Assembly: GCA_031315995.1 (NCBI GenBank)
Contig: JALDRG010000002.1
Location: 372,001 to 436,000 of the forward strand
Direction of reading: 5' to 3'
DNA length: 64,000 nt
Source: Nitrospira sp.
GTDB lineage: Bacteria; Nitrospirota; Nitrospiria; Nitrospirales; Nitrospiraceae
The position numbers and the translations under genes were made by a program. Below the pieces are notes generated by a model. It worked only from the letters and a program-made list of their open reading frames with translations. It was not told the origin of the DNA and ran no database searches. Of this stretch, positions 1-64,000 are shown piece by piece (the first letter of the stretch is position 1; every line of letters starts with the position of its first letter).

Positions 1-55
1 ATCCGAATCAGGCTAGATCCGATGGTCGAACGACGACCAACGAAGCATCAGCGAC

Positions 56-400
56 TCACGCGACGCGGGAAGAGCCCGATGCCTTGAGCACCGACTCGAC
101 AAACTTGTGAATCCGTGCTTCAGCAGTGGCGCTCAACCTGACGGTTTCAAGCCCGAACACACGGTCTTGCACCCACTGAACCGTGACCCCATCGACATCG
201 ATCGCCTTCGGCTGATCGGGCAAAAAGACACGTAGCGTGAGTTTCATGCCCACCGCGACCGGCTTGTCCCCATCGATCCGCCAGCCCTTGACGGAGATGT
301 CGCAGACCTTACCGGTTCCGACTAGACCTTCTCCCAGGTAATAGAGGAAACAGCTGACCGGTACGCGAGACTGCGAACGAGATGTATGCGACTTGGCCAT
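56..400 (-). CDS. PilZ domain protein (114 aa)
   Basis: Single-domain PilZ-like protein, probably a cytoplasmic c-di-GMP receptor or adaptor. The arginine-rich N-terminal box (SRSQSRVPVS, residues about 7-16) is followed by DISVKGWRI (about 34-42), fitting the RxxxR plus D/NxSxxG signature of PilZ domains, and the length matches a lone PilZ barrel. A paralogue with the same layout lies immediately upstream (557-934, same strand), so the two look like a tandem duplication. The target process cannot be told from the sequence. Binding itself is inferred from the motif; degenerate PilZ domains that do not bind the ligand are known. Confidence 0.8.
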   Translation of the reverse strand: MAKSHTSRSQSRVPVSCFLYYLGEGLVGTGKVCDISVKGWRIDGDKPVAVGMKLTLRVFLPDQPKAIDVDGVTVQWVQDRVFGLETVRLSATAEARIHKFVESVLKASGSSRVA

Positions 401-556
401 GAGTCCTGGCTAGGAAGATGGGTATGACACGACATCGACCTCAACTACGACCCAGTCTACTCAACTCTCAGGGGATGGCCAAGATTATTCTTTTTCTCGT
501 CATAGAGGCGGCGGGGCTTTGCAAGAGTATAGGTCGAGAAGCAGAGAAGGCAGCGG

Positions 557-934
557 TCAGACCAAGGCCGTCACGAACTGTTCGAGCCGAGCACGCTCGT
601 CGGCTTTGATCGCATTCACCTCGATCCCGAATTCCTGCCCTCGAGACCAACGAACGACCGCGCGGTCGATAAACACGGTGGGGTGCAGACCGGGAAGAAA
701 GACACAGAGAGTGACGACGGCTCCAGGCTCAACCGGATGCGTCCCATCAACACGCCATCCATTGAGGGAGAGGTTCCACGCGATACCGGTCCCCTGGAAC
801 GCATTGCCGGAGTAATACACGGAACATTGGACGGGAAAGCGACGGAACGACCGCACATGAAATTTGGTGCCGACAGCAACAGACGGACGAGGCGTGGCCA
901 ATGGAGCGACCTGTTTATTGCCACCGGTCATCAT
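557..934 (-). CDS. PilZ domain protein, paralogue of the neighbouring gene
   Basis: Second PilZ-type protein, about 125 aa from the chosen start. RSFRRFPV and NLSLNGWRV supply the two PilZ boxes, and the segments VFLPG and the final FV..LV helix align with the 56-400 protein. The reading frame stays open to 1012, but that would run through the tRNA-His gene. I therefore place the start at the ATG ending at 934 (an adjacent ATG ends at 931), preceded by a GGGGCAGG stretch. The gene lies just downstream of the tRNA and might be co-transcribed with it. Function beyond probable c-di-GMP binding is unknown. Confidence 0.78.
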   Translation of the reverse strand: MMTGGNKQVAPLATPRPSVAVGTKFHVRSFRRFPVQCSVYYSGNAFQGTGIAWNLSLNGWRVDGTHPVEPGAVVTLCVFLPGLHPTVFIDRAVVRWSRGQEFGIEVNAIKADERARLEQFVTALV

Positions 935-967
935 GTGCCTGCCCCAGTAATTCGCCTCTGCGAGCAT

Positions 968-1045
968 TGGGGTGAGTGACGGGTTTCGAACCCGCGACCT
1001 CCGGATCCACAATCCGGCGCTCTAACCAACTGAGCTACACCCACC
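968..1045 (-). tRNA. tRNA-His (anticodon GTG)
   Basis: On the minus strand a full cloverleaf can be drawn. The acceptor arm is GTGGGTG (1044-1038) paired with CACTCAC (978-972), the D arm contains the AGCTCAGTTGGTTAGAGC consensus, the anticodon loop reads TTGTGGA with GTG as anticodon, and the T arm contains GGTTTCGAACCC when read on the plus strand. A C discriminator at 971 and a G at 1045 give the extra G-1:C73 pair diagnostic of tRNA-His. The 3' CCA (970-968) is encoded. Confidence 0.95.
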
Positions 1046-1210
1046 ATACCCGGTTAACGAGGAACGCGCATCTTAACAAACCCCAAAGAACAGTCGCAAC
1101 CGTCTAGAGACTTCGAGCTGGCTCCTCTTTCGCCAGTCAGAGCGGTATGGGCGGAGCGCGACGTGTTCCGCTCCCTGCCCACATCGATACCCTGCACCAA
1201 TCTCCGACAG

Positions 1211-1930
1211 TCAACTCCCCCGGCGGTCGAACGCAGCTTGCATTTCCGCCAAGATGGCTGCCGTGGCAGCTGGAGGGTCCTGGGCATCGCGTATGGGACG
1301 ACCAATGACCAGGTAATCTGCACCAGCGGCAATTGTTTGGGTCGGCGTCGTCACCCGCGCATGATCATCGGTCCCTTGTCCCGCCGGCCTAACCCCTGGA
1401 GTGACAATGACCAGATTCGATCCCACCTTGGCACGAATAGCCTGCGGCTCCTCCCCGGAGGCCACCACACCGTCGCAGCCCACTTCTGCAGCCAACATGG
1501 CTCGGGCAGTCACCAAGTCCTGGACCGTCCGTTGAATGCCCATATCCCGCAAATCTTCCCCGTCGAAATTGGTGAGCACCGTCACGGCCAGCAGCTTGAG
1601 ATTCGACTGCCCGCGGCCCTGCACCGCCGCGGTCAACGCCTTTCGATTCGCATGGACGGTCAAGAAGGTCGCTCCCATGGCTGCGACCCGAGCCGTCGCA
1701 CGTCGGACGGTTTCTTCAATATCGAGGAACTTGAGATCCAGAAACACGCGCTTACCACGGTCCGTCAACTTCCGCACGATGTCAGGTCCCGCCACCGTGT
1801 AGAGCTCCAGGCCGACCTTCACAAATCGCACCTGCTCTCCCATACGATCGACCAAGGCGTCCGCTTCCGTCTCGGAAGGGACATCCAGGGCAACAATCAA
1901 CCGATCTCGTGCATCAATCCGAGTTACCAT
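1211..1930 (-). CDS. pyrF: Orotidine 5'-phosphate decarboxylase
   Basis: Decarboxylates OMP to UMP in the last step of de novo pyrimidine synthesis, in the cytosol. At 239 aa it has the usual length of the bacterial PyrF TIM barrel. LIVALDVPS at residues 11-19 is the first strand, the catalytic D-x-K-x-x-D box is seen as DLKFLDIEETV around residue 65-75, and LVIVTPGVRP plus GADYLVIGRPI near the C-terminus are the phosphate-binding strands. The gene stands alone here, divergent from rpsT, rather than in a pyr operon. Confidence 0.95.
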   Translation of the reverse strand: MVTRIDARDRLIVALDVPSETEADALVDRMGEQVRFVKVGLELYTVAGPDIVRKLTDRGKRVFLDLKFLDIEETVRRATARVAAMGATFLTVHANRKALTAAVQGRGQSNLKLLAVTVLTNFDGEDLRDMGIQRTVQDLVTARAMLAAEVGCDGVVASGEEPQAIRAKVGSNLVIVTPGVRPAGQGTDDHARVTTPTQTIAAGADYLVIGRPIRDAQDPPAATAAILAEMQAAFDRRGS

Positions 1931-1986
1931 ACATACGCCGTTGCTCCCGGGTTCCCAGGAGACCTGGCTAACTCCTTTCAGTGTCC

Positions 1987-2016
1987 TTGACCTCTCTCAT
2001 GATCCTGTGCTACAAG
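1987..2016 (+). promoter_or_regulatory. Candidate sigma-70 promoter of rpsT
   Basis: TTGACC at 1987-1992 and TACAAG at 2011-2016 are separated by 18 bases. This lies 28 bases before the rpsT start, which has a good ribosome binding site (AGGAG, 2033-2037, seven bases before the ATG). The -35 is strong (5/6) and the -10 moderate (4/6). Confidence 0.45.
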
Positions 2017-2044
2017 CTCAGGCTTTGAACGTAGGAGAATCCGT

Positions 2045-2320
2045 ATGCCTGTTGTCCACAAATCAACGATTCGCCGAGCCCGTCAATCTGAGAAGCGCCG
2101 CTTGCGCAACCGCGCCACCATCAGCGCGGTTCGGAGCATCCTTCGCAAAGTGCAGGATGCGATCACCGCTAAGAAGCCGGACGAAGCTAAAGCCACTCTG
2201 AGAGAGGCCACTGCAGCACTGAGCAAGGCAGTGACCAAGGGTGTCTTGAAGCCCAATACGGCCTCGCGCCGGGTGTCTCGACTGTCTGTGCGCGTAAATG
2301 CGATCACCGCTTCCGCGTAA
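2045..2320 (+). CDS. rpsT: 30S ribosomal protein S20
   Basis: Small-subunit protein that binds the 5' domain of 16S rRNA. The 91-residue product is highly basic and all helical, with the family's N-terminal KSTIRRARQSEKRRLRNR stretch, the middle helix with KPDEAKATL, and the conserved GVLKPNTASRRVSRL near the end. The start is fixed by AGGAG seven bases upstream. The gene is monocistronic, and its last 17 bases overlap the 3' end of the convergent holA gene, so the two transcripts are antisense at their tails. Confidence 0.97.
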   Translation: MPVVHKSTIRRARQSEKRRLRNRATISAVRSILRKVQDAITAKKPDEAKATLREATAALSKAVTKGVLKPNTASRRVSRLSVRVNAITASA

Positions 2321-3416
2321 TTGTTCTGACATTCGACACCGGTCTCGAGCCTGACGGGCGAGGGACCGGTGGTGCTGCCTGCCCGCCCTGCTCCACATGT
2401 AAACCTTGCTTCGATGGCTGGCCGCAAAGCCGAAACAGCAGGTCCTCCATCACGCGCACCGGAGCACTTCCACTCCCGCCTTTGAGCTTCGAGTCGGTCT
2501 CCAAAAACCAACTAAATGCCTGCGTCAACTGCGTGTCGGAAAAGTGGGCCAGAAACCCACGTACCCGAGATGGATCCATCCGTAGCGTCCTGGCTGCCTC
2601 CCCCTCTCGACCGCCGGACTTGAGTTGCTCTTTCATTTTCCACAACCGGCGGTATTGCCACACCAACGCACCGAGAATACGGAGCGGGGCCTCTCCAATT
2701 TCGAGGTTTCTAGCCAGGATTCGTAGCGCCCGGCCATGATCGTGCGCCCCGATGGCGTTGACAAGATCAAACACCGACGCACCGGACTCCGTACCACGGA
2801 GGGCCTCGACGTCCGCCGATTGTATGGTGCGCTCGGACGGCACGTAGGCCGCCAGCTTTTCAAGTTCTCTCCTCACCGCATAGAGTGATTCACTCCCCAC
2901 TTCCTTGAGTAGCTGGGTCGCGTCCTCGTGGATGCGGATACTCAACGCCGCCGCTTCCTGACGAATCCATACCGAGAGCTGGGCGTCGCGCAATGGGGCG
3001 CAATTGACCATCACCGCCCGTTTCGTCAGGGCTTGCGTCCATTTCAGCCGACCATCCAACTTGGCCCCTACCACGATCAACGTCGTCGTGTCATTTGGAG
3101 CCGCGAAATAGGAGAGGAGCTTTTCGCCTTCCCGCGCCGGCACCTTTTCGACGGATTTATAGACGACCACGCGGCGTTCGGCGAATACCGGGATCTCAGC
3201 CGCGCAGGCCAAGACATCCTCAACGGACGAATCGTCGCCGTGAAAGATATCGTAATTGAATCCGCTATCCGGTGCCGATCCCAAGACTGCGGTCCGCAGG
3301 GCGGCAACAGATTGGTCACGGAGGTAGTCCTCTTCGCCGACCACCGCATACAGCGGCATCACTCCGGTCCGCGCGAGCGACTGTGGCAATTCCATGCTCA
3401 TGACCGACGCACTCAT
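2304..3416 (-). CDS. holA: DNA polymerase III delta subunit (clamp-loader wrench)
   Basis: Delta opens the beta sliding clamp within the clamp-loader complex. The 370 aa product fits the family (about 340 aa in E. coli). Residues about 20-35 (VMPLYAVVGEEDYLRD) form the opening strand of the P-loop-less AAA+ fold, followed by VVVYKSVEKVPAREGEKLL and IRQEAAALSIRIHEDA. The C-terminal helical collar includes LRILGALVWQYRRLWKMKEQ. It is the last gene of leuS-lptE-holA, 21 bases after lptE, an arrangement also found in E. coli. Alternative ATG codons lie 15 and 21 bases further in. Confidence 0.88.
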   Translation of the reverse strand: MSASVMSMELPQSLARTGVMPLYAVVGEEDYLRDQSVAALRTAVLGSAPDSGFNYDIFHGDDSSVEDVLACAAEIPVFAERRVVVYKSVEKVPAREGEKLLSYFAAPNDTTTLIVVGAKLDGRLKWTQALTKRAVMVNCAPLRDAQLSVWIRQEAAALSIRIHEDATQLLKEVGSESLYAVRRELEKLAAYVPSERTIQSADVEALRGTESGASVFDLVNAIGAHDHGRALRILARNLEIGEAPLRILGALVWQYRRLWKMKEQLKSGGREGEAARTLRMDPSRVRGFLAHFSDTQLTQAFSWFLETDSKLKGGSGSAPVRVMEDLLFRLCGQPSKQGLHVEQGGQAAPPVPRPSGSRPVSNVRTITRKR

Positions 3417-3437
3417 CCGTAGAGACTCCCCGTACAG

Positions 3438-4073
3438 TTATCGCGTCGCAGCGGGCTGTGCGTTGCCGGGCGATGCCGCCTCCGTCTTAACCGGACGCTT
3501 CAACGCCTTGTCTAGCTCGCCGGTATCCAGGAAGAGCAAAAACCGCGACGCCAAATCCTCCGCAATGAAACGACCGGCCTGTTCCACCGCCCGATTCTGC
3601 AGGACCTGGTTGAACTGAAGGTCTTGCGTGATAAAAAATTCCGAGATCCCTTTGGAAACTTGGGACCATATTGGCTTCTTGGTCTTCGCATCCTCGATCC
3701 TCACGCTCACGAGCATTTCCACCCGGCTTTCAAAGGTGGTGGTCTGGTCGAAACTTAAGGTCGGCAACGAAATCTGCATAATCTGTCCGGACATGTAGAG
3801 ATCGGCCCCGGCGGAGGGACCGACGATTTCCGCCCCTCCTCCGGACGAGAACTCTCGCCGCAGATAATTGGTCAGTTTGACCTCAAAGTTCGGCTCGTAG
3901 GTGCTGTTTGCGATGGGAAGAATCGCCAGACGTGGCGCTTCGGGCCGCTTTGTCGAGACCTCCGGGGCACCTCCGACCGTCGGACCGGCGCCCTGCACCC
4001 GAAACTGATAGCCACAGGCGGTGAAGTTCAGCGCCAGAATGCACAAGCCAAAAGGTAACAGGTAAGGGTGCAC
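3438..4073 (-). CDS. lptE: LPS-assembly lipoprotein LptE
   Basis: LptE plugs the LptD barrel and helps deliver LPS to the outer leaflet of the outer membrane. The 211 aa product starts with a lipoprotein signal peptide ending in the lipobox FTAC (Cys about residue 20), followed by the typical GYQFR start of the mature domain. Later PRLAILPIANSTYEPNFEVKLTNYLRREF matches the family. Position between leuS (4-base gap) and holA supports the call strongly. It is a marker for an LPS-containing outer membrane. Confidence 0.88.
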   Translation of the reverse strand: MHPYLLPFGLCILALNFTACGYQFRVQGAGPTVGGAPEVSTKRPEAPRLAILPIANSTYEPNFEVKLTNYLRREFSSGGGAEIVGPSAGADLYMSGQIMQISLPTLSFDQTTTFESRVEMLVSVRIEDAKTKKPIWSQVSKGISEFFITQDLQFNQVLQNRAVEQAGRFIAEDLASRFLLFLDTGELDKALKRPVKTEAASPGNAQPAATR

Positions 4074-4077
4074 GGCA

Positions 4078-6513
4078 TCACACCACGAAGTTGATCAACT
4101 TCTTGTCTACGTAAATGACCTTCTTCGGCTCTTTTCCCTGCAGCCATTCCGCCACTGCCGTCTTGGCCAGAGGTTCGAGCTGCTCGCGTGACATCTCCAC
4201 CTCGACTTCCAGCTTTCCTCGGAGCTTTCCGTTGACCTGGATCGGGATCGTCAACCGGTCGCTGATCACCAAGGTCGGATCGAACTGCGGCCAGGGTTGC
4301 TGGCCGGCGCTGGGTCGTTGCCCAAGACGCTCCCACAGTTCCTCGCTCAGGTGCGGCGCAAACGGCTGGAGCAACAACACAAACGGTTCCAACAATCGTC
4401 GTGGACGCGACTCCGACTTGGTCATCTCATTCGTAAACACCATCATCTGCGAGATCGCCGTGTTGAATCGCAGCCCTTCGATGTCGTCCGTGACCTTCTT
4501 AATCGTGTAGTGCAACAGGCGCTGTTGCTCGGGCGTCGGCTCTGCATTCGTGACCGCCGGACTCAATGCGCCGTCCTCCCCGATCATCAGCCGCCAGACT
4601 CGATCGAGAAAACGCGTGATGCCTTCCACGCCGCGGGTGCTCCATGGCTTCATCGACTCCAACGGGCCCATGAACATTTCATAGAGCCGTACCGCATCGG
4701 CCCCGAACTGATCGATCATCTCGTCAGGATTTACGACATTGCCGCGCGACTTCGACATTTTTTGATTGTCTTCGCCCAACACGATCCCTTGATGGACCAA
4801 CTTCTTGAACGGCTCCGGCGTGCTGACGACCCCTGCGTCGAACAAGACCTTGTGCCAGAAGCGGCTGTAGAGCAGATGCAGCACCGCATGTTCGCTGCCG
4901 CCGATGTAGAGATCCACCGGCATCCAGTACTGTTCTTTCGCCGGATCGACCAGCCGCATGGTGTTTTTGGGATCGATGAACCGCAGGTAATACCAGCAGG
5001 ATCCGGCCCATTGCGGCATGGTATTCGTTTCGCGTCGCGCTGGTTTGCCGGTCACAGAATCGGTGGTCTCCAGCCAATCGCCGAGATTAGCCAACGGACT
5101 TTCGCCGCCGCCGGAGGGCTTGAAGTTCTTGGTCTCCGGCAGGACGAGCGGCAACTGCTCTTCCGGCAAGGCGCGGGGATCACCATCGACCCACACGATT
5201 GGAAACGGCTCGCCCCAGTAGCGCTGCCGCGCAAAGAGCCAGTCACGGAGCTTGTAATTGATCGTTCTCTTTCCTTTGCCCTTGGTTTCGAGCCAAGCCG
5301 TGATTTTGGGGATCGCGTCGCTGGGCAGCAGACCATCGAGCGACAACGACTGATCATGAGTGGCGGAATTGACCACACGACCCCGTTCGGTCTCGGTGAA
5401 GGCCTTCTGGTCGATCTGTCCACCCTGGATCACTTCGCGAATCGGCAAGTGGTAGTGCTGAGCAAAGGCCCAATCGCGATCGTCGTGAGCCGGCACCGCC
5501 ATGATCGCCCCGGTGCCGTAACTCATGAGGACGTAGTCGGCGATCCAGATCGGCAGGCGCTCCTGGTTCACGGGATTGATGGCATACCCGCCGGTGAAGA
5601 CGCCGGTCTTCACCTTGTCCAGCTCCTGGCGCTGCAGATCGCTCTTGCGGGCGGCGGCATCGCGATATTCCAGGACCTGTGCCCGCTGGGCCTGGGTCGT
5701 CAGCACATCAACGAGCGGATGTTCGGGCGCGACGACCATGTAGGTGGCGCCGAAGAGTGTGTCGGGACGGGTTGTGAACACGCGCAGGTTACCGGGCACA
5801 TCGGCCAGAGCAAAGTCGACTTCCGCTCCGATTGATCGGCCGATCCAGTTTTTTTGCATCTCCAGCGTGCTGGTCGGCCATTCGACCAGGGTCAGATCAT
5901 CCAGCAACCGCTCCGCATAGGCCGTGATCTTCAACACCCATTGCCGCATCGGCTTGCGAATGACATCAAATCCCCCGACTTCGCTCTTGCCGTCGACAAT
6001 TTCTTCATTCGCCAGCACCGTGGCCAACGCCGGACACCAATTCACGGGCACCTCGGCCACATAGGCCAAGCCTCGCTCGAAGAGCTTGAGGAAAATCCAC
6101 TGCGTCCAGCGATAGTAATCCTGATCGGTCGTGCTGAGTTCTCGTTCCCAGTCGTAGGACAAACCGACACGCTTCATCTGGCGCTTAAAGGTCGCGATGT
6201 TCTGAGCCGTCGTGATGGCGGGGTGCACCCCGGTTTTCACGGCGTACTGTTCGGCGGGCAACCCGAACGCATCCCACCCCATCGGGTGCAACACATTGAA
6301 CCCACGCATCCGCTTATAGCGCGACACAATGTCTGTGGCGGTATAGCCTTCCAAATGTCCGACATGCAGACCCGACCCGGATGGATAGGGAAACATGTCG
6401 AGACAATAAAACTTGGGCTTTGAATGATCATCGGTCGTCCGAAATGTACGATGCGTCTCCCAATAGGTCTGCCACTTCGATTCGAGGGCCTGATGATCGT
6501 ATGTCTTGCTCAT
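4078..6513 (-). CDS. leuS: Leucyl-tRNA synthetase
   Basis: Class I synthetase that charges tRNA-Leu. At 811 aa it is slightly shorter than the E. coli enzyme (about 860). The HIGH-type signature is [12 protein letters not shown] near residue 42-53, the editing (CP1) domain shows [12 protein letters not shown] and [16 protein letters not shown], and the KMSKS loop is KMSKSRGN near residue 586. The C-terminal region ends with [15 protein letters not shown], typical of the bacterial LeuRS tail. First gene of the leuS-lptE-holA operon. Confidence 0.97.
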
Positions 6514-6738
6514 TGTGTGACCGTCATCTGCGAAGCAATGCTTGGTGCTCGATTACAGAACGGACGACTCTAGCACACGCCGCACGGAGCGACAAGGACG
6601 AGGCGGGCATAGAGGCATCGATTCACCTTCGTGATTTCTTCCCTTGATCACCGGTGCGACTCCTGTTCAAATGCCCGGAAGGAACGACATCCCTTCGAGC
6701 GATTCCGATCAGCACCGAAGCGACGCACGCCGACAACC

Positions 6739-7413
6739 ATGTACGCCACCTATATCTTTCCGCGACTCATGGATTGGGTGCTCCGGGGGGAACGGTTCCA
6801 AACCGAACGCCGACACCTGCTTGCACCGGCACAGGGAGTGGTCCTGGAAATCGGCTTCGGGACCGGACTGAACCTGCCCCACTATCCTCGAACCGTGACT
6901 GCGCTGCACAGCGTCGACCCCGCGCCGCTCTTACCGGACCGAGTGGCCCGGCGCGTGGCACAGGCGGCCTTCCCCGTCCACATTCGGCACGTGAGCGCAG
7001 AGCGATTGCCCTATGACGACGCCGCGTTCGACTGCGCCGTGAGCACCTTCACCCTCTGCACGATTCCGGATCCGGCCAGCGCGCTGCGCGACATTCGCCG
7101 CGTGCTGAAGCCGAATGGCCGGTTTCTTTTTCTTGAGCATGGCCGCAGCGACGATCCCGTCATCGCCCGATGGCAGGATCGACTCAACCCTTTGCAAAAC
7201 TTCGTAGCCTGCGGCTGCAATCTCAACCGCCGCATCGATCAATTGGTACTGGACGCCAGCCTACGGCTGAACCAGCTCGATCGCTATTCCCTGCCCGGTG
7301 TCCCAAGAATCGGCGGAGAAATGTATCGCGGCACGGCCTATCGCCATGAGCCTCCCGGTGAACACGCCAGGCCAGAAACCGCCCTCGATCCCGACCATCC
7401 TCGTTTCCCATAG
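6739..7413 (+). CDS. Class I SAM-dependent methyltransferase
   Basis: A 224 aa Rossmann-fold methyltransferase. Motif I is VLEIGFGTGLNLPHYP, motif II/III covers ALHSVDPAP and HVSAERLPYDDAAFDCAVSTFTLCTIPDP, and FLFLEHGRS follows, as in UbiE/methyltransf_11 proteins. The open frame extends to 6631, but that N-terminus has no family character, so I use the ATG at 6739 (MYATYIFPRLMDWVLRG). A clear Shine-Dalgarno is lacking. Its substrate cannot be predicted; the closest general group is the small phospholipid/quinone-type methyltransferases. Confidence 0.82.
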   Translation: MYATYIFPRLMDWVLRGERFQTERRHLLAPAQGVVLEIGFGTGLNLPHYPRTVTALHSVDPAPLLPDRVARRVAQAAFPVHIRHVSAERLPYDDAAFDCAVSTFTLCTIPDPASALRDIRRVLKPNGRFLFLEHGRSDDPVIARWQDRLNPLQNFVACGCNLNRRIDQLVLDASLRLNQLDRYSLPGVPRIGGEMYRGTAYRHEPPGEHARPETALDPDHPRFP

Positions 7414-7542
7414 CCTCTGGGCGGCGGTATGCGTCAGGCGGGACACCACACGAAAATTGTATCCCTGTCGGCAATTTTGTAGACTGCGCCCTATGATGCC
7501 CATGCGTCGCAGCCGTCCATCCACCAGAGGGGAGTGACTCGA

Positions 7543-10500
7543 ATGTCCTCCTCGCAATCGTTCCCTGGCGATCAGCCTCCTGTCAGTTCCACAAGATCCA
7601 ACCCCGCAGATTCCGCCCGCGACACCAGCATCTCCCTGCAGCGGGTGACTCTCCTCTACGAAGCGATGCCCGCGGCGCTGGTCGCCGGGCTCGGATGCGC
7701 CCTCGCCTTGGTCTTCGTGAATTGGAATCTCGTCCCGCACGACCGCCTGCTCGCCTGGCTCGCCTATCATGTCATACTCTCGGCCGGCCGATATGGGCTC
7801 GCTCGATCGTTCACAGCCACACGGTCCGCCCCCGCCGACATCCGGCATTGGGACCGCCTATTTCTGGTAGGCACGACGCTCGCCGGGCTCGGGTGGGGAG
7901 CCTCCGCCCTGCTGCTGTTTCCCGAATCCTCACCGGCTCACCAAGTCTTTCTGGCCTTCGTGCTCGGAGGTGTTACGGCCGGCGCCGCGTCCACCTTAGC
8001 CGCTCGCTTCGATGCCTTTCTATCCTTCGCCCTTCCGATGCTCGTGCCGCTCATCCTGCGCTTCTTCACCCTCGACCATGACCAAGCCTTGCCCATGGCG
8101 ATCTGCACGATGCTGTTTTCTCTGCTCTTGGTCTACACAGCCCACCGAACCTCCAATACCGTCCTGGAGACCCTCCGCCTGAAATACCACAACGCCCAAC
8201 TGGTCGATCAGCTCGCCGGTCAACTGCAGGAGGGGGAGCAAATGGAACTGCTCCTCACAGTGAAGACCGAACACCACCGATTCATCATGGAATATGCACA
8301 GGACATCATCTACCGGACCGACCGAAGCGGCCGGTTCACCTTCATCAATCCGGCGGTCATCCGGATCCTGGGTTATCACGAAACGGACATGCTCGGACAT
8401 CGTGCGCTGGATTTCGTTCATCCCGATTACCGCCGCACCACGGAACATTTTTACATTCGACAATTTCTCCGGAAGATCGCCAGTACCTACTATGAATTCC
8501 CGCTGATCACCAGAACCCAACAGACCCTCTGGGTCGGACAAAATGTGCAATTGCTGCAACGCGATCAGGAGGTCATCGGCTTCCAGGCGGTGCTACGGGA
8601 CATTTCCACCAGAAAACAGGCCGAAGAGGCGCTCCGCGTCAGTCAGGACCGCTACCGCACGCTCTTCGAGAACAGCCCTGAGATGCTGTTGACCGTGGAC
8701 GCACACGGCACGTTGCTCGCGATCAACACCACCACCGCAACGGAATTGGGGTATCCTGCCGAGGAACTAATCGGCCGACCCGTGAGCATGCTCGTGCACC
8801 CCGATGATCACGCGCACATGCATGCCCTGCTGGACGAATGTCTCTGTCAGCCGGGCGTGGTCTTCCGCTGGGAGGTCAGAAAGGTCCGGCAGGACGGCAG
8901 TCTCCTTTGGACTAGAGAAGCCGCCAAAGCGGTCCGTCATCCGGACGCACAACTCGATATCCTGATCGTCTGCCAGAATGTGACCGAGGAAAAAGCCATC
9001 GAGGTTGCGTTGACCCAGACTCGCCAACTCCTGGAATCCATCGTCGAGCATATTCCTCACATGGTGTTCCTCAAAGACGCCGAGGAATTGCGTTTCGTTC
9101 AATTCAACAAAGCGGGCGAGCAGCTCCTCGGCCTGCCGCGGGACGCGCTCCTGGGCAAGAACGACTTCGATTTCTTCCCTCGCGAGCAGGCGGAGTTTTT
9201 TACCGCCAGCGATCGCGATGTCTTGAGCGGCGGCACCCTGGTAGACATTCCGGCCGAAGCCATCCAGACGAAGGACCGAGGGTTGAGGTGGCTCCACACC
9301 AAGAAGCTTCCCCTGTCCGATCACACCGGCCTGCCGCGCTATCTGCTGGGTATCTCAGAAGACATCACGGACCGCAAACAGCGCCATGAGATCGAACAGC
9401 TGCGTCTAAAGAAATTGGAGGTGCAACAAAGCGTGCTGCACGAATTGGCGGAAGACCCCGCCATCCACAGCGGACACCCGCAGCAAGCCTTTCCGGTCAT
9501 GACCGAACATGCGGCGCAAACGTTCGCCGTCGAACGAGCCGGTATCTGGCTCTTCGACGAAACTCAATCCATATTGGTGCTGCAGGACCTGTTCCAGGCC
9601 ACCCCCAAACGTCATACACAAGGAACGGTGCTGTCGACCAGCCAATGCCCGGCCTACCTGCACGCACTGGAAACCGAACCCTACTCACTGACAGCGCATG
9701 AGGTGCAGACCGATCCGCGCACCCGTGAATTGACCTCGTCTTATCTGGCGCCGCTCGGCATCGTGGCGATGTTGGACGCTCCGATTCGTCGGCATGGCCG
9801 CGTGGTCGGCGTCCTCTGCCTCGAACATGTCGGTCCGGCCAGAGTCTGGACCACAGAGGAACAAACCTTTGCCGCATCCCTGGCGGCCATGGCGACCCTG
9901 ACCCTGGAGGCATCCGACCGCCGTCAGGCTCAAGAGGCGCTGGAACAACACATTCGTGAGCGCACCAGCGAGTTACGCCGCACGACCGTTCACCTTCAGA
10001 CCATCATCGAAGAATCACCTCTGGCCATGATCGAACTCGACCAGGCGGGCCTCGTCACCACCTGGAATGCCGCCGCCGCGACCCTCTTCGGCTGGACCAA
10101 AGACGAGGTGTTGGGAAAGAAACTTCCCTACGTGCCTCCCGGACAAGAACAGGTATCCGACGATTTGTGGGCGGCGGTGATGAGCGGCGCCGCGCCACGT
10201 AACATGGAACTGCGCCGCCAGAAAAAGGACGGGACCGTGGTCGATGTCAATATGTGGGGCAGCCTATTGCAGGGCCCGGGTGGCCACGCGATCGGTTCTA
10301 TCGGCTTCTTCATCGATATCACGAAACACAAACAACTCGAGGATCAACTCCGACAGGCCCACAAGATGGAAGGCATCGGCCGTTTGGCCGGAGGCGTGGC
10401 CCACGATTTCAACAACCTGCTCACCGTCATCAACGGGTGCGCCACACTCCTGTTGGAACAGGTGCGTGCCGAAGATCCGTTACATCGGTCGCTGACGGAG

Positions 10501-11487
10501 ATCCTCACCGCCGGCCAGCGAGCGGCGGGCTTGACGAAGCAACTCCTGGCCTTCAGCCGGCGACAAGTGCTGACCTTCCAGGTGTTCGACCTCAATGAGG
10601 CGCTCTCATCGATCAGTTCGATGATCGAGCGGTTGATCGGCGAGGACATCAATCTGGTCCGGACCCTCGATTCCAGACCCTGCACCATTCGTGCTGACCG
10701 GGGACAGATTGATCAGGTCGTACTGAATCTGGCGGTGAACGCCAAGGATGCCATGCCTGCAGGCGGCTCGTTGACGATGGCGACGCACACCCTGCATATC
10801 ACACCCGACAGTCCCGTGCCCCATCCAGCCTTACTTCCGGGAGCCTATGCGCATTTATCGATCCGTGACTCCGGGCAGGGCATGGACCAGACAACCCTGT
10901 CACATATTTTCGAACCCTTCTTCACCACCAAGGAAGAGGGCAAAGGGACTGGCCTCGGGCTGGCCACGGTCTATGGGATCGTCAAACAGAGCCAGGGGTT
11001 CATCTTTGCCGACAGCATCCCGGGCGAAGGGTCGACCTTCGATGTCTACTTTCCATTGGTGGAAGCGCCGCCACGCCCTGCCGCGCCACCGCCCTCGTCC
11101 CGGCCGCATTGTGGCCGAGAGACCATCCTGCTGGTCGAGGATCAACAGGCCGTCCGGTTGCTGCTCACGCAGGCCCTGTCCGATTATGGCTATACGTTGT
11201 TGGAGGCCTCCAGCGGACAGGAGGCGCTCCGCCTGGTCGCCGCCGCCCGCACCCCCATTCATATTCTACTCACCGACGTGGTGATGCCTCAGATGACGGG
11301 TCCGGCCTTGGCCGAGCACCTTCGTCGGCAATGGCCCGACCTTCGAGTCCTATTCATGTCCGGGTATGCGGAGGGGAGCGTGTTGCCGACGTTTCTCGCT
11401 GAACCGGGCACCGGCTTCATCCAGAAGCCGTTTCTGCCCACCGAGTTGGCCCAGAAACTCCGCGAGTTGCTCGACCCCGCCAAGTAA
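7543..11487 (+). CDS. Hybrid multi-sensor histidine kinase (PAS x4, GAF, receiver)
   Basis: Membrane-bound hybrid kinase of 1314 aa. Order: about six hydrophobic segments (about 40-205); PAS (about 250-360, with [17 protein letters not shown]); PAS (370-490); PAS (495-610, [13 protein letters not shown]); GAF (626-790); PAS (816-930, [13 protein letters not shown]); HisKA with the H-box AHDFNN, phosphoacceptor His about 954; HATPase with [10 protein letters not shown] and [14 protein letters not shown]-terminal receiver with phosphoacceptor Asp about 1245 in [15 protein letters not shown] 7543 is preferred over GTG 7534 because the AGAGGGGAG ribosome binding site fits the former. No response regulator lies beside it. 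Confidence 0.9.
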
Positions 11488-11531
11488 GCGCTGATGATCG
11501 AGCCGAGAGGCCGGACGCGCAGGCCGAACGG

Positions 11532-12218
11532 TCACGCCGGCAAAATTGCGTGGAAGTGTTCGATGGAGGTAAACCGCGCGGAAGGCACCGCTGACGCCTG
11601 AGAGCTCGACCGGGAACGGTGAAAAATCCGGCCGATCCCGAACTGTTCGGCCGCGGCCAGACATTGTTCATCGTCGTCGATGTACAACGCCCGCGAGGGG
11701 TCGAATCCGACCAGTTGCCGGCAGGTCGGCCAATACTCCGATCGCATCTTGAGCCAGCCCACCTCGAAAGCATCTACGATACGATCGACATGCCGATCCA
11801 ACCCTGTCTTGGCGGTTTTCACATCCACCCCCGCCCGATGCGCGTTCGTCAGTATCGTCACCCGCTTCCCCAATCGACGCAAGGATGAGAGAAACTCCTC
11901 GGCATCGGGAAGAAACCCAATCATGTGGTCGAGTTCACGATGCATTGCCACCACATCGAGACCGACCCGCTCAGTCCAGTAATGCAAATCTGTCCAGGCC
12001 AATTCTCCCTCCACGGAGCGGTACATGGCCATCAATTGATCCCGGGCCTCCTCGAACGTCAGCGCGTGCTTCACCGCATACCGTCTCGGCAGTTCTTCCT
12101 CGAAAAAAAAGTTGTCGAAGTGGCGGTCCAGCAACGTGCCGTCCATGTCGAGCAACACATCGTCGACCTGACTCCAATCGACGGCCTGGGGGACGGCTCC
12201 TGAGCGGTGTGGCAGCAT
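11532..12218 (-). CDS. HAD hydrolase, GMP/IMP nucleotidase (YrfG) type
   Basis: Haloacid-dehalogenase phosphatase of 228 aa. Motif I is LLDMDGTLLD at about residue 22-31 with the nucleophile Asp, motif II is ILTNAHR, and motif III/IV is LYIDDDEQCLAAA. The N-terminal cap with HFDNFFFEEELPRRYAVK and the run WTERVGLDV closely resemble E. coli YrfG, a 5'-nucleotidase for GMP and IMP; that comparison is from memory. Its 5' end overlaps the open frame upstream of der on the other strand, but not the der start chosen here. Confidence 0.75.
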   Translation of the reverse strand: MLPHRSGAVPQAVDWSQVDDVLLDMDGTLLDRHFDNFFFEEELPRRYAVKHALTFEEARDQLMAMYRSVEGELAWTDLHYWTERVGLDVVAMHRELDHMIGFLPDAEEFLSSLRRLGKRVTILTNAHRAGVDVKTAKTGLDRHVDRIVDAFEVGWLKMRSEYWPTCRQLVGFDPSRALYIDDDEQCLAAAEQFGIGRIFHRSRSSSQASAVPSARFTSIEHFHAILPA

Positions 12219-12296
12219 TCCGGCAGTATACCGGAGACCGGCGCGACAAGACGAGTCATTGTGTTCCGTGAAATCTCTATGCTACCGTCGCGCACC

Positions 12297-13673
12297 ATGT
12301 CACGCACCAAACAAACGCGCGGTCCTGTGGCCCCGCTCTTCACCCTTGAGGGCGGCCGATTGCCCATCATCGCCCTCATCGGACGGCCCAATGTCGGGAA
12401 ATCGACGCTGTTCAATCGCATTCTCGGCACGCGGGCGGCCATCGTCGACGACGTGCCGGGCGTGACGAGGGATCGCAACTACGCCGACTCGACCTATCGC
12501 AATCGCCGCTTTCGCCTGGTGGATACGGGAGGGCTGGACCCCACAGCCAGCGAAGGCATGCTGTCCCTGATCCGACAACAATCCCAACTCGCCATCGCCG
12601 AGGCGGATATTCTCGTCCTAGTTCTGGATGCCCGCTCAGGCCTGACGCCGGCCGATGAAGAAGTCGTACAAACCCTGCGCGGCTCCGATAAACCCGTCTA
12701 CTACGTGATCAACAAAATCGATACCCCGAAGGCCGATCCGCTGGTCGCCGATTTCTACCAACTCGGGCAGGAGCAGCTGTATCCCTTGTCGGCCGAACAT
12801 GGCATCGGCGTCGCCGAGTTGCTGGATGATCTCTTTTCGCACATGGCCGAGCCCCTCGACGAAGAAGCAACGAGTGACACGCCCCGCATCGCCATCGTCG
12901 GACGTCCGAATGTCGGCAAGTCCACCCTGGTCAACTCGGTACTCGGCGAAGCGCGCGTCGTCGTCAGCGATGTGCCGGGCACGACGCGTGATCCCGTCGA
13001 CTCGGTCGCGACCTTCAAGGACCGGCAATATGTGCTGACCGATACGGCCGGCATCCGCCGCCGTGGTCGTGTGGAGCGGGGCATCGAGGGCTACAGCGTC
13101 GCCCGATCCCTGCGCGCCATCGGCCGATCGGACATCGCTGTGTTGCTGCTGGATGCGGAAGAAGGCGTCACCGAGCAGGACACCAAAATTGCGGGCCTCG
13201 TCCTCAAACAAGGACGCGCCTGCATTCTCATCGTCAACAAGTGGGACCTCAAGACCGACGACGTGCACGCGCGCGAGGCCTACAAACAAGATCTTGAACG
13301 TCGCTTCCCGTTCCTCGCCTGGGCACCGGTGCTGTTCATTTCGGCGCTCGAGCAGGATTTTCTGCGCGGCTTGTTCGCCTTGATCGACCAGGTCTATTTC
13401 TCATTCTGTAAACGGGTCCCCACCGGCCCCCTGAATCAATTCTTTCAGGGTCTGCTGGAAGAACACCCGTTGCCGGTCAGAAAAGGAAAACCGGCCAAAG
13501 CAAGCAAGTCGGCATTCATGACGCAAGTTGCGACACGCCCTCCCGCATTTGCGCTGTTTGTGGGACATCCCGACAATATGACTCCGGCCTACCTTCGGTT
13601 TCTCGAAAACCAGATCCGGAAAGAATATCATTTCTCGGGCACGCCCATTCGACTGATGACCAGAAAGAAATGA
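12297..13673 (+). CDS. der: Ribosome biogenesis GTPase Der
   Basis: Essential tandem GTPase needed for 50S maturation. Two G domains are visible: the first with GRPNVGKSTLFNRI and DTGGLDP, the second with GRPNVGKSTLVNSV, DTAGIRRRG and NKWDLK. A C-terminal KH-like domain ends in FLENQIRKEYHFSGTPIRLM. With the ATG at 12297 the product is 458 aa, close to the family norm. The frame is open upstream to 12207, with another ATG at 12279, but that extension has no family resemblance and overlaps the divergent HAD gene. Confidence 0.95.
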   Translation: MSRTKQTRGPVAPLFTLEGGRLPIIALIGRPNVGKSTLFNRILGTRAAIVDDVPGVTRDRNYADSTYRNRRFRLVDTGGLDPTASEGMLSLIRQQSQLAIAEADILVLVLDARSGLTPADEEVVQTLRGSDKPVYYVINKIDTPKADPLVADFYQLGQEQLYPLSAEHGIGVAELLDDLFSHMAEPLDEEATSDTPRIAIVGRPNVGKSTLVNSVLGEARVVVSDVPGTTRDPVDSVATFKDRQYVLTDTAGIRRRGRVERGIEGYSVARSLRAIGRSDIAVLLLDAEEGVTEQDTKIAGLVLKQGRACILIVNKWDLKTDDVHAREAYKQDLERRFPFLAWAPVLFISALEQDFLRGLFALIDQVYFSFCKRVPTGPLNQFFQGLLEEHPLPVRKGKPAKASKSAFMTQVATRPPAFALFVGHPDNMTPAYLRFLENQIRKEYHFSGTPIRLMTRKK

Positions 13674-14092
13674 GGCAGCCTTGCCGGGACGAGACGCGTT
13701 CGGCGCAATCGGATAGATCGTCCCTCGTCCGCTTCGTTTCACGGCCCACGATTTCTCGAACATGTGGTAGATTTCCCGGCCCATTTCAGCTTCACGCTGC
13801 GACTCAGATCTGGCCTTTCTATTAGGCAGATGACGGTCAGCTACAAACCGTCACCTAGACTGGCGATGGCCAGCCGCACCGATCCGAAGCCGAGCGGGGC
13901 ACGTCAACAGGCTCCTCCTGCGTCTCGAACGGCTTTGAACTTGACTCGTGCGGATCAGCATGTTATTCGCACAGGAGACGTTGTGCGCCACACGCGATTC
14001 GGCAGAAACCAGCCACTCCCGAGTAGACAGGCGGTTTCTCCTCCACTCAATCGACGTCACACGATACCGATCACGGCGGTTCGATAAACAAT
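13674..14092. other. Intergenic region, 419 bp
   Basis: No convincing gene in either strand. A short hairpin (TGACGGT 13831-13837 with ACCGTCA 13847-13853) is present. The 90 bases before the 14093 start have no obvious Shine-Dalgarno, so the transcript start of the next gene is unclear. Confidence 0.5.
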
Positions 14093-15127
14093 ATGGCTCA
14101 CTCCGAGAATTCCTATCAGCGATTCCTATTCCTGTCGGTGCCATGGAGCGCCATGCTGTTCTTGGCGTCACCCAGCTGGGGTGACGCCCCCGAGACACTC
14201 ATCGAACCACCTCCACTTATCGAACCATCCCCACTCGCTGATCCCAGCGAGACGATCGTTCCGGAGAGCCCGGAACCGGCCGCGGACGCGGCCCCAGCCG
14301 TCGTCTCCCCTTCAGCGCGGATTTCCGGTTCGATCTGGAGGTCGAAACCCGGGATCGTGTTCCTCCAAACCGCGATCGGACCGCTCTCCCTCAGCTCAAA
14401 AACCACGCTTCGCGACATCCGGAGTTCACAAAAGATCACGCTCTGGGTCCATGGCACGACCAGTGTCATCGACATCCGCGAGAGGAGCAATGACAAACTG
14501 GTTCATCGATATGTCACCAGCATGCCCAATTTTACGTCTCCCGAGAAAACCGCGGTGACACTCTGGACCCCGGAAGGCGAGCAATCCTTCACACTCGGCG
14601 CATTTGCCGCCAAAATCGCCGGGCGCCAGGATGATCAACCCTTTACCATCGAGGTCGATGGGGCCGGTACCGTCCGAGGCCTGCACGAGGTGCAATTCGA
14701 TCTCCAGGTCAATCAGATTCCCCGCACTCCCTCGCCGCTGCACCTGCTGTTGAATGGCACGGTGTCGAAGCTGAAGTCGAATTACGTGTTCCTGAAAACC
14801 CCCCTGGGGATTGTGACCGTGAGTGGAAAAACCGGCGTGCGGAATGCTAAGGTCGGGCAGGAGATGTCGGTGTGGGTTCAGGATCGTCACGTGGCCATCG
14901 ACCTGTATCAAGCCGGCCTCTCGACTCCCTCGCGCCGATTCCTCTCCGGCCCTCTCACCTATGATTCCGACACGCACGACACACTCACCATGCAGAGCCC
15001 TGAAGGAACGCAGTCCATCCCTCTCGCGCGGCGGCCGGCCTCCCTCGCGACACTGAAGGCGGGGCTGCCGGTCACCGTCGAACTCGACCAGCAGGGCGAA
15101 CTCGTCGATATCCGCCGTGTGAATTGA
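14093..15127 (+). CDS. Exported protein with two tandem homologous modules (344 aa)
   Basis: Not recognised as a named family. The N-terminus looks like a signal peptide (hydrophobic segment about residues 11-28, cleavage near SWGDA), followed by a proline-rich linker (about 30-75). The rest seems to be one module repeated. Module 1 (about 82-205) has GIVFLQTAIGPLSLS, ITLWVHG and LWTPEGEQSFTLG; module 2 (about 222-344) has NYVFLKTPLGIVTVSGKT, MSVWVQDRHVAIDLY and MQSPEGTQSIPLA. The alternating hydrophobic strands suggest small beta barrels of OB or SH3 type. Likely periplasmic; role unknown. Confidence 0.6.
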   Translation: MAHSENSYQRFLFLSVPWSAMLFLASPSWGDAPETLIEPPPLIEPSPLADPSETIVPESPEPAADAAPAVVSPSARISGSIWRSKPGIVFLQTAIGPLSLSSKTTLRDIRSSQKITLWVHGTTSVIDIRERSNDKLVHRYVTSMPNFTSPEKTAVTLWTPEGEQSFTLGAFAAKIAGRQDDQPFTIEVDGAGTVRGLHEVQFDLQVNQIPRTPSPLHLLLNGTVSKLKSNYVFLKTPLGIVTVSGKTGVRNAKVGQEMSVWVQDRHVAIDLYQAGLSTPSRRFLSGPLTYDSDTHDTLTMQSPEGTQSIPLARRPASLATLKAGLPVTVELDQQGELVDIRRVN

Positions 15128-15164
15128 CGCCGAGCCCTCGGTACCACGCCCATGGATGCTCTTC

Positions 15165-15193
15165 TTGACAGTGCCCTACGCGCACCGTAGACT
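15165..15193 (+). promoter_or_regulatory. Sigma-70-type promoter of the ECF sigma cluster, nearly leaderless
   Basis: A perfect -35 TTGACA (15165-15170) is followed after 17 bases by TAGACT (15188-15193). The sigma-factor ATG is at 15205, only 11 bases after the -10, so the predicted leader would be about five bases. No Shine-Dalgarno lies before that ATG, consistent with leaderless or near-leaderless translation. Confidence 0.6.
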
Positions 15194-15204
15194 CCCTCCC
15201 GCGT

Positions 15205-15837
15205 ATGGCAGCACGAAAGAAAAGTCGGACGGTTCCCCACGACGACTCCGACGTTGCCCTCTCCACCTCCGCTCCATTCGACCAACTGTATCGAGACCAC
15301 GTCGACGTGATGTACCGGTTTGCCTATCGTTTGTGCGGTGAAGCCGAGGCGGCCAAAGACCTGGTTCAAGAAACCTTTCTCAATGCCTATCGCGCATACG
15401 ATCGCTTTCGCGGAGATGCGCAAATCTCGACCTGGCTCTATGCGATCGCGTCTCACGCCTGCCAGCGTATGCGGCGAAAACGCAAAGGCGAGCCGGAACG
15501 CGAGTTATCCCTGAACGAATTCGTCCCGACGTCGGAAGGCGAGTTTGCCCTCCAGATACCGATGGAGGGCCTCAGCCCTCAAGAAGCGCTTGAAAATAAA
15601 GAGTTACGCCAGATTCTCGATCGCGCCATCGCGAAGTTGCCGCGCAAATATCGTATGGTCCTGGTGCTCCGCGATATGGAAGGCCTGAGCGCCAAAGAAG
15701 TGGGCGGCATTTTGGGGCTCAATGAACGTGCCATCAAATCCAGGCTGCATCGAGCCCGCCTGTTTGTCAGAAAAGAGCTCAGCGGCAACGGGCTCGCGAG
15801 AGAATTTCACCAGGACGTTGCCACCGGGCGCCGATAG
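15205..15837 (+). CDS. RNA polymerase sigma factor, ECF type
   Basis: Extracytoplasmic-function sigma-70 of 210 aa. Region 2 spans FDQLYRDHVDVMYRFAYRLCGEAEAAKDLVQETFLNAYRA-like sequence (about residues 25-75, including DLVQETFLNAYRAYDRF and STWLYAIASHACQRMRRKRKG), and region 4 covers LPRKYRMVLVLRDMEGLSAKEVGGIL and IKSRLHRARLFVRKEL. The anti-sigma-like zinc-finger gene follows 29 bases downstream and then a cytochrome c, suggesting a cell-surface or redox-responsive regulon. The housekeeping-type promoter in front argues it is not solely autoregulated. Confidence 0.92.
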   Translation: MAARKKSRTVPHDDSDVALSTSAPFDQLYRDHVDVMYRFAYRLCGEAEAAKDLVQETFLNAYRAYDRFRGDAQISTWLYAIASHACQRMRRKRKGEPERELSLNEFVPTSEGEFALQIPMEGLSPQEALENKELRQILDRAIAKLPRKYRMVLVLRDMEGLSAKEVGGILGLNERAIKSRLHRARLFVRKELSGNGLAREFHQDVATGRR

Positions 15838-15866
15838 TTTGGTATAGTCTAAGAAGAAGCATCGCT

Positions 15867-16166
15867 ATGGCTGACCGCGTACGCACATATCCAGGAACCC
15901 GCAAACCCACCCCTCACCAGGGTCACGGGAAACGTAACTGCGTCAAGGTGCTCGAACGTCTTTCGGCCTACCTGGACGACGAATTGTCCGGCGTCGTATG
16001 CGAGGAAATTCGCGCCCATCTCGGCGACTGTCCGAATTGTGAAGTGTTCCTCGATTCCTTGCGCCAAACTGTGCAACTCTGCCGTCACCGCCCCTCCCCG
16101 CCTCTCTCTAAAGACGATCGTGCGAACCTTCGCCGCCAGATTTTGAAGGCGGCGGCAACGGCGTGA
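15867..16166 (+). CDS. Soluble zinc-finger anti-sigma factor (ZAS/zf-HC2), 99 aa
   Basis: The central segment (about residues 29-65) carries the ZAS signature: a Cys in VVCEEIRAHLGDCPNC followed by H-x3-C-x2-C. There is no transmembrane segment after it, so it should be a cytosolic anti-sigma factor of the RsrA/ChrR style, which can sense oxidants through the zinc cysteines. Its position directly after the ECF sigma gene indicates that this is its partner. The Shine-Dalgarno is weak; translation may depend on coupling with the sigma gene. Confidence 0.8.
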   Translation: MADRVRTYPGTRKPTPHQGHGKRNCVKVLERLSAYLDDELSGVVCEEIRAHLGDCPNCEVFLDSLRQTVQLCRHRPSPPLSKDDRANLRRQILKAAATA

Positions 16167-16250
16167 GCGGTCGTGATTTGTCCGATGATCACGCCGACCG
16201 GAAGGCAACCGGCGGATGGAGCGAGGCGCGAGGCACCGAGTGGTGAGGCG

Positions 16251-16658
16251 ATGCCAGGGCCCAAACGGTGCCGCCTTCCGATCACCGACATCCTGCTTCT
16301 CGCCCTCCTGCTGAGCTGCGGTGGGACCGGACTGTTGCTCGCCCAGTCGTCCGACGGACTTGACCACGGGCAAGGCCTCTATCACAAACATTGCCTGGAG
16401 TGTCATGGCGCAACCGGGAAAGGCGACGGAGTCAGAGCCCCGTTTCTTTCTCCTCGACCGGGCAATCTCGTCTCCGCAGCGACCTCTGCCAAAACGGACA
16501 AGGAATTGCTGCGCACGATCGCGCAAGGCAAACCTCGTACGGACATGCCGGCGTGGCAGGACGTGCTGCCCGTCGAGGACCAGCAGGCCGTTCTGCAATA
16601 CATTCGTTCGCTGATTCGGTTTACCCGGCCGCTGACGCCCCCTCCACCAAACCAGTAA
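16251..16658 (+). CDS. Exported mono-haem cytochrome c
   Basis: Class I cytochrome c of about 135 aa. The chosen start gives a signal peptide (hydrophobic LLLALLLSCGGTGLLLA) ending before QSSDGLDHGQGLYHKH. The haem-binding CLECH box follows, then GATGKGDGVRAPFLSPRPGNL and a late DMPAW whose Met is the probable sixth ligand, then a C-terminal helix VEDQQAVLQYIRSL. The frame is open from 16173, but the upstream part is not signal-like. Being 85 bases after the anti-sigma gene, it may be a member or target of that cluster. Electron partners are unknown. Confidence 0.85.
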   Translation: MPGPKRCRLPITDILLLALLLSCGGTGLLLAQSSDGLDHGQGLYHKHCLECHGATGKGDGVRAPFLSPRPGNLVSAATSAKTDKELLRTIAQGKPRTDMPAWQDVLPVEDQQAVLQYIRSLIRFTRPLTPPPPNQ

Positions 16659-16744
16659 ACCCACATGGCTGCCGCTCCCTCTTTCGCCTGAAAAGAGTCA
16701 CGTGGTAGAGTGATATTCTTTCATTGCCACCGGAGGTCGTTCGT

Positions 16745-18457
16745 ATGAATCGCGGGAACCTGTACCATCGACGACAGACCATTGCCATCCTGACCCTCGC
16801 GGTCTCTCTAGGCCTCTGGGCCGGAACGGCCGAGTCGGCTACCGGCGGGAAGGGACATCGCTCGCCCGCCGCCAAGAGCACACCGGCGATACAAACCGCC
16901 GTGCGCTATGCCGAAGCCATTGCGCACGGCGATCGCGTCACAGCCGGACAACTGGATTTTGCCTGCCAGTACCGTTTCCTCACCGCGTCCCCGACGAAAG
17001 TGAAACAATTCGCGCCGCCCAATGATCCCTCCTATGAATCGTGCTGGCACACCCTGACCGAGGCGCATGCGCCGATGCTGAAACGGTCGGACATCGCTAT
17101 GGATATCATTTGGCCGAGCGTGGGCCCGTTGGTCTTCTTCGGAGATGATCTTCCACGAGCTCCCGCCTCTGCCTTTGTGGCAGACGTGCTGGGAACCTCA
17201 CCTCCCGGCAGCGGCCTTCATGTCACGGCCATCAACAGCCGCACCATTCCGTCCGGGTCGTTCCGGCTGTCGCATGCCGGAAAGGTTCTTGGCGTTCCGA
17301 CCACGCTGGTCCAGCTGTCCGTGCTGTATCAAGATCCCCTGACGTCGCCGGTCACCTACGCACCCGGCAACGTCAAATGGACCAGCACGATCAAACGTCC
17401 GCGGCGGGCGTTGAAATCCGTCACTACCCAATGGGTCGTCTTTACGGGTCTCAAGAAACATGGATTCCCTGGAGATACGGCGGTGTTCAATCTACCGGTC
17501 GCCTCACAACCCGAGGCCCCGGGCATGATGGCCGACAAGATTCCGTTCGCCACCGAGACCAGCCGCGCATTGCCTGAATCCATGGTTTGGTGGGGACCTG
17601 ACGATCAACCCGGCACCTTGACGGCCGCCGCGGCACGCGCCGCCAGTTTCCCCGATCTGCGCGACCGGGTGGCATTGCTCAACCGAGTGCTGCTCATCGA
17701 TCCGAAGCAGCCCGAAGCCCTGATGGTATTAACCCGCCACCTCTACAGCGTGTTGCTGCATGAAGCGCGGACCAACCATCAGATTCCCGTGAAGGACCCC
17801 GCCCTGGGAATCGTGGTGGATGAGTTTTATTGGAACATCTATGCGCAAGGCGCCCGCTTGGACCTCTCGAACGGGATGGAAATGGGCGGCCTCTCGCAGC
17901 CCACCCCGGCGGATTTTCTTTATCGCCTGATACCGGCACTCCAGACGCTGGTCAGCATCAAGCCGGAACAACTCGACAATCGGTTTCGCCTGGGAATCGC
18001 GTACCGGTGGAACAACGATCAGCTACCGATGGTCGAGACATTCGAAGATCTGGTCAAGGACATTCCCGAGCAACGGAAAACGCCCAAATCCGAAGCCCTG
18101 CTTCAGTTGGCCTGGTCTCGCATCAATAAAGTGTCCTGGAATCGGATCCTGCATGATACCGAGACACCACGGGCGTATGCCGATGCCGAAGCCGCGTTGG
18201 CACAAGCCGAACTTCCGCTCGACAAGTTTCTGGCCGAATATGCGATGGCCTACGCCATGATCTTTCTGCCGAACTACGGCGACAAATCCAAAATGCTTCA
18301 ACACCTGACCGAAGCTAAACGCTGGTTCGACGAAGTGCCCGGCAAGTCGGATGACGTGTGGCGCTACTTTCTCCACACAGAATCGCTGAAGGCCGTGCTC
18401 GACGCCGATCCGATGTTCCAACCGATCCTGGCGACCGTCTCTTCCCCTCACGCCTGA
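16745..18457 (+). CDS. Large exported protein of unknown function (570 aa)
   Basis: Not recognised. GGAGGT at 16732-16737 sets the start at 16745. A signal peptide (RRQTIAILTLAVSLGLWAGTAESA) precedes the mature chain. The first half is mixed (for example VAFVADVLGTSPPGSG and VVFTGLKKHG); the second half looks helical and solenoid-like, with ALLNRVLLIDPKQPEALMVL and LDKFLAEYAMAYAMIF, suggesting degenerate TPR units. No enzymatic motif is evident. It stands as an independent unit between the cytochrome c and the PEGA lipoprotein genes. Confidence 0.65.
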   Translation: MNRGNLYHRRQTIAILTLAVSLGLWAGTAESATGGKGHRSPAAKSTPAIQTAVRYAEAIAHGDRVTAGQLDFACQYRFLTASPTKVKQFAPPNDPSYESCWHTLTEAHAPMLKRSDIAMDIIWPSVGPLVFFGDDLPRAPASAFVADVLGTSPPGSGLHVTAINSRTIPSGSFRLSHAGKVLGVPTTLVQLSVLYQDPLTSPVTYAPGNVKWTSTIKRPRRALKSVTTQWVVFTGLKKHGFPGDTAVFNLPVASQPEAPGMMADKIPFATETSRALPESMVWWGPDDQPGTLTAAAARAASFPDLRDRVALLNRVLLIDPKQPEALMVLTRHLYSVLLHEARTNHQIPVKDPALGIVVDEFYWNIYAQGARLDLSNGMEMGGLSQPTPADFLYRLIPALQTLVSIKPEQLDNRFRLGIAYRWNNDQLPMVETFEDLVKDIPEQRKTPKSEALLQLAWSRINKVSWNRILHDTETPRAYADAEAALAQAELPLDKFLAEYAMAYAMIFLPNYGDKSKMLQHLTEAKRWFDEVPGKSDDVWRYFLHTESLKAVLDADPMFQPILATVSSPHA

Positions 18458-18617
18458 CGGCAAATGCCGGCGGGCGATGGAGACTTTTGACTCTCCCGCC
18501 CCGCCGGCTCCTCACCGGCTCGCCTCACGCGCATGCCCGCCTCGACCGCCTTGTCAACCTGCGGGCACTGTGTTAACCATGTCCCATCGTCCAGTCTCCA
18601 TTTCCACGGAGGAGTCT

Positions 18618-19043
18618 ATGCCCGTCACAGTCAGAGCGGTTGGTATGGGTCCGCGTGCACTCGTCGCGTTTCTCATCGTCTCCCATCTCACCGTCACCGG
18701 CTGCTCGATTTTCGGCGGGAGCACCCAGCCGCTGTCGATTAATTCGGACCCCCCTGGCGCGAACGTGCTGATCAACGGAACCGTCGTCGGCACCACCCCT
18801 CTCCAACAGCAGGTCTCTCGACGCGGAGACCTGACGGTGGACGTGCAGAAATCTGGGTATCAATCGCAGCGCCGCTCGACATCCAGAAAGCTGAGTAGCC
18901 TGGGATTCGTCGATGTCATCGGCGGCGCGTTCCTCCTGCTGCCGTTGCTCGGCTTGATTGCTCCAGGCGCCTGGGAGCAGGATCCCTCCACATTCGGCCT
19001 GACACTGGAACCTGAATCGAATCCCCCTGTCCCGACACCATAA
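18618..19043 (+). CDS. PEGA-domain lipoprotein (141 aa)
   Basis: The start at 18618 is set by GGAGG (18608-18612). A lipoprotein signal peptide ends in a TGC lipobox (HLTVTGC). The mature region has a PEGA domain, with SINSDPPGANVLINGTVVG, TTPL and the closing GDLTVDVQKSGYQ; PEGA domains are extracytoplasmic beta modules often linked to surface layers. A hydrophobic segment (FVDVIGGAFLLLPLLGLIAPG) follows, which is typical of small outer-membrane or surface PEGA lipoproteins. Partner unknown. Confidence 0.8.
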   Translation: MPVTVRAVGMGPRALVAFLIVSHLTVTGCSIFGGSTQPLSINSDPPGANVLINGTVVGTTPLQQQVSRRGDLTVDVQKSGYQSQRRSTSRKLSSLGFVDVIGGAFLLLPLLGLIAPGAWEQDPSTFGLTLEPESNPPVPTP

Positions 19044-19095
19044 GGGAACGACCGTCACAACACTGATTCACTCAACCGTCAAGGAACAGACCCTC

Positions 19096-20142
19096 ATGAT
19101 CGACGTACAAGGTTATGCCGCGCTCAACGCCACATCCCCGCTCGCGCCGTTCAGCTTTTCACGCCGTGCCGTGGGCAGGCAGGATGTGCTGATCACTATC
19201 CAGTACTGCGGGATCTGCCATTCGGATGTGCACCAGGCACGGGATGAATGGGGCGGGTCACTCTTTCCTATGGTGCCCGGACATGAAATCGTCGGGACGG
19301 TCGAAAAGGTCGGCGCGGCGGTCAAAAACTTCAAGGTCGGACAGATGGTCGGGGTCGGCTGCTTTGTCGATTCCTGCCGGACATGCGCCTCGTGCAAGAA
19401 AGGCCTGGAACAGTATTGCGACGGCCATCTCGCCTTCACTTACAACGGCAAGGAGCGGGACGGCGTCACACCCACCTACGGCGGATATTCCACCAAGGTC
19501 GTCGTCGATCAACGCTATGTCCTGCGGATTCCTAAACGGTTGCGCCCCGAGGAAGCGGCGCCGCTCTTGTGCGCCGGCATCACCACCTACTCTCCGTTGC
19601 GGCATTGGAGGGTCGGCAAGAAACATCGACTCGCCGTGGTCGGCCTGGGCGGCCTTGGACACATGGCGGTGAAAATCGGCAAGGCCCTCGGCGCCCACGT
19701 GACTGTCCTGAGCCACTCCGACAAGAAACAAGCCGATGCGAAGCGGCTGGGCGCACAGGCCTATTACTCTACCGCGAAGCCTGACACCATGACTCAACTG
19801 AGCCAGCGATTCGACTTCATTATGGACACCGTCTCGGCGCCCCATGACTTGAATGCTTATCTGGAATTGCTGAAGACGGATGGCACAATGATCCTCGTCG
19901 GAGCTCCCGACAAACCCGCACAACTCGGAGCGTTTCCCCTGATCATGCGCCGGCGCCGCTTGGTTGGATCACTGATCGGCGGCATCAAGGAAACCCAGGA
20001 GATGCTCGACTTCTGCGGCAAACACAAGCTCGGGGCCGACGTCGAAGTCATTCCTATCCAACAGGTCAACGCTGCCTACGACCGCCTCGTCCGCGGCGAC
20101 GTGCGTTATCGCTTCGTGATCGATATGACATCGCTGAAATAA
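19096..20142 (+). CDS. Zinc-dependent NAD(P) alcohol dehydrogenase (cinnamyl/YahK type)
   Basis: Medium-chain dehydrogenase of 348 aa reducing aldehydes with NAD(P)H in the cytosol. Catalytic zinc ligands are seen in YCGICHSDVH and PGHEIVGTVEKVG. The structural zinc lobe is CRTCASCKKGLEQYC. The nucleotide-binding motif is VGLGGLGHMAVKI around residue 182-194. Overall it resembles the YahK/AdhC group of broad aldehyde reductases. AAGGA precedes the ATG. No pathway partner is adjacent, so the physiological substrate stays open (aldehyde detoxification is likely). Confidence 0.9.
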   Translation: MIDVQGYAALNATSPLAPFSFSRRAVGRQDVLITIQYCGICHSDVHQARDEWGGSLFPMVPGHEIVGTVEKVGAAVKNFKVGQMVGVGCFVDSCRTCASCKKGLEQYCDGHLAFTYNGKERDGVTPTYGGYSTKVVVDQRYVLRIPKRLRPEEAAPLLCAGITTYSPLRHWRVGKKHRLAVVGLGGLGHMAVKIGKALGAHVTVLSHSDKKQADAKRLGAQAYYSTAKPDTMTQLSQRFDFIMDTVSAPHDLNAYLELLKTDGTMILVGAPDKPAQLGAFPLIMRRRRLVGSLIGGIKETQEMLDFCGKHKLGADVEVIPIQQVNAAYDRLVRGDVRYRFVIDMTSLK

Positions 20143-20233
20143 ATCTCCTATCGCCCGGTACGAAGACTCCTCCTCCTGACATAGGCTGAACTGATCGGCC
20201 TCCTCCTGCGTGCAGCGTCTTACCCGCCCAGCC

Positions 20234-21604
20234 CTATCTCTTCCCCATGTTCGCCAGCTCCTCCAAATAATGGACGAAGGCTTTCATGCCCCCGGCGGCC
20301 TGGCCCCAGTCGAAGTACTCATTGGGCGCGTGATAGCCATGCTCGGGCAGGCTGAGCCCCATGAAAAGAATCGGAACTTTCCAGGCCTTCTGCATCGTGA
20401 CCACGGCGCCGATCGAGCCGCCCTCGCGGATAAAGGCCGGCTCTTTGCCAAATCCCGCCTTCACCGCACGCTTCACCGCCTCAACATAGGGTCCGTCGAA
20501 GACGCCGCGGAACGGATGCAGCATCCCCTCGCGTTCGACCTTCACATCGGGATTCAGTTTTGCGACGTACTTGTTCAACAGCGCGAAGGCTGTCTCCGGG
20601 GTTTGGTTCGGCACGAGCCTCATACTGACCTTCAGCTCCCCATGGCCGGGCACCACCGTCTTCACACCCGGCCCGTGATAACCGCCGGTCAGGCCATGGA
20701 CTTCGAACGTCGGCGCCGCCCAAATCCGTCGCATGACCTCCGCCGGATCCTGCGTGCGAAGCGTCTTGAATCCATAGGCCTGTTTGAAACGATTCACCTT
20801 GAAGCCCGACTTGAGAAAACTCTTGATCTCTGCCTTGGAGGGCTCGATGACATCGTCGTAGAACCCCGGAATCTTCACCCTCCCGGTCTTCGCATCCACA
20901 CAGCCATGGACGATGTCCATCAACTCGGCCAGCGGGTTACGCGCCGCGCCGCCGGTCACACCGGAATGAGCATCCTTGGATCCGGTGCGCAGAACCAAGC
21001 GCGCGCCGAGCAACCCGCGCAACCCATAAGGCATCGCAGGCTGTGTCTTCGACAACCAGATTGTATCTGAAATCACCACCGAGTCCGGACGAGGAATGGC
21101 CGCGCGATGCTTGAGCGCGGCCGCAAAACTGGGACTGCCGTTTTCTTCTTCCAGCTCCCACAGAAACCGCACATTGATCGGCACGCCCTGCTCGATCGCA
21201 TACCGCGCGCCAAACAACGCCGCCAAGGCAGGGCCCTTGTCGTCCGTCGCCCCCCGCCCCCGGTAGAGACCATGATCGTTCTGAAACGCGAAAGGCGCCT
21301 GCCTCCATTCAGGCTCCTGCGCAGGCTGCACATCCATATGATTGTAGATCGTGACGGTCGGATACTTCGGATCACTCGTCCATCCACCTGACACGACCGG
21401 GTACCCCGGGGTCTCGACGATGTGCGTCTCCGCCCCGGCGGCCCGCAGATATTGCGCCGCCAATTCCGCCATCCGGCGCACATCCGCCGCATGCCGAGGA
21501 TCCATGCTGATAGAGGGAATTTCCACCGCTTGGCCAAGCATGTCTTCGTAGCGCGGGCGAACCTCGTTGATGTAGCTATCTAACTGTCGCTGCAAGTCGC
21601 TCAT
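20234..21604 (-). CDS. M20-family metallopeptidase (dipeptidase type)
   Basis: Cytosolic di-zinc peptidase of 456 aa. Metal and catalytic residues appear in VTIYNHMDVQPAQ (His and Asp), GRGATDDKGPALA (bridging Asp), ELEEENGSPSF (general base and ligand Glu) and the late GGSIGAV and PEHGYHAPNEYFDW (His ligand). The chosen start has GGGAGGCAC upstream. The frame is open to 21790, but that extension is basic and hydrophobic and overlaps the divergent gene. It is related to the M20 dipeptidases annotated as Cys-Gly or beta-Ala-His dipeptidase-like; substrate not determined. Confidence 0.9.
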   Translation of the reverse strand: MSDLQRQLDSYINEVRPRYEDMLGQAVEIPSISMDPRHAADVRRMAELAAQYLRAAGAETHIVETPGYPVVSGGWTSDPKYPTVTIYNHMDVQPAQEPEWRQAPFAFQNDHGLYRGRGATDDKGPALAALFGARYAIEQGVPINVRFLWELEEENGSPSFAAALKHRAAIPRPDSVVISDTIWLSKTQPAMPYGLRGLLGARLVLRTGSKDAHSGVTGGAARNPLAELMDIVHGCVDAKTGRVKIPGFYDDVIEPSKAEIKSFLKSGFKVNRFKQAYGFKTLRTQDPAEVMRRIWAAPTFEVHGLTGGYHGPGVKTVVPGHGELKVSMRLVPNQTPETAFALLNKYVAKLNPDVKVEREGMLHPFRGVFDGPYVEAVKRAVKAGFGKEPAFIREGGSIGAVVTMQKAWKVPILFMGLSLPEHGYHAPNEYFDWGQAAGGMKAFVHYLEELANMGKR

Positions 21605-21692
21605 CGGCGTGCCTCCCTGTGCTCGCCGGCGATTATATCGACTCGCAGTGCGAAAGCCTACGAGGGCGAGGATCGACCCAAAGAATGGTAGA

Positions 21693-22181
21693 ATGCACCC
21701 GATGAGCGACGATGCCTCCCACGCGGCGCGATACCTTTGGATAGGGCTGCTCTCCTGCATGACACTGCTCGTGCTTGCCGAGACCGGCATGGTCTCCGCT
21801 CAAGAAGCCGTCACCGTGCAAGAGATCCTGGCCGATCCCGCGCTGTTCCACTTGCGGCAAATCACACTGCGCGGCACCGTACGCAACGTCCAGGCCCTTG
21901 ATCCCTACGAAATCCCGGCCGGTTCTACCTGCTACGGGGGCTACCTCTTCATTCTGGAAGATGACACGGCCACGCTGCCCGTCGCCGTCCCGGGGCTCTG
22001 CGGGGTGCCGATGGTGAAGGACCCCGATGTAGAAGACGGGGCGCGCGTAACGGTAGACGCCACGGTTCAAGCTCCCAGCCACGGAGGATACGCTTTGAGC
22101 TTCAAAGGCGGAAAAATCGCGATGGATCAAGAGGGCGTCGTGCAGGCAATTGCCAACCGGATTACTCCGCTGGTGGAATAA
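21693..22181 (+). CDS. Exported OB-fold-like protein (162 aa)
   Basis: Not a named family. A signal-like segment (RYLWIGLLSCMTLLVLAETGMVSA) precedes a mature region whose ALFHLRQITLRGTVRNVQ opening resembles periplasmic OB-fold proteins. A CYGGYLF...CGVP cysteine pair could form a disulfide, and VTVDATVQ and a lysine-rich strand follow. The start may instead be the ATG at 21702. The next gene begins three bases after the stop, so the two are probably co-transcribed. A ligand-binding role is speculative. Confidence 0.6.
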   Translation: MHPMSDDASHAARYLWIGLLSCMTLLVLAETGMVSAQEAVTVQEILADPALFHLRQITLRGTVRNVQALDPYEIPAGSTCYGGYLFILEDDTATLPVAVPGLCGVPMVKDPDVEDGARVTVDATVQAPSHGGYALSFKGGKIAMDQEGVVQAIANRITPLVE

Positions 22182-22184
22182 CTG

Positions 22185-23135
22185 ATGGCATCTCCTCCCT
22201 CTGAACATTCCCCGACTCTCGCCATTCCCTCCGATACGCGCGTGGGCTGGATCGGCACCGGCGTGATGGGAGCACCCATGTGCCGGCATCTCCAAACCGC
22301 GAACTATCGGCTCACCCTCTACACCCGAAATCGCAGCAAGGCTTCCACGATGCTCGCCAAGGGGGCCACCTGGGCGGAGTCTCCCCGTGGAGTAGCCGAG
22401 CAGGCAGACGTGGTTGTCACCATGGTGGGATTCCCCCAAGATGTGCGCGAGGTGTACTTCGGCGAGCAGGGTGTGCTGGCCGGGACACGTCCGGGCATGG
22501 TGCTGGTCGATATGACCACCACCGAGCCGTCGCTGGCGCAGGACATCGCCGTGGCGGCTCACTTACGCGGGGCATTTGCCGTCGACGCGCCGGTCTCCGG
22601 CGGCGATGTCGGCGCGCGGAACGCCACCCTCTCGATTATGATCGGAGGCGCGACCAGAGCCGTCCAATCGGTCATGCCGCTGCTTGAATGTCTCGGCAAG
22701 AACATCGTGCACCAGGGCGATCCCGGCACGGGGCAACATGCCAAACTCTGCAACCAAATCGTCATCGCGGGCACGATGATCGGCGTCTGCGAGAGTCTGC
22801 TGTATGGCGCTCAGGCGGGACTCGACCTCGATCGGATGTTGCAGTCCATTCGCGGCGGCGCCGCAGCCTGTTGGACGCTCGATAATCTGGCGCCCCGGAT
22901 GCTGGCCCGCAATTTCGATCCGGGATTCTTCGTCGAACACTTCATCAAAGATATGGGCATTGCGCTGGAAGAAGCCCGGCGACGGCAGCTCACCTTGCCC
23001 GGACTGACCCTCGCACATCAGCTCTATGAAAAGGTCCAGTCACTCGGCCATGGCCGATCCGGCACACATGCCCTGATGCTGGCACTCGAAGATCTGTCGC
23101 ACATCGATTCGGCTCCATCGCCGGCTTCAACGTAA
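22185..23135 (+). CDS. NAD(P)-dependent beta-hydroxyacid dehydrogenase
   Basis: 316 aa enzyme of the 3-hydroxyisobutyrate dehydrogenase / tartronate semialdehyde reductase family. The N-terminal Rossmann motif is GWIGTGVMGAPMCRHL (about residues 22-37), VDAPVSGGDVGA is the substrate-binding DxPVSGG box, and GTGQHAKLCNQI carries the catalytic Lys. The C-terminal helical domain includes FFVEHFIKDMGIALEEA. The gene lies three bases after the OB-like gene and 13 bases before a lipoprotein, so a three-gene transcription unit is likely, although the products have no obvious shared pathway. Confidence 0.9.
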   Translation: MASPPSEHSPTLAIPSDTRVGWIGTGVMGAPMCRHLQTANYRLTLYTRNRSKASTMLAKGATWAESPRGVAEQADVVVTMVGFPQDVREVYFGEQGVLAGTRPGMVLVDMTTTEPSLAQDIAVAAHLRGAFAVDAPVSGGDVGARNATLSIMIGGATRAVQSVMPLLECLGKNIVHQGDPGTGQHAKLCNQIVIAGTMIGVCESLLYGAQAGLDLDRMLQSIRGGAAACWTLDNLAPRMLARNFDPGFFVEHFIKDMGIALEEARRRQLTLPGLTLAHQLYEKVQSLGHGRSGTHALMLALEDLSHIDSAPSPAST

Positions 23136-23148
23136 CCACAGGAGCTGT

Positions 23149-23880
23149 ATGAAAACAGTCCCTCTGCGCATCCTCTTGGCTCTCCTGCTGATAGTGACCA
23201 TCTCCGCCTGCACCGGCAGTCGCGGACTCAACCGTCAGATTCTGCAGGAGTCGTTTCACGACCATCCCGACGTGGTCACCGACCGCGATATTGCGGACAC
23301 CCTGGCCTTACAAGCCCGCTTGCCGACGCCGTATCGTCTGGCAGTCTTTTTCAAACACAAGGATTTTCCGAGCCGGCCGGCGCTGCAACGGGTCGACTGG
23401 GGCAGCGCGGACGCCGACCGTGTGCAACGGGCGCTCGCACCGGTGCGAGAAGAGGGCATCCTCGCACAGAGTTTCCTGCTGGCCAATTCCACGGTGCAAG
23501 GCACCACCTTTGGTGACATTCGTCTGGCCGCCGCCCGATACAACGCCGACGCGATCCTCGTCATCGACGGAGCGGCCGCCTGCGAGCGGTACAACAATGG
23601 TCATGCCTGGTGGTATGCCACCGGAATCGGGGCCTACTTCGCCCACGGCACCGAAAGTCATGCGCTGTTCATGATGGAAGGCACGTTGTGGGATGTTCGG
23701 ACAGGTTATCTGTATGGCACCCAAACGGCGGAAGGGGAAACGACACTCATCGGCCCGGCGCCCTCGCTTGAAGACAAGGCCGCGATTGCCGAAGCCAAGG
23801 ACGTGGCCATGGAACGATTCGGCAAAGAACTCGCAGGGATGCTGCGGCTCGTACGGGAAAAACAACGCGTTTCAAACTGA
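23149..23880 (+). CDS. Lipoprotein of unknown function (243 aa)
   Basis: AGGAG upstream supports the start. The signal peptide (LLALLLIVTISAC) ends in a lipobox, with Cys at about residue 21. The mature chain contains YRLAVFFKHKDF, a conserved-looking ADAILVIDGAAACERY and a segment on TLWDVRTGYLYGTQTAEGE, resembling the group of bacterial lipoproteins that report on stress or envelope state (the GNA1162/CsgG-like style of strand order), but the similarity is too weak to name. Final gene of the 21.7-23.9 kb unit. Confidence 0.65.
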   Translation: MKTVPLRILLALLLIVTISACTGSRGLNRQILQESFHDHPDVVTDRDIADTLALQARLPTPYRLAVFFKHKDFPSRPALQRVDWGSADADRVQRALAPVREEGILAQSFLLANSTVQGTTFGDIRLAAARYNADAILVIDGAAACERYNNGHAWWYATGIGAYFAHGTESHALFMMEGTLWDVRTGYLYGTQTAEGETTLIGPAPSLEDKAAIAEAKDVAMERFGKELAGMLRLVREKQRVSN

Positions 23881-23938
23881 CCGCCTACACGGCGTTCACA
23901 ATGGCGCTCGGACGGGTCCGCAGTGAGCGAGAGGCTGA

Positions 23939-23960
23939 GACGTACTCTCGGTCGTACGTC
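23939..23960. repeat. Hairpin between convergent genes
   Basis: GACGTAC (23939-23945) and GTACGTC (23954-23960) are perfect arms with an eight-base loop. The hairpin lies in a 120 bp stretch (23881-24000) between a plus-strand lipoprotein and a minus-strand porin, and no T-tract follows. The surrounding sequence, rich in GAGCGA/GAACGA units, resembles intergenic repeats I recall from Nitrospira genomes, but only one copy occurs here. Confidence 0.4.
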
Positions 23961-24000
23961 GAGCGCATGAGCGAAACGAGAACGACGCCCGAAGTCATTT

Positions 24001-25203
24001 TCAGCGCCCGCTGTCGAAGGTCCAGAGAACGCCCAGCAATACCAGATGCTGGTTCGGAGTCAGACTGATCACACCAGGCTGGAGTGCTCCTCGACTGAAA
24101 AATCCGCCCCCGGCCCCCGTCGATTCATCCCATCTGTGTTCAAGCCGCAGGATCGTGTCCGTCCGCTTGCAGGAAATCCGATATTCAACCGTCGAGGTAA
24201 CTGCCTTGACGAATTGTTCCGAGCCGGTCCAGCGACCATTCCGATCCCAATAGAACTCCGGCCGAACCGCCAAAGTCCAGGGTCCCGTCACATGCCACCG
24301 CGCCACCACGTTCCCGCCCGTGACGAACGCTCGTGGATGTCCTGGACGATCGGCCATGTTCTCAGTCCCGATATCGTACGACGCTGCAACAGTGAGGCGG
24401 TCCCCTTTCCATTCCGCGATGTGATTGGCGTAGAACCGCCAAAACTGCAGGCCGGTGTTGGTCTGGTCCGGCCCTCCATACAATGTTTGCGTCAACGTGA
24501 GCCTCGGGGTGGCTTGGTAGGACCATCGAGTGCCGTAGGAAGGTTGATTGTTGGTATAAGCCAGATGGGCGTAGCGGTTGATCACAAACGCTGCCACCTC
24601 AAGATTCGTACTGATCTGATACGCTGCTTTGATCCCGAACATCATGTAGGGCGTATTGTCTGCCAACCACGATCGCGTATAGTTGGCATTATTCGGGCCG
24701 TTTGCGTAGAGAGACTCGTAACCGATCAAGCTCTCGAAAAGTCCTGCCGTAAGTGTGAGTTTTTCTCCCGGGACCAAATATGAGATGTTCGCGCTATGAA
24801 TGTGCCGCAGTGTATCGGCTCCGCTCACCTCCCGTTCGCCCTGTAAAAACGCGAACCGTTCTGAATCGTATCCCCCCTGAATCCCAAGCTCCATGCCCCA
24901 ACGCGAAGATTTGACGGCGTCTTTTTTAACGTAGACATAGGCCATATTCGGCGCGAATTCGTTATGGCGGGCCGCGGTCGCACGATTGCGCCACAGATGG
25001 TTTTCCGGAAAATTGAAATTGAGGATATAGCCGACATCGAGATAGGCACCGTAATGCCAGAGCCTGGCCTCATTGCCCGTCTGCGTCGTGGAATCCGGCA
25101 CGGAGATGACTTCAGCAGCGGAGGCCGGTGCGATCAACGCCCAAAAGAGTATCACCCACCCGATGCGGATCGTCCAACAACGCAGGACCTTCTGCAGAGC
25201 CAT
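24001..25203 (-). CDS. Outer-membrane beta-barrel porin, BBP2/OmpL-like (400 aa)
   Basis: A signal peptide (RIGWVILFWALIAPASA) is followed by a chain of amphipathic beta strands. HYGAYLDVGYILNFNFPENH opens the barrel, GMELGIQGGYDSERF and LTAGLFESLIGYESLY follow, and it closes with LLGVLWTFDSGR, an aromatic-rich C-terminal strand. NANYTRSWLADNTPY matches what I recall of the BBP2 (OmpL-like porin-2) family. The start is uncertain: ATG codons lie at 25239 and 25260 as well. Probable passive channel; solute unknown. Confidence 0.75.
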   Translation of the reverse strand: MALQKVLRCWTIRIGWVILFWALIAPASAAEVISVPDSTTQTGNEARLWHYGAYLDVGYILNFNFPENHLWRNRATAARHNEFAPNMAYVYVKKDAVKSSRWGMELGIQGGYDSERFAFLQGEREVSGADTLRHIHSANISYLVPGEKLTLTAGLFESLIGYESLYANGPNNANYTRSWLADNTPYMMFGIKAAYQISTNLEVAAFVINRYAHLAYTNNQPSYGTRWSYQATPRLTLTQTLYGGPDQTNTGLQFWRFYANHIAEWKGDRLTVAASYDIGTENMADRPGHPRAFVTGGNVVARWHVTGPWTLAVRPEFYWDRNGRWTGSEQFVKAVTSTVEYRISCKRTDTILRLEHRWDESTGAGGGFFSRGALQPGVISLTPNQHLVLLGVLWTFDSGR

Positions 25204-25626
25204 GGCGGCATGTTCACACGGAGATCCAGGACGCGTCATCTCAGGCTCACCGGTCGACACTCTGTCATGCTCCAGCTAATCCCTCGCCGAGCATCCTCCG
25301 GAAAAACTCGTTTTGCGCGCCATAGGCCGCGATGAGTTGACGGGCATGACGGTCTCAGAACGGGCCGTCCGGCACCGCCGCAACAAAGTCCGGAACGTGG
25401 CCCATCGTGAGTATGGATGTAGGGCGGACGGATTGCATGCGTAGCAACCATCGGTGCCACGGGACGATGTTCGCCCTCGTGCCGAATCCTATACAAGGCC
25501 GTGAAGAAGACGATCGATTGGAACCCCTTAGGAAGGTGCTGGTCGGAATGGCGAAGAGCATCGGCGAAGCATGAGCCGGTTGCCTGGAACAAGATCAACT
25601 GTGGACAGGCGCGAGATCGCAACGCG
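25204..25626. other. Intergenic region, about 420 bp
   Basis: Minus-strand frames extend through here without codon-usage or family support. No structural RNA or convincing promoter was found. It probably holds the porin promoter and leader. Confidence 0.4.
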
Positions 25627-26109
25627 TTACTGGCGCACATCTCCCAACACACACCAGAGTCGGCGAGTGCCTGATTTTTGATCCGTGACTGGTTGGCCGG
25701 AGAAGAAACTCAATTGCCAGGCAACGATGTCGTCGGTGGGATGGGCTGTCGCCGTCCAATAGATGCCGGACTTGATATTGCGAAACGGATGACCAGGCGG
25801 GAGTGAGGGATCTTGCTGATCGGGATCGACCAGCGTCTTGATTTCATCGATACTGGGTGCGCGCCACCCCTTCTGTCCACCGACGGATTTCGTCGCGCAG
25901 CGTGCAACCGAGCGATCCCACACGTCGAACATGTAATCCGGTTCCTTCTCCCATACCAGACCGCTCACCGAATCTTTCACCGCCTCGCCGTCCAGGACCA
26001 ACACGAACCGCGGCGCCCCCTCCTCGGCCTGGGCCCGGCCAGGCGTGAAGCCGGTCCACAGTAAGATCAGGCAAGCAGCGCTTCGGCAGAGCGACGACCA
26101 GATCGGCAT
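25627..26109 (-). CDS. Exported DUF1566-type protein (160 aa)
   Basis: Signal peptide (SAACLILLWTGFTPGRAQA), then a single domain of the DUF1566/Lcl-C group. Family hallmarks visible are VKDSVSGLVWEKEP at the start, GWRAPSIDEIKTLVD in the middle (the WRLPTxxEL motif) and IYWTATAHPTDDIVAW followed by RRLWCVLG at the end. These domains occur in secreted or surface proteins, often with C-type-lectin-like folds; biochemical function is unknown. Stands alone on the minus strand. Confidence 0.75.
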   Translation of the reverse strand: MPIWSSLCRSAACLILLWTGFTPGRAQAEEGAPRFVLVLDGEAVKDSVSGLVWEKEPDYMFDVWDRSVARCATKSVGGQKGWRAPSIDEIKTLVDPDQQDPSLPPGHPFRNIKSGIYWTATAHPTDDIVAWQLSFFSGQPVTDQKSGTRRLWCVLGDVRQ

Positions 26110-26170
26110 AGTCCGGCAGTGTGCCCGATGTGTCGGGGCTTTTCAAGGATGGACTCGGGGAAGACCGTGA

Positions 26171-26899
26171 CTACCAATCCAGACGCCGATATTGTCGATG
26201 GAGAAGCATCGCGCCCCAAACCAGCGCGAGCACCATCAACCCCGTCCCGATCCCGTAAGACAACTTCGCCAGACCGTGGTCATACTCCAACCAACCAAGC
26301 ATGGTGAGCAGATTGTTCCAATCATGCGCATCGACTTCCTTACCGGTGAATCCGCCGAGCAGCAGAAGGTCCATCGCGCGGGCGTCGTTGATGTAGGGCG
26401 CCACATCCATGAAGTTTTCAGCCGTCCACCACAGCGCGACCGATCCCCCGAAAGGATCGCGGGTGTTGATGAGAAAGGTGCCGAGGCACACCAGCGGCAT
26501 GAGGATCTGTCCGAGACTGCCGCCGAGGATGGTCATGAATCGCCCGAATGGAATGAACAGCAGATGGCCCGCTTCATGGAACGGCAGGTTCACCAAGTGT
26601 AAAAACGATTCGCCCGAGTAATTCGTGTCGAGGGGCGAGGTGATGAATCGCCAGCCCCACAGGGCCAGCAAGAGAAACACCAGCACCCGCCAGGCGAAGT
26701 GGAACGGATTGACCGACTCCTCCGTGGTGAGCAGCCAGTTCTCAGCGAACCTCCGCCCCGCTGATGGCTGGACCGGGTGGCGCGGCCGGAGGACCGGGAC
26801 AGGCCGTGGCGCCATGGCGATCTTGGCAAAAATAATACCGCAGCGCGCGCACTCTACTCGATCGTCGCCCTGTTCCCATCCGCACTTTGGACAATGCAT
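26171..26899 (-). CDS. Zinc-ribbon membrane protein with HExxH-like motif (242 aa)
   Basis: The N-terminus is a C4 zinc ribbon (CPKCGW...CARCGI, residues 3-21). About four hydrophobic segments follow, the second carrying LPFHEAGHLLFIPFG. HEAGH fits the HExxH metalloprotease box within a membrane helix, as in site-2 proteases. A canonical second motif (NxxPxxxLDGG) is absent; DAHDW or DARAMD may supply an acidic ligand. It starts three bases after the M50 gene, so the two HExxH membrane proteins are co-translated and may cooperate. It may be a non-canonical intramembrane protease or a catalytically dead relative. Confidence 0.65.
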   Translation of the reverse strand: MHCPKCGWEQGDDRVECARCGIIFAKIAMAPRPVPVLRPRHPVQPSAGRRFAENWLLTTEESVNPFHFAWRVLVFLLLALWGWRFITSPLDTNYSGESFLHLVNLPFHEAGHLLFIPFGRFMTILGGSLGQILMPLVCLGTFLINTRDPFGGSVALWWTAENFMDVAPYINDARAMDLLLLGGFTGKEVDAHDWNNLLTMLGWLEYDHGLAKLSYGIGTGLMVLALVWGAMLLHRQYRRLDW

Positions 26900-26902
26900 C
26901 GG

Positions 26903-27862
26903 TCAGCGCAAAATAAACGGCTCCCAGGAAAAGGTCAGGGCGAAGATGGCCAAGGCGATCCATCCGACCAGCACGCGAGTGCCGCCCAATTCACGATCAG
27001 GATTCAGGACCGGTGGATGGGCCAGCCCCATTATCCCGACAAGTCCCACCCATAAGAACCAGCCCTTCCATCCCAGCCATCCGAACAAGAGAAGAATCGG
27101 CACGAAGGCCACCGCCACGCTGCGTTGCCGCTCACCCCACAGCGCATAAGCGACATGGCCGCCATCGAGCTGACCGATCGGCAGAAGATTGAGCGAGGTG
27201 ATGAACAGTCCGAACCAGGCGGCAAACCCGATCGGATGGAGCACCACGTCTGCTGTGGGAGAGAGCGGACCGATCACTACCCACGATGCGAACTGCAGGA
27301 GGAGCGGCTCTCCCAGATGGATGCCATAGCCGGTTTGGATCGGCACCACCGTCGAGAGCCGGAGCCCAATCACCAAGGCAATCACCGCCACCACAAACCC
27401 GGCGATCGGCCCGGCGACTCCGATATCAAACAGGGCTCGGCGGTCGGTCAAGGGCGCTCGCATACGGATGATCGCCCCGAACGTGCCGACAAAATGCGGC
27501 AGCCCCGGCACAAAGAGCGGAAGCGACGTCGGCACGCCATGGAGACGAGACAAGAGGTAATGACCGAATTCATGCGTCACCAGAATGCCCAGGAGGGTGG
27601 CAGCAAACGGTATACCTCGCCACAACGAGCCGGGATCATCGATGAGAAAGTTCCAGGGGCCGACCAAAGGATTGGTGTTGGTTTGGTAGGCCCCAGCCCA
27701 GAGGACGGTAAACACGGTGAGCAGAAACAAGAGACCCGGAAGCACCAGCGCAGAGAACTGCGTGCGCTCCGCCTCACCCCATTCGTCTTCGTCGCTCTCG
27801 TCGGACGGGAGCGGCGCCAGCTCATTGGAAGACCGGTGCTGATCCGACTCATCACGGTGCAT
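26903..27862 (-). CDS. Site-2 protease family (M50) intramembrane metalloprotease
   Basis: A 319 aa polytopic membrane protein. ATLLGILVTHEFGHYLLSRL carries the HExxH zinc box in a helix, and LNLLPIGQLDGGHVAYAL gives the second conserved motif with the Asp ligand. The charged cytosolic N-terminus (DESDEDEWGEAERTQ) precedes the first membrane segment. There is no PDZ domain, so it resembles the compact S2P group found in cyanobacteria and plants (EGY-like) more than RseP. Substrate unknown. It sits between the XRE-metallo-hydrolase gene (14-base gap) and a second HExxH protein. Confidence 0.88.
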   Translation of the reverse strand: MHRDESDQHRSSNELAPLPSDESDEDEWGEAERTQFSALVLPGLLFLLTVFTVLWAGAYQTNTNPLVGPWNFLIDDPGSLWRGIPFAATLLGILVTHEFGHYLLSRLHGVPTSLPLFVPGLPHFVGTFGAIIRMRAPLTDRRALFDIGVAGPIAGFVVAVIALVIGLRLSTVVPIQTGYGIHLGEPLLLQFASWVVIGPLSPTADVVLHPIGFAAWFGLFITSLNLLPIGQLDGGHVAYALWGERQRSVAVAFVPILLLFGWLGWKGWFLWVGLVGIMGLAHPPVLNPDRELGGTRVLVGWIALAIFALTFSWEPFILR

Positions 27863-27876
27863 ACAGGCCCCCAGCG

Positions 27877-28713
27877 TTATGCGGAGAACGGATTGTGGAG
27901 GAGTTCTTCACGCACCGTCGTGGCCGGTCCATGCCCTGGAAACAGGAACGTGTCGGCGGAGAGTGTCAACACCAGCCGCCGGACCGAATCCAGATGGGTC
28001 TCATAGAGTCCGGCCGGATTGGAGCGGCCGATAGAACCGGCAAACAACGTATCACCCACAAAGCAGATCGGATGACCGGCCCGTTCAAGACGGTAACAGA
28101 CTCCGCCCGGCGTATGGCCCGGTGTGGGCATGAATCGCACGGCGAGACCGCCGACCTGTAGCGTCTCGTCCCGCTGCGGCACATGCAACAGCTCTGGCGC
28201 CGGACGCCAACTGAGGAGGTCCAGGTCGTCAGCACCCAGATAGACCGGCACGGGATTCGTCTTGAGGATCGCTTCAATTCCCTCGGCATGGTCGGAGTGG
28301 CCGTGGGTCAAGCAAATCGCCCGCAAGCGAAGCTTCCGCTTGGCTAAGAGGTCCAGCACTCCATCCGAGTTGTAGCCGGTATCGACGACAATGGCTTCTC
28401 CGCGATCGTGGACGACATAGCCTTTGACCTCGTACCCGCCGATCGAGCCCAACACGGTTTCGACATGTGGAATAGACGCAGGCAGCGCCTGAGGAACCCA
28501 GCCCTCAGCGACTTGTGCGAGGGGCTCCTCCCTCAGTCCCAACGCCTGGGCTACGGACAGGACCTGCTCGCGACTACGCGGAGATTGCCCCCGCTCCAGT
28601 GCAGTCACGTCGACTTCAGGCACACCGCTCTCGCGCGCCACGTCGGCGACCGACCGTTGCTGCCCGGTACGGGCCTTCTTCAGAATATCGCTGAGTTCGT
28701 CTTCGAGAGGCAT
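27877..28713 (-). CDS. XRE-type HTH fused to a metallo-beta-lactamase-fold hydrolase (278 aa)
   Basis: Residues about 1-65 form a Cro/CI-like helix-turn-helix (SVADVARESGVPEVDVTALERG followed by LSVAQALGL). The rest is a glyoxalase-II-like metallo-hydrolase: zinc ligands in THGHSDHAEG, TPGHTPGGVCY, VGDTLFAGSIGRSN and FPGHGP. A DNA-binding domain joined to such an enzyme suggests a metabolite-sensing regulator or autoregulated thiol-ester hydrolase. An ATG at 28737 is also in frame. The gene heads a three-gene unit with the two HExxH membrane proteins. Confidence 0.85.
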   Translation of the reverse strand: MPLEDELSDILKKARTGQQRSVADVARESGVPEVDVTALERGQSPRSREQVLSVAQALGLREEPLAQVAEGWVPQALPASIPHVETVLGSIGGYEVKGYVVHDRGEAIVVDTGYNSDGVLDLLAKRKLRLRAICLTHGHSDHAEGIEAILKTNPVPVYLGADDLDLLSWRPAPELLHVPQRDETLQVGGLAVRFMPTPGHTPGGVCYRLERAGHPICFVGDTLFAGSIGRSNPAGLYETHLDSVRRLVLTLSADTFLFPGHGPATTVREELLHNPFSA

Positions 28714-28875
28714 AGGAATAGACGACCCAAGAACCAACGAGAACGTTTATCTAGAGCTCCGAGCCTTCTTACTATCGTCCCTGCGTTGTGTGGCGATGGG
28801 GGCTTCACTACGCGTATCGAACGAGCACTTTATTCATCTGCTTTGAGCCGCCCCGACCTGTCGGCTCTCCCCTCC

Positions 28876-30363
28876 TCAACTCTCCGGCACCAGCGCAATT
28901 TCCTTCACCTCGCCGAAACCGGCCAGCACTTTCGACAGGGCATCCCCTGACCCGACCGCCAGAATCCGTAACCGCTCCGGGTTAAAATGGGCCTTCGCCG
29001 CCCGCTGAATATCGTCCTTGGTCAGCTTCACCACTTTCTCGCGGATCTGTTGCAGCCAATCTTTCGGCAACCCGTCGTATTCGAGATCCATCAACCGCCC
29101 GACGATGCTCGATGCGCTGGTGAACGAGAAGACAAACGAGTTCACATAGGCTTCCTTGGCTTCCTCCAGCTCAGTGTCGGTCACCGGCTCATTGCGCATG
29201 CGTTCCATGTTGGCCACAAAGCGATTCACGACCTCTTGAGTGGACGACAACTTGGTCTCCGCTCGCATCAGCCACACCCCTTCGTCATAGACGCTGGCCC
29301 GGAGGCCGCTCCCGACGGAATAGGCCAGGCCGCGTTTCGTGCGCACATCGTTGAAAAGTCGGCTGCGGAACGAACTGCCGCCCAGAATATCATTGGCAAT
29401 CGCCACGGCCACGTAATCAGGGTCGGTTTCCTTGATGGTCAGATGCCCCACCCGCAGGTGTGTTTGCGAGGTGGCCTTGTCCACAAATCGCACCATACCG
29501 GTCTTGAAATCGGCCTCCGCCACAGCGGGAATCGTGACGGCCGGCACCGTGCCCTTAGCCCAATCACCGAAGGCATCGCGCAGCATGGCCAGCATATCGG
29601 CCTTCTCGAAATCGCCGGTCACCCCGAGGATGATGCCGTTGGGATGAACCGTCTGTTGATGAAACGCGACCAGATCTTCACGAGTCATGGCGTCGATCGA
29701 TCGAACCGACGTCTCTCGGGCGCTCGGATGGGTCGAGCCATAGAGCAGCTTGGCGAATTCCCGGCCGACGATGGATCCGGGGCTGTCCTGTCGGCGACGA
29801 ATGCTCTCCTTCGCCTGCAACTTTGCCAGTTCGACTCGGCTCTGTTCGAACGCCGGACGACGCAACAGGTCGGCGTAGATTTGTAGCCCGCGTTTCAGGT
29901 CTTTTTTCAACACATCGAGCGAGGCGGAGCCGGACTCTTTGCCGAATCCGATCGAGACGGTCGCCGCCAACTGTTCAAGCTCTTCATCGACCTCATCGGG
30001 CGACATCGACGCCGAACCACCCGTACGCATCACCGCGCCGGTCATCCCCGCGAGTCCGACTTTCTCCGCCGGATCCAGCCAACTGCCGGTTCTGAGCGTA
30101 GCGTTGATCGTCACCAACGGCAACTCATGATCTTCGAGCAGATAGACCACCATACCGTTGCCCAGCACCACACGGTCCGCTTCAGGGGGGTTAAATTCCA
30201 CCGTGGGGAACCGCATCGTGCGTGGATCAGTTGGCGCCAGGTCCGCCGCCACTCCCACCGCCGCCTGCAACAGGCACAAAAACCCCAACAGGAGGAGCGA
30301 CTGTCGCTCCACCCTTCTTCTCCTGACCCTCCCTCTCTCCATATCATGCATCATGCGCATCAT
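28876..30363 (-). CDS. M16-family peptidase subunit lacking the zinc motif (495 aa)
   Basis: Exported M16 (pitrilysin-like) protein. A signal peptide (SLLLLGFLCLLQAAVGVAA) precedes VVLGNGMVVYLLEDHELP. At the site where active enzymes have HxxEH it reads GLAGMTGAVMRTGG, so the zinc ligands are missing. The C-terminal half keeps the R-Y substrate-binding region (SSFRSRLFNDVRTKRGLAYSVG). It overlaps the active M16 gene by four bases (ATGA), so the pair should form an active/inactive heterodimer like the mitochondrial processing peptidase. Confidence 0.88.
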   Translation of the reverse strand: MMRMMHDMERGRVRRRRVERQSLLLLGFLCLLQAAVGVAADLAPTDPRTMRFPTVEFNPPEADRVVLGNGMVVYLLEDHELPLVTINATLRTGSWLDPAEKVGLAGMTGAVMRTGGSASMSPDEVDEELEQLAATVSIGFGKESGSASLDVLKKDLKRGLQIYADLLRRPAFEQSRVELAKLQAKESIRRRQDSPGSIVGREFAKLLYGSTHPSARETSVRSIDAMTREDLVAFHQQTVHPNGIILGVTGDFEKADMLAMLRDAFGDWAKGTVPAVTIPAVAEADFKTGMVRFVDKATSQTHLRVGHLTIKETDPDYVAVAIANDILGGSSFRSRLFNDVRTKRGLAYSVGSGLRASVYDEGVWLMRAETKLSSTQEVVNRFVANMERMRNEPVTDTELEEAKEAYVNSFVFSFTSASSIVGRLMDLEYDGLPKDWLQQIREKVVKLTKDDIQRAAKAHFNPERLRILAVGSGDALSKVLAGFGEVKEIALVPES

Positions 30364-31931
30364 CGCGTCACCTCACTCGCGGCGGCCACCTTCTTGTCCG
30401 GCGCCTTCTTGACCAGCACACCGACCGTCCGATTCGGTTTCACCAAATACCGCGCCGCCACTCGCTGCACATCAGCCGGGGTGACGGCCGCGATCCGGTC
30501 GCGCGCGTTCAGCACATACCGCCAACTACCGGCCACGGTGTGATAAAACGCCAACTGCGAAGCGAGGCCGCTGTTGGAGCGCAATGATCGGACCAAGTCC
30601 GCGTCGAGTCCGTTGAGGACCCGCTCGAACTCCTTGGACGAAATCGGTTCGGTCTTCAGCCGATCGAGCTCCTCGTAAATCGCGGCCTCCACTTCCGCCA
30701 CGCTATGGGGCGCCAGCGGGGTGGCGGCAATCACGAAGAGGTTCGGGGCGCGAACGCCCGGATAGTTCGTATCCGACAACACCGACGCCGCCAGCCGTTT
30801 CTCGCGCACGAGCGCGCCGTACAAACGCGAGGTCACACCTTCGGTCAACACTTCGTCGATCACATCGAACACAAAATCGTCCGGATGCCCGATGGTCGGC
30901 TTGTGGTACCCGATGGCCAACGCGGGCTCGGCATCCCATTCGACTTCGACTCGCCGCTCCCCGCGCTGCGGAGGCTCCTCCGTCACTAGAGGCGGAATAG
31001 GAGGGGCGGCCGGGATCTTGCCGAAGGTCTGCTCAATCAACGCAATGACCTCTTTCGGATTGATATCCCCGACAATCGCCACCGTCGCATTGTTCGGCCC
31101 GTAATAGGTCTTGAAGAACGCTTCGGTCGCCGCCGGCGTGAGGGACAGAATATCCGAACCCCAGCCGATGGTCGGCACACCATATTGATGCGCTTGAAAC
31201 GCAGTCGACGTGAACGTTTCATAGAGCAGTCCGTTCGGGCTGTCATCGGTTCGGAGCCGCCGCTCCTCCATCACCACGCCCCGCTCCTTATAAAACTCGC
31301 GCAGGACGGGATGCGCCATCCGATCCGACTCCAGCGCCGCCCAGAGCGGCAACCGATTGGCCGGCAGACTAATGACATAGCGAGTGATGTCTTTGCCGGT
31401 CGAGGCGTTGAGACCGACACCCCCGTGGCGCTGATAGAGCAACGCCATCTCGTTGCCCACCACGTACTCACTCGCCTTCTCCTGCAGCTCTTTGAAACGT
31501 CGCTGCAGCTGTTGCACTTCCGGAGACGCCACCACCGGCTTGCCTTCCAGCTGTGCGCGGGCAGCCTCTTCGCGTTCGCGCCGATCCAGTTCGGTCCCGA
31601 CCATGGCTAAGTCCGTGAGGACCGCTTGCTCCCGCTCATAATCTCTCGTGCCGACCGTCCGCGTGCCTTTGAACGCCATATGCTCGTACAGGTGTGCCAG
31701 GCCGGTCTGCCCGACCTGCTCATTTACGCCCCCCACCCCGAACGTCATGTTGACGCTCACAATCGGAGCTTGATGCCGTTCTACCATCAATACCGTCATC
31801 CCGTTCGCGAGCTTGTGCTCGATAACCCGGTCGGCCAGACTCGGGGACCCGGCGAGGCCCGGCGCAGCCGCCGCCAACAGCCCGGCAACGAGTAGTACAC
31901 CCATCGTTCGCGCCCGTTTGATGCTGATCAT
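30360..31931 (-). CDS. M16-family zinc peptidase, active subunit (523 aa)
   Basis: Signal peptide (MGVLLVAGLLAAAAPGLAG) then LANGMTVLMVERHQAPIVS. The zinc box is HLYEH in GLAHLYEHMAFKGT, with the distal Glu supplied by GVVMEERRLR. A charged insertion (about residues 105-160, EREEAARAQLEGKPV and LQRRFKELQEKASEY) separates the box from the distal ligand and is longer than in the shortest M16B proteins. A periplasmic peptidase acting with the zinc-less partner encoded downstream. Its start overlaps the phosphatase stop by four bases. Confidence 0.9.
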   Translation of the reverse strand: MISIKRARTMGVLLVAGLLAAAAPGLAGSPSLADRVIEHKLANGMTVLMVERHQAPIVSVNMTFGVGGVNEQVGQTGLAHLYEHMAFKGTRTVGTRDYEREQAVLTDLAMVGTELDRREREEAARAQLEGKPVVASPEVQQLQRRFKELQEKASEYVVGNEMALLYQRHGGVGLNASTGKDITRYVISLPANRLPLWAALESDRMAHPVLREFYKERGVVMEERRLRTDDSPNGLLYETFTSTAFQAHQYGVPTIGWGSDILSLTPAATEAFFKTYYGPNNATVAIVGDINPKEVIALIEQTFGKIPAAPPIPPLVTEEPPQRGERRVEVEWDAEPALAIGYHKPTIGHPDDFVFDVIDEVLTEGVTSRLYGALVREKRLAASVLSDTNYPGVRAPNLFVIAATPLAPHSVAEVEAAIYEELDRLKTEPISSKEFERVLNGLDADLVRSLRSNSGLASQLAFYHTVAGSWRYVLNARDRIAAVTPADVQRVAARYLVKPNRTVGVLVKKAPDKKVAAASEVTR

Positions 31932-32578
31932 ATGAAAAGCTCCATCAGTTCCTCCGGTCGTTCAATAAACCAATCGGGCTGGCAGGCGGCCATCTTCTGA
32001 CGGTTGCCCATGCCATACCCCACCGCACAGACCCGGATGCCCGCGTTATGACCGCCGTTGATGTCGTTGGTGCTGTCGCCGACCAGCACCGTGCGGTCCT
32101 TCTCGACACCGAGCCGTTCCATCACATGGACCAACATGCCGGGCTCGGGCTTGAGGCCGAACCCGTTGTCGCCGCCGACGACATAGACAAAGTGTTGCTC
32201 TCCGAGACCTTTCAAAATCACATTGGTATATTCGATCGCCTTGTTGGTCGCCACAGCCTTGGGCTTGTCCGAGAAATGGGCGAGGACCCGGTCGATCCCA
32301 GGATAAAACGAGGTGCGATCCAGGCAATGCTCCAGATAGTGCCCGCGAAAGATCCGGAGCGCTTCATCGTACAGGTCTGTGTTCCCCTCGCCGACCGCCA
32401 GCCGCAAGAGCTTCTTGACGCCGTCGCCGACGAATCCGAAGATTTCCTCCTGTGAACGCTCCGGCACACCCAGATCGCGCAACGTCAAATTGACGCTGTC
32501 GGCGATGTCCCATTTCGATTCGATCAACGTGCCGTCGAGGTCGAAGATGAGTAAATCGATCTCAGCCTGCTTCGTCAT
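31928..32578 (-). CDS. gph: HAD phosphatase, probable phosphoglycolate phosphatase
   Basis: 216 aa HAD enzyme with a helical C1 cap. Motif I is LLIFDLDGTLIES, motif II is AVATNKA, the motif III Lys is in FGLKPEPGML and motif IV is VLVGDSTNDINGGHNAG. It is the Gph/PgpB type that clears 2-phosphoglycolate, but other small phosphate esters are possible. The gene overlaps the small exported-protein gene upstream and the M16 gene downstream by four bases each. The upstream in-frame extension to 32725 lies inside the preceding gene and is not used. Confidence 0.85.
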   Translation of the reverse strand: MTKQAEIDLLIFDLDGTLIESKWDIADSVNLTLRDLGVPERSQEEIFGFVGDGVKKLLRLAVGEGNTDLYDEALRIFRGHYLEHCLDRTSFYPGIDRVLAHFSDKPKAVATNKAIEYTNVILKGLGEQHFVYVVGGDNGFGLKPEPGMLVHVMERLGVEKDRTVLVGDSTNDINGGHNAGIRVCAVGYGMGNRQKMAACQPDWFIERPEELMELFI

Positions 32579-33138
32579 TCTTTCGCCTTTCGCAACTCGG
32601 CCTGTAAGGCCGCCAACGACGCTTGCCGCGTCCCGTCCTGTTCTTCCAGCATGGCCTGTCGGACAAAATTCAACATCCGCTTCCGTCCGACATGGGGCGG
32701 GAGGACCGGCTCCATGATTTTCCACCGACCATTCAGAACCTTGAGGCGGACACGCGCCTGCTCCGTAGCAGGTTCCGGCACAAACCCCGCGGTCTCCAGA
32801 TACATCACGCCCAACACCTGGAACTCCACCGGAACGAGCACCTCCAACCTATTCACAATTTCCCACCGGCGAAAATCATCCGGAACCGTAAAGCCGTTGA
32901 TGACGATGACCTTGCCCCAAGCCGGTTCTTCCTTCCAATCGACGAGACCCGCCACCGATTCGAAGGAACTGGCATCGAGCCGCACACCCTTGTTGTCGAG
33001 GGCGAAATATTTCTCCACCACTTTCGCCGGAGAATGTGAGACCGAGTTGCTCTGGGCAAGGCCGGGAGTGGCCGAGGCCACCAACACGAAGACCGCCGTC
33101 ACGAGATGCAGGAGAACGCGGCGCCGTTCAGTTCCCAT
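32575..33138 (-). CDS. Small exported protein (187 aa), unknown
   Basis: A signal peptide (LLHLVTAVFVLVASATPGLA) precedes about 160 residues of mixed alpha/beta sequence with VVEKYFALDNKGVRL, VLVPVEFQVLGVMYLETAG and VRLKVLNGRWKIMEPVLPPH, the pattern of NTF2/SnoaL-like or calcium-free exported domains; not assignable with confidence. It is placed four bases after pyk and overlaps gph by four, inside the pyk-gph-M16 unit. Function unknown. Confidence 0.6.
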   Translation of the reverse strand: MGTERRRVLLHLVTAVFVLVASATPGLAQSNSVSHSPAKVVEKYFALDNKGVRLDASSFESVAGLVDWKEEPAWGKVIVINGFTVPDDFRRWEIVNRLEVLVPVEFQVLGVMYLETAGFVPEPATEQARVRLKVLNGRWKIMEPVLPPHVGRKRMLNFVRQAMLEEQDGTRQASLAALQAELRKAKE

Positions 33139-33142
33139 GTCG

Positions 33143-34594
33143 CTATCCCACCTCGTGCAATTTCATCAGATTCGTCCCGCCCGGCTGACCGATTCTGGTC
33201 CCGGACAAAATAACGATGCGTTGTCCACTGCGAGCCAACCCCTCCGCCTTCAAGCGGCGCTCGGCTTCATTGACCCGCTCATCGGTCGTCGGGATCTGCA
33301 CCATCGTGAGGGGCAGTACTCCCCAGTACAAGGCCATTTGCCGGCGGACGGGCTCGAACGGGGTAAACCCGATGATCGGCGCAGCCGGACGCTGTTTCGA
33401 TACCAAGCGCGCCGTCATGCCACGCTCGCTGAAGGCCACAATCGCGCCCGCCCCGATCGCCGACGCAGCCGAGGAAGCCGACAACGAGATGGCTTCCGGG
33501 ATCGAACCCTGCCCCGGCTCACCCTGCGAGCGACGGATGAAACCCGGCCCCGTCTCGACCTCGGCCGCCCGTATGATGCGATCCATCACCTGCACCACTT
33601 CAACCGGATACTGCCCCACTGCCGTTTCGGCGGACAACATCACCGCATCGGTCCCATCGAACACGGCATTGGCCACATCTGAGGCTTCCGCCCTGGTCGG
33701 CCGCATATGTTGCGTCATCGACTCCAGCATCTGCGTGGCCGTGATGACCAGACGCCGATGGCGATTGGCGGTCGCGATAATCCGTTTCTGCCACACCGGC
33801 ACGGCCTCCGGCCCCAATTCGACCCCCAAATCCCCACGCGCCACCATGACCCCATCCGCATGAGCGAGGATGGGCTCCAACTCCGTCACCGCCTCTTGCC
33901 GCTCAATCTTGGCAATGACCGGGACATCCCCGCCGCACTCGGCAATTAATTGCTTGGCGGCGATGACATCCTCCGCTCCACGAACAAACGACAGGGCGAT
34001 ATAATCCACGCCCTGCGCCACACCGAAGCGCACATCTTCCCGATCTTTCTCCGTCAAGGTCGGAGCGCTCACGACCGTGCCGGGCAGATTCATGCCCTTG
34101 TGAGACGTCACGCGTCCGCCGGCCGACACCGTACACTCTACCGCACCATCGACGATTCGATCCGCCGTCAATTCAACCAGTCCATCATCGATCAGTATTT
34201 TGGCCCCGGGCCGAATGTCCCTGGTCAGCGCCTGATAGGTGACGGGAATATCCTGCACCCCGTCCGTGGCGATCACCGTTCTGGCACCAATCTGCCCGCC
34301 GGATCGCAAGGACATAGTCCGTAACCGAACTCGCTGACCGGCAATGAGCTCCAGCGCGCCCTCGATTTCGCCGACGCGAATGCGCGGCCCCTGCAGGTCT
34401 TGGATAATTGCGACCGCCATCCCGTGACGGGCGGCCGTGTCGCGGATAGCCTTGATCGCCCGCCCATGCGATTCATGCGTACCATGAGAAAAATTTAAAC
34501 GAGCCGCATTCATGCCGCTTTGAATGAGTCGCTCAAGAACGACGGCACCATCGCTCGCCGGACCGATGGTGCATACGATTTTCGCTTTTCGCAT
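33143..34594 (-). CDS. pyk: Pyruvate kinase
   Basis: Converts phosphoenolpyruvate and ADP to pyruvate and ATP. 483 aa from the ATG at 34594 (MRKAKIVCTIGPASDG). Signatures: LNFSHGTHESH, the barrel motif VPVIAKIERQEAV containing the catalytic Lys, MVARGDLGVELGPEAV and the C-terminal IVAFSERGMTARLVSKQRP. The reading frame is open to 34789, but that region is the divergent promoter. It is transcribed divergently from the phosphatase-PFK fusion gene, so both irreversible glycolytic steps could share a regulatory region of about 207 bp. Confidence 0.95.
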   Translation of the reverse strand: MRKAKIVCTIGPASDGAVVLERLIQSGMNAARLNFSHGTHESHGRAIKAIRDTAARHGMAVAIIQDLQGPRIRVGEIEGALELIAGQRVRLRTMSLRSGGQIGARTVIATDGVQDIPVTYQALTRDIRPGAKILIDDGLVELTADRIVDGAVECTVSAGGRVTSHKGMNLPGTVVSAPTLTEKDREDVRFGVAQGVDYIALSFVRGAEDVIAAKQLIAECGGDVPVIAKIERQEAVTELEPILAHADGVMVARGDLGVELGPEAVPVWQKRIIATANRHRRLVITATQMLESMTQHMRPTRAEASDVANAVFDGTDAVMLSAETAVGQYPVEVVQVMDRIIRAAEVETGPGFIRRSQGEPGQGSIPEAISLSASSAASAIGAGAIVAFSERGMTARLVSKQRPAAPIIGFTPFEPVRRQMALYWGVLPLTMVQIPTTDERVNEAERRLKAEGLARSGQRIVILSGTRIGQPGGTNLMKLHEVG

Positions 34595-34801
34595 GGCGCT
34601 GTTCTTCTGTCTTGACAAGATAGGCCCGGCACACCATCTTGTACGTGAAAGGTGAGACTGGATGCGTCCGTCGTTCGGTCGGCAATGGATCATTCTAACA
34701 AACCCAACACTATGCCGCAAAAGAACATCCACATCCCTCTCAGAGACCACGGACGCCGATCTCATTAGAATATACTTACGAACCGGCACGCGAGGACACG
34801 C

Positions 34802-37141
34802 ATGAGCGCATCGGACAGTCAGACAACCGATCAGTTGGACTTTGTCACGATCAATGGCCTGTTGGCCTATGGGGAAGCGCTCACGCAGCGTCTATCGAGC
34901 GGCCAGTTCGTGCTGCCCCCGCCACCCCCGCCGTCTACCGACCGGCGGCAGCGGGCGGAGGAAGCGACCGGCAGGATCAGATCGTTCATCCAGGTGACAC
35001 AGGCCGGTCTGCCCGACGCCGAAGCCTATCGCGCGGCACGTCAAGAGTTGATTGCCGACGCCTGCCACAACGATCCGCTGGTGTTCTTTGCCGCTTGGAA
35101 TTGGCTCCTGGCTCGCGGGGAACTCGCGCCGTTGTATCGCGCGCCGATCGGCGCAACCCCAAAACCCACCCATCGCCGTCCGGTTGCCATCGTGCCGCGC
35201 GCCCATCTGACCCCGCAGTTGGCCGAAGGCCGCATAGTCTTGGATTTGGGTGATGACCGGTTCTGGCTGCTCCCTCGTGACCTCGGCGACCGCACGCTGT
35301 TTCTCACGATGCGTCATGGCGTCTCGGAAGTCGAGAGTAAGACCCATCGGGTCGGGCGACGGCTGGCCAACGTCCTGGATATCGAGCGCGGTGTGCCCAG
35401 AGCGGAAGCCGTCGGAGCGGCGTTGGCACGTATGGTGGGCGTGGTCGGACAGCAATTGGGTTATCTGCAGTTGCGCAATTATTTGGATCCGCGCACCTTC
35501 CTCCACCTCATCAGCCACAGCCCGAACACGGAACAACTCTGCCGGCGAATCACGAAGGCGTTGATCCCTGATCGAGCGGATGCCGTGCACCCTCACGTCG
35601 AGCCGACATTGGAATCGCAGGATTTCGGTTGGGCCACCGGTATGGAAAAGCAGGCGGAGGTCGAGGCAGCGGCCCAGGCCTTCGGCGTCGATGCAAAGAC
35701 CGCCAAACGTCTCATCAAACATCCCTTCTATAGCTACCCGGGCGGGCATTCGTTCTTCGACCTCTATATCGATGTCATCGACGGCCTGCACCGGCTCGGC
35801 CGATCCCATCCCGGAGAGGTCTTGTGCCTCTACACCCACAGTTCGACCCTGCGCGCGCTGCGCATCTATCTGGACCCGCGTCCGTTCCGCGAAGCGTTTT
35901 CAGAATTCGGCGAATACAAAGAAGGACAGGACAATGTCGTCCTTCTCACGTTGGAGAACGGCAAACTCTCCGGGTATTCCACCGCCGTCGGCTTGATTGA
36001 AAGCGAACGGGTCGCCCGCGAAGCCTGGGTGACCGTCGAGCGCGAACGGAGTCAGCGTGTGACGCTCAAACCGCAGCGGATCAAGCGCCTCCTCGCGCTG
36101 GTATCGGGCGGAGATTTCGCAGGCGGCGGGGCGGCGTTGAAAGAACTTCGCGTGACCGGGAACCGCTTCGGCCTGGATGTCTTCTTCGTCCGGCACGGCT
36201 TCCTCGGGCTGGCCAACAACTGGATCGATACCGTCACCGAGGAAGACACGCGCGGCATGAGCAGCCATGCCAGCAGCCCTATCGGCAGCAGTCGTTTCGA
36301 AGATTTCAAAGACGAGCAGGTGCAACGCGCCGCCATGCGCTCGCTGGCGCCCTATCTCGAAGATTCGGCGCTCGTGGTGTTGGGCGGTGACGGCAGCCTG
36401 CGAGGCGCCCGGGCGATTCATGAAACCTACGGAGTGCAGGTCGTCGGCATTCCCGGCACGATCGACAACAACATCGCCGGCACGACCTCATTGGGCTTTC
36501 ATTCGGCAATCGCCCTGGCGAATCAATCCATTGAATCCCTCAAGGCAACCAGCGCCGCCATGGGCAGCATCTTTTTTGTGGAGGTCATGGGCGCCGGATC
36601 GGGTCACCTGGCCCTCGCCAGCGCCTATCAGGCCCGAGCGGAGGGCATACTCGTGAATGAGCACCCCGATCCCGATGCGTACATCGAAGAGATTGTGCTG
36701 GGCACCTTAAAACGCACGTTGGGGGTGCCCAACAAGAGCCACATCTTTGTCGTGGCGGAGCGCACACCTCACCGGCATCACCGGGAAGGCGGTGTCCACG
36801 GGCTGGTCGAATATGTCGCGAACACCATCGCAGCCTGGCCGCAACGTCGGGAGACGGCCGGATACTATTCCTTGGCTTCTGCCACGAAGGCGACGATCTT
36901 GGGGCATACACTCCGAGGCGCCCCCCCGACGCCGGAGGATAAAATGATCGCGCAACACCTCGCCTATGAAACCGTCCGCCGGCTGGTCGAACAACCGGAC
37001 ACCATCGTCGGCTGCATGGTGGCGTATCACGATTCGAACCGGCTCGAAACGATTCCTCTTCACGCCGTCTCACCCAAACCGTTCGACTGGGAATTGTTTA
37101 CCCGCATGCACGGAACGGAAATGACTCACGACAGCATCTAG
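34802..37141 (+). CDS. Fusion of a histidine-phosphatase (FBPase-2-like) domain with a 6-phosphofructokinase domain (779 aa)
   Basis: Residues 1-100 are helical with a proline run. Residues about 160-400 are a branched histidine phosphatase-like domain: TMRHGVSEVESK (His 172) and, after YSYPGGHSFFDL, CLYTHSSTLRAL (His 346), the layout of FBPase-2. Residues about 428-779 are PFK-A like: SGGD (about 432), GSSRF, GGDGS (about 527-531), GTIDNN (552), MGAGSG, AERTP and ATILGHTLRG. Compared with E. coli PfkA from memory, Asp129 is Asn, Arg171 is replaced and Arg243 is Lys. GAGG precedes the ATG. A 14 bp palindrome (37140-37153) overlaps the stop. Confidence 0.88.
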   Translation: MSASDSQTTDQLDFVTINGLLAYGEALTQRLSSGQFVLPPPPPPSTDRRQRAEEATGRIRSFIQVTQAGLPDAEAYRAARQELIADACHNDPLVFFAAWNWLLARGELAPLYRAPIGATPKPTHRRPVAIVPRAHLTPQLAEGRIVLDLGDDRFWLLPRDLGDRTLFLTMRHGVSEVESKTHRVGRRLANVLDIERGVPRAEAVGAALARMVGVVGQQLGYLQLRNYLDPRTFLHLISHSPNTEQLCRRITKALIPDRADAVHPHVEPTLESQDFGWATGMEKQAEVEAAAQAFGVDAKTAKRLIKHPFYSYPGGHSFFDLYIDVIDGLHRLGRSHPGEVLCLYTHSSTLRALRIYLDPRPFREAFSEFGEYKEGQDNVVLLTLENGKLSGYSTAVGLIESERVAREAWVTVERERSQRVTLKPQRIKRLLALVSGGDFAGGGAALKELRVTGNRFGLDVFFVRHGFLGLANNWIDTVTEEDTRGMSSHASSPIGSSRFEDFKDEQVQRAAMRSLAPYLEDSALVVLGGDGSLRGARAIHETYGVQVVGIPGTIDNNIAGTTSLGFHSAIALANQSIESLKATSAAMGSIFFVEVMGAGSGHLALASAYQARAEGILVNEHPDPDAYIEEIVLGTLKRTLGVPNKSHIFVVAERTPHRHHREGGVHGLVEYVANTIAAWPQRRETAGYYSLASATKATILGHTLRGAPPTPEDKMIAQHLAYETVRRLVEQPDTIVGCMVAYHDSNRLETIPLHAVSPKPFDWELFTRMHGTEMTHDSI

Positions 37142-37238
37142 CGAGGCCTCGCTCCAACCCCTCGCGCGGGACGGCGTTGACCCCTCCCATGTGACATGTT
37201 AGGGTCATCCCTGTTGATGCCACCGGTTGTGAATCGTT

Positions 37239-37700
37239 ATGTTCATTCGACGCATCACGCACCTTCTCCTCTGGCTCTGCGCGACGATCGCCCTGTCGGT
37301 GGGCCCCTCCTTTGCAATGGAACCGGGCCGGACGGCCCTCGATGCGCCGACGCCGATCCTCACGGCTCCCCCTGAGCAAGCGCCGCACACACAGAACGGT
37401 TCCGTACGCGCCGGCCCCGAGACCAATCCGCGGGACGTCCAGGCAGCCATTCCCCTCTCCGCGCGGGACACCCTGAGCGCCATTGAGACAAGGCATGGTG
37501 ACCCGCCGCCTGGATACGTAGGGGGACGCACCTTTCAGAATCGTGAGCGCGTGCTGCCGAGCGGTCGCTATCGCGAATATGATGTGCATCCAAAAGTGCC
37601 GGGGAAGAATCGAGGGGCCGAACGGATCGTCATCGAACAACGCACCGGCAAGGCCTATTACACCGCCGATCACTACCGTACATTTATTCCGATGAATTGA
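37239..37700 (+). CDS. Secreted guanyl-specific ribonuclease (RNase Sa/N1 family)
   Basis: 153 aa with a signal peptide (LLLWLCATIALSVGPSFA) and a linker of about 50 residues before the catalytic domain. The domain has SARDTLSAI, TFQNRERVLP, YREYDV (catalytic Glu), RGAERIVI (Arg) and YYTADHYRTF (catalytic His), all three catalytic residues of RNase Sa. It cleaves RNA after guanosine outside the cytoplasm. The inhibitor gene starts six bases after the stop. It could be nutritional, or an antagonistic effector. No adhesin or T6SS fusion is present, only a Sec-type signal. Confidence 0.88.
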   Translation: MFIRRITHLLLWLCATIALSVGPSFAMEPGRTALDAPTPILTAPPEQAPHTQNGSVRAGPETNPRDVQAAIPLSARDTLSAIETRHGDPPPGYVGGRTFQNRERVLPSGRYREYDVHPKVPGKNRGAERIVIEQRTGKAYYTADHYRTFIPMN

Positions 37701-37706
37701 GGATAC

Positions 37707-38243
37707 ATGTCTCTCATCGCCCTCCAATCGATCAAGAAACCATGGGCACATCTCCTGGTGCACGCCGAAGGAGAGGCACTCGATACCATACTCTCGGTCC
37801 CAGCCCACTTCATGACCAAAACCATATCCGGCAAGAAATGTAAAACGAAGGCGGGCCTGCTGGGTGAGTTCAGCCGGGTTTTTTCGTTTCCGGAATATTT
37901 CGGCCACAACTGGGATGCCCTCGAAGAATGTTTGGCCGACCTGGACTGGCTGCCGGCCAAAGGCTACCTCGTGGTGGTCACGGATGCCGACCAAGTGCTG
38001 ACGAAACCCGATGAAGAGGATGACTTTGAAACCTTCGTCGAAATTCTGAGCGAAGCCGGAGAAGCCTGGAGCCTGAAAGAATCCGACGAGGCAACGGGAA
38101 ACGGCCTGCCCTTTCACGCCGTACTGGCCGTCTCGGATCGCCACAAGCGCACCCGCCACAATTGGTTCGCGCCGCCCTTGGCCATGGAGCGCAAGGCGGC
38201 GAAATCCACGCCGGTCAGGAAATCGAAAAAATCCTCGCCATAG
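37707..38243 (+). CDS. Barstar-family ribonuclease inhibitor (178 aa)
   Basis: Cytoplasmic immunity-type protein, no signal peptide. The barstar core is FSFPEYFGHNWDALEECL followed by YLVVVTDADQVL; the Asp of WDAL aligns with a key barnase-contact residue of barstar, while the next contact Asp is Glu. It is longer than barstar itself (about 90 aa), with an N-terminal extension and a charged C-terminal tail. GAGG precedes the start, six bases after the RNase stop, so nuclease and inhibitor are co-expressed, protecting the producing cell before the RNase is exported. Confidence 0.88.
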   Translation: MSLIALQSIKKPWAHLLVHAEGEALDTILSVPAHFMTKTISGKKCKTKAGLLGEFSRVFSFPEYFGHNWDALEECLADLDWLPAKGYLVVVTDADQVLTKPDEEDDFETFVEILSEAGEAWSLKESDEATGNGLPFHAVLAVSDRHKRTRHNWFAPPLAMERKAAKSTPVRKSKKSSP

Positions 38244-38279
38244 GTGATGCGCGGTTTCGATACACACAAGGAGGTTACG

Positions 38280-38690
38280 ATGGGTCTTCTCGATCAACTC
38301 GGACAGACAGCGGCCGGCATGATGGGGGGCAGCAGCGAACAGAATCCGCTCATGCAAGCCGTGGTGCGCCTGCTGGGGCAGAATAGTTCCATCGGTGGAC
38401 TCAGCGGACTCATTCAGGCCTTTCAGAAACACGGCCTGGGGGACATCGTCAACTCCTGGGTCGGCACAGGGAAGAACTTGCCGATTTCCGCTGAGCAGGT
38501 CCAACAGGGCCTGGGTGGCGACCTCCTCAAACAATTGGCGTCCCAGGCCGGAATGAGCCCGGAAGCGGCCGGCGGTCAACTGGCCAATCTGCTTCCCGGA
38601 TTGATCGATAAGCTGACGCCGGACGGCAAGATGCCGGATATGAAATTAATTGAACAGGGAGTGAATCTCTTGCGAGGGAAACTCGGGTAG
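38280..38690 (+). CDS. YidB-like DUF937 protein (136 aa)
   Basis: Small soluble protein with the DUF937/YidB pattern: MGLLDQLGQTAAGM, GLSGLIQAFQKHGLGDIVNSWVG-like helix, NLPISAEQVQQGLG and a C-terminal NLLPGLIDKLTPDGKMP. The Shine-Dalgarno AAGGAGGT (38268-38275) is perfect and selects this ATG over the one at 38244. The family is widespread and has no established biochemical role. It follows the RNase/inhibitor pair and ends at a strong hairpin. Confidence 0.85.
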   Translation: MGLLDQLGQTAAGMMGGSSEQNPLMQAVVRLLGQNSSIGGLSGLIQAFQKHGLGDIVNSWVGTGKNLPISAEQVQQGLGGDLLKQLASQAGMSPEAAGGQLANLLPGLIDKLTPDGKMPDMKLIEQGVNLLRGKLG

Positions 38691-38699
38691 GATCCGATT

Positions 38700-38725
38700 C
38701 CCGGCACCCGTTCTCGGGTGCCGGG
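38700..38725. terminator. Bidirectional hairpin between convergent genes
   Basis: CCCGGCACCCG (38700-38710) pairs perfectly with CGGGTGCCGGG (38715-38725) around a TTCT loop. It lies exactly between the end of yidB (38690) and the stop of the minus-strand gene at 38726. No U-tract on either side. Confidence 0.6.
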
Positions 38726-38986
38726 CTACCGCTCGATATCGGTGACGAGTAGAGAGCAGAATCGCTCGATCATTCGTTGCGCCCACCGCGTGAGTCCCCA
38801 GGAGAAGTCATTCACGCGTGAAATTAGCCAGACTCTCGATGTGACAACTTGTCCCACACTCGCACTCAGCGAGGTGAAATGATCACCACAGAGTCCGTGC
38901 GTTTCACTGGGATCGTCCAGCGGCAATTTCTCGCGCAGATACGCCGGCCTCCCGTCTCGCACACACCAGGCACAGAGCACTTTCAC
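38726..38986 (-). CDS. CxWC mini-protein, probable zinc binder (86 aa)
   Basis: A GTG start at 38986 is chosen because AAGGAG lies seven bases upstream; the frame is open to 39058 but lacks support there. The N-terminus VKVLCAWCVRDGRPAYLREK and SETHGLCGDHF give a Cx2C...HGxCxxH pattern suited to one zinc ion. The rest is hydrophilic without clear domains. The first 40 residues are homologous to the protein encoded at 39170-39457, so the pair is a tandem duplication. Function unknown; possibly a nucleic-acid-binding or redox adaptor. Confidence 0.6.
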   Translation of the reverse strand: MKVLCAWCVRDGRPAYLREKLPLDDPSETHGLCGDHFTSLSASVGQVVTSRVWLISRVNDFSWGLTRWAQRMIERFCSLLVTDIER

Positions 38987-39169
38987 AGGAATACTCCTTC
39001 TTGGTAGTCCAACTATCGACCTTAGGGGCGCAAGAGTCACACCAGCAGTCATAAACAAACAAAATATGACAGATTTTCAATGTGATGCATCGTTTCAACC
39101 AAACGAACTTATTCCTTCATGCCGTCAATAGCGTGTCATTCCGGCAATGATTGACGTTTTTTGTCTCGC

Positions 39170-39457
39170 TTAGCTGGAGAGCCTCAAAGCCGCTGAGAGC
39201 GGGTGGGGATGACCGGGGACGCGTCGCTCATTCATAACAAGCACGGCGGGGAGCGACCTTCGGCGGATGACGCCGGACTCATGGCGTGACAGCGATGTTT
39301 CGTCATAACTAGGAACTAGCGGATCCGGGCCGACCCCCATTTGCTGGAGGTGGACGGTACAGATCCCATGGGTCTCGCGTAGATCAGCGAGCGGAGCCTT
39401 CTCTCGCACTAACCCCGGCTGGCCCTCGCTCTGGCACCAGGAACAGATCACTTTCAT
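39170..39457 (-). CDS. CxWC mini-protein, paralogue (95 aa)
   Basis: AGGAGA precedes the ATG. The N-terminus MKVICSWCQSEGQPGLVREK with RETHGICTVHL repeats the Cx2C...HGxCxxH arrangement of the neighbour at 38726-38986. The C-terminal half (SRHESGVIRRRSLPAVLV onward) differs and includes a short basic stretch. No transmembrane or signal sequence is seen. The 40-residue shared head with divergent tails suggests a small zinc module reused with different partners. Confidence 0.6.
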   Translation of the reverse strand: MKVICSWCQSEGQPGLVREKAPLADLRETHGICTVHLQQMGVGPDPLVPSYDETSLSRHESGVIRRRSLPAVLVMNERRVPGHPHPLSAALRLSS

Positions 39458-39673
39458 ATGATTCTCCTACGCAGCGGTATCCACCCCTCCCATCAGCAAA
39501 ACCTGCGCCATTGAGACTGGGACAGCTAACTCATTGTTTATTTGTGCTAACATTGCCTAAACGCAGTGCGAGTTCATCGATGATGTATCTATTCAGATAA
39601 CCGGCTGTATCGAATCGTCGAGGGGCAGAATACCGGCCCCGCTTCAGGGAAAGGCGTCTACACTCCTCTACAA

Positions 39674-39703
39674 TTGACCGTTTTTAATTTCCCGTGGTAG
39701 GTT
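39674..39703 (+). promoter_or_regulatory. Candidate promoter of hemL
   Basis: TTGACC (39674-39679) and TAGGTT (39698-39703) with an 18-base spacer that is T-rich. It lies 34 bases before the hemL ATG. The -10 is weak. Confidence 0.35.
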
Positions 39704-39737
39704 GGCGCCCCAACTCACGGCTCGATGAAAGAGACCC

Positions 39738-41021
39738 ATGAAAACACAACGATCGGAACAACTCTTCGCAGACGCGCAACGCATCATTCCCGGGGGGGTG
39801 AACAGCCCGGTTCGAGCCTTTCGCTCGGTGGGCGGACAGCCTCGTTTCATCGCACGCGCTAAAGGCTCGCGCCTCTACGACGTCGACGGGAATAGCTACA
39901 TCGATTACGTCTTGTCTTGGGGGCCCATGATTCTCGGTCACGCGCCCACCACGGTGACCAAGGCGATTCAACAGGCCGCCGCGAATGGAACGAGTTACGG
40001 CGCGCCGACGGAGTTGGAAATTCACCTAGCCACCATGATCCGCGAGGCCTTGCCGTCCATGGAACTGGTGCGGCTGGTGAGTTCAGGGACTGAAGCGGTC
40101 ATGAGCGCCATTCGAGTCGCCCGCGCCTATACCAAACGCGATGGGGTCCTCAAATTCGAAGGCTGCTACCACGGGCACAGCGACTACTTGCTGGCGAAGG
40201 CAGGGTCAGGCCTCACGACACTCGGGATTCCGGACTGTCCCGGCGTGCCGGAAGATTTCACGAAACACACCTTGACCGCGCCCTATAATGACCTGGCTAC
40301 CGTCGAGAAGCTGATCAAGAAACACTACCGTCAGCTCGCCTGTGTCATCGTCGAGCCGATCGCCGGCAACATGGGTGTAATCCCGCCCTCGCCGGAATTC
40401 CTGCAGGCCCTACGGACACTCACCGATGCGCACGGCATGCTGCTGATTTTCGACGAAGTCATCTCCGGATTCCGTGTGCAATACGGCGGCGCGCAAACGC
40501 TGTACGGTATCAAGCCCGATCTTACGATCTTAGGGAAAATTATCGGCGGGGGACTTCCGGTGGGTGCCTACGGCGGCGCGAAGGACATTATGAAGATGAT
40601 TGCGCCATCCGGACCGGTCTATCAAGCAGGCACCTTGTCAGGCAATCCGCTGGCTGTCACAGCCGGCATCGAAACGCTGAAGCGCCTCAAGAAGCCCGGT
40701 ACCTATGAACAACTCGAACAGCGATCCATCGCCCTAGCCGAGGGACTGGGCCACGCCGCGCGAAAAGCCGGGGTCTCACTCACCCAAACTCGCGTCAGCT
40801 CAATGATGTGTGCGTTCTTTACTCAGGGGCCGGTTGTGGACTGGGCATCGGCCAAGAAGTCTGACATGAAGGCCTACGCGAAATTCTTTCACCAAATGCT
40901 GGACGCTGGGATCTATCTGGCCCCGTCACAGTTCGAAGCCGCATTCATGTCGGTCGCCCATACGCCCAAGGAAATCGACCGCACCATCAGTGCCGCCCAG
41001 GCCGCATTCAAGAACCTCTAG
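39738..41021 (+). CDS. hemL: Glutamate-1-semialdehyde 2,1-aminomutase
   Basis: PLP enzyme making 5-aminolevulinate from glutamate-1-semialdehyde, in the C5 route to haem and sirohaem. 427 aa, the family's usual length. IIPGGVNSPVRAFRSVGG opens the protein, FEGCYHGHSDYLLAKAGS and LIFDEVISGFRV are conserved, and LGKIIGGGLPVGAYGG holds the PLP-binding Lys. A haem-rich metabolism would need it. Monocistronic here, ending at a large palindrome. Confidence 0.97.
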   Translation: MKTQRSEQLFADAQRIIPGGVNSPVRAFRSVGGQPRFIARAKGSRLYDVDGNSYIDYVLSWGPMILGHAPTTVTKAIQQAAANGTSYGAPTELEIHLATMIREALPSMELVRLVSSGTEAVMSAIRVARAYTKRDGVLKFEGCYHGHSDYLLAKAGSGLTTLGIPDCPGVPEDFTKHTLTAPYNDLATVEKLIKKHYRQLACVIVEPIAGNMGVIPPSPEFLQALRTLTDAHGMLLIFDEVISGFRVQYGGAQTLYGIKPDLTILGKIIGGGLPVGAYGGAKDIMKMIAPSGPVYQAGTLSGNPLAVTAGIETLKRLKKPGTYEQLEQRSIALAEGLGHAARKAGVSLTQTRVSSMMCAFFTQGPVVDWASAKKSDMKAYAKFFHQMLDAGIYLAPSQFEAAFMSVAHTPKEIDRTISAAQAAFKNL

Positions 41022-41050
41022 GATCATCGCTCGTGACATGCCTGGCGTGA

Positions 41051-41086
41051 GATGCATTTCGTATCGGTTTCGATACGAAATGCATC
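41051..41086. terminator. 16 bp perfect palindromic hairpin between convergent genes
   Basis: GATGCATTTCGTATCG (41051-41066) and CGATACGAAATGCATC (41071-41086) pair without a mismatch around a GTTT loop. It lies between hemL (ends 41021) and a minus-strand gene ending at 41144. No T-tract. It could serve as a two-way terminator or as a protein-binding palindrome. Confidence 0.6.
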
Positions 41087-41143
41087 CATTCGGATACAGA
41101 CCCTCTACCTGTGGACGCCGGGGACCCTGTCCAGCATCCTGAC

Positions 41144-41377
41144 CTATTCGTCGTCGTCCTCGTCCTCCGCATCCAACACTTCTTGGCGCTTCTGCTCTTC
41201 CATCGCGTTGTGCAGGAGCATGCGGACAAACATCGAATAGAGGGAGCCTTTCTCCAACGTCCCGCCGGGAGGAATTGCGATCTTGCCTTCCTTGATCATG
41301 CGATCCATCCAGGCCTTCTGATCGGGAGCAATCAAGATCGGCACCTCGACCAGCCCCACTTTTCCAAACATATCCAT
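41144..41377 (-). CDS. Small acidic-tailed protein (77 aa), unknown
   Basis: The start at 41377 has GGAG eight bases upstream; the frame is open to 41446. The chain MFGKVGLVEVPILIAPDQKAW is followed by MIKEGKIAIPPGGTLEKG and ends in a long acidic tail (DAEDEDDDE). No known domain recognised. The tail suggests interaction with a basic protein or metal, as in small regulatory or chaperone-like proteins. Convergent with hemL. Confidence 0.55.
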   Translation of the reverse strand: MDMFGKVGLVEVPILIAPDQKAWMDRMIKEGKIAIPPGGTLEKGSLYSMFVRMLLHNAMEEQKRQEVLDAEDEDDDE

Positions 41378-41621
41378 GAGCGGCTCTCCTGTAGTAGTTC
41401 GTAAGTCCTTAAAGATAAGAGCAAATGGCATATCGCCTGATAGCAAGAAGAGAAGAGTATCGGGAATTCTGCGATACGCTATCGGCTATCGGCCAAAAGC
41501 TCCCCATCCGAGGGGCATTTGATCACGCGGTTTTTCGGCTTGTCAACCGCGCCTCCTCAGCAACGTCCCGATGGCATGGAGCATGCTTCGTCTAGCGCCA
41601 GAACAATGGAGGACCCTTCAC

Positions 41622-42251
41622 ATGCTGCACACGATTGTACCCGACTCACGCACCTTGAGCCGGTTGCTTCTCCTGTTCCTCGTGACGTCACCCGCCTCTC
41701 CAGTCCTCAGCGCGGTGGAAGAAAGTCGTTCTACGTTACATACCTACACCCCGGAAACCCCCAGAGATCCGAGTCCGTTTCACTGTCATGACTGTTGGGG
41801 CCTGAAGCCGGAAGAACGCCCGGCGCTGCCTCAACATCAGGCGCAACGGTATCGGCGCGGGCACCATGAACGCGGGCCGCGGCCGCACAAGAACCCGTTC
41901 ACGAAGAAATCGCGCTTTCACAACAAAGGCCTTCGGTCACTCTCACGTCACGCACTGCCGGTAGGAAGTTTCGAGCGAACCGTGGAACCCTGGCAAGTCC
42001 GTACCGTCGATGGCGATACGATCCGCTATGGCACCGATCGCATCCGTATTCGCGGCTACAACGCCCCGGAGTTGTCGGAAGCAGGCGGCCGAGAAGCTGC
42101 GTTGCGATTGGAGCAACTGATGCAGGAAGGCACGATCACCATCGTCCCCCACGGCCACGATGTGTACGGCCGCACGCTCGCCGATGTCTTCGTGAATGGT
42201 CAGAACGTGGCGGAGGTGATGACGGGGGAGGGATTGGGGCGGAGGGGGTAG
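41622..42251 (+). CDS. Secreted thermonuclease (SNase-like), 209 aa
   Basis: A signal peptide (LSRLLLLFLVTSPASPVLS), a basic linker rich in His, Arg and Lys (about residues 55-110), then the SNase barrel: VRTVDGDTIRYG, RIRIRGYNAPELSEAGG and DVYGRTLADVFVNG. Arg35, Glu43 and Arg87 of the staphylococcal enzyme are represented, but the Ca2+ ligand Asp40 is Asn (YNAPE). The frame is open to 41571. Its 3' end occurs again, truncated, at 44774-44845. Confidence 0.75.
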   Translation: MLHTIVPDSRTLSRLLLLFLVTSPASPVLSAVEESRSTLHTYTPETPRDPSPFHCHDCWGLKPEERPALPQHQAQRYRRGHHERGPRPHKNPFTKKSRFHNKGLRSLSRHALPVGSFERTVEPWQVRTVDGDTIRYGTDRIRIRGYNAPELSEAGGREAALRLEQLMQEGTITIVPHGHDVYGRTLADVFVNGQNVAEVMTGEGLGRRG

Positions 42252-42322
42252 GAACTGCGTGCAGCGTCCTACGTGAAGCACGGAGGATAGAGGCGGAAGG
42301 TGAATCGCAACGTCTCCATTGC

Positions 42323-42377
42323 TTGACCTCGAGGGAAGGTCAATGTACATTTAGTACGCTTAGTACAATTCGTACAT
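42323..42377 (+). promoter_or_regulatory. Promoter with phased GTAC operator of the toxin-antitoxin pair
   Basis: TTGACC (42323-42328) and TACATT (42346-42351) are spaced by 17 bases. Four GTAC cores sit at 42345, 42354, 42363 and 42372, exactly 9 bp apart, and the outer ones form ATGTAC...GTACAT. The array covers the -10 and the region downstream, as expected for an autorepressed Phd-type operon. Confidence 0.65.
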
Positions 42378-42398
42378 CTAAACGTGATGGAGGGTGCC

Positions 42399-42653
42399 AT
42401 GGCGCATCTGCCGGCCAGTAAAGCGAGAGAAGGATTCGCGGATACGATCAATCGCGCAGCCTATGGAAAAGAACGCGTCGTGGTGCGTCGACGCGGAAAA
42501 GAAGTCGCTGCGGTGGTGCCGATTGAAGACCTGCGACTCCTCGAGGAATTGGAAGATCGGGTCGATCTCGTCGATGCCCGCGCCGCGCTGGCTGAGACCA
42601 AGAAAAAAGGCGTAAAGTCGCTGGATACGATACTCAAGGATCTCGGCCTGTAG
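42399..42653 (+). CDS. Phd/YefM-family antitoxin (84 aa)
   Basis: N-terminal DNA-binding region MAHLPASKAREGFADTINRA with the conserved pattern of Phd/YefM (ARxxFxxxxxxA), then RVVVRRRGKEVAAVVPIEDLRLLEELED, and an acidic C-terminus that would bind the toxin. The ATG at 42384 is also in frame, but MAHLPASKARE is the usual family start. It neutralises the RelE toxin encoded six bases downstream and probably represses the promoter through the GTAC array. Confidence 0.88.
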   Translation: MAHLPASKAREGFADTINRAAYGKERVVVRRRGKEVAAVVPIEDLRLLEELEDRVDLVDARAALAETKKKGVKSLDTILKDLGL

Positions 42654-42659
42654 CAGAGT

Positions 42660-42917
42660 ATGACCTACTCGGTCCTCCTCGCTCATCCAGCGGAACGACA
42701 GCTTCGCTCCTTCCCTTCTGTCATTCAAAAACGCCTCGTTAAACGTATGAAGGCCTTGCAGAACGATCCGCGGCCGACTGGCGTCAAGAAACTCGCCGGC
42801 AAGGATGATTTGTATCGCATCCGCGAAGGCGACTACCGAATCGTCTACACGATTCAAGACAGAGAACTGGTCATCCTTATTCTCAAAATCGGGGATCGAA
42901 AAGAAGTCTACCGATAG
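42660..42917 (+). CDS. RelE/ParE-family toxin (85 aa)
   Basis: Compact RelE fold: YSVLLAHPAERQLRSFP, KRMKALQNDPRPTGVKKLAG, DLYRIREGDYRIVYTIQDRELVI and ILKIGDRKEVYR. The conserved LxxxRxGxYRIxYxI strand and final Arg/Tyr (VYR) fit mRNA interferases that cut in the ribosomal A site. The gene follows its antitoxin by six bases, and a weak Shine-Dalgarno implies coupled translation. Typical small mobile toxin-antitoxin cassette. Confidence 0.9.
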   Translation: MTYSVLLAHPAERQLRSFPSVIQKRLVKRMKALQNDPRPTGVKKLAGKDDLYRIREGDYRIVYTIQDRELVILILKIGDRKEVYR

Positions 42918-43155
42918 CCATCGAGAAAATAGGCTTGGTACCAGACATCCGTGCATACCTCGCTGAATCGCGTGGACGCGGCTTTCGGGCCACGCATTTG
43001 AACTTCGTCATTCCCATCAACCTGCCGGCCATTTACCTTCGTGGCTTGACACCAGATTCAAACGTAGGGATTGGTCTTCATGAACGGACAGAAGATGGCG
43101 AAGTGGATAGGGAGCGCGTGAAGCGCATCCGTTACTCGTCAATGGTCAAGGGTTA
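42918..43155. other. Post-cassette stretch with no supported gene
   Basis: A 79-codon plus-strand frame (42935-43174) is open here but shows no family or ribosome binding site. Together with the following fragment it looks like decayed accessory DNA. 43348-43561 also holds nothing recognisable. Confidence 0.4.
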
Positions 43156-43347
43156 CTATGACGGCCCAAGGTAGTCGCACATCAACCTCTCTGCCTCGTG
43201 ATGCATAGCTGTCAGGCAACTGTGATCGCTAGGCCAATGAGCCCCCATAGATGTCAGCCTTTGTTTGGGCCCCATCTCCCTCAGAATCGCTAGTACATCA
43301 GAACCATTCACGAACTCCTCGTCCATAAGAAAGTAGCACCACAACAA
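43156..43347 (-). pseudogene. Possible 5'-truncated ORF fragment
   Basis: The minus-strand frame reads plausibly as protein, with DEEFVNGSDVLAILREMGPK and MHHEAERLMCDYLG. The frame continues upstream without a stop to about 43420 (SPRPPLWSTWYRLLWCYF), but no ATG or ribosome binding site is found, so the start seems lost. Function unknown. Confidence 0.3.
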
Positions 43348-43586
43348 TCGATACCACGTGCTCCACAGAGGCGGGCGAGGAGAGTCGAGGTCCGACCGAT
43401 GGGTTAGGTAGGAGGCTTAACTGCTCCAAGTCAGATATAGACCGGATGGACGGACCTCTGTATGACCGCCCGTAGTCGTGTCAGCTGTCTTGACAACTTC
43501 TTGGATCTTAATGAAACTCCTCAGCGCTCAAGACGATGGGCCGAGGCAGCGGTGCCGCTCAAAGGGGTCAGCAACTGTCTTGCGTG

Positions 43587-44753
<1,167 letters not shown>

Positions 44754-44773
44754 TTAAATTCTCGCGAATCCCT

Positions 44774-44845
44774 GCCGATGTCTTGGTGAACGGGCAGAAC
44801 GTGGCGGAGGTGATGACTGGGGAGAGATTGGGGCGGAGGGGGTAG
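44774..44845 (+). pseudogene. Truncated second copy of the SNase gene 3' end
   Basis: These 24 codons, ending in TAG, match 42180-42251 (the end of the intact secreted nuclease gene) at 67 of 72 bases. The homology begins about 18 bases beyond the IS110 leader end, and the 5' part of this copy is absent. Coding frame is conserved (ADVLVNGQNVAEVMTGERLG). It is a remnant, not a gene. Confidence 0.8.
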
Positions 44846-45356
44846 CGAGCGCGTGACGTGTATCTCGTGAAGCGCCAAGGATACGGTCATTCGTCGATGG
44901 TCAACCAGGGGAAGGATTTCGCACGCCGAGCCGCACACCAAGTTAAACAGTTCAATAACTGCTTCACGACACCTTTCGGCAGGGTAGTCATCGGTTAGTT
45001 GACATCGCCTCTTTTCACCACTCGACAGTCGGTCGGTGTCAGAAACAGGCTGAGCCGGCCATCATTGAGTAATTATAAGACTAGCCTCTCTTCTGCTCCA
45101 ACCGGATCCCTTTTTGGAATCAGGCCCTTTGGGTCGACTGGGGCTTCTCCTAGTATCACCCTCCGCGATAGACGCGCACAGTGAAGATTCTGGAATCGTG
45201 ATGTGTGAAGCCGACCATGGCGTTTCCTGTGATGCGGAGACTATAAGGCCAACCTTAGCGGAGGCGGCCGATGGCCTTGCTCTCGGGCTACGTTCTTCGA
45301 TTCACTCGAGCCATATCAATTAGGCAAAACCCTTTCAATCTCTTTGGAGGTGCAGG
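44846..45356. other. Gene-free stretch, about 510 bp
   Basis: Short frames only; none has a ribosome binding site, family match or plausible composition. It presumably includes the promoter of the 45357 gene, though I could not pick a convincing one. Confidence 0.45.
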
Positions 45357-45758
45357 ATGAAATTACGTCGCATACCAATGTTTGCAGCCTTGGCCCTTCT
45401 CGCCTTACCGATCATGCCCGCGGCCCAGGCAGACCAAGGCCATCAATCCCAGAGCGGCCAATCTCTCACGTCAATGAAGTTTCCTCCCACAAAGACCTGT
45501 ACGACCAATGAACCCTGTCGGACTGTCACCGGTGAGATTGTGCGGATCGAAGAATCCTATTGGATTAAACAACCGGACGGATCGGAAATCCACGTGACGG
45601 TCACACCGACCACCAACATTCAGGGGCTGCCCAAGGTCGGTGATAACATTGCGGCACAAATGACCTCACGAGGCGACGCAGAGGCCGTGGTCAAGCTCAA
45701 AAGCCTGCCAGATCCAGCTTTTAACGCTCCGGAAAAGACCCATCAGGATTTAAGATAG
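45357..45758 (+). CDS. Small exported protein (133 aa), unknown
   Basis: GGAGG lies upstream of the ATG. A signal peptide (MFAALALLALPIMPAAQA) precedes a mature domain of about 105 residues: a CTTNEPC cysteine pair, then CRTVTGEIVRIEESYWIKQP and IHVTVTPTTNIQGLPKVGDNIAAQM, resembling small periplasmic OB-like domains (the style of DUF5666). Probably periplasmic. No gene partner nearby. Confidence 0.7.
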   Translation: MKLRRIPMFAALALLALPIMPAAQADQGHQSQSGQSLTSMKFPPTKTCTTNEPCRTVTGEIVRIEESYWIKQPDGSEIHVTVTPTTNIQGLPKVGDNIAAQMTSRGDAEAVVKLKSLPDPAFNAPEKTHQDLR

Positions 45759-46550
45759 ACCGGCCGAAAACAGTGGGGATGGGCCATGTAACGTGCCTGT
45801 CCCCACTCCTCCGTTCACTGCAGGGAAAGTCGACCCTTCTGGTTTTCTCCGAGAAGCACCCTGGGCCCAGCTGAACACAGATTGGAAATCGCGAGTCTTC
45901 GATAGAGCCGACCTCACCACAGCGTGAGTAAAAATTCGCGGGTGACCTGTCTTTGAATCGACCACCAGCGACCGGCTCCGCTGGCCGATCGAATAGCACA
46001 CAGTACGGAGGTGAAGGTCCTGTCCCAGATGGCATCTGGGGAGTCATAGTTCAACTGGTTCGTGTAGTCATGTATATTCCTTAGGCGATCAAGATCCCAT
46101 TCGTCCGGGCTGAGGCTCGACTATGAACTGCCTTGGGTCACCGCATACCTAACGGGCTCAAAACGAATGGGCACGCAATCCCGAACTATCCATGACGCAT
46201 GAACGCAGGTTGTGCAGATCTTCGAATTTCAACGCCTCTGCTCCAGCCTGGGGCCGAGTGCGCTGCTCCGTGAGGCCAGTTGCACAGGCATATCTCCGAA
46301 TATTGGGCCGCACGACACTTGCTTCCCCACCCAACCACCTCCACAATCCCTTCCATGCGCAGTGCGCAAGCGACAGGCCGTTCACAATCTTCTTGGTAGC
46401 GAACATTCGCAGCGCCCGTCCAACCAGGTGCTCCTTGACTACTAGCTCTTATGGAACTGCCCGTCGCCATCATGGACCGATCTACCAGAGACCCAATCCG
46501 TCGTTTGTCACGTGGGGACAGTCCTCCCGTACCACCAGAGGAGCGCAACA
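45759..46550. other. Gene-poor stretch, about 790 bp
   Basis: No supported gene. Several overlapping frames of 70-160 codons on both strands (for example 46192-46566) look like chance. A long inverted repeat (see 45772-45807) lies at its start. Confidence 0.45.
45772..45807. repeat. Inverted repeat, REP-like
   Basis: AGTGGGGA (45772-45779) and TCCCCACT (45800-45807) are perfect arms; partial pairing of GGGC and GCC inside would extend the stem. It follows the stop of the 45357 gene by 13 bases. GGGGACAGGCAC-type palindromes often accompany REP-associated transposases, but none is present here. Confidence 0.35.
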
Positions 46551-47813
46551 ATGGGCGATCGATTAAAGTTTCTACTGAACCGCATCAAGGAGCGGCTGTG
46601 GATCAGGCCGCTCTTCATGTGCGTACTCTCCGTAGCCGGCGTCTTCCTCGCGATGATGATGGACCGGGCCGATATCGGCCACCTCGTGCTGGACATTACT
46701 ACACAGTCACTCGAAACCCTGCTGAAAATCATCTCCGCCAGCATGCTCGTTATCGCCACGTTCGCCGTGGCATCCATGGTTTCCGCCTATGCGTCGGCCA
46801 GCACCACCGCCACGCCACGTTCATTTGCGCTCATCATTGCCGACGATGTCTCCCAGAACGCGCTCTCGACCTTTATCGGAGCCTTCATCTTCAGTATCGT
46901 CGCGCTGATCGCCTTACAAAATGGCTATTACGATAAATCGGGTCGGTTCGCGCTCTTCACCCTGACGTTGATCACGTTCGCCATTGTGATCGTAACCTTC
47001 GTGGCCTGGGTGGACCGTATCGCACGACTTGGCCGCCTCGGCGCCACAATCGAGAAGGTGGAGGTGGCCGCGGCCGCATCGATGCGACGCCGGCGATCAG
47101 CGCCGACCCTTCGCGGCATGCCTGCTTCAGCGCATCAGGACGGTGGCCAAGCCATTTATGCGGAGTCGATCGGCTATGTCCAGCAGATCGATGTGACCGC
47201 ATTGCAGCGAAAAGCGGAGAAATCTCAATTGCGTATTTCCGTCGCAGTGTTACCCGGCACCTTTCTGGCCCCGAACCGAGCACTTGCCTATGTGGCGGCA
47301 GATTCAGGAGATCTCTCCGAGATCGATCACGGCCAGATTGCAGACGCCTTCCTGATCGGGCATGGAAGGGTTTTCGATGAAGATCCTCGATTCGGTCTGG
47401 TGGTGCTGTCCGAGATCGCCAGCCGAGCCCTGTCCCCCGCCGTCAATGATCCTGGTACCGCCATCGACATCATTGGAAGGTTCGTCAGGCTCTTCGCGCT
47501 CTGGAACGAGCCGGCCGGCAAAGGCGAGGAGCGACCGGTTGACTGTGATCGTGTGTCGATTCCGGAACTCTCGGTGCGGGATATGTTCGACGATGCCTTC
47601 ACATCAATTGCGCGCGACGGAGCCGGTACCATCGAAGTCGTGACGCGGCTGCTGAAAGCCTTTGAATCGCTCGCGTCGATCGGAGATGCCACGATGCGGG
47701 AGGCGGCAACACATCATGCTCGCCTGGCCTTGGCCAGGGCGGAGAAGGCGCTCACGCTGCCTGATGATGTAGTGGTGGTTCGAAAGCTGGCCGCCTTCGC
47801 CAAGACAGGCTAG
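46551..47813 (+). CDS. DUF2254 family membrane protein (420 aa)
   Basis: Four hydrophobic segments lie in the first about 180 residues (PLFMCVLSVAGVFLAMMM, SASMLVIATFAVASMVSA, FIGAFIFSIVALIAL, FALFTLTLITFAIVIVTFVAW). The large cytosolic part then has SIGYVQQIDVTALQ, FLIGHGRVFDEDPRFGLVVLSEIASRAL and SPAVNDPGTAIDII, a DUF2254 hallmark. GAGGAGCGCAAC precedes the ATG; a GTG at 46512 is in frame upstream. The family is of unknown function, predicted integral to the inner membrane. Confidence 0.82.
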   Translation: MGDRLKFLLNRIKERLWIRPLFMCVLSVAGVFLAMMMDRADIGHLVLDITTQSLETLLKIISASMLVIATFAVASMVSAYASASTTATPRSFALIIADDVSQNALSTFIGAFIFSIVALIALQNGYYDKSGRFALFTLTLITFAIVIVTFVAWVDRIARLGRLGATIEKVEVAAAASMRRRRSAPTLRGMPASAHQDGGQAIYAESIGYVQQIDVTALQRKAEKSQLRISVAVLPGTFLAPNRALAYVAADSGDLSEIDHGQIADAFLIGHGRVFDEDPRFGLVVLSEIASRALSPAVNDPGTAIDIIGRFVRLFALWNEPAGKGEERPVDCDRVSIPELSVRDMFDDAFTSIARDGAGTIEVVTRLLKAFESLASIGDATMREAATHHARLALARAEKALTLPDDVVVVRKLAAFAKTG

Positions 47814-47816
47814 TCG

Positions 47817-48128
47817 ATGAGTCATAGGATTGGAATTACCGCGCTATTGCTCAACTCCAATGAACCATCTGGATCGCCGCGGACTCCGTTGATTGGCCCA
47901 GATGTGCTTCGGGCCGAAGCTTGATGGATTGCTTGCTCCAATAGGCACTGTGCCGCGGTCTTGGACAAACTATTCACGAACATATGGGAGCGTCGAATTC
48001 CAAAACGCGAAATGAATGGAATCCATGGCACGGTGTTCTACGAACTCAACGCGAAGAAGGTCTATTACCCCATACGAAGAGATGAAGAGGCCATGAAGCA
48101 AAATCCCAATGGCTCGCGGCTGCAGTAA
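47817..48128 (+). pseudogene. Possible short gene interrupted by an in-frame TGA
   Basis: From ATG 47817 the frame is open for 35 codons, then has TGA at 47922-47924, then continues in the same frame to TAA at 48126-48128, with protein-like sequence (LDKLFTNIWERRIPKREMNG, AKKVYYPIRRDEEAMKQNPN). An ATG at 48012 could start a 38 aa product. No family recognised; low confidence that it is coding. Confidence 0.25.
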
Positions 48129-48566
48129 CATCACTGGCTCCGTCGTGCGGCCCTCCGCGCTGCTCGTGCAGACGCTTCTCCATCCATCAATATCGAGTCG
48201 CTCGACATACATACACCTTCGCGCTGACCCCGCAGGCAACCAGAATTGCGCAAAACGCAGCGAAGGCTGGTTGTTACGGGCGTCCCATTCCTCCCCTGAT
48301 AGGCTCCTGCTGTGCCCGCTGGAAATTCAATTCGCCAATCGGTGGCTACACCAACGAGCTCACTTTTCTCGCAGCTAACCGCTACGCAAGAATCCGCCGT
48401 ATCCCTTTCGATACGACGCGGTATCGCTTCTGATACTGACCTGAAGCCTCTGCACACCGGTCTCCACTTTGCGCTCTGAAAACCAGCTCCCACAGCAGCG
48501 TCACTTTCTCCCCATCCAGGCATCGGTTTTGCTCACCACATGGAGTGAGAACTTGGAATTCACACC
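48129..48566. other. Gene-free stretch, about 440 bp
   Basis: No supported gene. GTATC/GATAC inverted motifs occur at 48400-48440, echoing the palindrome at 41051-41086. Confidence 0.4.
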
Positions 48567-49412
48567 ATGGCACCGATGATCCTCAAAACATGGCTCGCAG
48601 TTGGCTTCCCCGCTGAACTGGTGCTGGGTGGCGGGCATGCCCTGTCTGACGTGAGTGGTCGCGCTGCCGCCGCAAACCAGCTGACCCTCGGGAAAGAGGA
48701 CGCACCCAAGCCGCTGAACCTGCGCTGGTTTGGCTATGGCAAACCAGCCGCAAAGGAATACTGGGATTGGCTCACATGCGTGGGACGCCAAGCCGAGGAG
48801 AAGTTTTTCATCCTGGATTTACTTTTTCCCCTTGTGTATGGAGGAGCGCTTGCGGCCAGCCTGTGGTGGGTCTGGGCAACATTGGGGCGTCCATTCCACG
48901 GAGCATGGATTGCAGTGCCACTTGCGATGATCCTGACGGCCGAGTGGACGGAAAACCTTATTCAATTGGTGCAGCTCCGTCACTACCTCTCCTCACATGA
49001 GAGTCGCATTCAGAACGTATGGATACAGGTATCCAGCGGCGCAACGGTCATCAAACTGTGGTTCACGAGCGGACTCTATCTGAGCCTGGCCGGACTCGTC
49101 GTCAGAATGATTCTTATGTACTCAGATCAGCGCCTCCATACTGTTATTCCTAGGAGGATTCTATGGCGACCATTGAACAGTTTACCGCTCATCTCGCGGT
49201 GCAAGCAGCTGTCCGCAATGCCAAAGCAGCCTGTGCAGGGAAAGAGATTTCTGACATCGTCGATGCGAATGGCCTGCAATATGTGGATCTCGTCATGGAG
49301 GGCGGCGGCGTGCTTGGCATCGCCCTTACCGGCTACACCTACGTGTTGGAACAGGCCGGTATCCGATTCCTGGGTGTCGGCGGGACCTCCGCAGGATCGA
49401 TCAACGCATTGA
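48567..49412 (+). CDS. Membrane protein, C-terminus running into the patatin gene
   Basis: Not recognised. Residues about 50-195 read as a genuine protein, with NLRWFGYGKPAAKEYWDWL, then hydrophobic segments FFILDLLFPLVYGGALAASL, IAVPLAMILTAEW and KLWFTSGLYLSLAGLVVRMI. Beyond residue about 200 it is read in the wrong frame of the patatin gene, and the composition changes (SLPLISRCKQLSAMPK). The natural stop near 49150 has probably been lost to an indel, so the last 80 residues are likely not biological. A 250 bp overlap with the next gene is exceptional. Confidence 0.5.
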   Translation: MAPMILKTWLAVGFPAELVLGGGHALSDVSGRAAAANQLTLGKEDAPKPLNLRWFGYGKPAAKEYWDWLTCVGRQAEEKFFILDLLFPLVYGGALAASLWWVWATLGRPFHGAWIAVPLAMILTAEWTENLIQLVQLRHYLSSHESRIQNVWIQVSSGATVIKLWFTSGLYLSLAGLVVRMILMYSDQRLHTVIPRRILWRPLNSLPLISRCKQLSAMPKQPVQGKRFLTSSMRMACNMWISSWRAAACLASPLPATPTCWNRPVSDSWVSAGPPQDRSTH

Positions 49413-50473
49413 TGATCGCCGCCTTAGGTCCCCCGGAGGAAGCGAAGAGCGAGAAGCTCCTACGCGTGCTAGCCGAGATGCCGATGGCGACGTTCATCGA
49501 CGGCGATCAGGATGCCCGCGACTTTTCTCGCGCCGCCCTAGGAAAGGTCGGCATGGCGAAACTCCTCTGGAAAGCCCTGCAAGTCGTGGACAACCTCACC
49601 GATGACTTGGGATTGAACCCGGGCGAGAAGTTTTTTGAGTGGCTGACGGATCAACTGAGACGGGCCGGCGTCAGGACGAACGCCGACCTCCTAAACCGGC
49701 TCCGAACCGTCCCGCATGGTCTGCGGCTCCGTGAGAGCCGTACGGATGCAGAAATTAAAGGCGACGATGCCTTCGGTAGACTCATCATGGTCGCGGCCGA
49801 CATTACGACCGAAACTAAAGTCGAATTCCCCCGCATGGCCGAGCTCTATTGGGCCGACCCGGATAGAGTGAATCCCGCCAGTTTCGCCCGCGCCTCGATG
49901 TCCATTCCCTTCTTCTTTCATCCGTTCCGAGTCAGCGGCTGCCCGCAGGACAGAGCCAAGTGGAAAGATCTCGCCGACTACGACGGTCAGCCTCCCGACA
50001 ACGTCATGTTCATGGACGGCGGCATCATGTCGAACTTTCCCATCAACCTCTTTCACCAACCCTACCGCGTGCCGACCTCACCGACCTTCGGTGCGAAGAT
50101 GGGCATCGATCGCCAGAAACCCGCCACCGTCACCAAACCGTCGCAATTGCTCGGCGCGGTCTTCGACGCGGCTCGACACACCCTCGACTTCGATTTCATC
50201 TCACGGAATCCAGATTACAAACACTTGGTAGCTATGATCGACACCGACGATCACAACTGGCTCGATTTCTCGATGACGGACCCGGCCAAGATCGATCTCT
50301 TCGCACGGGGCGCACAGGCAGCCGCCGAATTCCTGTGCCAGTTTAATTGGGAGAAGTACAAGAACATCCGCAAGGGCATCGCCGAGGCGTTTCTGGCGAG
50401 TTATAATCACAACGGCGCACCGGCGACAGTGCTCGGGAACTGGCAGAATGCCGAAGCCATGTCCTCCAGCTAG
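49163..50473 (+). CDS. Patatin-like phospholipase (436 aa)
   Basis: Start fixed by AGGAGG (49152-49157), five bases before the ATG. The oxyanion box is EGGGVLGIAL (about residues 46-55), the nucleophile Ser is in GGTSAGSINALM (about 75), and the catalytic Asp is in FMDGGIMSNFPINLF (about 283). These three give a complete patatin Ser-Asp dyad. No signal peptide; a cytosolic or secreted lipase. The region around (GVGGTSAG, DGG, then FDFISRNPDYK) matches general bacterial patatins. Substrate unknown. Confidence 0.9.
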   Translation: MATIEQFTAHLAVQAAVRNAKAACAGKEISDIVDANGLQYVDLVMEGGGVLGIALTGYTYVLEQAGIRFLGVGGTSAGSINALMIAALGPPEEAKSEKLLRVLAEMPMATFIDGDQDARDFSRAALGKVGMAKLLWKALQVVDNLTDDLGLNPGEKFFEWLTDQLRRAGVRTNADLLNRLRTVPHGLRLRESRTDAEIKGDDAFGRLIMVAADITTETKVEFPRMAELYWADPDRVNPASFARASMSIPFFFHPFRVSGCPQDRAKWKDLADYDGQPPDNVMFMDGGIMSNFPINLFHQPYRVPTSPTFGAKMGIDRQKPATVTKPSQLLGAVFDAARHTLDFDFISRNPDYKHLVAMIDTDDHNWLDFSMTDPAKIDLFARGAQAAAEFLCQFNWEKYKNIRKGIAEAFLASYNHNGAPATVLGNWQNAEAMSSS

Positions 50474-50974
50474 CCTGGAACCGGGAAACAAGAAGACCTG
50501 GCCGGGCTGGATGAATAGTATTGCTCATCCACCATGCAACCATGACCATCCTGCAAGGGAGAGCCGACGGGTGCGACTGCCCGCTGCCGTCCACCGCTGT
50601 TCGATCCTGATGTTGGTTTCTTGGCTCACATCACCTTTGCCGGATGAGCAGGCCGACTCGACCGCTGGACTTATGAACTCCCGGGACGCACGTCGCCCGC
50701 AGCCGAGCACCAGCCCTCGATATATTCTCGCTCACCACAGGCTACCCACTTCATCGTGACTTGACATGCACCCTCCAGATGAGGACTCCAGTGAAGAGGG
50801 TCACTCCAGTGGCGCGCAAAGAGGGACGGGAATAGCTACCGTGCTCCTCACCATGAGACCGTGACGGTGCCAGGAACGTTATGGGCGTCGAGACTCAAGG
50901 TCTCGACGCCCTAGTCACTAGTACAAGCCTGTGCTTTGATGAGCTGCCAAACCCTGTCGCTCGCGACCGCGCCA
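50474..50974. other. Gene-free stretch, 500 bp
   Basis: No supported gene; contains the convergent hairpin at 50883-50911. Weak frames are antisense to nothing and lack ribosome binding sites. Confidence 0.45.
50883..50911. terminator. 12 bp perfect hairpin between convergent genes
   Basis: GGGCGTCGAGAC (50883-50894) and GTCTCGACGCCC (50900-50911) pair perfectly with a five-base loop. It lies between the patatin gene and the minus-strand lipoprotein gene. No T-tract. Confidence 0.6.
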
Positions 50975-51382
50975 TCACCTCGTCATCCCCTGGAACTGCC
51001 CGTCGGGCGTATAACAGATGCAGGGAACTCCGACATAGCCGGGTTGCATTAGCCGGCATGACACGACCGGAGTGGCACAGATTGCGGACTGTCCCTGGAC
51101 CACGCGGTGCGGTGACACGTGATCTGAATTCAGCCCGGGGGTCGGCGACGGTTGACTCCCAACCTGGCGTTTTGCGAGTTCGATTTCCAGAGATTTCGAC
51201 ATGGTCTTGAGCGCTTCTTCTGAGATCTTATAACTGATGCAGAGTGTATTGATCTCGTCGATCCCAAACCCCTTTTCTTTCATCGCCATCATTTCCTGAC
51301 TGCTGCAGCTGTGGTGCGCGACGCAAGAAGTGAAGAGAGCCAGGATGCCGACGAAGCCAAGAATTGTCAGTATCTGTTTCAT
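50975..51382 (-). CDS. Small lipoprotein (135 aa), unknown
   Basis: GAGGAGG lies before the ATG. A signal peptide (TILGFVGILALFTSC) ends in a lipobox with Cys about residue 20. The mature part has EMMAMKEKGFGIDEINTLC and YKISEEALKTMSKSLEIEL, a helical pair, then a Cys-rich tail (ICATPVVSCRLMQPG, VPCICYTPDG). Role unknown; stand-alone gene. Confidence 0.65.
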   Translation of the reverse strand: MKQILTILGFVGILALFTSCVAHHSCSSQEMMAMKEKGFGIDEINTLCISYKISEEALKTMSKSLEIELAKRQVGSQPSPTPGLNSDHVSPHRVVQGQSAICATPVVSCRLMQPGYVGVPCICYTPDGQFQGMTR

Positions 51383-52370
51383 GGCTAATCCTCCTCTTCC
51401 AAAGTCCTTTCATCCTTCAGTTCCGCCGTACCTTGCCTGCAACCGGCAGATGCATCACGATCACCCTCACAGTTGAAGGCCTGTCTCATTCCCATTCCCA
51501 TTCCGATTCCCAGGTGATACGACCCAATGTCATATACGTACTGAGCAAACACCGGACCAGAGCATCGTTTGGAAGTATTCCGTTCAACCTATTGAAGCAT
51601 CTAACAATGCCTCGACCGCAGCCAGGCTGCCGTATCCAATTCGATATACCAGCGAATCTCGGGTTCGACCTCGACCACCGCGACAGATCTCACCAAACCA
51701 CTGGGCATGAGGATTCAACTCGGACAGGATGTCGGCGGGATTCGGCTGCGCAGATCGCCGCAATCGGGACAGTAATCAGATCATCGTCGAACCAATGGCA
51801 AGGGTCAGAGCGGAAGCGAGCAGGGATCATACCGGTGGTACGAAACGCATTTGTTCGGGATACGGTGCCTGCGGCGCCTGGACGCATGGGATATCGTCCC
51901 CATGCCCCTTTGCCCTTCCCAACTAACGTCCCACGAACTTCAAGCCCAGAACGAATATACAAGGCTACATCTGGATATCTTTGATCAGGGCACCGGCGAT
52001 TACAAAGGTTCGTCCGACACGATCATCGAGCGCGCTCGTTATGATCCATACACGGCCCTCTTCTACCTGGCCTGGATCGAAACGGGCTTGACGGCGCGAC
52101 CTTAAGAAGGCCTCCCAAAGACGACGCCCTGGCTGTTCACGCCTATCCAGCGCCCACTGTTTGGACCTGCAAACCTTACGCGTTACCCGGCGAGATGTAT
52201 CTGTTTCGATAACTGTGTGGCGTGCCCGAATACACTGATTCTGTGCCAGATTGCGTCGCGCACCATCCGTCCATTCGTATTTACCCAACACCCGTGCAGA
52301 TATCAGCTTTTGCCGTTCGCGGCACAGGCCTTGCTGTTTCCAATGCATACAACTTGAATAAGAAACCACC
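51383..52370. other. Gene-poor stretch, about 990 bp
   Basis: The 206-codon frame at 51364-51984 has a composition (many His, Arg, Ser) that I judge non-coding. Contains the relic at 51962-52105. 52106-52370 shows nothing recognisable. Confidence 0.45.
51962..52105 (+). pseudogene. Gene fragment, HLDxFD relic A
   Basis: Frame ending at the TAA 52103-52105 reads HLDIFDQGTGDYKGSS followed by TIIERARYDPYTALFYLAWI. The first 16 residues share 10 identities with a second fragment at 54005-54052. Upstream codons lack protein character, so the 5' end is lost. Family unknown. Confidence 0.4.
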
Positions 52371-53048
52371 ATGGCTCATCCCGCCACCTTTCAATTCAAT
52401 CTGCCGCAACGAGGGCGCCCGTCCGATGTGATGTTCAACGAGGTATGGTATCCCGGCATTCAAGCCTATTGGGAGAACAGCACGTCGAGCCGTATCTTCG
52501 ACGCGATTTTGGGCATCAAGGCCCTGGTCATTCATGCGACGGCGGGCTCGAGCTCGGCTGGGGCCATCTCCGTGATGCGGGACGGCAAGGCGTCTTTTCA
52601 CTGGCTGCTGCCGGATGAAGATGAGCCGCAGCATGGGCAGTTGGTGTGGGCTTGCGCGCCGGAAGCTAGAGCTGCCTGGCATGTCAGGAATGCCTGCTCT
52701 CACCCGAACGTCAACGGCGGCGCCGACAAGGTCAATCACTGGTCGCTCGGGATCGAGGTGGTCAATAGTCAGTCGGACCGCGACGCCTTTTCCGACTGGC
52801 AGATCCGAGCGACCGCGCAGATCGTGCGTTATTGCTGGGCCAAATATCCCAACCTGAAACATGTGGTGTCCCACGCGAAGCTCGACCCGACGAGACGGAG
52901 CGATCCTGGCACAGTCTTTCCTTGGGCGCGCCTCAAGCGGTTAGTGCTCGCGCCGGATGCCGAAGATGGAGTTCCGGTCGTCGCAGCAGAAGCGCCACCG
53001 GCCTCGGCGATCAAGGGAACCAACCAACAGGGTTGTTGTCAGAGCTGA
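52371..53048 (+). CDS. N-acetylmuramoyl-L-alanine amidase (Amidase_2), 225 aa
   Basis: Zinc amidase that cuts the bond between MurNAc and the stem peptide. ALVIHATAGSSSAGA carries the first zinc His, VNHWSLGIEVVN the second-sphere region, and VVSHAKLDPTRRSDPGTVFP the second His and the Asp/Cys-type third ligand with the catalytic residues. No signal peptide or membrane segment is evident, so it may act after lysis, on imported peptidoglycan, or as a phage/defence-type lysozyme. It stands apart from other cell-wall genes. Confidence 0.85.
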   Translation: MAHPATFQFNLPQRGRPSDVMFNEVWYPGIQAYWENSTSSRIFDAILGIKALVIHATAGSSSAGAISVMRDGKASFHWLLPDEDEPQHGQLVWACAPEARAAWHVRNACSHPNVNGGADKVNHWSLGIEVVNSQSDRDAFSDWQIRATAQIVRYCWAKYPNLKHVVSHAKLDPTRRSDPGTVFPWARLKRLVLAPDAEDGVPVVAAEAPPASAIKGTNQQGCCQS

Positions 53049-53225
53049 TCCAAAAAATTCTCAGGGAGTGGGTCTTTTGCGTCGATGGCTGCCTGCTGAA
53101 CACATTCCTGTCGGTCAGTCTTTTTTCTCAGACTTTTTCCTACCGCCCATATCCCCACATCCATGCTGGGTTGATCTGGCGCATTTCATGCCGTAAGAAT
53201 CATGCATTCATATCCGGAGGACTCC

Positions 53226-53966
53226 ATGCATTATCGCTCTTTCCCTCTCCCCTTCTATCTCACGAGTTGGCTAGGGACCGTCTTGCTGTTTTTCGGACCT
53301 CAGCTCGCCTCCGCCGACCAAATGAAAGCCGTCGTTCCTGTCCCTCAGAACGAGTCGTGGTGGACTGAACGACATGAGCGCGTCGTCGCCCGCGTCCGCG
53401 AAGGCTCGGTTGATCTCCTGTTCATCGGCGACTCCATTACGCAGGGGTGGGAGGAGGATGGGCGCCGGGTGTGGAACAGCTATTATGAGCCGCGACGGGC
53501 GGTGAACCTGGGATTCAACAGCGATCGCACGGAAACCGTCTTGTGGCGGCTTCAGCATGGGGAACTCGACGGCATTGCCCCCAAACTGGCGATCTTGATG
53601 ATCGGCACCAACAACACGTCGATGCGGGAAGATCCCCCGGAAAACACCGCCGCGGGGGTCCACTCAATCCTGACCACCTTGCGCACTCGCCTCCCGCAGA
53701 CAAAAATCTTGTTGCTGGCCGTGTTTCCACGAGGCGCGTCGGCCGACGACCCGCTTCGCCGCGTGAACAGCGCCGTCAACGATCGGCTTCGTGTCTTCGC
53801 CGACCAACGCCAGGTGCATTTCCTCGACCTCAGCCGGCATTTCCTCGACGAGGCAGGAAGAATCTCCGAGGATGTCATGCCAGACGCCCTGCACCCCAGC
53901 GAACGGGGCTACCGCCTATGGGCCGAGGGCATGGAAGACCTAGTCAGCACACTGATGGGCGAATGA
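53226..53966 (+). CDS. Exported SGNH/GDSL hydrolase (246 aa)
   Basis: GGAGG (53216-53220) fixes the start. A signal peptide (LTSWLGTVLLFFGPQLASA) precedes an SGNH domain: block I LLFIGDSITQGW (catalytic Ser), block II VNLGFNSDRTE (Gly), block III ILMIGTNNTS (Asn) and block V DALHPSERGYRLW (Asp, His). All four blocks are intact. It resembles the acetylhydrolase (PAF-AH-beta-like) branch, so an esterase of surface polysaccharide or lipid acetyl groups is plausible. Confidence 0.88.
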   Translation: MHYRSFPLPFYLTSWLGTVLLFFGPQLASADQMKAVVPVPQNESWWTERHERVVARVREGSVDLLFIGDSITQGWEEDGRRVWNSYYEPRRAVNLGFNSDRTETVLWRLQHGELDGIAPKLAILMIGTNNTSMREDPPENTAAGVHSILTTLRTRLPQTKILLLAVFPRGASADDPLRRVNSAVNDRLRVFADQRQVHFLDLSRHFLDEAGRISEDVMPDALHPSERGYRLWAEGMEDLVSTLMGE

Positions 53967-54001
53967 GAACCAGCCGATGTAAATCCAGTGACTAGGCCAG
54001 A

Positions 54002-54094
54002 GGTCACCTCGATGTCTTCGATCATTTCACCGGCGAGTACAACGAATCGTCCCCACCATCACTACACAACCCTGCCGTACCTCACCGGGACTAA
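54002..54094 (+). pseudogene. Gene fragment, HLDxFD relic B
   Basis: The frame GHLDVFDHFTGEYNESS ends at TAA 54092-54094 after 30 codons; a stop lies just upstream at 53993-53995. It is related to relic A (51962-52105). The two relics bracket the amidase and SGNH genes. Confidence 0.35.
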
Positions 54095-54133
54095 CATAGC
54101 CTGACGGCGCTCTAACGGGACCGGCGAACCATG

Positions 54134-54158
54134 TCTCGCTCTGGCTCCCAGAGCGAGA
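54134..54158. repeat. 11 bp perfect hairpin
   Basis: TCTCGCTCTGG (54134-54144) and CCAGAGCGAGA (54148-54158) with a three-base loop, 168 bases after the SGNH gene stop and 210 before the next gene. May be the terminator of the former. The rest of 53967-54368 has no supported gene apart from the relic. Confidence 0.45.
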
Positions 54159-54368
54159 GTGCGCTTCTCGCATCGCGGGCCGGCATATCCCCTCGACCTT
54201 CCTCTGCAAAACTTTACCCTTTGCTTGGCAAGTCGGACCTCTTCCTCAATACTAAGTCACATCAGCGGTCTTTACCGGTCATGTGCGATCTTTTTCTCGT
54301 TCCCCGCCACCCGGCGTCGGGAGATTGTCCGAGGTTCAAGGCGAATCAGCTACGATTGGAGTCCGTGC

Positions 54369-55607
54369 ATGAAGCACCGTCTAAGCGCGCCGCTGATCGG
54401 ATTGGCCCTGACCCTGGTCGGATTGCTGGCCCTTGAAGGGTTATCGCGAGCGCTGCTCACAGCACAAGCCGACCTGGCATCGGTGCAGCCTGATTGGTAT
54501 CAGTACACTCCGGACTTGGGATGGGAACGCCGCCCGCACTTCAAGGGGTTGGTCGCGGGAGAGGTTCAACGGTACGAGCCCGCTCGATACCTGCGCGAAT
54601 TCGACGCGCAGGGCTTCTTCGCGGTCGATACGACCCAGATCCACGATACGACCCATAAACGTATCCTCGCGATCGGCGACTCCAACACCTTCGGCTGGGG
54701 TGTACCGACTCGCAATGCCTTTCCGGAAGTTCTGGATGATCTTCGCCCGGACGCCGACGTCATTAACCTGGGCGTAAGCGGGTACACGTCCTTTCAAGGG
54801 TATACGGCGCTACGCAAACATTTCGACGAAGTACGCCCGGATGTCGTGATTGCCTCATTCAGTTTCAACGATCGGAGGGTCGTGCCGTCGGAAGCGGCCA
54901 CCGACAGTCACGACAAATTTGAGCGGGAAGCGTTGCTGCATCGACTGGACTTCAGAGAAAAGATTTATCTGTACCGGGGGCTGCAACGCGTACTGATCAA
55001 GCTCCACCTCATGAAAAGCGCCGGAGACGGCAACCTGACCGTCGACGCGAGGACGGCACCGACCCGAGTCTCACCTGAACAATACCGGGCGAACCTGGAG
55101 CGCATCGCACGGTTCTGTCAGGAGCGGCAGGTGCCGTTGGTCTTCATAGCCTTTCAAGACAATCCAGCCCACTCTGAACATCTGCGGGCGGGCATCGCCC
55201 ATCTGAAGGCCGGACGGCATGAACAGGCCGAAGCGGAGCTGCGGATCGCAATGAACATGGACAACTGGTTCTCGGATCTCGCCAGGAAATATCTTGCCGT
55301 GGTCTTGGAACAACGAGGAGCGACGGAGGAGGCGACACACACTGCGAGACTGACCCTGCCGGCCTGGAAACTGACCCACGGGGGAAGACCGCTCCGTCTC
55401 GATAGCGAATACAACGACATCGTCAGAGCCGTCGCTCGCCAGTATGACGCCGTCGTCGTCGAGGCCGGTCAGATTCTCGCGCAAGACGCCAGTCTGTATC
55501 TCGACCTCGCTCATCCGGATGAACGTGGTCATCGCATCGTTGCGACGCTGGTGAACGGTGTGCTCGACCGTCTGCTGCACCCTCCACAGGTGGCGGCCCA
55601 TCCCTGA
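54369..55607 (+). CDS. SGNH/GDSL-hydrolase-like protein with TPR-like insert (412 aa)
   Basis: GGAG precedes the ATG by seven bases. An N-terminal hydrophobic anchor (APLIGLALTLVGLLALEGLSRALL) suggests a membrane-tethered periplasmic protein. The SGNH domain has LAIGDSNTFGWGV (Ser), INLGVSGYTSFQG (Gly), IASFSFNDRR (Asn) and a late LDLAHPDERGHRIV (Asp/His). Between them sits a helical insert, HLKAGRHEQAEAELRIAMNM and YLAVVLEQRGATEEATHTAR, resembling one or two TPR units. This architecture is common in exopolysaccharide O-acetyl-modifying systems. The frame is open to 54159. Confidence 0.8.
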   Translation: MKHRLSAPLIGLALTLVGLLALEGLSRALLTAQADLASVQPDWYQYTPDLGWERRPHFKGLVAGEVQRYEPARYLREFDAQGFFAVDTTQIHDTTHKRILAIGDSNTFGWGVPTRNAFPEVLDDLRPDADVINLGVSGYTSFQGYTALRKHFDEVRPDVVIASFSFNDRRVVPSEAATDSHDKFEREALLHRLDFREKIYLYRGLQRVLIKLHLMKSAGDGNLTVDARTAPTRVSPEQYRANLERIARFCQERQVPLVFIAFQDNPAHSEHLRAGIAHLKAGRHEQAEAELRIAMNMDNWFSDLARKYLAVVLEQRGATEEATHTARLTLPAWKLTHGGRPLRLDSEYNDIVRAVARQYDAVVVEAGQILAQDASLYLDLAHPDERGHRIVATLVNGVLDRLLHPPQVAAHP

Positions 55608-55825
55608 GCCGGCGAAAAGATCGACGACCATGTCCGCGTCCCTCCAGTCCGATCTCCCTTCGCGCGCCCTCACCCTGTCCGGGCCTTGGAGACAGCGCAT
55701 TCTGGCGCGGAAGCCGCCGGCAGATGAATATTTTCGCTTGAAGACAGCGTCGCGCAACATGCACACTGATCAGGCGCCCAAGGGACATTCATCGAATCAC
55801 GCACCGGTGGAATGGACGGTTTCAG

Positions 55826-56692
55826 ATGTTCTTCTCGAAATGGTTGCCTCGTCTCTGTGTCCTCGCTTCTCTCCTATTTCCTTCCTTGTCTGCCTCCGCA
55901 CAGCAGCCTCGTCCAGCCGATGAGATTACGCATCTCGCCGAGGATGTGTACCTGTACCGGCATCAGTCACATCAAGCCATCTTCATCGTGACGTCGAACG
56001 GGGTGATCGTCACCGATCCGATCAGTTCAGATGCGGCGACATGGCTTAAGGCCAAGATTGCCACAGTCACCGATCAACCGGTGCGATATGTGATCTATAG
56101 CCACCACCATAACGACCACATCACCGGAGGCAGCGTCTTCGCCGATACGGCGCGCTTTGTGAGTCACGCTGCCGCGCGGCCCAAAATCCTGCAGGCCGCA
56201 GATCCCACCACCCCGGTTCCCGATCTCACCTTCACCGACCGGATGACGATCGATCTTGGAGACAAACATGTCGAGTTGATTTATACCGGCAGAAACCACT
56301 CAGACAACAGTCTGGTACTGTGGATCCCGCAGAACAGTCTGCTCTTCGCCGTCGATTTCATTCCCGTCGAGACGGTAGCGTACCGAGCGCTGCCGGATAG
56401 CTACCCAGACGAATGGATCGAATCACTGAAGCAGGTCGAACGGTTAGACTTCGATATCCTCGTGCCGGGCCATGGAAAAGTCGGCACGAAAGAACATGTG
56501 CGGCTGTTTCGCGAATACCTCGAAGCGTTGCGAGCTGCCGTACGCGAACAGATTCAAAACGGCTCGAGCCTGGAAGAGGCCAAGACGCGCATCCGCCTGC
56601 CTCAGTATGAACAATGGTACGGTTACGCAGACTGGTTTACCGAGAACGTGGACGGCATGTATCGATACCTCTCGCAGCAGCAGCGGCAATAG
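55826..56692 (+). CDS. Exported metallo-beta-lactamase-fold hydrolase (288 aa)
   Basis: Signal peptide (LCVLASLLFPSLSASA). The zinc signature IYSHHHNDHITGG (about residues 91-103) is followed by HAAARPK, GRNHSDNSLVLW, FAVDFIP and VPGHGKVG, all metal sites of the fold. Closest by eye to the periplasmic subgroup annotated as MBL-fold hydrolases with an unassigned substrate (near the quinoprotein-relay proteins), not to clinical beta-lactamases. Chance of beta-lactamase activity cannot be judged. 218 bases separate it from the SGNH gene. Confidence 0.85.
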   Translation: MFFSKWLPRLCVLASLLFPSLSASAQQPRPADEITHLAEDVYLYRHQSHQAIFIVTSNGVIVTDPISSDAATWLKAKIATVTDQPVRYVIYSHHHNDHITGGSVFADTARFVSHAAARPKILQAADPTTPVPDLTFTDRMTIDLGDKHVELIYTGRNHSDNSLVLWIPQNSLLFAVDFIPVETVAYRALPDSYPDEWIESLKQVERLDFDILVPGHGKVGTKEHVRLFREYLEALRAAVREQIQNGSSLEEAKTRIRLPQYEQWYGYADWFTENVDGMYRYLSQQQRQ

Positions 56693-56719
56693 TTCCGCAC
56701 CCTGCTTAGGCATGAAGCC

Positions 56720-57079
56720 TCACTCACACCCATTTCTCCGCCCACTGGTCACGATCCCTTCTTTGTCCGCAAAAAAAATAAGCTGGCAATCCACGCCGCC
56801 ATAGAGCGGCAGCGTGTTGTACTCATCGGCCTGGCCCGGCAGGCGGTCGATGGTCATATCCCACACCATTTCGACCGTACCGTCCTCCGCTTCCTTCGGA
56901 TGCAGATTCGGCGGGCCAAGTTCCAAATAGAGATCTTCCTTGTGCTTCCCGATCCACCGTGTGACGACATCGTCCCACGTTTGATAGATCCCCGTCACGC
57001 CAGGATCGGACCCGGTCTTGCAGGCGGGTATCGCAAAGAGCACCACGATGAGTGCGAGGGCGGAGAGAGATGCCGTCAT
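56720..57079 (-). CDS. Small lipoprotein (119 aa), unknown
   Basis: GGAGGG lies seven bases before the ATG at 57079. Signal peptide (SALALIVVLFAIPAC) with lipobox. The mature part has VTRWIGKHKEDLYLELGPPNLHP and VEMVWDMTIDRLPG, resembling BamE/SmpA-like lipoproteins in length and in the G-x-P pattern, but I cannot assign it. It is the last gene of a minus-strand group after ybgC and the 37 aa gene. Confidence 0.65.
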   Translation of the reverse strand: MTASLSALALIVVLFAIPACKTGSDPGVTGIYQTWDDVVTRWIGKHKEDLYLELGPPNLHPKEAEDGTVEMVWDMTIDRLPGQADEYNTLPLYGGVDCQLIFFADKEGIVTSGRRNGCE

Positions 57080-57143
57080 AGAACGACCCTCCAGACTAAG
57101 CCGGACCGCGGAAGGGAACAGACCGAGACCGGCCATGCCAGCG

Positions 57144-57257
57144 CTACGGTTTTTTCTTTTTCTTGTCGGAGGGATTATCGGAGAAGAGCAACCACGCCAG
57201 CACGACGAAACCGATCGCCACGCCAGTCACTGCCAACCATGTGCCGAGTTTGTCCAT
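57144..57257 (-). CDS. 37-residue membrane protein translationally coupled to ybgC
   Basis: The minus strand encodes MDKLGTWLAVTGVAIGFVVL then AWLLFSDNPSDKKKKKP, a single hydrophobic segment with a lysine tail, facing the cytosol by the positive-inside rule. Its ATG overlaps the ybgC stop (TAATG), and GAGGAG lies just upstream inside the ybgC tail. The gene is short but the composition is clean, so I consider it real. Confidence 0.7.
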   Translation of the reverse strand: MDKLGTWLAVTGVAIGFVVLAWLLFSDNPSDKKKKKP

Positions 57258-57658
57258 TAACTCCTCGTCTGTGGAGGTCCTTGTAACGCCGCCAGGATAA
57301 ATTTGTCGAGCCGCTTCACTTTCAAGCGGTCATCCACGGTCACGAGCTTGGCCGACCCTTCGACCACGAGACGCCCGCTCGTCTGTTCCCGCATGACATG
57401 GGCGACGGTGAAAGAGGCTTGGCTCACGACCGGCAACGTTGTCTCAATGATCAGGGTCTCACCATAACGACTCGGCGATCGATAGTCGAGCTCCGCATGC
57501 ACGACCATGAACTGCGTCCCGCTGTCGCGCAACTCGGCGACCGACAGGCCCCGTTCTTCGAGATACTGGGTTCTCGCGCGCTCGAAGTATTTGAGATAGT
57601 TTGCATAATACACCACGCCGCCGCAGTCGGTATCTTCGTAGTAGATTCTCACTTCCAT
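57257..57658 (-). CDS. ybgC: Acyl-CoA thioesterase YbgC
   Basis: 133 aa single hot-dog domain. YYEDTDCGGVVYYANYLKYFERARTQ is the family signature (catalytic Asp in DTDCGGVVYY) and YRSPSRYGETLIIET the hot-dog strand. In many bacteria ybgC heads the tol-pal operon; here tol-pal genes are absent. It removes CoA from short acyl chains, possibly in phospholipid turnover. Followed by two small membrane-associated genes. Confidence 0.9.
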   Translation of the reverse strand: MEVRIYYEDTDCGGVVYYANYLKYFERARTQYLEERGLSVAELRDSGTQFMVVHAELDYRSPSRYGETLIIETTLPVVSQASFTVAHVMREQTSGRLVVEGSAKLVTVDDRLKVKRLDKFILAALQGPPQTRS

Positions 57659-57688
57659 AGGAGCGGATGGCGTGTGGCGTGAACAAGA

Positions 57689-58190
57689 GCTTATGGCGAA
57701 TAGCTAATGGCTTATAGCAGGAGCCGCTTTCTTTACTCCAGCGCGTTCCGGAAGGCGTTGATGCTCTTTGCCAACTTCTGGCCTTCATCATACAAGGCCT
57801 TGTGTTCATGGTCGGCGATATTGCCTGCTCCGCGGCGAGACAGGACGCAGCCACGACTTCGACCGTCGAACCTAGGCAATTTCCAAATGATAGTCAAAAG
57901 CCTTTTTCGAGCTCTTGGCCGAACCTTCAGCAATGTTGAGGCAGATAGAATTCACGGCTCTGTTCATCTGCGATCTCAATCCATAGTCCTCGTGGCGAGG
58001 GAACCTCGCCGTCGCTAGATATACTTTCGAAGCGTAGTTTTTTGCCTTCTTCCAAATATTGAGCGTTTCAAACCTGAATGACACTTCTTGCTTTACACCT
58101 CTCGATCGCAGTCAGCAACGCTTCAGCGCAGTTATCCTTTGCCTCAACGGTCCCAATCTCCCTCTCAGCCATAGGCTATACGCCATAAGC
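57689..58190. repeat. Inverted repeats flanking the four-helix-bundle pseudogene
   Basis: The 24-base arms at 57689-57712 and 58167-58190 are inverted copies with 21 of 24 matches (AGCCAT..GCTAT.CGCCATAAGC). They bracket the frameshifted gene exactly, 20 bases beyond its stop and 82 before its start. Such symmetric flanks suggest a mobile or foldback unit. Confidence 0.6.
57733..58084 (-). pseudogene. Four-helix-bundle (23S rRNA IVS-type/S23) protein, two frameshifts
   Basis: Reading across frames gives a continuous match to this family: FRFETLNIWKKAKNYASKVY, then FPRHEDYGLRSQMNRA and NSICLNIAEGSAKSSKKAFDYHLEIA in the first frame; LGSTVEVVAASCLAAEQ in the next; and GNIADHEHKALYDEGQKLAK in the third. 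Two single-base losses (near 57876 and 57830) would explain it. Not in the expected rRNA context, so a free-standing member, now inactivated or mis-sequenced. Confidence 0.75.
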
Positions 58191-58200
58191 CATCAGCTCT

Positions 58201-59457
58201 TTAGAGCTTCAAAGTCGGAAACTTCGGCAGCGAGGACTCGCTCACGCCGTTGAGTTTCATCACCACGTCGGACAGCTGCTGCACCCGCTCGGACTTGATC
58301 GCCTCAAACCCGTGGCCCAACACGGCATGATCGGCGGCATCGAAGAGCGGTTTCATCTTGGGCCAATCGCGAAGGAAGGCCTGCCCCATCTGATCGCCGA
58401 AGCCGGCTAATGCCCGGAATTGACTCTGCAACGGCAGCTTATACTTCCCATCCACGTCATCCAGGTAACAGGTGCGGCAGGTGTCGCGCAGCGCTTCGGG
58501 GAGTTGCTCCGGCTGCACGTCCCAGGTCTTGATCTTGTGCTGCTTGAACAATTGCCGCTGGGCACAAGCCTCCATCGCGCGCACGAGCGTCACCATGGCC
58601 CGCTCATAATCATGGTCTACATGGGCGCGACGATGGGCATGCGCCAACAAATCCAGCACGACACCGTCTTTCACCTCAGCGGGATCCAGCACCAGCTTTT
58701 CCAAAAATCCGGTATTGGCTTTGATGAACGGCAGGAGCGCTTTCAACCCTGGCGGCCCACCCCAGACTGACGCCATGTCGAGCGCTTTCAGCGAGGTCTT
58801 GAGTTTCTCCCAGGCCTGGCGATAGTGAAACTGCTCCCATAACCCATAGCCCGTCGCCAGTTCGCCCAAGGCACGGTGGAGAGGCTTCTGCCCCCCGCTG
58901 ACACGAGCCTCCAATGTGTGAAACAGAGTGGCGGCAGCCTTGAACGATCCATGGTTAAACGCATCACTGGCCTCACGGCGCACGACGACCGCCGACTCGT
59001 CCCAGGGATTGCCTTGGAGCCACTGCTTGGTACGCTCGCCGATGGCGATCGTCTCACCCTCTTCGCGCCCCGTCGCATCAACCAGGCTGATTACCCGAGA
59101 GGTCCATGGTTGACTCACCATCGCCAACGCCGCCGCCATGGCGGGGGTGGCTCCGGTCAAATCCACCACCACGTCACCCACCTGCACCGACCAATTTCGA
59201 AAAAGATCATGAATCGTTCGTGACAAGGCCTGATGGCAGGCCATGACGTCGGACGGATCGGGCGTGATCACCCAATCCCAGCGCTTCGGCATCTGCTGCA
59301 CGAGCGGCTGCACCGCCTCCTCGACCTGCGCTTTCGCCGCTTCCGGCACAAAAAAGCAGAGCAATTCCGGTTGCAGCCGGTTGATGACATAGGCGGCGAG
59401 CGTCGGCGCGTCGGTGAACGCCAGGATGAGTGCTTTGACCGGGGTATCCGCAGGCAT
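58201..59457 (-). CDS. CARF-domain protein of the CRISPR-associated TIGR02710 type (418 aa)
   Basis: N-terminal CARF-like domain (about residues 1-150): KALILAFTDAPTLAAYVI, VVDLTGATPAMAAALAMV (the DxTGGT-like ring-nucleotide loop, here DLTGATP) and ISLVDATG. The C-terminal part has GVVLDLLAHAHRRAHVDHDY followed by ERAMVTLVRAMEACAQRQLF, the hallmark helix of TIGR02710/PF09670. It may respond to cyclic oligoadenylate. No cas gene, repeat array or other CARF gene lies in the window. Output function unknown; the final HAVLGHGF region could be a degenerate nuclease site. Confidence 0.7.
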   Translation of the reverse strand: MPADTPVKALILAFTDAPTLAAYVINRLQPELLCFFVPEAAKAQVEEAVQPLVQQMPKRWDWVITPDPSDVMACHQALSRTIHDLFRNWSVQVGDVVVDLTGATPAMAAALAMVSQPWTSRVISLVDATGREEGETIAIGERTKQWLQGNPWDESAVVVRREASDAFNHGSFKAAATLFHTLEARVSGGQKPLHRALGELATGYGLWEQFHYRQAWEKLKTSLKALDMASVWGGPPGLKALLPFIKANTGFLEKLVLDPAEVKDGVVLDLLAHAHRRAHVDHDYERAMVTLVRAMEACAQRQLFKQHKIKTWDVQPEQLPEALRDTCRTCYLDDVDGKYKLPLQSQFRALAGFGDQMGQAFLRDWPKMKPLFDAADHAVLGHGFEAIKSERVQQLSDVVMKLNGVSESSLPKFPTLKL

Positions 59458-59599
59458 AACGGCGGACTATACCACTGCACTCCGGCCGCTTCAACGAACC
59501 ACGGTTTGCGCACGATCCTTGACGGTCCTGAAAAAGACGCATAGACTTCCGCGTGAATTCCAATGCGACCCGACGGGGCGTGGCGGCTGAGGAGAGACG

Positions 59600-60034
59600 A
59601 TGACCTGGTGGCTCTGGGCATTTCTGGGATTGATCCTGCTGGGCGTCGAGATCACCACGCCCGGCGGCTTCTACATCCTCTTCTTCGGCCTCTCAGCCCT
59701 GGTGGTGGCCGCCCTCGCAGGCTTCGAACTGGTTGGCTCCGAGTGGATCCAGTGGTTGCTGTTCTCGGTCATGTCCGTGGCCTCGCTCTTCATCTTCCGT
59801 GGTCCGCTGCTGAGCATGATCAAGTCGCACGAGACCGTCGGCCCACCCATCGATACGATGGTCGGCGAGATCGCCATCCCGATGGAAAATTTGGCGCCGG
59901 GCAGCACGGGCAAGGCCGAGTGTCGCGGGACGGCATGGACCGCCCACAACCCCGGCCCGACCGGTCTCCTCAAGGGACAACGCAGTCTCGTCGAGCGGGT
60001 CGAGGGCCTCGCCCTCTGGCTCAAATCAGAATAG
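59600..60034 (+). CDS. NfeD family membrane protein (144 aa)
   Basis: GGAG lies before the ATG. Three to four hydrophobic segments (WWLWAFLGLILLGVEI, FYILFFGLSALVVAALAGF, WIQWLLFSVMSVASLFIF) then a cytosolic OB domain (ENLAPGSTGKAECRGTAWTA, VERVEGLALWLK). NfeD partners SPFH proteins, and the SPFH gene follows 33 bases downstream. Probably organises membrane microdomains or assists FtsH/protease quality control. Confidence 0.88.
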   Translation: MTWWLWAFLGLILLGVEITTPGGFYILFFGLSALVVAALAGFELVGSEWIQWLLFSVMSVASLFIFRGPLLSMIKSHETVGPPIDTMVGEIAIPMENLAPGSTGKAECRGTAWTAHNPGPTGLLKGQRSLVERVEGLALWLKSE

Positions 60035-60067
60035 CGTGAGGGAGTATTTCTTATGGAGGAGACAGGT

Positions 60068-61006
60068 ATGTCCGGCGGCTTGATGGTCATGATCTTCCTC
60101 GCGTTCCTGGTGGTGCTGGTCATTGCCAAGACCGCCCGCATCGTGCCCCAGCAAAGCGCCTACGTGGTCGAACGGCTAGGCCGCTACTCGCGGACCCTCG
60201 GCGCGGGGTTCCACATCCTGATTCCCTTCATCGACGCCATCCAATACAAACATTCCCTCAAGGAAACCGCCATCGACATCCCGGAACAGGTCTGTATCAC
60301 GCGGGACAACGTGCAGGTCGGAGTGGACGGCATTCTGTACCTCAAGGTGCTCGACGCCCAGCGCGCCTCCTACGGCATCAGCGACCACCGCTTCGCCATT
60401 TCCCAGCTCGCCCAGACCGCCCTGCGCAGTGAGATCGGCAAGATCGATCTCGACAAGAGTTTCGAAGAACGCACCAACATCAATGCCCAGGTCGTCAACG
60501 AACTCGACAAGGCCTCGGAGCCTTGGGGCGTCAAGGTGCTCCGATATGAGATCAAGAACATCACGCCGCCCAAGGACGTGCTCAATGCGATGGAAAAGCA
60601 GATGCGCGCGGAACGGGAAAAACGCGCGGTGATCTTGAATTCCGAAGGCGAACGGGATGCCGCCATCAACGAGGCGGAAGGCAAGAAGCAGCAGGTGATC
60701 AAGGCCTCGGAAGCCAGGAAGCAACAGCAGATCAACGAAGCGGAAGGCGCGGCGGCCGCCATCACGGCGATTGCCACCGCTACCGCCGAAGGCCTGCGCA
60801 GGGTCGCTGAATCCACTCAGATTCCCGGCGGCTATGAGGCGATCCAGCTGCGCGTCGCCGAACAGTACATCGGCCAGTTCGGTGAGCTGGCCAAGACCAG
60901 CAACACCCTCGTGCTGCCGGCCAATGTCGCCGACGTGGGCTCCATGCTGGCGCTGGCCATGAACATGATCACGAAACGGTCTTCGCCCACGCCGCCGGGA
61001 AAGTAA
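60068..61006 (+). CDS. SPFH/Band 7 (stomatin, QmcA-like) protein (312 aa)
   Basis: ATG 60068 is preferred because GGAGGAG (60055-60061) lies six bases upstream; the ATG at 60053 overlaps that box. One N-terminal membrane segment (LMVMIFLAFLVVLVIAKTA), then the Band 7 domain (RIVPQQSAYVVERLGRYSR, GVKVLRYEIKNITPP) and an alanine- and glutamate-rich coiled coil (KQQVIKASEARKQQQINEAE). Works with NfeD, encoded directly upstream. Confidence 0.92.
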   Translation: MSGGLMVMIFLAFLVVLVIAKTARIVPQQSAYVVERLGRYSRTLGAGFHILIPFIDAIQYKHSLKETAIDIPEQVCITRDNVQVGVDGILYLKVLDAQRASYGISDHRFAISQLAQTALRSEIGKIDLDKSFEERTNINAQVVNELDKASEPWGVKVLRYEIKNITPPKDVLNAMEKQMRAEREKRAVILNSEGERDAAINEAEGKKQQVIKASEARKQQQINEAEGAAAAITAIATATAEGLRRVAESTQIPGGYEAIQLRVAEQYIGQFGELAKTSNTLVLPANVADVGSMLALAMNMITKRSSPTPPGK

Positions 61007-61023
61007 GAGCCGTCTGCTGTCGT

Positions 61024-61052
61024 TTGACAGTGCGTCGGGGCTTCCCTACAAT
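61024..61052 (+). promoter_or_regulatory. Strong sigma-70-type promoter of gmhA, leaderless
   Basis: TTGACA (61024-61029), 17 bases, TACAAT (61047-61052). The gmhA ATG is at 61061, eight bases after the -10, so transcription would begin at or within one to three bases of the start codon. No Shine-Dalgarno lies before the ATG. Confidence 0.65.
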
Positions 61053-61060
61053 TCCGGACG

Positions 61061-61639
61061 ATGAAAGAACTTGCCATCAAGGCCTTCGACGACAGCGCCG
61101 AGATCAAGCGGCGCTTCGCGCGGGAGCATGCCGACAGGATCGTGCAGGTCGCGCAACTCCTGGGCCGCGCCTTTCGCGCCGGACACAAAGTCTTGCTCTT
61201 CGGCAACGGCGGGAGCGCCACCGATGCCGCGCACATCGCCGCCGAGTTTGTCGGCCGGTACAAGCGTGAACGCGCCCCGTTGCCGGCCATTGCCCTCGCC
61301 ACCGACATCGCGGCCATTACCTGCATCGCCAACGACTATGGGTTTGAGGAGCTCTTCGCCCGCCAGATGCGCGCGCACGGGCAGCAGGGCGACGTCGCAA
61401 TCGCGATCAGCACCAGCGGCAACTCCCCCAATGTTTTGAAAGGTGTCGAGGCAGCCACATCCATGGGCCTCACCACGATCGCCTGGACCGGCGGATCGGG
61501 CGGCAAGCTGGCCGGCATGGTCGAGTATGCCTTCGTCGTGCCCTCCACGCTGACTGCCCGTATTCAGGAAAGTCACATCACATTGGGCCATGTGCTCTGC
61601 GAGCTCATTGAGGATCACGTTCTTGCCAACCAGGCGTAA
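61061..61639 (+). CDS. gmhA: Phosphoheptose isomerase
   Basis: Isomerises sedoheptulose-7-phosphate to D-glycero-D-manno-heptose-7-phosphate, the first step of LPS core heptose synthesis. 192 aa SIS protein: LLFGNGGSATDAAHIAAEFVG, STSGNSPNVLKGVEAA, GLTTIAWTGGSGGKLAG and HITLGHVLCELIE (zinc-binding His). Fits GmhA rather than other SIS proteins. The next gene overlaps it by 50 bases, so the two are coupled. Confidence 0.93.
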   Translation: MKELAIKAFDDSAEIKRRFAREHADRIVQVAQLLGRAFRAGHKVLLFGNGGSATDAAHIAAEFVGRYKRERAPLPAIALATDIAAITCIANDYGFEELFARQMRAHGQQGDVAIAISTSGNSPNVLKGVEAATSMGLTTIAWTGGSGGKLAGMVEYAFVVPSTLTARIQESHITLGHVLCELIEDHVLANQA

Positions 61640-62621
61640 GCGTCCCACTGCAGCATCCGCGCCCCCAGCGATCATTCCGCCGATCGATGCCTCGCGCCTG
61701 AAGACCTATCCGCTCCAACGGCGTCATAGCAAGGTCCAGGTCTCGAACTTTGCCAAGATCTGGACACGTGGTGGATCGTTCGCACGTTTTCTGAACTCGC
61801 TCCCCGATATCCTGGCCGTCAAAACGTTGCGAGAGGTGGCGCAGGCTATTGCCAAGGCTCATCGCAACGACCGACCGGTGATCGTCGGCATGGGCGCCCA
61901 TGTCGTGAAAGTGGGGCTGGGCCCGCTCCTCGTAGATCTCATGCAACGGGGCATCGTCACCGCGCTCGCCATGAACGGCGCCGTCATCATCCATGACTTC
62001 GAACTGGCGTTCATGGGACACACCTCCGAAGAGGTGGACGCGGAGATCGACTCCGGTCGATTCGGCATGGCAGAGGAAACCGGCCGCATGCTGAATGAGG
62101 CGATCACCCTTGGCATGAAGGAAGGCCAGGGCCTCGGGGAATCGCTCGGCTGTTACATCCATCGACGCAAGCAGCAGTTTCCTCATCGCGCCACAAGCCT
62201 GCTGGCCACCGGCTTCCGGCTGGGTCTCCCCGTCACCGTGCACGTGGCCGTTGGAACCGACATCATCCATATGCATCCCTCCGCCGACGGCGCCGCGATC
62301 GGGGCAGGCTCGCTGCTCGATTTTCGTCGGCTGGCAGCGGTGGTCTCCGGGATGGAAGGCGGGGTGTATCTCAATCTGGGGTCCGCCGTGATTTTGCCCG
62401 AAGTGTTTTTGAAAGCCGTCTCGCTCGGGCGGAACCTCGGGCATCCGTTGACGAACATTACGACGGTGAACATGGATTTCCTCACGCACTATCGTCCCAT
62501 GACGAACGTTGTGCGCCGCCCCACCCAGAAGGGCGGCAAGGGATACGCATTGACCGGCCATCACGAGATCATGGTTCCGCTGCTGGCCGCCGCGGTCATT
62601 GAAGAATTGTCCGGCCGCTGA
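61590..62621 (+). CDS. Deoxyhypusine-synthase-like conserved protein
   Basis: About 343 aa if the ATG at 61590 is used (50 bases inside gmhA). No better ATG exists before the conserved core; a TTG further in is possible. VIVGMGAHVVKVGLGP, AVIIHDFELAFMGHTSEEVD, GRFGMAEETGRMLNEA and VAVGTDIIHMHPSADG resemble the bacterial deoxyhypusine-synthase-related family by eye. The eukaryotic catalytic Lys loop is not obvious, so that reaction is doubtful. Linked to gmhA, a role in the same envelope-sugar context is conceivable. Confidence 0.6.
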   Translation: MCSASSLRITFLPTRRKRPTAASAPPAIIPPIDASRLKTYPLQRRHSKVQVSNFAKIWTRGGSFARFLNSLPDILAVKTLREVAQAIAKAHRNDRPVIVGMGAHVVKVGLGPLLVDLMQRGIVTALAMNGAVIIHDFELAFMGHTSEEVDAEIDSGRFGMAEETGRMLNEAITLGMKEGQGLGESLGCYIHRRKQQFPHRATSLLATGFRLGLPVTVHVAVGTDIIHMHPSADGAAIGAGSLLDFRRLAAVVSGMEGGVYLNLGSAVILPEVFLKAVSLGRNLGHPLTNITTVNMDFLTHYRPMTNVVRRPTQKGGKGYALTGHHEIMVPLLAAAVIEELSGR

Positions 62622-62668
62622 ATCGGACCGCTTGAGTCGTCCACGAACCATCGCTTTCAGGATCACCT

Positions 62669-63289
62669 GTGAGTACCATGGCGCCCTCTCCTGAACCATT
62701 GCTCACCATCTGGGCCGATCTCAACGACCGCTACTTTCGCGGCGGCTTACCACTGATTCCCATCGAATGGAGCCGCCGGCTGACTTCCTCAGCCGGGATG
62801 TTTGTGTGCCGGATCGGACCAAGACAGCTGCTCGCGCGCAGCACCGAGGATCCGACCCGACGACGATGCATCAGGCTGTCGTCGGTCCTCCTTCAAAAGA
62901 ACAACCCCGAGGAGAGCCACGACACCGTCATGACCCTGGCGCACGAAATGATTCACCAATGGCAATACGATATTCTGAAGCGTCGCCCGAACCATGGGGC
63001 CGACTTTCGTCGCATGATGGCCGAGATGAATCGGGACGGCCTGGGTATCACGATCTATCACTCGCTGGGCAGCGCAGTGGCCGCGTTGGCCCAGTATGCC
63101 TGGCGTTGCCAGCACTGTGGCCGCATGTACCAACGACAACGCCGGACCATTCAACCGCGACGCCATCGCTGTGGATCCTGCCGGGGGCCGCTCCGCGAGC
63201 TACCTGCCGTGGTACCCGCCTCCACTGCAGACCCGGCCCACAAATTTTTCGCAGATCCTCAGCTCGGCTTTCCCTTCACCACCGTGTAG
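62669..63289 (+). CDS. SprT-like zinc metallopeptidase domain protein (206 aa)
   Basis: GTG start. The SprT-like core has WADLNDRYFRGGLP, MTLAHEMIHQWQYD (HExxH zinc box) and PNHGADFRRMM with the third ligand His. The C-terminal zinc ribbon (WRCQHCGRMYQR, HRCGSCRGPL) is typical of Spartan/SprT proteins. Activity on DNA-protein crosslinks is known for eukaryotic Spartan; bacterial roles are unclear. The dinB gene starts nine bases after its stop, a plausible DNA-damage link. Confidence 0.85.
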   Translation: MSTMAPSPEPLLTIWADLNDRYFRGGLPLIPIEWSRRLTSSAGMFVCRIGPRQLLARSTEDPTRRRCIRLSSVLLQKNNPEESHDTVMTLAHEMIHQWQYDILKRRPNHGADFRRMMAEMNRDGLGITIYHSLGSAVAALAQYAWRCQHCGRMYQRQRRTIQPRRHRCGSCRGPLRELPAVVPASTADPAHKFFADPQLGFPFTTV

Positions 63290-63297
63290 GACCATCG

Positions 63298-64000
63298 ATG
63301 TCCGGACGATGGCCCCGACAAATTCTCTTCGGCGACATCGACGCCATGTTTGCCTCTGCCGCCGTCCTCGCTGATCCATCGCTGAGAGGGAAACCGGTTG
63401 CCGTCGGCGGGCCTCCGCCACGCGGCATTGTGGCCGCAGCCAGTTATGAGGTCCGTCGATTCGGGGTGCGATCGGCGATGCCGACCATACAGGCCATGCG
63501 GCTCTGCCCTCAGCTCGTTCTCGTACCGCCAGACCGTCCCTTGTACCAGCGTCTGCACCGCCAGCTTCAGGACATCACCGACCGGTTTTTCCCGGAAACC
63601 GAGTGGACAAGTATCGATGAGTTTTATACGGATACGACCAGACTACAGACCCGCTATCCGGATCCGCGCGAGCTAGGGCAGGCGCTCAAAACCGACATTA
63701 CCCGCGTCACGGGCCTGACCTGCACCATTGCCCTGGCGTCCGGCAAGACCGTCGCCAAGATCGCCGCCGATGCGCATAAACCCGACGGACTGGCCGTGAT
63801 TGAACCGGACTCGGAAGCGGCATTCCTCGCCCCGCTGCCGATTCGCTCCTTGCCGGGCATGGGTCCCAAATCCACCGAAGCAATCGAGCGTCTGGGCGTT
63901 CACAGGGTCGGCGATCTGCTCGAACCTCGCTTCGAACAATCCTTGATCCGACTGCTCGGCTCTCGGCTGGCCGCGCTTCGAGCGCTCGCTCGCGGTCACG
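63298..64000 (+). CDS. dinB: DNA polymerase IV (DinB), 3' truncated by the window
   Basis: Y-family translesion polymerase; 234 codons visible and the frame is open at the edge. Palm: ILFGDIDAMFASAAV (first metal Asp), SYEVRRFGVRSAMPT, and TSIDEFYTDTT with the catalytic Asp-Glu. ALASGKTVAKIAADAHKPDG and IRSLPGMGPKSTEAIERLGV (thumb HhH) follow. The residue before the steric-gate Phe is Met (DAMF) rather than Phe or Ala. Placed directly after the SprT-like gene, suggesting a damage-tolerance pair. Confidence 0.92.
   Translation, partial: MSGRWPRQILFGDIDAMFASAAVLADPSLRGKPVAVGGPPPRGIVAAASYEVRRFGVRSAMPTIQAMRLCPQLVLVPPDRPLYQRLHRQLQDITDRFFPETEWTSIDEFYTDTTRLQTRYPDPRELGQALKTDITRVTGLTCTIALASGKTVAKIAADAHKPDGLAVIEPDSEAAFLAPLPIRSLPGMGPKSTEAIERLGVHRVGDLLEPRFEQSLIRLLGSRLAALRALARGH

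Follow-up and report, generated by a model that had tools for sequence, protein, structure and literature searches.

A histidine-phosphatase-fold domain fused to a PfkA-family kinase is conserved in the class Nitrospiria

Introduction

In animal and fungal PFKFB proteins a single chain holds a histidine-phosphatase-fold domain together with a sugar-phosphate kinase, and yeast phosphofructokinase 1 (PFK-1) carries an N-terminal glyoxalase-I-like domain (PMC12203962). Within the PfkA family, numbered here by Escherichia coli PfkA, D129 binds cofactor cations (PMC10339645) and R162 binds the phosphate of fructose 6-phosphate (F6P) (PMC12203962). R162 is also replaced (by Y, M or C) in several PPi-dependent phosphofructokinases (PPi-PFKs), including the enzyme of C. 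thermocellum, which phosphorylates sedoheptulose 7-phosphate (S7P) as well as F6P (PMC10339645). On the phosphatase side, proteins of the histidine-phosphatase superfamily with genuine fructose-bisphosphatase (FBPase) activity include Mtb GPM2 and yeast SHB17 (PMC4535450). Literature searches found no published description of a fusion of the kind reported here, and a term search of a 2025 review of the PFK superfamily returned no Nitrospira and no phosphatase-fold PFK fusion; the fusion is apparently a conserved, undescribed variant of that superfamily.

Nitrospira are major nitrite oxidisers, including complete ammonia oxidisers, and their entry step into glycolysis has been assumed. Complete glycolysis and glycogen turnover are common in Nitrospira genome annotations (PMC8115632; PMC7078480), and Great Lakes Nitrospira without a phosphofructokinase have been described (PMC9239080). 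Here we analyse a gene in a 64,000-nucleotide stretch of a Nitrospira genome (the window, in whose coordinates all features are given) whose product joins a phosphatase fold to a phosphofructokinase-family kinase.

Gene structure and distribution

The fusion gene (34802..37141, forward strand, as are all its features below) is one unbroken open reading frame of 779 codons with an ATG start and zero internal stops, preceded by a Shine-Dalgarno-like GAGGA motif (34792..34796). Scans for sigma-70 promoters and terminators gave nothing above chance. The product comprises a helical N-terminal region (residues 1-120; 34802..35161), for which a family search returned zero matches, a histidine-phosphatase-fold domain (residues 121-425; 35162..36076) and a PfkA-family kinase domain (residues 428-760; 36083..37081), in the order opposite to that of animal PFK-2/FBPase-2. 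The preliminary description of this DNA, which had proposed a single polypeptide with this reversed order, is borne out on both points, and the motifs that it named are present as RHG (residues 171-173), YTHSS (344-348), GGDGS (528-532) and PGTIDNN (551-557). Against Pfam, the full-length protein matches PF00365 (PFK) at 2.3e-57 over residues 432-726, with 194.9 bits against a gathering cut-off of 30.9, and PF00300 (His_Phos_1) at 3.9e-4, with 20.6 bits, slightly below the cut-off of 21.7. A P-loop 6-phosphofructo-2-kinase domain was not found in the Pfam search, in which the kinase side gives PF00365 only.

A survey across Nitrospirota, as the preliminary description had proposed, detected the fusion by E-value in 100 of the 396 genomes sampled (a count that includes a few split by frame or contig ends), every one of them in the class of the window, with orthologs 62-98% identical end to end. 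The fusion was not found among these 396 genomes in other Nitrospirota classes, where the PFK part alone matches (~30%), and when 84,980 species genomes were scanned, the full-length relatives among the matches listed were Nitrospirota records only. Its distribution is patchy, which is in line with the Great Lakes Nitrospira that lack a phosphofructokinase. A profile of the phosphatase domain matched 75 of 296 Nitrospirota genomes, once in each and always within the fusion frame; no unfused phosphatase-fold domain of this type was found in that search. Within the genus, dN/dS is 0.01-0.05 in the phosphatase-fold and kinase domains compared with 0.12-0.33 in the N-terminal region, the least conserved part of the protein. 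The low ratios point to strong purifying selection on each of the two domains and indicate that both are maintained.

The phosphatase-fold domain

Assignment of residues 121-425 to branch 1 of the histidine-phosphatase superfamily is supported by profile and structure. Searched alone, these residues match PF00300 at 3.3e-5 with 24.1 bits, above the cut-off of 21.7, and all 42 non-redundant orthologs, over which residue conservation was counted throughout, match it singly (E≤1, best 4.1e-8). The agreement of these two results argues that the assignment is not due to chance, and the superfamily named in the preliminary description, which would have fallen had this match been absent, is retained. 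The predicted model of the domain (pLDDT 84, pTM 0.82) retrieved 260 PDB chains at E≤0.001 with Foldseek (1.5e-10), giving a histidine-phosphatase fold with matches spread over the superfamily, including mycobacterial GpgP, phosphoserine phosphatase, TIGAR, PhoE and PGAM.

A closer affiliation to FBPase-2, as first proposed, does not hold. In the structural ranking rat FBPase-2 comes 30th, after GpgP, phosphoserine phosphatase, TIGAR and PhoE, and the sequence profile matches PFKFB2 at E=0.83, which together rule out membership of the FBPase-2 family; TIGAR, PhoE and others match the domain as well as or better than FBPase-2 does. The RHG...H order on which the comparison had drawn is common to the whole histidine-phosphatase superfamily.

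The catalytic residues of the domain are partly kept, with the reservation that their mapping depends on distant alignments. The phosphohistidine motif R171-H172-G173 (35312..35320) and the second catalytic histidine, H346 (35837..35839), are invariant, so that the Arg and His of RHG and the second His expected of branch 1 occur in 42/42 orthologs. The second Arg of the usual catalytic set lacks such conservation: in alignment with canonical histidine phosphatases of the same genus its site falls on N242-T243-E244 (35525..35533), with a register uncertain by two residues (N242 or residue 244), and N242 is invariant, while residue 244 is R in 21, E in 7 (the window among them), K in 6 and T in 5 of the 42. 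The usual catalytic acid is missing as well, since the Glu of L-x-E-x-x-x-G aligns with S272 (35615..35617), which is Ser in 41 orthologs and Pro in one. Two residues from the lost Glu lies an invariant D274, which might act as a substitute acid. A conserved YxYPGG.S motif resembles the one found in sugar phosphatases. As far as alignment can tell, the domain is a conserved pocket without the usual conserved catalytic set. It could be either a binding or regulatory domain or a phosphatase of altered mechanism, and we favour the former; the latter is kept in play by the real FBPase activity of GPM2 and SHB17.

The kinase domain

The kinase is of PFK-1 type and not a P-loop PFK-2, as the preliminary description had recognised: besides the PF00365 score, its AlphaFold model has the PfkA fold (Foldseek to E. 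coli PFK, 2pfk, 2.8e-19), and it belongs to the PFK superfamily on both counts, with several active-site loops modelled at pLDDT <50. When E. coli PfkA and a further 29 PfkA proteins were aligned with the family, an ATP-type constellation emerged that is retained in all 42 orthologs (R72, D103, G104, G124, D127, M169, E222, H249 and R252). The ATP-type motifs GGDG and PG(T/S)ID are kept across the orthologs, as GGDGS with the nucleotide- and Mg-binding D103 and G104 (residues 528-532; 36383..36397) and as PGTIDNN with the catalytic base D127 (551-557; 36452..36472). The identity of a PPi-dependent enzyme is ruled out by G104 and G124 in 42/42 orthologs in place of D104 (GGDD) and K124.

Four substitutions are fixed in all 42 orthologs at positions that are nearly constant elsewhere. 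D129, present in 29 of the 29 comparison proteins, is N in the PGTIDNN motif; R162 (26 of 29) is replaced by S589 (36566..36568; S in 40, T in 2); R171 (28 of 29) is A in MGAGSG (596-601; 36587..36604); and R243 (27 of 29) is K696 (36887..36889). Three of these changes had been listed in the preliminary description and are borne out by comparison with the E. coli PfkA sequence, whereas R162S had been missed. Of the four F6P-phosphate ligands, H249 and R252 are kept, in GHTLRG (701-706; 36902..36919), and R162 and R243 are replaced. Beside E222 there is a His-rich insertion (residues 647-667; 36740..36802), in which H647 and H657 are found in 42/42 and H659 and H660 in 41/42 orthologs. R21, R25, R54 and K213, which we take to be the effector-site residues of E. 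coli PFK, are replaced across the fusion family, and the E. coli-type effector site is predicted to be lost.

All curated NCBIfam 6-phosphofructokinase cut-offs are missed (193.9 vs 253 bits for NF002872; 182.2 vs 371 for TIGR02482). In a tree of PFK domains the fusion forms a long, monophyletic branch, whose position beside E. coli PfkA is probably due to long-branch attraction. Separately, several Nitrospiria families possess PfkA proteins that look canonical and have very high PF00365 scores but read GGNGS (L155, L158, L160, L163) or GGTGS (L159) for GGDGS, replacing the Mg-binding D103.

Genomic context

Pyruvate kinase (pyk; 33143..34594, reverse strand; PF00224, 1.5e-113) lies divergently about 207 bp from the fusion, the arrangement reported in the preliminary description, and this adjacency is conserved in two orders. 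Among 80 near-complete Nitrospiria genomes compared, of which 38 carry the fusion and 42 lack it, pyk neighbours the fusion in 24 of the 38 (within 1 kb in 23 and at 2.8 kb in one), either upstream and divergent or downstream and co-directional; several families show no such linkage. In a second family the adjoining pyk is a different gene, just 38% identical to that of the window. That unlike pyk genes recur beside the fusion, and in unlike orders, speaks for a functional tie with glycolysis. Little weight is given to the presence of pyk in 37/38 fusion-positive vs 28/42 fusion-negative genomes, because a single genus accounts for many of the pyk-negative genomes. Genomes of genus g1, such as G055, G094 and G247, have two pyk genes each, one of which adjoins the fusion, and the fusion-less member G145 has a single pyk.

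Just downstream of the fusion in the window (37239-38243, forward strand), a gene for a barnase-type ribonuclease (PF00545, 2.2e-14) is directly followed by one for a barstar-type inhibitor (PF01337, 7.4e-27), an adjacency kept in much of the family, on a side that varies with orientation. Further on, two small reverse-strand open reading frames (38726-39058 and 39170-39457) resemble each other in their C-x2-C motifs (CAWC/CSWC...ETHG); neither matches Pfam, and the pair is apparently a tandem duplicate.

No PF00365 protein besides the fusion was found in 10 of the 38 near-complete fusion genomes (G088, G110, G117, G127, G189, G295, G305, G125, G137 and G379), two of which are single-contig assemblies. 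The remaining 28 carry a second PFK of another type, which excludes the fusion as a replacement for a missing canonical enzyme everywhere. The second PFK of the window's genome (L079:1474-2739, contig C35) is PPi-dependent (NF041103, 657 bits vs a cut-off of 550), with D at 104 and K at 124, so that Nitrospira of this genus carry two unlike PFK-family proteins. Class I FBPase was found in all 38 fusion genomes checked and in the genome of the window, in which GlpX and FBPase_3 were not found; the phosphatase-fold domain is not the sole FBPase of the cell. Glycogen phosphorylase gave no useful separation of fusion-positive from fusion-negative genomes.

Discussion

Our preferred reading, held tentatively and with a little less than even confidence, is that the fusion is a variant ATP-type sugar-phosphate kinase of upper glycolysis with a regulatory phosphatase-fold domain. 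The PfkA-family kinase would act on a sugar phosphate, most likely F6P, and its binding of the distal phosphate would be relaxed or altered. The N-terminal fold would most likely serve as a phospho-ligand-sensing regulatory module and not as an efficient hydrolase, its ligand sensing replacing the lost E. coli-type effector site. As class I FBPase is present in every fusion genome checked, FBPase activity is not demanded of the fusion. In its favour stand the ATP-type residues retained in 42/42 orthologs, the low dN/dS, the proximity of pyk, the ten genomes with no second PF00365 protein, the glycolysis annotated in Nitrospira genomes, and a phosphatase-fold domain whose fold and R171, H172 and H346 are strongly constrained although the usual acid and second Arg are not kept. 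The data establish the fusion, its conservation and selection, the residue changes, the proximity of pyk and the fusion-only genomes; catalysis, acceptor and regulatory role are what we infer. Several observations count against this reading: D129N, R171A and R162S/T could impair phosphorylation of F6P, the curated family cut-offs are missed, the distribution is patchy, the window's genome has its own PPi-PFK, the phosphatase residues are mapped through distant alignments, the kinase active-site loops are modelled at low confidence, and several families lack the pyk linkage. A more far-reaching version is possible but doubtful, namely a control enzyme of metabolism specific to this class, in which a phosphatase domain stripped of its hydrolytic residues now senses effectors for a PfkA-type kinase that has lost its own effector site, and has altered which acceptor that kinase prefers. 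Bacteria would then have evolved independently a counterpart of both PFK-2/FBPase-2 and the effector domain of eukaryotic PFK-1.

Equal constraint on two domains that were never found apart in the genomes sampled would also be expected of a true bifunctional enzyme, in which the C-terminal half makes fructose 1,6-bisphosphate or sedoheptulose 1,7-bisphosphate and the N-terminal half hydrolyses that product or a related effector, in a cycle analogous to, and independent of, that of animal PFK-2/FBPase-2. We consider this unlikely, despite the conservation of R171, H172, H346 and the YxYPGG.S motif, the invariant D274 that might supply the acid, and the precedents of GPM2 and SHB17 (PMC4535450), given the exchange of the acid Glu for Ser in 41/42 orthologs, the unconserved second Arg and the presence of class I FBPase in all 38 fusion genomes checked. 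A switch of this kind would duplicate functions already present, since the window's genome encodes both a PPi-PFK and a class I FBPase. The FBPase-2 label and the independently arisen fructose-phosphate switch suggested in the preliminary description go further than the evidence does.

It is likewise improbable, to about the same extent, that the kinase serves an acceptor other than F6P, for example S7P or another sugar phosphate. The replacement of R171 and of the distal-phosphate ligands R162 and R243 in all orthologs, together with the conserved His-rich insertion after E222, would suit another acceptor. R162 is likewise replaced in PPi-PFKs, among them the C. thermocellum enzyme, for which S7P is also a substrate (PMC10339645), and F6P is already covered by the separate PPi-PFK of the window's genome. 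However, the F6P site retains H249, R252, E222 and M169, the fusion is alone as PFK-family protein in ten genomes, and the pyk linkage points to glycolysis. Less probable still is a protein dead at both active sites that binds a ligand and regulates another enzyme, such as pyruvate kinase or the PPi-PFK: the linkage to pyk and the lasting loss of catalytic residues on both sides under strong constraint would fit it, but the catalytic base D127, the Mg ligand D103 and the ATP-site Gly residues are invariant, unlike those of typical pseudoenzymes, and the fusion is the sole PFK-family gene of ten genomes. A sequencing, assembly or frameshift artefact joining two genes, the outcome that the preliminary description had named as fatal to its proposal, can be dismissed, since the fusion recurs at full length in ~100 independent assemblies, single-contig ones included, its linker (residues 372-413) holds many invariant positions, and an unfused copy of the phosphatase-fold domain was not found in the genomes searched.

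If the preferred reading of a regulated sugar-phosphate kinase is right, the fusion would provide a natural test of a phosphatase fold turned regulatory domain of a kinase. For the ten fusion-only genomes, either the fusion is the phosphofructokinase despite its four fixed active-site changes, or there is no PfkA-type step, and we caution against annotating it plainly as 6-phosphofructokinase.

Comparison with known systems

With bacterial ATP-dependent 6-phosphofructokinases (PfkA, PF00365; E. coli PFK-1) the fusion shares the fold, the GGDG and PGTID motifs and D103, D127, R72, E222, H249 and R252. It departs from them in D129N, R162S/T, R171A and R243K, in the replaced R21, R25, R54 and K213, in the His-rich insertion after E222, in an N-terminal extension of 425 residues and in scores below every NCBIfam PFK cut-off. 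The fold, RHG motif and second His of its phosphatase-fold domain are those of branch 1 histidine phosphatases (PhoE, TIGAR, GpgP, CobC, Mtb GPM2), from which the domain differs by Ser for the acid Glu, an unconserved second Arg, large insertions and the attached kinase. The resemblance to animal and fungal PFKFB is no more than an analogy, in that each chain unites a histidine-phosphatase-fold domain with a sugar-phosphate kinase; unlike PFKFB, the kinase is PfkA-type and not P-loop, the order is reversed, FBPase-2 is not the nearest phosphatase, and the catalytic Arg and Glu are missing. Yeast PFK-1 differs in the fold of its other domain, in being eukaryotic and in its duplicated PFK halves, but there too a PFK-1 has gained an N-terminal domain with the fold of an unrelated enzyme (PMC12203962).

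Follow-up and report, generated by a model that had tools for sequence, protein, structure and literature searches.

The established role of CARF-HEPN proteins is that of suicide RNases set off by an alarm signal. Csm6 is active as a dimer, and in the Thermus thermophilus enzyme (TtCsm6) the K137A substitution is reported to abolish both cA4 binding and RNA degradation, T59A/S60A to abolish RNA degradation, and each of R415A, N416A and H422A to abolish the RNase activity (PMC10897365). CARF genes unlinked to CRISPR are already known: a 2014 survey recorded only nine of 145 CARF-bearing genomes with neither cas1 nor cas10, and it describes the CARF domain of RtcR, which mostly lacks the strand-4 K/R and is found outside CRISPR (PMC4012209), indicating that CARF pockets can take other ligands. 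RtcR shares this CRISPR-free setting with the gene reported here, but is itself a transcription activator fused to AAA+ and HTH domains. HEPN domains devoid of the conserved polar residues have been proposed to be nucleic-acid-binding domains (PMC3710099). In the open-licence literature, a scope that leaves the main CARF classification paper outside, we found no description of a lineage-wide, doubly inactive Csm6.

The 64,000-nucleotide stretch of a Nitrospira genome analyzed here (hereafter the window) carries, at 58201–59457 on the minus strand, an ATG-initiated open reading frame encoding a protein of 418 residues. The original prediction, made from the sequence alone, had assigned it to the CARF proteins of the TIGR02710 family, and profile comparisons bore this out. 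The TIGR02710 profile matched over its full length with 127 bits against a cut-off of 83.9, and both PF09670 (Csm6 HEPN; 69.4 bits, residues 267–403) and PF22205 (Csm6 6H; 42.4 bits, residues 160–225) scored above their curated cut-offs. The PADLOC profile PDLC01812 (CARF1--CARF_HEPN) matched positions 1–418 of 418 with 810 bits; thus this protein or a close relative has been catalogued before as CARF-HEPN, in a PADLOC record that carries no description. An AlphaFold model of the single monomer, built from 51 aligned homologs and carrying no information on dimer surfaces, reached a mean pLDDT of 92.5. The model together with structure matches delimits a CARF domain (residues 7–150; 59008–59439, minus strand), and in combination with the Pfam matches it delimits a 6H helical linker (residues 151–262; 58672–59007, minus strand) and a HEPN domain (residues 263–418; 58204–58671, minus strand). 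The best solved relatives of the model are TtCsm6 structures (Foldseek E 8e-14), which have the same domain order and alignable motifs; across PDB entries 5FSH, 8JBB, 8JBC and 8JH1, VIA gave Z scores of 19.6–21.8 over 377–381 residues, the best (21.8) over 381 aligned residues with an rmsd of 7.7. A phmmer search of the single protein against the PDB returned chance matches only, whereas a profile search did align TtCsm6. Pfam, AlphaFold, Foldseek and VIA all find the CARF–helical linker–HEPN fold of Csm6, and the protein is a CARF-6H-HEPN member of the TIGR02710/Csm6 family. As to the motifs on which the prediction had drawn, the DLTGATP loop exists, at residues 99–105 after CARF strand 4, but the 'RRA' helix (R276-R277) proved to be the first HEPN helix and not the active site.

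At about 19% identity to TtCsm6, the protein differs at the residues that matter for that enzyme. The profile alignment places K137 at P105, and R415, N416 and H422 at A375, D376 and H382, respectively, so that the R-X6-H of the HEPN domain is replaced by A375-D376 ... H382. We tallied these sites over 130 ortholog sequences from 129 genomes of the order Nitrospirales, leaving out the partial copies of G212, G338 and G362. No arginine occurs at position 375 in any of the 129 orthologs covering it (124 Ala, 2 Val, 2 Ser, 1 Thr), and the cA4-binding lysine at position 105 is found in none of 126. CARF motif I, at residues 15–17, has no conserved G or S/T, with S/T at position 17 in only one of 125 orthologs, and the pocket loop 14–18 is variable. 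The relatives outside this set are different. A sister group in the same phylum, f21, retains the Arg (5/5), the Lys (4/4) and the S/T (4/4), and ten type III-type relatives retain all three throughout, as GGTK and RN...H; in six of these ten (G184, G341, G237, G365, G243 and G322) the same contig carries a Cas10 match no more than about 20 kb away, and in the other four the match is weak or on a different contig. Judged from the alignment, the protein has neither the HEPN R-X4-6-H catalytic motif nor the CARF motif II lysine of a Csm6 RNase. The proposal that it is a ring-nucleotide sensor or an active solitary effector is thus not supported, because the residues required in TtCsm6 are replaced in every Nitrospirales ortholog covering the lysine and the arginine. 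His382 is nevertheless kept in 119 of 129 orthologs, and all 129 have H, Q, R or K at residue 377, which leaves room for an unusual active site that these two positions may form. We also considered a strict CxxC metal site for the HEPN domain but dropped it, as both cysteines are present in only 105 of 130 orthologs.

The gene stands apart from CRISPR-Cas, as originally predicted. The window holds no closely spaced direct repeats of at least 22 bp, and hence no CRISPR array was seen in it. The whole genome (3.88 Mb, 37 contigs, 93.6% complete; close named relatives Candidatus Nitrospira defluvii, 92%, and an uncultured Nitrospira MAG, 96%) gave no match to the Cas10 palm (PF22335) or to Cas1, and a type III locus elsewhere in this genome was accordingly rejected. 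We surveyed 395 genomes of the phylum Nitrospirota, of which 140 belong to three families (f1–f3) of the order Nitrospirales. An ortholog is present in 132 of these 140 (106/110, 25/27 and 1/3, respectively), whereas a fourth family, represented by three genomes, yielded none; among the genomes listed as having no match, which are ordered by kinship, the listing extends past these families. G322, whose single match is a type III-type copy, was scored as having no ortholog. A convincing Cas10 (at least 65 bits) occurs in nine of the 140 genomes, and 124 of the 132 ortholog-bearing genomes have none. Seven further genomes of f1–f3 gave Cas10-profile matches of about 30 bits or less; the three inspected (G145, G276 and G191) turned out to be GGDEF proteins, and the other four (G169, G214, G252 and G318) were counted as not convincing. 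Seventy of the 132 ortholog-bearing genomes have no Cas1 or Cas10 match whatever, weak ones included, and among the genomes assembled into a single contig the ortholog is present in 15 of 15, two of them with Cas10 and 13 with no convincing one. Hence the link to CRISPR-Cas implied by the family name TIGR02710 is absent from the window's genome, and likewise from the 124 genomes just mentioned as far as a convincing Cas10 is concerned. Two irregular copies were observed. In G332, a genome 89% complete, the ortholog is divided over several frames (G332:C3:55467-56471; L207, L216, L218), and is therefore either broken or badly assembled. In G316, a HEPN-end fragment with a stop (G316:C56:139783-140043; L201 / L215) follows some 1.2 kb after the intact gene and is a partial tandem duplication.

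The neighborhood was compared over 26 ortholog loci and four f21 loci, for homologs of the window's genes only. Downstream, a YbgC/FadM-like 4HBT thioesterase gene (57257–57658, minus strand) follows on the same strand in 23 of 26 ortholog loci at a distance of no more than 500 bp; in 13 the gap is 31 bp or less. Divergently oriented are an NfeD-like and an SPFH/Band_7 gene (59600–61006, plus strand), found in only part of the family, and the genes for a GmhA-like SIS protein and a GSU2086-family protein (61061–62621, plus strand). The GmhA-like gene lies divergent upstream in 22 of 26 loci, and the GSU2086-family protein next to it (61590–62621; NF052581, 446 bits) is an order-wide neighbor of the CARF-HEPN locus. 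None of the four f21 loci has the thioesterase/GmhA/NfeD/SPFH neighborhood. The window further encodes, at 56720–57136 on the minus strand, a 138-residue protein with a possibly lipoprotein-like start and no Pfam or NCBIfam match. In Nitrospirales the gene is thus inherited vertically with conserved neighbors, and is a near-core, syntenic gene of the order and not a stray effector.

A decayed mobile unit had been proposed as a possible partner in a shared pathway. The unit itself is most likely a frameshifted 23S_rRNA_IVP (PF05635) insertion element, which fills the 542-base spacer between the CARF-HEPN and thioesterase genes (57659–58200, minus strand) and retains a 79-residue frame (PF05635, 74.8 bits) and 29-nt terminal inverted repeats of 83% complementarity. 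Seven window ORFs tried as mobile-element remnants had no Pfam match, the PF05635 frame coming from a later search; the folding of the spacer is unremarkable (z −1.71), and an Rfam scan of the window found one tRNA and nothing else. The element is single-copy in its own genome. Related elements occupy the same spot in several relatives, and in N. defluvii the PF05635 gene found there is a different one, so that it looks like a recurrent insertion site, and many relatives have a gap of only a few bases and no element. These observations speak against a shared pathway; the element is a later, unrelated insertion between two older neighbors, outside the conserved unit and no partner of the CARF-HEPN gene.

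Phylogenetic analysis of 48 sequences, rooted by midpoint only, placed the Nitrospirales orthologs in a single clade (support 100/100) adjoining f21, which forms its own clade (97/96); a 100/100 branch sets the two apart from the type III-type group. The f21 orthologs (L056–L059) share with those of Nitrospirales a stand-alone chromosomal context, but differ in having intact sites, other neighbors and, in four of five genomes, a convincing Cas10 elsewhere. Three of them (L056, L057 and L058) have a common housekeeping-type neighborhood away from cas genes, with both CARF and HEPN motifs intact; the neighboring products, read from translations and not from a family search, we take to be Rho, MurA and NAD kinase. 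This combination of housekeeping-type context, intact sites and Cas10 elsewhere suggests that relocation came first and site loss later, an order inferred from f21.

Given that the fold is kept while the sensing and cutting residues are lost, the protein probably has a different job now. We consider it likely that it is an exapted, probably non-catalytic Csm6, kept lineage-wide and no longer a cyclic-oligoadenylate-triggered RNase. In a putative history, the ancestor, a type III CRISPR effector resembling Csm6/TIGR02710 proteins, would have settled at a chromosomal site remote from cas genes and been retained as a lineage-wide gene of Nitrospirales; it would then have lost the catalytic HEPN arginine and the cA4-binding lysine while keeping the Csm6-like fold. 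Such a protein would give no response of a known type to cyclic oligoadenylates and no R-X4-6-H RNA cleavage. It would most likely be a dimer without catalytic activity, contacting a protein or RNA partner through its conserved 6H and HEPN surfaces, with a CARF domain that is mainly structural or retuned to another ligand; in many relatives its gene probably shares a transcript with the thioesterase gene downstream. From the conservation pattern, we infer that its present role may be that of a dimeric binding or scaffold protein. We also lean, somewhat cautiously, toward the broader view that a type III effector gave rise to a housekeeping protein of the whole nitrifier order, shedding its sensing and nuclease chemistry, with its fold and 6H-HEPN surfaces kept for a new cellular role and f21 preserving an intermediate step, already relocated but with intact sites.

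The distribution of constraint along the protein bears on these readings. Strong purifying selection acts on the ortholog: within the genus, 17 of 18 pairs have a dN/dS of 0.050–0.128, and the closest pair stands at 0.206. Conservation of 95% or more is seen in 96 of the 415 alignment columns (CARF, 18 of 148; 6H, 34 of 112; HEPN, 44 of 155). Among pairs at 35–65% identity, the orthologs have a mean CARF/HEPN identity ratio of 0.74 (4970 non-independent pairs from 125 sequences), against 1.13 for the type III-type relatives (31 pairs); the six f21 pairs, all of them used and with an overall identity of about 0.73, give 1.10. The CARF domain is thus the fastest-evolving domain in the orthologs, opposite to the pattern in type III relatives, and together with the column counts this indicates that constraint is now weakest on the sensor domain. 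Newly conserved residues of the orthologs include W60-D61-W62, W312, C327, Q346 and Q394; the first three, in the CARF domain, are specific to Nitrospirales and present in 125, 125 and 122 of 126 orthologs. This newly conserved W60-D61-W62 and the intact CARF fold, along with the example of RtcR, whose CARF functions outside CRISPR with no K/R (PMC4012209), would fit a sensor of a new ligand, such as a nucleotide sugar or RNA ends, relaying its signal through conformational change with altered or absent HEPN chemistry; since the pocket loop 14–18 is not conserved and CARF evolves faster than the rest, we regard such a sensor as unlikely.

Less probable still is a solitary CARF-HEPN effector that works and is switched on by a cyclic nucleotide from a source other than type III. 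Its family scores do lie well above the cut-offs and His382 is mostly retained, and a predicted minimal module of Cas10 plus CARF-HEPN makes non-CRISPR cOA systems conceivable (PMC8730458). Against it stand the loss of the catalytic Arg in 129 of 129 orthologs and of the cA4 Lys in 126 of 126, a CARF domain that is the least conserved of the three, and the search for a cyclase: in the window's genome, SMODS (PF18144) had no match and mCpol only sub-cut-off ones (best 14.2 bits against 26.4), so that no cyclase of an mCpol- or CD-NTase-linked CARF system was found there.

Type III-type copies with RN...H and GTK do occur in seven Nitrospirales genomes (G127, G218, G250 twice, G262, G270, G376 and G322), being the sole copy found in G322; the AlphaFold model of an intact paralog has a pLDDT of 86.3. 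G262 has such a copy with no detected Cas10, and the Cas10-positive G328, G179 and G199 have no such copy. Dead and intact copies stand together in several type III genomes and Csm6 functions as a dimer (PMC10897365), which raises the idea of a dominant-negative partner or cOA sponge that holds incoming type III systems or active Csm6 copies in check. We hold this to be very improbable, as a convincing Cas10 is missing from 124 of 132 ortholog-bearing genomes, the protein is only about 28–32% identical to four intact Nitrospirales copies, and cOA binding is not expected. Finally, a slowly decaying relic with no function, for which one might cite the loss of both active sites, the broken-looking G332 copy and the partial duplicate in G316, is rejected as scarcely credible because it is contradicted by purifying selection (dN/dS about 0.05–0.13), alongside presence in 132 of 140 genomes and the 96 highly conserved columns.

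In summary, the exapted Csm6 proposed here retains the domain order of TtCsm6, but K137, R415 and N416 are replaced and its genome has no Cas10. It likewise departs from the TIGR02710/PF09670 proteins of type III loci, of which the type III-type relatives tested score 193–243 bits against 127 here and keep GGTK and RN...H, whereas this protein has neither site and no cas linkage. Annotation of such genes as TIGR02710/Csm6 would mean that CRISPR effectors are overcounted in the defense-gene counts of Nitrospira. The staged series of type III-type, relocated intact and relocated dead proteins makes the transition testable. If true, our reading would provide a clear case of a CRISPR effector recruited into ordinary cell biology.
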